A DNA stretch of 18,072 nucleotides from Aquificaceae bacterium (lineage in GTDB: Bacteria; Aquificota; Aquificia; Aquificales; Aquificaceae), in NCBI GenBank assembly GCA_026983685.1, contig JALSTO010000063.1:1-18072 (forward strand). The letters are read 5' to 3'. Positions 1-18,072 of the stretch are shown here, piece after piece. The translations under genes and the position numbers were made by a program. The stretch's first letter is position 1, and the number at the start of each line of letters is the position of its first letter. A model generated the notes under the pieces. It was given only the letters and a program-made list of their open reading frames with translations. It made no database searches and had not been told where the DNA came from.

Positions 1-1
1 C

Positions 2-82
2 ACACTGAAGAAGACAACCTCCGAAGAAGCGAAGAAACCTGAGGCGAAGAGAAGGAAGGCAAAGACCAGCAGGTCAGTATAA
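2..82 (+). CDS. Possible 3' end of an unidentified gene (Lys/Ala-rich tail)
   Basis: One plus-strand frame is open from the window edge to a TAA at 80-82. Its 26 visible residues are rich in Lys, Arg, Glu, Ala and Thr, with K-K-T-T, A-K-K-P-E-A-K and R-R-K-A-K segments. Basic low-complexity tails of this kind occur on some ribosomal proteins and other nucleic-acid-binding proteins, but no family can be named from this piece. It would converge on the ABC ATPase gene and overlap it by 9 bp (74-82), which matches the other convergent junctions of the window. A chance open frame of this length is possible, so the call is tentative. Confidence 0.45.
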   Translation, partial: TLKKTTSEEAKKPEAKRRKAKTSRSV

Positions 83-991
83 ATTGCAGTTAACGGATCT
101 TCCATCTACCTGTACCCTCCTGACGCTTTCTGAACATTCTTCCATATAACTCGGGCATCTCGGTGCAAAAGGGCATCCCCTTTCTGGAACCTCATATATG
201 ACTTCCCTGTAGTCTTCCTCCTTTCTTTCTCTCGGATGTCTGACGGGTACGTTGCTCAGGAGGAACTTAGTGTAGGGGTGCAGGGGTTCTTTTAGAACCT
301 TCTCCTTGGACCCGAGCTCCATGAGCATTCCTCCGTATATAACCGCTACCCTGTCAGCTATCCTCTCAACCACCCTTATATCGTGGGTTATAAAGAGGAA
401 GGATATGCCCTCATCCCTCAGTCCCATGAAGAGCCCGAGGATCTCAAGCTGGACTGAAACATCTAAGCTCGCTGTGGGTTCATCCGCCACTATGAGCTCT
501 GGTTTGAGGATTATAGCCCTTGCTATAGCTACCCTCTGCCTCTGCCCGCCGGACAGGTCCTCGGGCTTTCTCTCAAGGAAGTCCACCGGCAGTTGAACCC
601 GCTCCATCGCTTTTCTGACCTTGTCTTCTCTGTTATCAATTCCGTGAACGAGAAGGGGCTCCTCAAGTATCTCCCTGACCTTCATCCTTGGATTCAGGGA
701 GCTCCTCGGGTCCTGAAATACGACGGAGACCTTTCTGGTATAGACCTTGCCCAGTCTGAAGACATCCTCCCCTCTAAAGAGTACCTTTCCCTGAGTAGGC
801 TCTTCAAGTCTGAGGACGATCTTCCCGAGGGTAGTCTTCCCCGAGCCCGATTCACCGACAACGCCAAGAATCTCGGACTTATTTATATCTACACTCACAC
901 CCTTCAGGGCGTAGAAAAACCTCCTTCCAAAGAGACCTTTTTTTATCCTGTAAGCTTTGGTTACCTCCCTGACCTCAAGAAGAGCGCTCAT
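74..991 (-). CDS. Oligopeptide/dipeptide ABC transporter ATP-binding protein (DppF/OppF type)
   Basis: This 305-residue protein is the ATPase of a peptide/nickel-class ABC importer, working on the cytoplasmic face of the inner membrane. All nucleotide-binding motifs are intact: Walker A GESGSGKTT (46-54), Q-loop Q93 in FQDPRSSLNP, signature LSGGQ (146-150), Walker B LIVADEP (166-172) and H-loop His203. The C-terminal extension typical of this subfamily follows: HPYTKFLLSNVP, then a Cys-rich tail with C273, C279, C286 and C302. In some OppD/DppD-type proteins this Cys set holds a [4Fe-4S] cluster, so a cluster here is plausible but inferred. It starts 21 bp after hemN with GGAGG and AAGGG upstream, so it is probably the last gene of the M50-hemN-ABC transcript. 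No permease, binding protein or second ATPase lies in the window, so the substrate is unknown. Confidence 0.93.
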   Translation of the reverse strand: MSALLEVREVTKAYRIKKGLFGRRFFYALKGVSVDINKSEILGVVGESGSGKTTLGKIVLRLEEPTQGKVLFRGEDVFRLGKVYTRKVSVVFQDPRSSLNPRMKVREILEEPLLVHGIDNREDKVRKAMERVQLPVDFLERKPEDLSGGQRQRVAIARAIILKPELIVADEPTASLDVSVQLEILGLFMGLRDEGISFLFITHDIRVVERIADRVAVIYGGMLMELGSKEKVLKEPLHPYTKFLLSNVPVRHPRERKEEDYREVIYEVPERGCPFAPRCPSYMEECSESVRRVQVDGRSVNCNLY

Positions 992-1012
992 CTACCCTTA
1001 TTCTTTCCTCCA

Positions 1013-2383
1013 TTATATAGTTCTTGAGAACCTGAGCTCCTTCTTCGCCTTTAGATGAGCATCAAAGACCATAGCCACGTTCCTTATGAGGAGCCTGCCC
1101 GCAGGGAGGATATCAATCCTCCTGTCCCTGACCCTTATGAGTTCATCCTCCTCAAGCTCCCTGAGGTTTTCAAGCTCTTCAGAGAAGTAATCCTCAAACC
1201 TTATACCGAAGAGCCCCTCTATCTTCTCAAAGCTCACACCGAGGTTGCACATTATGTCCATGATCACCTCTCGCCTTATGAAGTCGTCCTCTGTCAGGAC
1301 GTAACCCCTGTATACGGGAAGCCTTCCCTCATCAACCGCGAGGTTGTACTCCCTCAGGGTCTTGTAGTTCTGGAAGTAGGAGTCCTGAAGCATCCCTATG
1401 GATGTAGCCCCGAAGCCTATGAGCTCAACACCCTTCCTTGTCGTATAGCCCTGAAAGTTTCTCCACAGCTTTCCTTCCCTCTGAGCAACTGCAAGCTCGT
1501 CCTCTGGCTTTGCGAAGTGATCCATCCCTATATAGACGTATCCCGCATCCTGAAACTTCTCTATCACCATCTCAAGGATTGAGAGCTTTTCCTCCGCTTG
1601 GGGAAGGGTGTCCGGGTCTATATGTTTTTGGATCGGCTTGACCCATGGAACGTAGGCAAAGCTGTAAACCGCTATCCTGTCTGGGTTAAGTTCTATCACC
1701 TTCTCAACGGTCTTGGAAAAGCTGTCCCTCGTTTGATAGGGGAGTCCGTATATTAGGTCAAGGTTTATGCTCTGGAAGCCCAGAGCCCTGAGCTTTTCCA
1801 TCACATTCTTCATGAGCTCGTAGGGCTGTATCCTGTTTATAGCCCTCTGGACCTTTTCATCAAGGTCCTGAAGACCCATGCTTATCCTGTTAAAACCCAC
1901 GTCCCTTATAACCCTGAGTTGTTGGTCTGTTGCATACCTTGGGTCTATCTCAATGCTGATCTCAGCATCCTCAGAGAACTTAAACCTTTTCCTTATCTCA
2001 TTCATGAATTCTTCTATCTCGTTGGGCTCAAGGTAGTTGGGAGTTCCTCCTCCCCAGTGGAGCTGTTCAACCTCTCTGTCGGAGTCAAGCAGGGAGGAAA
2101 CCATGTCCATCTCTTTGTAAACCCTGTCAAGGTAAGGTCTCTCTATACCCTTTCTGTGGGAGATGATTATGTTACATCCGCAGTAATAGCACCCGCTTTC
2201 ACAGAAGGGTATGTGAAAGTAGAGGGAGAGAGGAGTCTTTCTCCTATTGCTCTCTATGAGGTGCTTCCTGTACTCCTCCTCACCCACGGACTCGGCAAAC
2301 TCCGTTGCGGGTGGATAGCTGGTGTACCTCGGACCCGGTCTATCGTATTTCTTTATAAGCTCTCTGTCAAAAACCGTTCTCAT
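1013..2383 (-). CDS. hemN: Oxygen-independent coproporphyrinogen III oxidase (dehydrogenase), HemN
   Basis: HemN is a cytoplasmic radical SAM enzyme that decarboxylates coproporphyrinogen III to protoporphyrinogen IX in haem synthesis without oxygen. With the chosen start the protein has 456 residues, about the length of E. coli HemN. The N-terminal segment [18 protein letters not shown] is characteristic of true HemN rather than the HemW paralogue. The radical SAM cysteines are C61, C65 and C68, with the extra Cys at C70 (motif [10 protein letters not shown]). The GGGTP SAM-binding motif is at 111-115, and the HemN C-terminal domain is present. The frame is open 23 codons further upstream, but that would run into the M50 gene and lacks family similarity, so ATG at 2381-2383 was chosen. 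Downstream of M50 by 31 bp; it may also have its own promoter in that gap. Confidence 0.95.
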
Positions 2384-2400
2384 GACCCTATTAAATATAA
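2384..2400 (-). promoter_or_regulatory. Candidate leaderless promoter of hemN
   Basis: Read on the minus strand, the 31-bp gap before hemN contains TATATT (2394-2399) and TTTAAT (2390-2395), then AGGGTC and the ATG. A -10 element at 2390-2395 would place transcription start exactly on the A of the ATG. AGGG could instead act as a weak ribosome binding site only 2 nt from the ATG, so read-through from the M50 gene is the alternative. No clear -35 was recognised. Confidence 0.35.
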
Positions 2401-2414
2401 GCTTTTTTCCCAGC

Positions 2415-3068
2415 TCACACCCCTCCAAGAATGAGCCGGTAGAGGAAGACAAGGGGTGGATAGATTATCCTTCCTAAGACGCCCGTAAAGAGGAGCACGG
2501 TTATAACGAAGAAGCCGTATATCTCATACTTATAGAAGAGTTCCCAGTATTTAAAGGACAGAAAGCTCATCAGAGCCTTGCTTCCGTCAAGGGGAGGTAT
2601 GGGTATTATGTTGAAGAGAGCAAGGATGAGATTTATGAGAACTGACTTAGTGCAGAATATCAGGAGTGGGTATATGATGGCGCTTGCTACAAAGGAATCA
2701 ACGCTGTCGGAGAGAGAGTAAAGGAACCTGTAAGCTAACCCGAAGGAGAGGGCAAGGGTCAGGTTCATCACAACACCCGCTATTGAGGTGAGAAAGGTTC
2801 CCATCCTAAGGTCCCTGAAGTTCAGGGGATTTATTGGAACAGGCTTTGCCCAGCCGAATATTATGGGAGAACCTAAAATTATGAACATAGCGGGGAGGAT
2901 AAGCGTGCCAAAAGGGTCAACGTGGGGTATGGGATTGAGGGTCAGCCTGCCTGCCATCTTTGCGGTCGGGTCTCCCATCCTGTAAGCCACCCATCCGTGG
3001 GCAACTTCGTGGAGGATTACGGCTATCATCAGGGCGGGGATCGTCAGGATGGCTTCGCTGAGGTTCAT
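2415..3068 (-). CDS. Site-2 protease-like M50 family membrane metalloprotease
   Basis: The 217-residue protein is almost entirely hydrophobic and looks like a small intramembrane zinc protease of the M50 family, with no PDZ or CBS domain. The zinc-binding motif HEVAH (20-24) lies in the first membrane segment. The second metal-ligand motif, in the N-x-(I/P)-P-x-x-P-L-D-G pattern, is at 153-162 with the Asp in LDG. The segment [14 protein letters not shown] and the following [16 protein letters not shown] are typical of the short bacterial subfamily found widely in thermophiles. The frame extends 27 codons further upstream into rimP, but homologues begin near the sequence MNLSEAIL, so ATG 3066-3068 was used. 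The substrate is unknown. It heads a minus-strand operon with hemN and the ABC ATPase, and its divergent neighbour is rimP, 25 bp away. Confidence 0.9.
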
Positions 3069-3093
3069 GCTACAAGAATTATAAAATATTACT
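3069..3093. promoter_or_regulatory. Divergent promoter between the M50 protease gene and rimP
   Basis: The whole spacer between two divergent start codons is 25 bp and AT-rich. On the minus strand a perfect TATAAT (3078-3083) would start transcription about 3 nt before the M50 ATG. On the plus strand TATAAA (3080-3085) would start it about 2 nt before the rimP ATG. The two hexamers overlap almost completely, giving a symmetrical bidirectional core. No Shine-Dalgarno sequence precedes either start. The -35 regions must lie inside the opposite gene; TGTTAA at 3101-3106 (minus strand, 17-bp spacer) is a weak candidate. Confidence 0.6.
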
Positions 3094-3567
3094 ATGAACA
3101 TTAACACCAAAGAGATCTCCCAGAGGGTTAAGGAGCTCGTTGAACCCATTGTCCGTTCAATGGGCTACAGGCTCTTTGATGTGGAGTTCAAACCCGAAAG
3201 GGGGTGGGTGCTCAGGGTGATAATTGATAAGCCCGGGGGCGTTACCATAAAGGATTGCGAGGAGGTGAGCAGGAGGATAGGTGCCCTCCTGGACGTTGAG
3301 GACCTGATCCCTTTTTCCTACATGCTTGAGATATCTTCGCCCGGACTTACGAGGGAGCTTGAGAAACCGGAACATTACGAGTTTTTCAAGGGAAGGCTAA
3401 TCAGGATAGTCCTTAGAGAGCCTGTAGGAGGGAAAAGGGAGGCTACCGGATATTTGGAAGAAGTTAAGGAAGGTATAATAACCCTGAAGGAGAGGGAGAA
3501 GGGAGAGCTACTTCACATACCCTTCTCTGCTATAGCAAAAGGAAGACTGGAGCCAGAGAGATGGTAA
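3094..3567 (+). CDS. rimP: Ribosome maturation factor RimP
   Basis: RimP is a cytoplasmic factor needed for maturation of the 30S ribosomal subunit. The 157-residue protein has the usual two-domain layout: an N-terminal alpha/beta domain with LVEPIVRSMGYRLFDVEF and a strand pair around LRVIIDKPGGVTIKDCEEVS, then the family hallmark LEISSPGLTREL (around residues 78-89), and a C-terminal SH3-like barrel. Length is normal for the family. It is the first gene of the plus-strand operon rimP-nusA-rlmD; its TAA stop overlaps the nusA start by 7 bp (ATGGTAA). No Shine-Dalgarno sequence precedes the ATG and the start codon lies about 2 nt after a predicted transcription start, so it may be translated from a leaderless mRNA. 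Confidence 0.95.
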   Translation: MNINTKEISQRVKELVEPIVRSMGYRLFDVEFKPERGWVLRVIIDKPGGVTIKDCEEVSRRIGALLDVEDLIPFSYMLEISSPGLTRELEKPEHYEFFKGRLIRIVLREPVGGKREATGYLEEVKEGIITLKEREKGELLHIPFSAIAKGRLEPERW

Positions 3568-4562
3568 AGAACATAAGAAGGCTAATAGAACAGGTGGCAA
3601 AGGAAAAGGACTTGCCCGAGAGGGTTGTTGAGTATGCCCTTAAGAACGCAATAGTTATAGCTGTAAAGAAAGCCAAGAGGATAAGGGAAAACCTTGATGT
3701 TGAGTTTACAGACGAGGGAATCAAGGTGTATATAGTTAGGGGAAAAGGAAAGAAGAAGGAACGTTTCCCCCTTGATATAAGCACGGAGGACATAAACAGG
3801 ATAGCGGCCTATGCTGCAAAGGAGGAGTTTCTGAACGAGCTTGAGAGGGCGGAGAGGGAAAGGGGATTTCTGGAGTACAAGGAGCTTGAGGGAGAGATAG
3901 TCACTGGTATAGTTCGCAAGATATATGAGAACGGCGATGTACTCGTTGATCTCGGTAAGGTTGAGGCTGTCCTCCCGAGGAGAGAGCAGATACCCGGCGA
4001 AAGGTACAATGTAGGAGACAGGGTGAAGGCGCTCCTGCTTGAGGTAAAGAAGGTTCACGGAGAGCCGAGGCTCATACTTTCAAGAACCCATCCCCTGTTT
4101 CTGAAGAGGCTCTTAGAGACAGAGATACCGGAGGTTGCGGAGAAGGAAATAGAGATAAAGGCGGTTGCCCGCATACCCGGTGAGAGGGCTAAGGTGGCGG
4201 TTCATGCAAAGGATATGAAGATGGATCCTGTCGGGATAGTGGTGGGTCTCAGGGGTTCAAGGATACAGCCTATATCTGAAGAGCTGGGCGGTGAGAAGAT
4301 AGATGTAGTCAGGTGGACCGAGGACGAGGAGGAGTTCATAAGGAGGTCTCTCTCCCCAGCCCAGCCGACAGCGGTGAGACTCATACCTGAGGAGGAGAGA
4401 GCGGAGGTTGCGGTTCCCCAGGAACAGCTCTCCCTCGCGATAGGCAGAAGGGGAACTAACGTTAAACTTGCCCACAGGCTGACGGGATGGCATATTGATG
4501 TAATGTCGGAGGAGGATTTTGAGAAGCTCACAGAGCTTAGAGAGTCAGGACAGGCTGAGTGA
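3561..4562 (+). CDS. nusA: Transcription termination/antitermination factor NusA
   Basis: NusA binds RNA polymerase and nascent RNA and modulates pausing, termination and antitermination. The 333 residues carry the N-terminal polymerase-binding domain (about 1-105), an S1 domain (about 108-175, beginning GEIVTGIVRKIYENGDVLVDL... in outline), KH1 with GLRG at 229-232 in DPVGIVVGLRGSRIQ, and KH2 with GRRG at 295-298 in LSLAIGRRGTNVKLA. The linker LSRTHPLFLKRL between S1 and KH1 is a family signature. There is no C-terminal acidic repeat, as in other short NusA proteins of thermophiles. It overlaps rimP by 7 bp, implying translational coupling, and its last 44 bp overlap rlmD. infB, the usual next gene in many bacteria, is not there. 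Confidence 0.97.
   Translation: MVKNIRRLIEQVAKEKDLPERVVEYALKNAIVIAVKKAKRIRENLDVEFTDEGIKVYIVRGKGKKKERFPLDISTEDINRIAAYAAKEEFLNELERAERERGFLEYKELEGEIVTGIVRKIYENGDVLVDLGKVEAVLPRREQIPGERYNVGDRVKALLLEVKKVHGEPRLILSRTHPLFLKRLLETEIPEVAEKEIEIKAVARIPGERAKVAVHAKDMKMDPVGIVVGLRGSRIQPISEELGGEKIDVVRWTEDEEEFIRRSLSPAQPTAVRLIPEEERAEVAVPQEQLSLAIGRRGTNVKLAHRLTGWHIDVMSEEDFEKLTELRESGQAE
4508..4521 (+). promoter_or_regulatory. Strong ribosome binding site and TTG start of rlmD inside nusA
   Basis: GGAGGAGGA at 4508-4516 lies within the nusA coding sequence and ends 2 nt before TTG 4519-4521; counted from its first GGAGG the spacer is 6 nt. No ATG or GTG occurs in the rlmD frame upstream of the conserved TRAM domain, so this site decides the start. 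Confidence 0.75.
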
Positions 4563-5832
4563 GGGTGAGAGTCTCCGTCTGACCATAGAGAAGCTCGTTT
4601 ACGGTGGATACGGACTTGCCCACCACAGAGACAAGGTGATAATGGTTCGCTTTGGGGCACCGCAGGAGCTCGTTGATGCCCAGATACTTGAGGATAGGAA
4701 GGACTATGCGGAGGCTCTGGTAAAGAGGGTGGTGATACCCTCAAGGTTCAGAAGGGAAGAACCCTGTCCCTATTACGGTGTGTGCGGAGGCTGTCAGCTC
4801 CAGCACATGGACTACGATGCTCAGGTCAGATCAAAGGAATCCATACTCCTTGAAACCCTTGAGAGGTTAGGCAGGATAAAGGAACCCAAACTCCTGGACT
4901 CGCTCAGGTCTGGTGATGAGTTCGGGTACAGGATAAGGGTTCAGTTCAAGGTAAAGAATGGGAAGCTTGGCTTTTTCAGGTGGGATGAGAAGGAGGTCGT
5001 TGACATAGATAGCTGTCCCGTCGCCCACCCGAGGATAAACGAGCTCATCGGTCCCCTTAAAGAGTATGCCCGCAACATAAAGGAGCTTCAGGAGATTCAC
5101 GTAACCTACTCCCCTTATGAAGACAGGTTTCTTGTGAAGTTCATCACTCCCATTGAGATAGACAGGGACTTTCTCAACAGCCTGAGGGAGGAGTTCCTTC
5201 CCAAAGAGGTCGTTGGTGTGGGAGACTACTCCCGCCTGAGAGGTTTCATGAACAGGAGGTTCTGGATAGGTACCGAGTACCTGTATATGAAGGTTGGAAA
5301 GTGGACCTACAGGGTCGGTGCAGACTCCTTCTTTCAGGTAAACTGGACTCTCTGGGAGGACTTCATTGAAGCGGTGGTGAGGGATGTTGAGTTCAAAAAG
5401 GCTCTTGACCTTCACTGCGGTGTAGGTTTCTTTACCATACCCCTTTCCGAGAGAGGCAACTTTATAGAAGGTTCGGATAGCAATGGCTTCGCCATAAACG
5501 ATGCCCAGTACAACGCAAAGCTCAATCACAGGGACAACGTAGTGTTCGTTAAGTCCGATGCCTTCAGGCACCTTAAAAGTAGGGGTGGTGAGGTTCTTGA
5601 CCTTGTAGTTCTTGACCCACCGCGGAGCGGTCTTGAGAAAAATGAGATAGAACTCCTCGTAAAGAACAAGCCCGAAAGAATAATCTATATATCCTGCAAC
5701 CCCTCAACTTTGGCGAGAGACCTTAGACAACTGCTTCGGGGAGGCTACACCCTTGAGGGGATCAGGCTCGTTGATATGTTCCCTCAGACCTACCACATAG
5801 AGAGCATAAGCTATCTTAGGGTTCAGGAGTAA
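4519..5832 (+). CDS. rlmD: 23S rRNA (uracil-5-)-methyltransferase, RlmD/RumA family
   Basis: This SAM-dependent enzyme makes 5-methyluridine in RNA; family members act on 23S rRNA (U1939 or U747 class) and some on tRNA, so the exact target is inferred. The 437-residue protein has an N-terminal TRAM-like domain (about 16-72, with YGGYGLA), a [4Fe-4S] cysteine set C83, C89, C92 and C166 (motif CPYYGVCGGCQ), a SAM site DLHCGVGFFTIP (297-308), DPPRSG (366-371), the catalytic Cys393 in SCNPSTLARDL, and the general-base region FPQTYHIES with Glu428. The start is TTG at 4519: it is the only ordinary start codon in the frame ahead of the TRAM domain and sits 6 nt after GGAGG within GGAGGAGGA (4508-4516). 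The gene therefore begins inside nusA, suggesting coupled translation. Its 3' end overlaps the convergent gene by 10 bp. Confidence 0.93.
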   Translation: MRSSQSLESQDRLSEGESLRLTIEKLVYGGYGLAHHRDKVIMVRFGAPQELVDAQILEDRKDYAEALVKRVVIPSRFRREEPCPYYGVCGGCQLQHMDYDAQVRSKESILLETLERLGRIKEPKLLDSLRSGDEFGYRIRVQFKVKNGKLGFFRWDEKEVVDIDSCPVAHPRINELIGPLKEYARNIKELQEIHVTYSPYEDRFLVKFITPIEIDRDFLNSLREEFLPKEVVGVGDYSRLRGFMNRRFWIGTEYLYMKVGKWTYRVGADSFFQVNWTLWEDFIEAVVRDVEFKKALDLHCGVGFFTIPLSERGNFIEGSDSNGFAINDAQYNAKLNHRDNVVFVKSDAFRHLKSRGGEVLDLVVLDPPRSGLEKNEIELLVKNKPERIIYISCNPSTLARDLRQLLRGGYTLEGIRLVDMFPQTYHIESISYLRVQE

Positions 5833-6248
5833 GAGAAGACGAACTTTCCCTTCTCTATCTCCTTTGGAGAGAGGACTACCTTATCCTCGGACATGAACTG
5901 CACGAATCCCTCTATCAGACCCATCAAGAAGTATATAATGGGTGACCTCTGAATGTCCTCAGCCCTTATAGCATCGCTGAATATGTCCTCCTGAACCACT
6001 ATGCTGGAGTTGTCCTTATCAACCTTCTTGGCGAATCCGAGCTCCTCAAGCATCATACAGGTTCTCCTGACAGCCTCCTCCTTGCTGAGGACCTCCGGAA
6101 GGTGTCCTATGAGGCTCTCCAGCAGTTTTGGTCCGCTGTGCCTCCCTGCATCCCTGAGAACGGCGTTAGCCCCCTTGTCTCCTATGAGGTTCCTGACCCC
6201 CTCAATCAGCTCAACCATGGCTATGAGCAGTATGTCCGGGTCAACCAT
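5823..6248 (-). CDS. Unrecognised 141-residue protein with V4R-like features
   Basis: No family is recognised with certainty. The protein is soluble, with no signal peptide or membrane segment. Its pattern resembles small V4R / haem-NO-binding-type ligand domains: an N-terminal helix pair, GDKGANAVLRDAGRHSG (23-39), a helix-rich middle, a strand with SSIVVQEDIF (81-90), and a late LMGLIEGFVQFMSEDKVVL segment followed by FVFSYS, where V4R proteins usually end in G-x-x-x-C-x-F. The cysteines used by metal-binding V4R members are missing (only Cys64 is present), so it would be a ligand- or partner-binding variant if the resemblance is real. It lies 18 bp after the unknown gene at 6267-6788 with AAGGGGGTG as ribosome binding site, so the two are one operon. 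It overlaps rlmD by 10 bp at the 3' end. Confidence 0.8.
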   Translation of the reverse strand: MVDPDILLIAMVELIEGVRNLIGDKGANAVLRDAGRHSGPKLLESLIGHLPEVLSKEEAVRRTCMMLEELGFAKKVDKDNSSIVVQEDIFSDAIRAEDIQRSPIIYFLMGLIEGFVQFMSEDKVVLSPKEIEKGKFVFSYS

Positions 6249-6266
6249 AACACACCCCCTTAAAAG

Positions 6267-6788
6267 CTACCTCAAATCAAGAATCGGAAAGACAGCCTTC
6301 CCTTTGAGCTGGACAAAGTCCGTAACTATGCTATAGGTGTCCTTCAAGGTGTAGAAGGCGTCAAGGATGCTCCTCTCAAAGTTCTTCTCAAGACTTCTTA
6401 TCATGTAATCAACATCCCTCATCTTTATGAGCGCCACACCCGACCATCTCTCCTTTACCATCCCCACGGTGACGTTGACCCTGTTGAAGAAGGTGAGCAA
6501 ACCCTCCTTCGTCAGTGTGCTCCCGGCGTCCACGAGGAGGACATCGTTACCCCTGAGCTTCCTGAGTCCCTTGTAGGCACCGAAGACGGAGCTGTCCCTG
6601 ACATTATTGATGAAGCATACTTCGGGAAATTTGTCAAACATATCCTTGAAGTGAGAGCTAACGGAGGCGTAAATGCTGTCAATTCCGATAATCCTTGTCA
6701 GAAGGGATATGTTCTTTTCAAGCTCCGTATAGAGCTTCTCCTTTCCCTCTTCAAGAAGACCCGAGTAGAGTAGTAAGAGAGCTTTCAT
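6267..6788 (-). CDS. Unrecognised 173-residue protein, possible degenerate nucleotidyltransferase (GT-A) fold
   Basis: The product is not recognised firmly. Its pattern matches the order of a MobA-like/NTP-transferase fold: a first strand KALLLLYS, a second region IDSIYASVSSHF, a strand CFINN (58-62), the helix SSVFGAYKGLRKL, a strand DVLLVDAGSTLT (82-93) in the place of the usual L-D-G-D metal-binding motif, then GMVKERWSGVALIKM (109-123), and a C-terminal FPILDLR where such enzymes have a D-I-D-T motif. The N-terminal glycine-rich L-A-A-G-x-G-x-R loop that binds the nucleotide is absent and the D-G-D is D-A-G, so catalysis is doubtful. First gene of a two-gene operon with the V4R-like protein; the divergent neighbour is waaA, 20 bp away. 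Confidence 0.8.
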   Translation of the reverse strand: MKALLLLYSGLLEEGKEKLYTELEKNISLLTRIIGIDSIYASVSSHFKDMFDKFPEVCFINNVRDSSVFGAYKGLRKLRGNDVLLVDAGSTLTKEGLLTFFNRVNVTVGMVKERWSGVALIKMRDVDYMIRSLEKNFERSILDAFYTLKDTYSIVTDFVQLKGKAVFPILDLR

Positions 6789-6808
6789 ACTATAATTCTA
6801 AAACATAT
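6789..6808. promoter_or_regulatory. Divergent promoter between the unknown pair and waaA
   Basis: A 20-bp AT-rich spacer separates the two ATG codons. The plus strand has a perfect TATAAT (6791-6796), predicting a transcript starting near 6803, about 6 nt before the waaA ATG. The minus strand has TAGAAT (6795-6800), which would start transcription exactly on the A of the other ATG (6788). The hexamers overlap. Neither start has a Shine-Dalgarno sequence. No good -35 hexamer was found on either side. Confidence 0.55.
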
Positions 6809-7888
6809 ATGGGCTTGCGTCTCAGGGATAGGATATATCCGGGGAAAATCCAGTTGAGCTCTGACTCCCAGCCCCTCTGGGTTCACTGTGCGAGCGTCGG
6901 AGAGTTCAACACCTTCAAGCCCATATTGAGGGAGCTCCGTAGAAGATACCCCGTGGTTCTTACTTACTTCTCACCGAGGGCTGAGGAGTTCCTGAGCTCG
7001 GGCTCTACCCTCTACGATGCCCTTTACCCCTTACCCCTTGACCTTCCTCCCCTGATCAGAAGGTTTGAGTCTATTGTCAGACCGAGGGCTATAATCATAG
7101 TTGAGAGGGAGCTCTGGCCTTCCCTGCTGATGTCCACCCGCTCTAAAAAAATTCTGGTAAATGCTTACGCTAAGGAGAGTTTTCTGGAAAGGCTTTTGGT
7201 CAGGAAATACTCCCTTATCCTCGCAAGAAGTGAGGAGGATAGGGAGCTCTTTGAGAGAGAAGGAGCTAAGAGGGTCGTTGTCTGCGGAAACCTGAAGCTC
7301 GTTCAGGAGGGAAGCCCTGAGAAGATAGAGCTCGGGATAGGTGAGGAGTGCAGGCTCCTTGTGGGTGGTAGCACGAGGGAGGGGGAGGAGGAGCTCCTTC
7401 TGAGGCTCTTTGCTGAGCTAAGGTCCTCCTTTCCCCTCAAACTGGTTCTTGCTCCGAGGCACGTTGAAAGGGCTGAGGAGGTTCACAGGCTTGCCCAGAG
7501 CATGGGCTTTAAAACCAGCAGGTGGAGTTCACCCGACCCTAAATGGGAGGTCCTCATAGTTGATACCCTCGGAAAACTCAGGTCCTTTTACGAACTTGCG
7601 GATGTCACCTTCGTAGGCGGAACCTTCTCTTCCGTCGGTGGTCACAACCTCATTGAACCCGCCTACCTCGGGAAGCCTGTTGTCTTCGGTCCAAGGACCC
7701 ACAAGGTGAAGGATATGGAAGAGCTACTCCTGAAAGAGGGCTACGGGTTCAGGGCTGAGAACTACGGGGAGCTCAAGAGGATAGTAGAAAAACTCCTCAG
7801 GGAGGGCTTCAGGCCAGCGAGAGACCTTAAATCTCATTCCGTAGAGGTCAAGAGATGTTACCTTGAGAACTTACTGGCTGAGCTTTAA
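6809..7888 (+). CDS. waaA: 3-deoxy-D-manno-octulosonic acid (Kdo) transferase, WaaA/KdtA
   Basis: WaaA transfers Kdo from CMP-Kdo to the lipid A precursor at the inner membrane. The 359-residue protein starts MGLRLRDRIYPGK and soon reaches LWVHCASVGEFNTFKP, where Glu32 corresponds to the catalytic Glu of the Aquifex aeolicus enzyme. Other signatures are LTYFSPRAEEF, VERELWPSL, ILVNAYAKES, the Rossmann-fold turn LAPRHVERAEEV and the donor-site segment GGTFSSVGGHNLIEP. The usual N-terminal transmembrane anchor of proteobacterial WaaA is absent, as I recall for the A. aeolicus protein. The frame is open 38 codons further upstream through the neighbouring gene, but that stretch is unlike WaaA, so ATG 6809 was chosen. 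No Shine-Dalgarno sequence is seen. Its 3' end overlaps the convergent ArsC-like gene by 18 bp. Confidence 0.95.
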   Translation: MGLRLRDRIYPGKIQLSSDSQPLWVHCASVGEFNTFKPILRELRRRYPVVLTYFSPRAEEFLSSGSTLYDALYPLPLDLPPLIRRFESIVRPRAIIIVERELWPSLLMSTRSKKILVNAYAKESFLERLLVRKYSLILARSEEDRELFEREGAKRVVVCGNLKLVQEGSPEKIELGIGEECRLLVGGSTREGEEELLLRLFAELRSSFPLKLVLAPRHVERAEEVHRLAQSMGFKTSRWSSPDPKWEVLIVDTLGKLRSFYELADVTFVGGTFSSVGGHNLIEPAYLGKPVVFGPRTHKVKDMEELLLKEGYGFRAENYGELKRIVEKLLREGFRPARDLKSHSVEVKRCYLENLLAEL

Positions 7889-8272
7889 AAGCTCCCTTAT
7901 GTGCTCCTCAATTATCTGTAAGGTTTTTCTGAAGGAGTCTTCCCTCTTATCAGGCTCGTCTATAAGCCAGTTCTCCCTGCGCTTGTGAGCCAAGGTGAAC
8001 TCACACTTTTCCCTTGCCTCGTTGCACATCGTTATGAGCACATCTATCTTCCCGTAGGGTATCTTCTCAAGGGGTTTGGGATGAAGCCCTTCCGTAGGGT
8101 ATCCCTTCTCCTCAAGTACTTTCAGGGTTAAGGGATGAGCCTCCTTCCGGGGCTCTGTGCCTGCGGAGAAGACCTCAACCTTTATACCCATGCTGGAGAG
8201 AAGATGGCGCGCTACAGCTTCAGCCATCAGGCTCCTGATCGCATTACCTCTGCTTACAAAGGCTATCTTCAT
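7871..8272 (-). CDS. ArsC / low-molecular-weight phosphatase-fold protein lacking the nucleophile Cys
   Basis: The 133-residue protein has the overall sequence of thioredoxin-coupled arsenate reductases. The anion-binding loop, normally C-x-G-N-x-x-R-S, reads SRGNAIRS with Ser7 (codon AGC) in place of the nucleophilic Cys. The rest of the ArsC machinery seems kept: AGTEPRKEAHPLTLKVLEEKG, the redox pair Cys83 and Cys90 in MCNEAREKC, and Asp105 in WLIDEP at the general-acid position. It could be an inactive oxyanion-binding protein, a weak Ser-dependent enzyme, or a regulator. The ATG at 8270-8272 was chosen because family members begin at MKIAFV; an in-frame ATG six codons earlier overlaps the lpxB start. 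It is divergent from lpxB (16 bp apart) and has no other arsenic-resistance gene beside it. Confidence 0.88.
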   Translation of the reverse strand: MKIAFVSRGNAIRSLMAEAVARHLLSSMGIKVEVFSAGTEPRKEAHPLTLKVLEEKGYPTEGLHPKPLEKIPYGKIDVLITMCNEAREKCEFTLAHKRRENWLIDEPDKREDSFRKTLQIIEEHIRELLKLSQ

Positions 8273-8288
8273 GGTCTTTAATAATATC
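8273..8288. promoter_or_regulatory. Divergent promoter between the ArsC-like gene and lpxB
   Basis: Only 16 bp separate the two chosen start codons. On the plus strand TTTAAT (8277-8282) would start transcription on the A of the lpxB ATG, with CTTACA (8253-8258, 18-bp spacer) as a possible -35. On the minus strand TATTAT (8281-8286) would start it about 2 nt before the ArsC-like ATG. No Shine-Dalgarno sequence is present on either strand. Hexamers this AT-rich can arise by chance, so the case rests on the same layout recurring at the other divergent pairs. Confidence 0.5.
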
Positions 8289-9416
8289 ATGCCCCGCAGG
8301 CTCTTCCTCTCGGTCGGAGACCTATCCGCTGCTAACTACCTGTGGGAGATACTGAGGGAAGGCTTTGATAGGTATGAGCTTGTGGGGATAACAGATGAAG
8401 GGCTTGAAAGCCTCGGTGTTAGGAGCGTTGCAAAGATCTCCCAGATATCGGTGGTGGGTCTTGCGGAGGTCCTGCCGAAGCTCCTTGAGATAAAGAGAGT
8501 ATTCTCCCGGGTGGTGGAGGAGCTGAAAGAGTGCGACGTCCTGATAGCCTGCGATGCTCCAGGCTTCAACCTGAGGCTCATAAAGGAGGCAAGAAGGCTC
8601 GGTGTGAAAAGGGTAATATACTTTATCTCTCCTCAGGTCTGGGCTTGGAAGCCAAAGAGGGCTGAGACTATAGCCAAGTACTCCGATCACCTTATAGTCA
8701 TACTTCCCTTTGAGATAGGGTTCTACAGAAAGTATGAGGGGAAGGATTTTAAGGTTCACTACGTAGGACATCCCCTCGTTGATATGGTCTCCCCAGGAGT
8801 TGGAGAGGAGGAGTTTCGCTCCGTACTTGGTCTTTCCTCAGGGAGGATAATCAACCTTATGCCCGGTAGCAGGTGGGGAGAGATCAGAAGGCACACACCC
8901 CTTCTCAGAGGGGTCTTGAGCCAGCTCCTTGAGGAGCACAAAGACCTCTCCTTTGTCCTGCCCACCTTTGAGGAGTTCAAGGAATTTCTCTCGGAGAGCT
9001 TTGATAACCTTCCTGTAAAGATTCTGACCGCTAAGGATTTGGAGAGACCCGCCTACAGCTCTATGTTTCACTCGGAGCTTTCCCTGATAGCCTCTGGCAC
9101 CTCCTCCCTTGAAGCAGCCATTGCAGGAAATCCCCACATCGTCTTTTACAGGGTGAACCCCATCACATACATCTTGGCTAAGCTCCTCGTCAAGGTTCCC
9201 TACGTCAGCCTTCCCAATCTCATACTGAAGAGGGAAGTCGTCCCGGAGATGATAAACACCCCCCCTGAGGAGATAGCCTCACAGGTTAAAGAGCTCCTGA
9301 AAAGCGACAGAAAAAGGGAGCTTATGAGAGAGGAGCTCACGGGTGTCAGGGAGCTCTTGGGCGGGAGCGGTTCCCTCCAGAGGCTCAGAGAGCTCTTCCT
9401 TGAGCTCACAGGTTGA
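8289..9416 (+). CDS. lpxB: Lipid-A-disaccharide synthase LpxB
   Basis: LpxB joins UDP-2,3-diacylglucosamine and lipid X to form the lipid A disaccharide, a peripheral inner-membrane step. The 375-residue protein shows CDAPGFN (88-94, the D-x-P-x-F-N motif with the catalytic Asp89), YFISPQVWAWKPKR (111-124), VGHPLVD, the P-G-S-R motif at 192-195 and the donor-site segment SGTSSLEAAIAGNPHIVFYR. The N-terminal loop normally G-E-x-S-G-D is G-D-L-S-A-A here (10-15), a mild departure. ATG 8289 places the start directly before the first strand RRLFLSVG, as in the family; upstream in-frame ATGs lie inside the divergent gene. The transcript is predicted to be leaderless. Its TGA stop overlaps the -35 element of the next gene. 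Confidence 0.94.
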   Translation: MPRRLFLSVGDLSAANYLWEILREGFDRYELVGITDEGLESLGVRSVAKISQISVVGLAEVLPKLLEIKRVFSRVVEELKECDVLIACDAPGFNLRLIKEARRLGVKRVIYFISPQVWAWKPKRAETIAKYSDHLIVILPFEIGFYRKYEGKDFKVHYVGHPLVDMVSPGVGEEEFRSVLGLSSGRIINLMPGSRWGEIRRHTPLLRGVLSQLLEEHKDLSFVLPTFEEFKEFLSESFDNLPVKILTAKDLERPAYSSMFHSELSLIASGTSSLEAAIAGNPHIVFYRVNPITYILAKLLVKVPYVSLPNLILKREVVPEMINTPPEEIASQVKELLKSDRKRELMREELTGVRELLGGSGSLQRLRELFLELTG

Positions 9417-9441
9417 CTTGTCCATCTCCCTTTCCCATACT
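9413..9441 (+). promoter_or_regulatory. Sigma-70-type promoter of the NosL-like membrane protein gene
   Basis: TTGACT (9413-9418) and CATACT (9436-9441) are separated by exactly 17 bp, with the -35 overlapping the lpxB stop codon. Transcription would begin near 9448, one base before the ATG at 9449-9451. The 32 bases between the lpxB stop and this ATG are pyrimidine-rich and hold no Shine-Dalgarno sequence, which fits a leaderless mRNA. Confidence 0.65.
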
Positions 9442-9448
9442 TTTTAAC

Positions 9449-10081
9449 ATGTTTAAGGAAACAACCATCCTGATAGTGCTCAGCAGGGTCGTTGAGTTTC
9501 TCGGGATAATAACCACCATATTCCTCATGTTCAAAGGCTACAAGCTCAGATACGTCTTCCTCGTCGGGGGTGTTGTTGTCCTGAGCCTTGTGGTAAGCGT
9601 CCTCGGCCTCTTTGCAAAGGAGTACCTTGAGTACATAGCTCTCACAGACCTGTTGCTCACAGCATCGGTTCTTGGGGGAGTCGCCTTCTATGTCAGCAGG
9701 CACCCCGAGAGGACCAAGGATTTCACCCCTCCAGAGAACTGCAGGTGTCCCGTGTGCAACGTCCTGATAGTGAACGAGGACGAGCTCTGCACCATGAAGA
9801 TAGGGAACTACACCTACTACTTTGACACCTGCGACCACATGATAAAGCTCCTTAAAGAGGCTGACTTCTTTCTTGAGAAGAAGGACCTCCCCGGCGGGGA
9901 GGTTAAGGATATATACGTAAAGGCTAAAGATACTGGAAGGTGGAGGAAGATAGAGAACGTCAAGGTGGTTGAGGAGGGGGGAACTTACAGGGCTTACGAG
10001 AAGGCGGACGGCAAGGAGGTCCTTGACTTAGAGAAACTCCTGGAGAGCTTCAAGGACAAGCTCAGGAGGAGGAAGGGTTAG
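9449..10081 (+). CDS. Three-TM protein with a Cys-rich NosL/TRASH-like domain
   Basis: The 210-residue protein has three predicted membrane segments (about 5-29, 34-56 and 63-82), then a soluble domain. That domain opens with C98-R-C100-P-V-C103, continues with Cys114 in DELCTM and the stretch GNYTYYFDTCDHM (Cys128, His130, Met131), and ends with KDIYVKAKDTGRWRKIENVKVV. This order (C-P-x-C near the start, an aromatic strand before a Cys/Met pair, then D-x-x-t-G-x-W) recalls NosL and TRASH-type metal-binding domains, so copper or zinc binding is a reasonable inference, not a demonstrated one. The frame is open back to a TTG at 9413, but those residues are unlikely to be translated given the promoter there. 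It follows lpxB by 32 bp and overlaps the convergent glycosyltransferase gene by 54 bp. Confidence 0.85.
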   Translation: MFKETTILIVLSRVVEFLGIITTIFLMFKGYKLRYVFLVGGVVVLSLVVSVLGLFAKEYLEYIALTDLLLTASVLGGVAFYVSRHPERTKDFTPPENCRCPVCNVLIVNEDELCTMKIGNYTYYFDTCDHMIKLLKEADFFLEKKDLPGGEVKDIYVKAKDTGRWRKIENVKVVEEGGTYRAYEKADGKEVLDLEKLLESFKDKLRRRKG

Positions 10082-10975
10082 GCACTCATAGGTACCTGTT
10101 TTACACCTCTTGGGATTCGGGGAGCAGGGCGAACAACCCGCAGGATTGTCTATATAAGAGCCTATGAGTGGATAGAAGCCGTATTTAGAGGAGGTCGCTG
10201 TGTAGATTGTCAGGGCTGGAACACCGAGGGCGTTCGCTATGTGAACGGGTGAAGAATCGTTGGACACGACGAGCTTTGCTCCTCCTACAACAGCCATGAG
10301 CTCCCTCAGGTTCGTCCTACCAACGAGGTCCTTGAAAGAAGCCCTTCTCTTTAGCTCCTCAGCCTTATCCCTGTCGGAGGGAAGCCCGGTGACAACAACC
10401 TCAGCCTTAAGACCTGCTATGAGCCTTTCCCAATTCGCAATGCTCCACTCCTTGAGGGAGAAGTTTGAAAAGGGATTTACCACGACGTAGCCCTTCTCTT
10501 CTAAACCGAATCTCTTAAGTGTCTCTCTCTTTTCCTCCTCTCCGAGGGGAAGGAATGTTTCCCTAACGAAGTTCTTCACACCGAGGGGTTTCAGGAGCTC
10601 AAGGTTTCTGTCAATCTCATGGAGCTCCCAGCGGTGGGGAACTATGTGGGTGAAAGCCCACCTGAACTCAGACCTGTCAAAGCCGATCCTGACCGGTATC
10701 CTTGAAGAAAGGATTATGAGGGCTGTCCTCATGGACCTGTGGGGCACGAGGGCTACATCAAACCCTCTTAACCTTTTTAATATTGTGAAGCTCTCAAAAA
10801 ACCCTTTACCAAAAGGGACAAGCCCTATGTCCCATCCCCTGAAGAGCTCCCTTATGAAGGGTCTGCCGGCGAAGAAGACCTCAGAATCGGGAAAGTTCTT
10901 CCTTACACTCCTTATCAGAGGAGTTGTCAGTATTACATCCCCGAGGTATGCGGTTTGCCAGATTAAGAACCTCAA
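10028..10975 (-). CDS. Glycosyltransferase family 9 (ADP-heptose:LPS heptosyltransferase-like)
   Basis: Family 9 enzymes add heptose to the lipopolysaccharide inner core on the cytoplasmic side of the inner membrane. The 315 residues begin FLIWQTAYLGDVILTTPLI, with Asp13 at the catalytic-base position, and include the acceptor-domain stretch VALVPHRSMRTALI, the donor-domain opening VVVNPFSNFSLKEWS, and SNDSSPVHIANALGVPAL, equivalent to the G-D-(T/S)-G-P-x-H motif of WaaC/WaaF. A Cys cluster (CSPCSPNPKRC then C) near the C terminus is common in WaaF-like proteins. The start is TTG at 10975, overlapping the TGA stop of the upstream lipoprotein gene by 4 bp (TTGA), with GGGTGAGGA just before it. 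Whether it is heptosyltransferase I, II or another sugar transferase cannot be told. Its last 54 bp are antisense to the NosL-like gene. Confidence 0.9.
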   Translation of the reverse strand: MRFLIWQTAYLGDVILTTPLIRSVRKNFPDSEVFFAGRPFIRELFRGWDIGLVPFGKGFFESFTILKRLRGFDVALVPHRSMRTALIILSSRIPVRIGFDRSEFRWAFTHIVPHRWELHEIDRNLELLKPLGVKNFVRETFLPLGEEEKRETLKRFGLEEKGYVVVNPFSNFSLKEWSIANWERLIAGLKAEVVVTGLPSDRDKAEELKRRASFKDLVGRTNLRELMAVVGGAKLVVSNDSSPVHIANALGVPALTIYTATSSKYGFYPLIGSYIDNPAGCSPCSPNPKRCKTGTYECLTLPPPELVLEALQEFL

Positions 10976-11418
10976 TCCTCACCCACAGGCTTCGGTGGAG
11001 CGTAGGGGGTTATGTCCGCGATCAGCCACCTGTCACCTTCCTTTATCAGGACGAAGCTGAAGAGTTTCTCAATACCACTTTTGTCGGTTATACTCACCTT
11101 AAGGAGCGCCGTCCTGTCCCCTATGAGCTTACCCTCCCTTACCTCAAACTCATCTATGTTAGCTCCCATCGTGCTCAGCACACAGGCAAGAACCTCGGAA
11201 GGCTTCATCTCGGTGAACTGAACGGGAATCCTAATGTCCTTAATAAGTCCGTCCCTGAAGGAGGGGTGGAGATATCTGAGAGCTTCCTTACCTTCCTTTT
11301 CCTGAATCTCATCAAGGAACTCCTCCGCCACATCCTTTGCCTTGTTGTAAGGCTCACCGCAGGACTTGAGGACAAAGAGGAGGGCTACTCCAAGTAAGGC
11401 AAGGACTAACTTCCTCAT
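10972..11418 (-). CDS. Small lipoprotein with an NTF2/DUF4878-like domain
   Basis: The 148-residue protein starts MRKLVLALLGVALLFVLKSC, a lipoprotein signal peptide with Cys20 as the likely lipidated residue; Lys at -2 makes the lipobox (LKSC) less than ideal. The mature part reads like a small NTF2-fold domain of the lumazine-binding/DUF4878 type: KDVAEEFLDEIQEKEGKEALRYL... in outline, then a paired-strand region ALLKVSITDKSG and a final VLIKEGDRWLIADI. No enzymatic residue is evident; such proteins are usually periplasmic or membrane-tethered with unknown roles. It precedes the GT9 gene with a 4-bp overlap, so both are one operon, and it is divergent from pntAA with 16 bp between. ATG 11416-11418 was chosen because it begins the signal peptide and lies exactly where a TATAAT predicts transcription start. 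Confidence 0.85.
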   Translation of the reverse strand: MRKLVLALLGVALLFVLKSCGEPYNKAKDVAEEFLDEIQEKEGKEALRYLHPSFRDGLIKDIRIPVQFTEMKPSEVLACVLSTMGANIDEFEVREGKLIGDRTALLKVSITDKSGIEKLFSFVLIKEGDRWLIADITPYAPPKPVGED

Positions 11419-11434
11419 GCTAAAATTATACACC
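11419..11434. promoter_or_regulatory. Divergent promoter between the lipoprotein gene and pntAA
   Basis: This 16-bp spacer is the clearest of its type. On the minus strand TATAAT (11425-11430) with TTGAGA (11449-11454) 18 bp upstream forms a near-consensus promoter whose start falls exactly on the A of the lipoprotein ATG; the -35 lies within pntAA. On the plus strand TAAAAT (11421-11426) would start about 2 nt before the pntAA ATG, with no convincing -35. Neither gene has a Shine-Dalgarno sequence. Confidence 0.65.
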
Positions 11435-12586
11435 ATGCTTATCGGCGTTCTCAAGGAAAGGTACCCCAACGAGAAGAGGGTCTCCCTCGTCCCCTCAGAG
11501 GTAGCTAAGCTACTCAAGAAAGGTGCGGGCATCCTCGTTGAAAGGGGCTCAGGAGAGGCTGCGGGTTTCAGTGACGAGGAGTACGCGCAGGCTGGTGCGG
11601 AGCTTGTAGAAAGGGCTGAGGTCTTTGATAGGGCTGATATACTCCTCAAGGTAAGGGACCTGATGGCTGACAGGGATAACTTCCTTCAGGAGGCAGAAAA
11701 GTACAGGGGTAAAACCATCATAGGCTTCCTTGAACCCTTCAGTGTTGGCGATATATATGAAAAAGTCAGGGAACTTAAACTGACAGCCTTTGCGATGGAG
11801 CTCATCCCGAGGATAACGAGGGCACAGAGTATGGATGCCCTCTCATCAATGGCAACGGTTGCGGGTTACAAGGCTGTACTTATCGCTGCCAATATGCTCC
11901 CCAAGATGTTCCCTATGCTTATGACTGCAGCTGGAACTGTTCTTCCCGCCAAGGTCTTCGTAGTGGGGGCGGGAGTTGCCGGTCTTCAGGCTATAGCCAC
12001 CGCCAAGAGGCTCGGGGCTGTGGTTCAGGCTTACGATATAAGACCTGCGGCTAAGGAGCAGGTTCTCTCTCTCGGTGCCAAGTTCGTTGAGCTCGGGCTT
12101 GAGAGCGAGCAGGCTGAGGACAAAGGAGGCTACGCAAAGGCTATGGATGAAGAGTTCTACAGAAGACAGAGGGAGATGATGAAGGAGGTCGTGGGAGAGA
12201 GCGATGTGGTGATAACAACCGCCATGGTGCCGGGAAAGAGGGCTCCCGTCCTGATAACCGAAGACATGGTGAAGGGGATGAGACCTGGCTCCGTTATAGT
12301 GGACCTTGCCTCTGAGAGGGGAGGAAACTGCGAGCTCACCGTTCCCGGAGAGGTTGTAGAGAAATACGGTGTGAGGATAGTAGGGGCTGTGAACCTTCCC
12401 TCTCAAGTGCCCCACGATGCCAGTCAGATGTATGCGAGAAACGTTGTGAACTTCCTCAGCCTTATCCTCAAGGACGGAGAGCTGAAGATTGACACCGAGG
12501 ATGAGATAGTCAGAGAGACCCTCCTTTTCAAGGAGGGTGAGCTTGTCAGTGAAAGGATAAAGGAGTTTGTAAGCGGAGGAGGTTGA
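11435..12586 (+). CDS. pntAA: NAD(P) transhydrogenase subunit alpha 1 (NAD-binding domain I), PntAA
   Basis: This is the soluble NAD(H)-binding subunit of proton-translocating transhydrogenase, which moves hydride between NADH and NADP+ using the proton gradient. The 383 residues start MLIGVLKERYPNEKRVSLVP, as in the alanine dehydrogenase/PntA family, followed by MELIPRITRAQSMDALSSMA (121-140) and the NAD-binding fold with GAGVAG (178-183) and AYDIRPAAKEQV (199-210). VIVDLASERGGNCE and NLPSQVPHDASQMYARN are further family marks. It ends after domain I with no membrane helices, so alpha is split as in several thermophiles. The upstream extension of the frame was rejected because ATG 11435 matches the family N terminus. 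It overlaps pntAB by 1 bp (TGATG). Confidence 0.96.
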   Translation: MLIGVLKERYPNEKRVSLVPSEVAKLLKKGAGILVERGSGEAAGFSDEEYAQAGAELVERAEVFDRADILLKVRDLMADRDNFLQEAEKYRGKTIIGFLEPFSVGDIYEKVRELKLTAFAMELIPRITRAQSMDALSSMATVAGYKAVLIAANMLPKMFPMLMTAAGTVLPAKVFVVGAGVAGLQAIATAKRLGAVVQAYDIRPAAKEQVLSLGAKFVELGLESEQAEDKGGYAKAMDEEFYRRQREMMKEVVGESDVVITTAMVPGKRAPVLITEDMVKGMRPGSVIVDLASERGGNCELTVPGEVVEKYGVRIVGAVNLPSQVPHDASQMYARNVVNFLSLILKDGELKIDTEDEIVRETLLFKEGELVSERIKEFVSGGG

Positions 12587-12867
12587 TGGAAGACTTCGTT
12601 ATGTACTTTACCATCTTCGTGCTCTCCATGTTTGTGGGCTTTGAGGTCATAACAAAGGTCCCCCCCACCCTTCACACACCCCTCATGTCTGGCTCAAACG
12701 CCATATCGGGGATAACTATAGTTGGGGCTTTGATATCTGCTGGTTCTGGACACTCACTCCTCACTACAGCTCTCGGTTTAATAGCCCTGGTCTTTGCAAC
12801 CATAAACGTCGTGGGCGGGTTCCTCGTAACCCACAGAATGCTTGAGATGTTCAGGAGGAAGGACTGA
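12586..12867 (+). CDS. pntAB: NAD(P) transhydrogenase subunit alpha 2 (membrane), PntAB
   Basis: The 93-residue protein supplies the membrane helices that in E. coli form the C-terminal part of PntA. Three hydrophobic segments are visible, around 5-20, 38-55 and 60-80. The conserved stretch VPPTLHTPLMSGSNAISG carries His30, a good candidate for the protonatable residue of the channel because PntB has Asn where the E. coli subunit has its key His. The ATG at 12586 overlaps the pntAA stop by 1 bp and lies 6 nt after GGAGG (12575-12579 in GGAGGAGG); a TTG just upstream at 12583 is a less likely start. It sits 2 bp before pntB in a tight operon. Confidence 0.95.
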   Translation: MEDFVMYFTIFVLSMFVGFEVITKVPPTLHTPLMSGSNAISGITIVGALISAGSGHSLLTTALGLIALVFATINVVGGFLVTHRMLEMFRRKD

Positions 12868-12869
12868 TA

Positions 12870-14243
12870 ATGGAGAAGGTTGCAGTCAACTTAGCCTACC
12901 TTCTGTCAGCATCCCTGTTTATCTTCGGGCTTAAGGGTCTCTCCCACCCGAGAACCGCTGTTCGGGGGAACATGCTCGGTGCCCTCGGGATGCTCATAGC
13001 GGTAGTTGTAACCCTCCTTGACAAGAGGATAGTGGACTTCTCGGTGATAATAGCCGGTCTTATTCTGGGGGCTATCATAGGAACATTTTTAGCCCTCAAG
13101 GTTGAGATGACAGCCATGCCCCAGCTCGTTGCTATCTTCAACGGTCTCGGGGGTGGTGCCTCCACCCTCGTAGCGGGTTCAGCCCTTTACGAAAGCCCGA
13201 GCATTGATAAGCTCTTCCTCTCTGCCTCCGTCGCTTCGGGAATAGTTGGTGCGGTCACCTTCTTCGGTAGCATGGTCGCTTTTGGAAAGCTTCAGGGATT
13301 GATAAACGAGAGACCACTCAGGTACCCGGGTGAGCAGGTGGTAAAGGCACTCTTTGGTCTCAGCGCCCTCGGTCTCGGTGCCTACTTGGTAGCCAGTCCT
13401 GAAAATCTGGGCTTGTACTGGCTTATAGTTGCCCTCTCTTCGGTTTTGGGAGTTCTGCTTACCATAGCCATAGGCGGAGCGGACATGCCCGTTGTGATAG
13501 CCCTCCTGAACTCATATTCAGGTCTTGCTGCCGCAGCAACGGGATTTGTGCTCCAGAACAACGCCCTGATAATCTCAGGCTCTCTCGTCGGTGCCTCGGG
13601 GATAATCCTGACAAACCTTATGTGTAAGGCTATGAACAGGTCTCTCCTGAACGTCCTCTTTGGAGGCTTCGGGGAGGTCGCCCAGACTTCCGAGGAGGAC
13701 ATATACGCAGGAAAGGTCAAGGCTACGAGCCCGGAGGAGGTTGCCCTCCTGCTTGAGGGCGCGAGAAGGGTGGTGATAGTTCCCGGTTACGGGATGGCGG
13801 TTGCCCAAGCCCAGTATGCGGTCAGGGATCTTTACAACCTCTTGGAGTCAAAGAGCGTTGAGGTTGAGTTCGCCATCCACCCCGTTGCTGGAAGGATGCC
13901 CGGGCACATGAACGTCCTCCTTGCGGAGGTTGACATACCCTACGAGAAGATGAAGGAGCTTGAGGAGGTAAACCCGACCTTTGAGCAGACCGATGTTGTC
14001 ATAGTTATAGGTGCGAACGATGTGGTAAACCCCCTTGCCCAGACGGACCCCAAGAGCCCTATAGCGGGTATGCCCGTCCTTGAGGTCTGGAAGGCGAAGA
14101 CAGTGGTCGTTATAAAGAGGAGCCTGAGCCCAGGATTTGCGGGGATTCCCAACCCGCTCTTCGCTATGGACAACACCCTGATGCTCTTTGCTGATGCAAA
14201 GAAGGCTGTTCAGGAGATAGTGAACGCCCTGAAGGAGGGATAA
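12870..14243 (+). CDS. pntB: NAD(P) transhydrogenase subunit beta, PntB
   Basis: PntB has the membrane domain and the NADP(H)-binding domain III. Of 457 residues, about 1-265 form a series of roughly eight to nine hydrophobic helices, and about 285-457 are domain III. Domain III shows VPGYGMAVAQAQYAVRDL (304-321), AGRMPGHMNVLLAEVDIPY, IGANDVVNPLA (380-390) and KRSLSPGFAGIPNPLF. In the membrane part, MPQLVAIFNGLGGG places Asn91 at the position of the E. coli beta-His91 proton-pathway residue. SD-like AGGAGGAAGG lies just ahead of the ATG within the pntAB end. It works with PntAA and PntAB to supply NADPH. lon follows after 35 bp. Confidence 0.97.
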   Translation: MEKVAVNLAYLLSASLFIFGLKGLSHPRTAVRGNMLGALGMLIAVVVTLLDKRIVDFSVIIAGLILGAIIGTFLALKVEMTAMPQLVAIFNGLGGGASTLVAGSALYESPSIDKLFLSASVASGIVGAVTFFGSMVAFGKLQGLINERPLRYPGEQVVKALFGLSALGLGAYLVASPENLGLYWLIVALSSVLGVLLTIAIGGADMPVVIALLNSYSGLAAAATGFVLQNNALIISGSLVGASGIILTNLMCKAMNRSLLNVLFGGFGEVAQTSEEDIYAGKVKATSPEEVALLLEGARRVVIVPGYGMAVAQAQYAVRDLYNLLESKSVEVEFAIHPVAGRMPGHMNVLLAEVDIPYEKMKELEEVNPTFEQTDVVIVIGANDVVNPLAQTDPKSPIAGMPVLEVWKAKTVVVIKRSLSPGFAGIPNPLFAMDNTLMLFADAKKAVQEIVNALKEG

Positions 14244-14251
14244 GGATACTA

Positions 14252-14281
14252 TATACTTAAAACCAGAGGAGGTCAGGATTG
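14252..14281 (+). promoter_or_regulatory. Candidate lon promoter, ribosome binding site and TTG start
   Basis: In the 35-bp gap after pntB, TATACT (14252-14257) could act as a -10 with a start near 14264; no clear -35 was seen, so read-through from pntB is equally possible. GGAGGT (14268-14273) is a full-strength ribosome binding site, 5 nt before TTG 14279-14281. The first in-frame ATG (14291) would be 17 nt away, too far, so TTG is preferred. Confidence 0.55.
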
Positions 14282-16657
14282 ACGCCAGAGATGATGCGTG
14301 TTCCTGAGGTTCCAGATACACCGAGGGAGTATCCCCTCATGCCTCTCAGGGATATAGTCCTCTTTCCTACCATGGTTCTTCCCCTCTTTGTGGGAAGGCT
14401 CTTTTCAATAAAGGCGGTTGAGGAGGCGAGCAAAAGGGATAAGCTCATCTTCCTTACGCTTCAGAAGGAAAAGGACGTAGAGGAGCCAAAGGAAGAGGAC
14501 ATACACAAGGTTGGCATAATAGCCCACATAATAAGGGTTGTTCCCATAGAGGAGAACAGGATAAAGGTCCTCGTTCAGGGTATAAGGAGAGGAATTCTCA
14601 AGGAGTTCCTCTTCAAGGAGGACCACTACGAAGCCCTTGTTGAACCCGTTGAGGAAAGGGATATAGAGGAGAAGGACCTCACCATTGAGGATAGGGCACT
14701 GATCAAGTCCGTTAAGGAGCTTCTTGATAAGGCTATCTCCCTCGGAAAGCAGGTGGTTCCTGATGTTGTGATGATAATAAGGGAGATTGAGGAGCCGGGC
14801 AAGCTTGCGGACCTGATAGCCTCCATCCTTGAGATGAAGTCCAAGGAGGCTCAGGAGATCCTTGAGACCTTTGACCCGAGGGAGAGGTTGAGGAAGGTTC
14901 ACCAGTTCCTTCTGAACGAAGTGGGACTCTTAGAGGTAAAACAGCAGATAAGCACTCAGGCGAGGGAGCAGATAGAGAAGGAGCAGAGGGAGTACTTCCT
15001 CCGTCAACAGCTCAGGGCTATACAGGAGGAACTCGGTGAGGCTGACGAGAGGAGGGCTGAGATAGAGGAGTACAGGAAGAGGCTTGAAGAGCTCCAGCTT
15101 GAGGAGTCCGTAAAGAAGGAGATAGATAAGCAGATAAAGAGGCTTGAAAGACTCCATCCAGACTCCGCTGAGGCTGGGGTCATCAGGACCTGGCTTGACT
15201 GGGTCCTTGAGCTTCCATGGAACAAAGAGACCCAGGACAACTACGACCTTGAAAGGGCTAAGGATATACTTGACAGGGATCACTACGACCTTGAGAAGGT
15301 AAAGGACAGGATAATAGAGTACCTCGCGGTCAGGAAGCTTACAGAAGGGGGCGAGTCAACCGCCCAGATACTTGCCTTTGTGGGTCCGCCGGGTGTCGGT
15401 AAGACTTCCCTCGGAAAGTCTATAGCCCAGGCACTTGGGAGGAAGTTCGTCAGGATAGCCCTCGGGGGCATAAGGGACGAGGCTGAGATAAGGGGACACA
15501 GGAGAACCTACGTCGGTGCCATGCCGGGCAGGATAATACAGGCTATAAAGCAGGCAGGAACCAAGAACCCTCTGATAATGCTGGACGAGATAGACAAGCT
15601 CTCTCTCTCTTTTCAGGGAGACCCTGCCGCAGCTCTTTTGGAGGTCCTTGACCCCGAGCAGAATAAGAACTTCACAGACCTCTACATAGGACTGCCCTTT
15701 GACCTATCCAAGGTGATATTCATATGCACTGGGAACCGCATGGACACTATACCGACGCCCCTGCTGGACAGGATGGAGCTTATACAGCTCTCGGGCTATT
15801 CGGAGGAGGAGAAGCTCTTCATAGCCCAGAGACATCTAATACCAAAGCTCATACCCCTTCATGGACTCAAACCCGAGGAGGTCTCCTTTGAGGACGAGGC
15901 TATCCTTGAGATAATACGCGGATATACCCGCGAAGCGGGTGTTAGAAGCCTCCAGAGACAGATATCCTCCGTTCTTAGAAAGATAGCTGTCAGGAAGCTG
16001 AAGGGTGAGGAGGGACCCTTCACGATAAAGAAGGAGGACATAAAGAAGCTCCTCGGAGTTCCGAGATACAAACCCGAGAAGGAGAAAGAACCCCTCGTAG
16101 GCATAGCTACCGGTCTCGCCTGGACGGAGGTCGGTGGGGAGATAATGTTCATAGAGGCTACCAAGATGAAGGGAAAGGGGGGGCTTCTTCTTACTGGCTC
16201 ACTGGGAGACATAATGAAGGAGTCCGCTCAGGCAGCTCTGTCCTACATCAGGTCCAACGCTGAAAGCTACGGTATTGACCCGGACATATTCCCCAACATA
16301 GACATACACATCCACGTTCCCGAGGGTGCGGTTCCGAAGGATGGACCCTCTGCAGGAGTCGCCATAGCGACAGCCCTGATGTCCCTTCTCACCAACGTGC
16401 CCGTCAGGATGGACGTAGCCATGACAGGAGAGATAACCTTAAGGGGAAGGGTTCTTCCCGTTGGAGGTTTGAAGGAGAAGATCCTCGCCGCAAAGAGAGC
16501 GGGTATATACGAAGTTGTCCTGCCGGAAAAGAACAGAGACGAAGTTCTTGAGGACCTTCCCGAATACGTGAGGGAACAGATGAAGCTCCACTTCGTCAAT
16601 CATCTGGACGAGGCTTTCAGGCTGACGCTCACGAAGTATCCCGTCAGTAAGGACTGA
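14279..16657 (+). CDS. lon: ATP-dependent Lon protease (LonA)
   Basis: Lon is a cytoplasmic AAA+ serine protease that removes damaged and regulatory proteins. The 792 residues have the full LonA layout: N-terminal substrate domain (about 15-205, beginning [20 protein letters not shown]), a coiled-coil-rich linker (about 220-295), the AAA+ module with Walker [10 protein letters not shown] (369-377), Walker [10 protein letters not shown] (432-440) and sensor Asn486, and the protease domain with Ser691 in KDGPSAGVA and Lys734 in GLKEKILAA, 43 residues apart as in E. coli. Start is TTG at 14279, chosen from the strong GGAGGT site. It follows pntB by 35 bp and may be co-transcribed. The last 14 bp overlap the convergent gene. 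Nothing suggests loss of activity. Confidence 0.97.
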
Positions 16658-18072
16658 TCTCAACCTCAAAGAGGTCTCCCCTGTTCTGGAGGGGAAGGGT
16701 TCCGGTCCTTCCGGTTATTACAAACATCCTCCCGTTCTTAGTCCTGACTACGGACTGGATAGCCTCTTCAAACTTCTTTCCCATAACCTTCTTGAGTTCC
16801 GCCTTCCCTCTCTCATCAATGTGGACTACAAATAGATCTCCCTCGGAAAACTTCGTAACGTCAAGGAACTTGTAAACCGGGCTCCTCACGTTGCGCACCG
16901 CCCCGAGGTAGTCCCTCTTGCCTATCTTCAGGACCGGGTGCCTCACGTTGAAGGTGTACTTGTCGCTGTCCTCGTAAGTTCCTGGGAGCTCTGCGGTCGT
17001 GTAGGAGCCGTCAAAGTTCTCCTCCGACAGGAGCATCTCTTCTCCCTTGAAAAGCCTCAGGTACCCATCCCTGTCGGTGAAAAGGAGGAGGTCTCCCATC
17101 ATAACCGCGGAGTCAAGCCTGAAACCGGAGGGAACTTTCATATCTCCCTTCTCAACAACACCTTCAGCTGAGAGCTCAAGCCTCTTCACCTCTCCCCAGA
17201 GGTCCCTCGCATCAAACTTTTGACCAACGAAGGTATCCTTTGCCCTGCTTTTATCAAGGACCGCGAGGAGGTAGGGTACTCCTTCTACGGATACAACGGG
17301 TGTACCACCTACGAGCTTGAGTATGTAAGAGGATGCCTCGCCACCGGAGACCATGTTCAGGAGGATCAGGTCACTTTCTCCCTCGAGGGGTGCACACTGA
17401 ACCGATACGGGATATCCCGAGGGAAGGTTCATGGTCGCATACTCAACTATGTCCTTATCAAGAACCTCGTATATAACGAGCTTGCTGGGGAACAGGACCG
17501 CCAAGTAGTCCCTTCCGAAGAAGTTGCAAGCGTCCGCGGAGAGGGGAAGAGCGGGGAAGGTTATGACGAACCTTGCGCTGAGCTTGAAGTCCTCGGGAAC
17601 TTTCTGGACTCTGACCTCCCTAACAACCGCAGGTTTGGGCTTCTCAAAGAAGGCGAGAGCCTTCCCTCTGTAGGCGACACCGAAGCCATCCTCAAACTCC
17701 CTCACAACGTAATCGCATCCTTCTCCCTTCTTCAAGCCTCCTACAAGGGAACTTACCTTGAAGTAGCCCTCTTCGCTACCGACGTAACAGACCGATGAGG
17801 GACTGAGCTTGACCCTGTCTCCCCTCTCTATACCCTTATCCTCAAGTATCCTTGCGAAGGAGAACTTTTCCTTCACCTCCTCCACCTTTACCTTTCCTAC
17901 CTCCTGGTCAATCCTTCCTATGACCTCACCCGTTACGGGATGGACCACCTCCTTCCCTTCCTTCACCACCGAGAAGACCTCACCCACATAGGCCTTCCCC
18001 TTCCCGAGGTCTATTATCACCTTGTCTCCGAGCTTCTCAACGACGTATCCGCTTCTGCCAAAGAAATCCTTT
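16644..18072 (-). CDS. FlgT-C-like domain plus beta-propeller-like protein, 5'-truncated by the window
   Basis: The frame is open to the window edge, so the start is missing; 475 residues are visible. A GTG at 18018-18020 is not taken as the start because the 17 codons before it (with [11 protein letters not shown]) complete the first domain. That domain matches the pattern of FlgT C-terminal-like small barrels: GDKVIIDLG, then HPVTGEVIG, then a V-K-V-E-E-V / F-A-R-I-L pair and [10 protein letters not shown]. The remaining about 330 residues are beta-rich, with repeated [26 protein letters not shown] blades, resembling a VCBS/FG-GAP-type or PQQ-like propeller, and end [21 protein letters not shown]. 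Such proteins are usually exported and may be surface or outer-membrane associated, but function is unknown. Cysteines are few. It converges on lon with a 14-bp overlap. Confidence 0.85.

Follow-up and report, generated by a model that had tools for sequence, protein, structure and literature searches.

Short divergent spacers of Aquificaceae as candidate two-way −10 promoters for pairs of leaderless genes

How can transcription and translation of two divergent genes both begin within a spacer of some 20 bp? The window analysed here, a stretch of 18,072 nucleotides from a bacterium of the heat-loving Aquificaceae (contig JALSTO010000063.1), raises this question four times, at spacers of 25, 20, 16, and 16 bp (A to D, at 3069–3093, 6789–6808, 8273–8288, and 11419–11434). 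A sequence-only reading had described these spacers, each with overlapping −10 hexamers in both orientations, and we recovered them in all four cases, with the lpxB side of spacer C weak; the gene caller built for this analysis detected no further divergent pair in the window. In the reading we favor, with a probability of about 0.77, the spacers would be −10-only bidirectional sigma70 promoters, each serving two leaderless genes. Each would be a single sigma70-type promoter consisting of little but a pair of overlapping −10 hexamers, an AT-rich box that RNA polymerase would bind and melt in both orientations, one polymerase at a time, before initiating ~7 nt past each hexamer, at or a few bases from each start codon. 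Both genes would then be translated from leaderless or near-leaderless mRNAs that have no Shine-Dalgarno (SD) sites. Since a leaderless start dispenses with the 5′ UTR, the spacer could shrink until it measured about as much as the box and the two +1 distances together, 14 bp at minimum in a 15-bp register (TAnnATnnTA). One tiny symmetric box in the ~14–30 bases between two start codons thus probably starts both messages at about the first codon; the start points, the leaderless translation, and the mutual exclusion of polymerases are what we infer from the sequence.

Spacer A separates an M50 peptidase gene (2415–3068, − strand; Pfam PF02163) from rimP (3094–3567, + strand; NCBIfam RimP models, all those shown scoring under their curated cut-offs), both leaderless candidates. 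Its hexamers, TAAAAT at 3082–3087 (+) and TATAAT at 3083–3078 (−), overlap at TA to give ATTATAAAAT, and the predicted +1 positions are 3094 and 3071. For rimP, the best forward hexamer is this TAAAAT, with its predicted +1 on the start codon, rather than the TATAAA first named. Spacer B lies between a gene for a 173-aa protein (6267–6788, − strand; leaderless candidate), which matched no Pfam or NCBIfam family, and the Kdo transferase gene kdtA (6809–7888, + strand; PF04413; near-leaderless candidate). TATAAT at 6791–6796 (+) and TAGAAT at 6800–6795 (−) overlap here at AT as TATAATTCTA, with predicted +1 at 6803, leaving kdtA a 6-nt leader, and at 6788; the kdtA hexamer is 18 nt upstream, beyond the scored range of 11–17 nt, within which the forward score is just 1.0 bit.

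Spacer C divides a low-molecular-weight phosphatase/ArsC-like gene (7871–8272, − strand; PF01451) from lpxB (8289–9416, + strand; PF02684), both leaderless candidates, with TATTAT at 8286–8281 (−), the weak TTTAAT at 8277–8282 (+), and predicted +1 at 8289 (+) and 8274 (−). The lpxB hexamer, also named in the sequence-only reading, scores 3.9 bits and does not match TAnnWT. In spacer D, between a DUF4878 gene (10972–11418, − strand; PF12870) and pntA (11435–12586, + strand; NCBIfam NF006942, 424.9 against a 383-bit cut-off), TAAAAT at 11421–11426 (+) and TATAAT at 11430–11425 (−) overlap at AT as TAAAATTATA, with predicted +1 at 11433 and 11418; both genes are leaderless candidates, and pntA is the first gene of pntA-pntAB-pntB, the last two names being taken from the sequence-only reading. 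In-frame upstream ATGs within such boxes, as at 11417 for pntA, are probably not part of the transcript, and annotators should treat them with caution. The hexamer positions are compatible with the leaders of 0–6 nt predicted earlier, and the registers predict transcription start site (TSS) distances of 23 bp at A and 15 bp each at B, C, and D. Bidirectional promoters in the definition of Warman and Grainger have a divergent TSS pair 7–25 bp apart on opposite strands, and overlapping opposite-strand −10 elements, one of their marks, are found in these spacers, with the lpxB side weak and the kdtA hexamer outside the scored range.

We then evaluated these boxes by score and by conservation. Dinucleotide shuffles matched both observed scores in 10/2000 cases at A and 9/2000 at D, compared with 308/2000 at B, a figure computed without the kdtA-side TATAAT at 18 nt, and 279/2000 at C. 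Spacers B and C are thus not significant alone by score, and conservation is their support. Conservation was counted by eye in same-genus alignment rows that hold both genes of a pair, and the test of cores against third codon positions used 14 of 17 same-genus rows for A, 14 of 18 for B, 12 of 16 for C, and 8 of 13 for D. Across these relatives the −10 cores are near-invariant, whereas the third positions of codons in both flanking genes have diverged (identity 0.31–0.58). At spacer A, ATTATAAAAT is kept in 15/15 same-genus rows with the M50 partner, two further same-genus rows being without it; the spacer is 25–27 bp in 14 of the 15, and the remaining row is split by an insertion, which uses the old core at the rimP locus, an arrangement that is new here. 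At spacer B, TATAATTNTA is kept in 14/14 rows, all with homologues of the 173-aa protein and the window's own row included; the length is 19–24 bp in 13 of them and 33 in one, the start of one row being unsettled. Spacer C is 16 bp in 11/12 rows and 17 bp in one, with a less uniform core. At spacer D, both TAAAATTATA and the 16 bp are kept in 8/8 rows with the same partner, and the core is also retained in 4/5 rows with a different neighbor; at the pntA locus the divergent partner has thus been exchanged while the core stayed in place, likewise new here.

The −35 signal was weak or absent. The proposal that −35 regions lie inside the opposite gene was not supported overall: mean third-position identity was 0.41 over codons 2–12 and 0.40 over codons 13–42, and the start-proximal value was higher in three of eight comparisons, clearly so only at pntA (0.58 vs 0.36). 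Codons 2–12 of pntA are the place where the −35 element of the DUF4878 gene would fall. TTGACA-like hexamers were not enriched at spacings 16–18 in the 76 close-pair genes (12 summed, mean 3.0 per spacing), and the top single count was nine, at spacing 15; for tandem genes with gaps >13 bp, they peaked at spacing 17 (12/93, mean 4.3). Close pairs therefore do not show the standard two-hexamer sigma70 arrangement with a −35 at 16–18 bp, and a −35 in the opposite gene is rejected overall, the exceptions being pntA codons 2–12 and the nine hits at spacing 15. An extended −10 (TGn) is rejected as well, as flanking base frequencies at close pairs have no G excess.

Translation signals were examined next to these boxes. 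A GGAG/GAGG/AGGA core is absent from the final 20 nt upstream of all eight divergent genes (0/8), confirming the proposed absence of SD sites. Of the operon-internal genes, said to carry such sites, five have them (nusA, rlmD, pntAB, pntB, and lon) and three lack them (the hemN-like gene and the genes at 5823–6248 and 9449), so that SD sites at these genes are a tendency and not a rule; upstream of the 5823–6248 gene there is GGGGG only, with no SD core. Ahead of 7/8 divergent genes there is a TA-like box whose first T is ~12–15 nt upstream, as expected for leaderless starts, a count that includes the weak lpxB TTTAAT at 12 nt, with the kdtA box at 18 nt; leaderless starts at these genes are predicted from the box positions. 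In two sampled Aquificaceae genomes (G004 and G007), TAnnWT peaks 12–15 nt upstream of starts, and a mixture model recovered that box from each of the four Aquificaceae samples, where a TATAAT box is placed for a leaderless start at ~33–40% of genes, non-divergent ones included. In the classes of this model, 112/130 genes of divergent pairs ≤30 bp apart are TA-led and 3/130 are SD-led; in another sample (G036), which holds 5,000 N, the "TA" class converged on a different pattern and was not counted as leaderless. Avoidance of TTG as a leaderless mark was rejected, the difference being too small (10/537 TA-led vs 26/736 SD-led).

To place the window in context, we surveyed 400 kb from each of four Aquificaceae genomes, using starts from the purpose-built gene caller and excluding pairs in which one gene's start lies past the end of a stretch. 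The spacer statistics that the sequence-only reading had called for place 53/221 divergent spacers at 14–30 bp, with all four genomes represented, 4/221 at 0–13 bp, and 8/221 at negative lengths, of which at least some are CATG start errors; the caller errs both ways, giving pair D as an overlapping CATG in the first pass and pair B of G007 as 107 bp. A second pass in which upstream signals voted gave 61/221, but we prefer the first-pass figure because the second is partly circular. Among close pairs (10–30 bp), 29/56 score ≥4 bits both ways, compared with 5.6 expected from dinucleotide shuffles, and 27/56 have one or both sides under 4 bits. Predicted TSS distances are 15, 18, 21, or 23 bp in 22 of the 29 scored pairs, and these overlap registers follow from the symmetry of the hexamer itself, a point that is new here. 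In one sampled Hydrogenothermaceae-like genome, 1/40 divergent spacers is 14–30 bp long. The layout is thus an Aquificaceae family trait, wider than first thought and nearly absent in that Hydrogenothermaceae-like genome, and the claim of one consistent layout across a compact genome is supported by the box mixture model, hexamer scores, conservation test, and SD scan together.

The strongest competing explanation, although unlikely, is that the leaderless promoter in each spacer points one way and serves one gene, the reverse hexamer being a by-product of TATAAT symmetry and the other gene being transcribed from elsewhere or weakly. TATAAT is nearly self-complementary, a reverse box accompanies the forward one even at some short tandem spacers (17/86), and spacers B and C each have one low-scoring side. 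Moreover, in the two rimP rows without the M50 partner (L009 and L010) the reverse box still scores 6.1 and 6.8 bits; loss of the reverse hexamer upon partner absence is thus rejected, and the lack of clear decay counts against the two-way reading. Against the one-sided explanation, a forward box is accompanied by a reverse one more often at divergent spacers (29/43) than at those short tandem ones (17/86; Fisher p = 1.8e-7). At A, B, and D, conservation also extends to the outer bases of each hexamer. Very improbable is ordinary compaction, in which translation truly begins further in; the called genes would then contain real 5′ UTRs with ribosome sites, and the short spacers would result from misannotation. 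Starts were called mechanically and some were misplaced, as noted for pairs D and B, but spacer lengths are mostly conserved among relatives and homology extends to the first codons in most rows. Equally improbable is a site for a dedicated regulator or alternative sigma factor instead of a housekeeping −10, which the dyad symmetry and strong conservation of the core would suit, but the same TATAAT consensus leads 33–40% of all sampled genes.

Bidirectional promoters and leaderless genes are both already known; the two joined in a common layout did not turn up in the literature searched, nor did a 5′-end map of an Aquificaceae species. In E. coli and Salmonella, the consulted sections of two reports by Warman, Grainger and co-workers (PMC12825309, PMC10268837) describe bidirectional promoters with a near-symmetric −10 read both ways and a poor −35, most frequently tied to mRNA synthesis (PMC12825309). 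The common TSS distances in E. coli include 18 and 23 bp (PMC12825309), also common among Aquificaceae pairs, whereas none of the 29 scored pairs has the third, 10 bp. We found no link to leaderless genes in those sections ("leaderless" occurs 0 times in that of PMC10268837), while the Aquificaceae differ in having start codons at the predicted TSSs and the 15-bp register TAnnATnnTA among the two commonest. Zheng 2011 (PMC3160421) reported leaderless genes with TAtaaT ~10 bp upstream of start codons, Aquificae included, at 26.5% on average (20.7–32.4) in 2/5 Aquificae genomes, and showed an Aquifex aeolicus logo; our 33–40% is in line with this. Shared boxes are not reported in its main text as consulted, where neither "divergent" nor "bidirectional" was found, one indexed "divergent transcription" not being located. 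Leaderless-rich Thermus may have the same layout, too: in 200 kb of pTT27, TAnnnT likewise peaks 12–13 nt upstream, and in a 26-bp divergent pair (L204) the overlapping TAnnnT boxes, placed at 12 and 16 nt, together read AGCTTACCCT. Its 2/23 divergent spacers at 14–30 bp do not differ significantly from Aquificaceae in this small sample (Fisher p = 0.12), and with one of the two close pairs carrying overlapping TAnnnT boxes, the statement that Thermus is without the layout is rejected.

We tentatively suggest, as a possibility that we hold doubtful, that the Aquificaceae −10 box acts as a plug-in site. With no leader required for translation, any ORF whose start comes to be ~12–25 bp away on the other strand would gain promoter and translation start at once, so that divergent partners could be swapped while the box persists; this route may have made about one-quarter of today's divergent pairs. 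If the two-way reading is confirmed, little more than one 8–10 bp box would control two genes, close to the lower size limit that leaderless geometry sets for a divergent regulatory unit. Such a layout would provide a natural test of polymerase competition at bidirectional promoters, show how genomes shrink via leaderless translation, and offer a concrete route for the origin of new divergent gene neighbors.

Each of the four divergent gene pairs in the window holds two overlapping, outward-facing -10 hexamers in its spacer, as the sequence-only reading had proposed, and its claim that these genes lack Shine-Dalgarno (SD) sites also stands, with an SD core before 0 of the 8. The spacers measure 25 bp between the M50 gene and rimP (spacer A, 3069-3093), 20 bp between the gene at 6267-6788 and kdtA (spacer B, 6789-6808), 16 bp between the LMWPc phosphatase gene and lpxB (spacer C, 8273-8288), and 16 bp between the DUF4878 gene and pntA (spacer D, 11419-11434), with families assigned by profile match for seven of the eight genes. 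The 173-aa product of the gene at 6267-6788 has no Pfam or NCBIfam match; this gene adjoins kdtA in 14 rows, the window's own included. At pntA (11416-11437), the DUF4878 start (CAT, 11416-11418) shares a CATG with an in-frame upstream pntA ATG at 11417, which mechanical gene calling selects; the equivalent reading in relatives gives gaps of -2 bp. Elsewhere, a gap of 31 bp (2384-2414) separates the M50 gene from the hemN-like gene downstream of it (start 2383), which is without an SD core and with TATATT 16 nt before its start, possibly a leaderless promoter within a tandem run.

By inspection, and assuming 7 bp between -10 and +1, TATAAT and its own reverse complement fit together compatibly at distances between transcription start sites (TSS) of 15 (TAnnATnnTA), 18, 21, and 23 bp. 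Spacers B, C, and D use the 15-bp register and A the 23-bp register. Among 29 close pairs with good -10 boxes in both directions, 22 occupy compatible registers (15 bp, n=7; 18 bp, n=5; 21 bp, n=2; 23 bp, n=8), and the others have predicted TSS distances of 11 (n=1), 13 (n=2), 16 (n=3), and 29 bp (n=1). In the 15-bp register, a pair of mRNAs that both lack any leader requires a 14 bp spacer, in agreement with the length at which the observed spacer distribution starts. The further proposal of -35 regions inside the opposite genes found no overall signal, the exceptions being codons 2-12 of pntA and, at spacing 15, a count of 9.

Shuffled spacers rarely matched A (10/2000) or D (9/2000), making these two unlikely by chance; B (308/2000, in a score that left out its TATAAT at 18 nt) and C (279/2000) were not unlikely. 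Conservation in relatives settles the question that the shuffles left. Read by eye, the core of A (ATTATAAAAT) is present in 15/15 relative rows, that of B (TATAATTNTA) in 14/14, and that of D (TAAAATTATA) in 8/8. Spacer C measures 16 bp in all but one of 12 rows, where it is 17 bp, and its core is looser. Mean pairwise identity at the third codon positions flanking the spacers is 0.31-0.58.

The window, contig C63, belongs to an assembly of 1.48 Mb (338 contigs, 84.6% complete). The genome set comprised 64 members of its family, among them 17 from its own genus, with the window's genome counted in both. Five relatives were sampled at 20 x 20 kb each, with genes called by a purpose-written gene caller. 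Across the four Aquificaceae samples, 53 of 221 divergent spacers measured 14-30 bp (G004, 16/61; G007, 11/56; G024, 11/46; G019, 15/58); 4 of 221 measured 0-13 bp, and eight were negative. With the same gene caller, the 14-30 bp class held 1/40 divergent spacers in G036, which we take to be a Hydrogenothermaceae-like genome (Fisher p = 0.001), 0/28 in 200 kb of E. coli (p = 0.001), and 2/23 in 200 kb of T. thermophilus pTT27 (p = 0.12). In the window's own assembly (97 kb), spacers of 16-25 bp separated 5/6 divergent pairs at first pass and 6/6 at second, four of the six being the window's pairs. A three-class mixture model assigned 33-40% of genes in the four Aquificaceae to a class led by a TATAAT-type box, whose first T lies mostly 12-15 nt before the start, and 44-51% to an SD-led class; in G036 the former class did not converge on TATAAT.

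The core before pntA is retained despite different divergent neighbours: a DUF4878 homologue in 8 rows, a GT9 heptosyltransferase gene in L196 and L199, and an ABC ATPase gene in L197 and L198. Spacers in these last four stretches are 24-25 bp, and the predicted leaders are therefore 8-9 nt. In L201, pntA has another upstream region with no such core. A pntA gene was found in 13 of the 64 genomes of the family, each of them one of the 17 from the window's genus; this distribution suggests that the genus acquired the transhydrogenase operon (11435-14243).

In G004, a GH114 glycoside hydrolase gene (L004 1982-2779) separates M50 from rimP as an insertion. It uses the old core, with a start codon 30 bp away from that of M50; rimP is served by a new TAAAAT overlapping the stop codon of the insert. 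A TATAAT-like box usually still precedes rimP in other genera. Its divergent neighbours there, taken as the best by a rough coding score with one model for all genomes and with families checked for L232, L238, L022, and L253 only, were a MoxR-like ATPase (5/5 g6 rows, 17-31 bp; 7/8 g17 rows, two distinct boxes in 36-39 bp), M50 (G023, 44 bp), a weakly matched protein (g2 and g3, 34-39 bp), and RsmI (2/4 g16 rows, 48 bp); no convincing divergent neighbour was recognised in rows of g4 (Aquifex) or g9. In the other genera of the family, lpxB follows a same-strand gene in 22/26 rows, overlapping it or 0-12 bp away, and within the window's genus it is divergent; its 16 bp divergent promoter thus looks like a later arrangement. 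Partner turnover in these few cases is the ground for a tentative plug-in reading, in which a symmetric -10 box would stay while divergent partners are swapped around it. No decay of the reverse box was seen where the divergent partner is gone.

A similar layout may exist outside Aquificaceae: in one of the two close divergent pairs of Thermus pTT27, the 26 bp spacer that separates cobT from a histidine phosphatase gene (L204 42512-42537), TAnnnT boxes face both ways and overlap as AGCTTACCCT. In titles and abstract openings of papers on leaderless genes and bidirectional or divergent promoters, with subscription journals little covered, we found no account of a genome layout in which two leaderless genes share a box. 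A comparison of Aquificales genomes displays Pribnow-box motifs (PMC4227106); 'leaderless' is absent from its text, and the sole mention of 'transcription start site' concerns 6S RNA. The divergent-spacer layout is real, is conserved, and is a common one across the four Aquificaceae samples; the proposed mechanism, a shared -10 box for two predicted leaderless genes, is well supported by sequence. The parts are known; their combination is new and recurrent.
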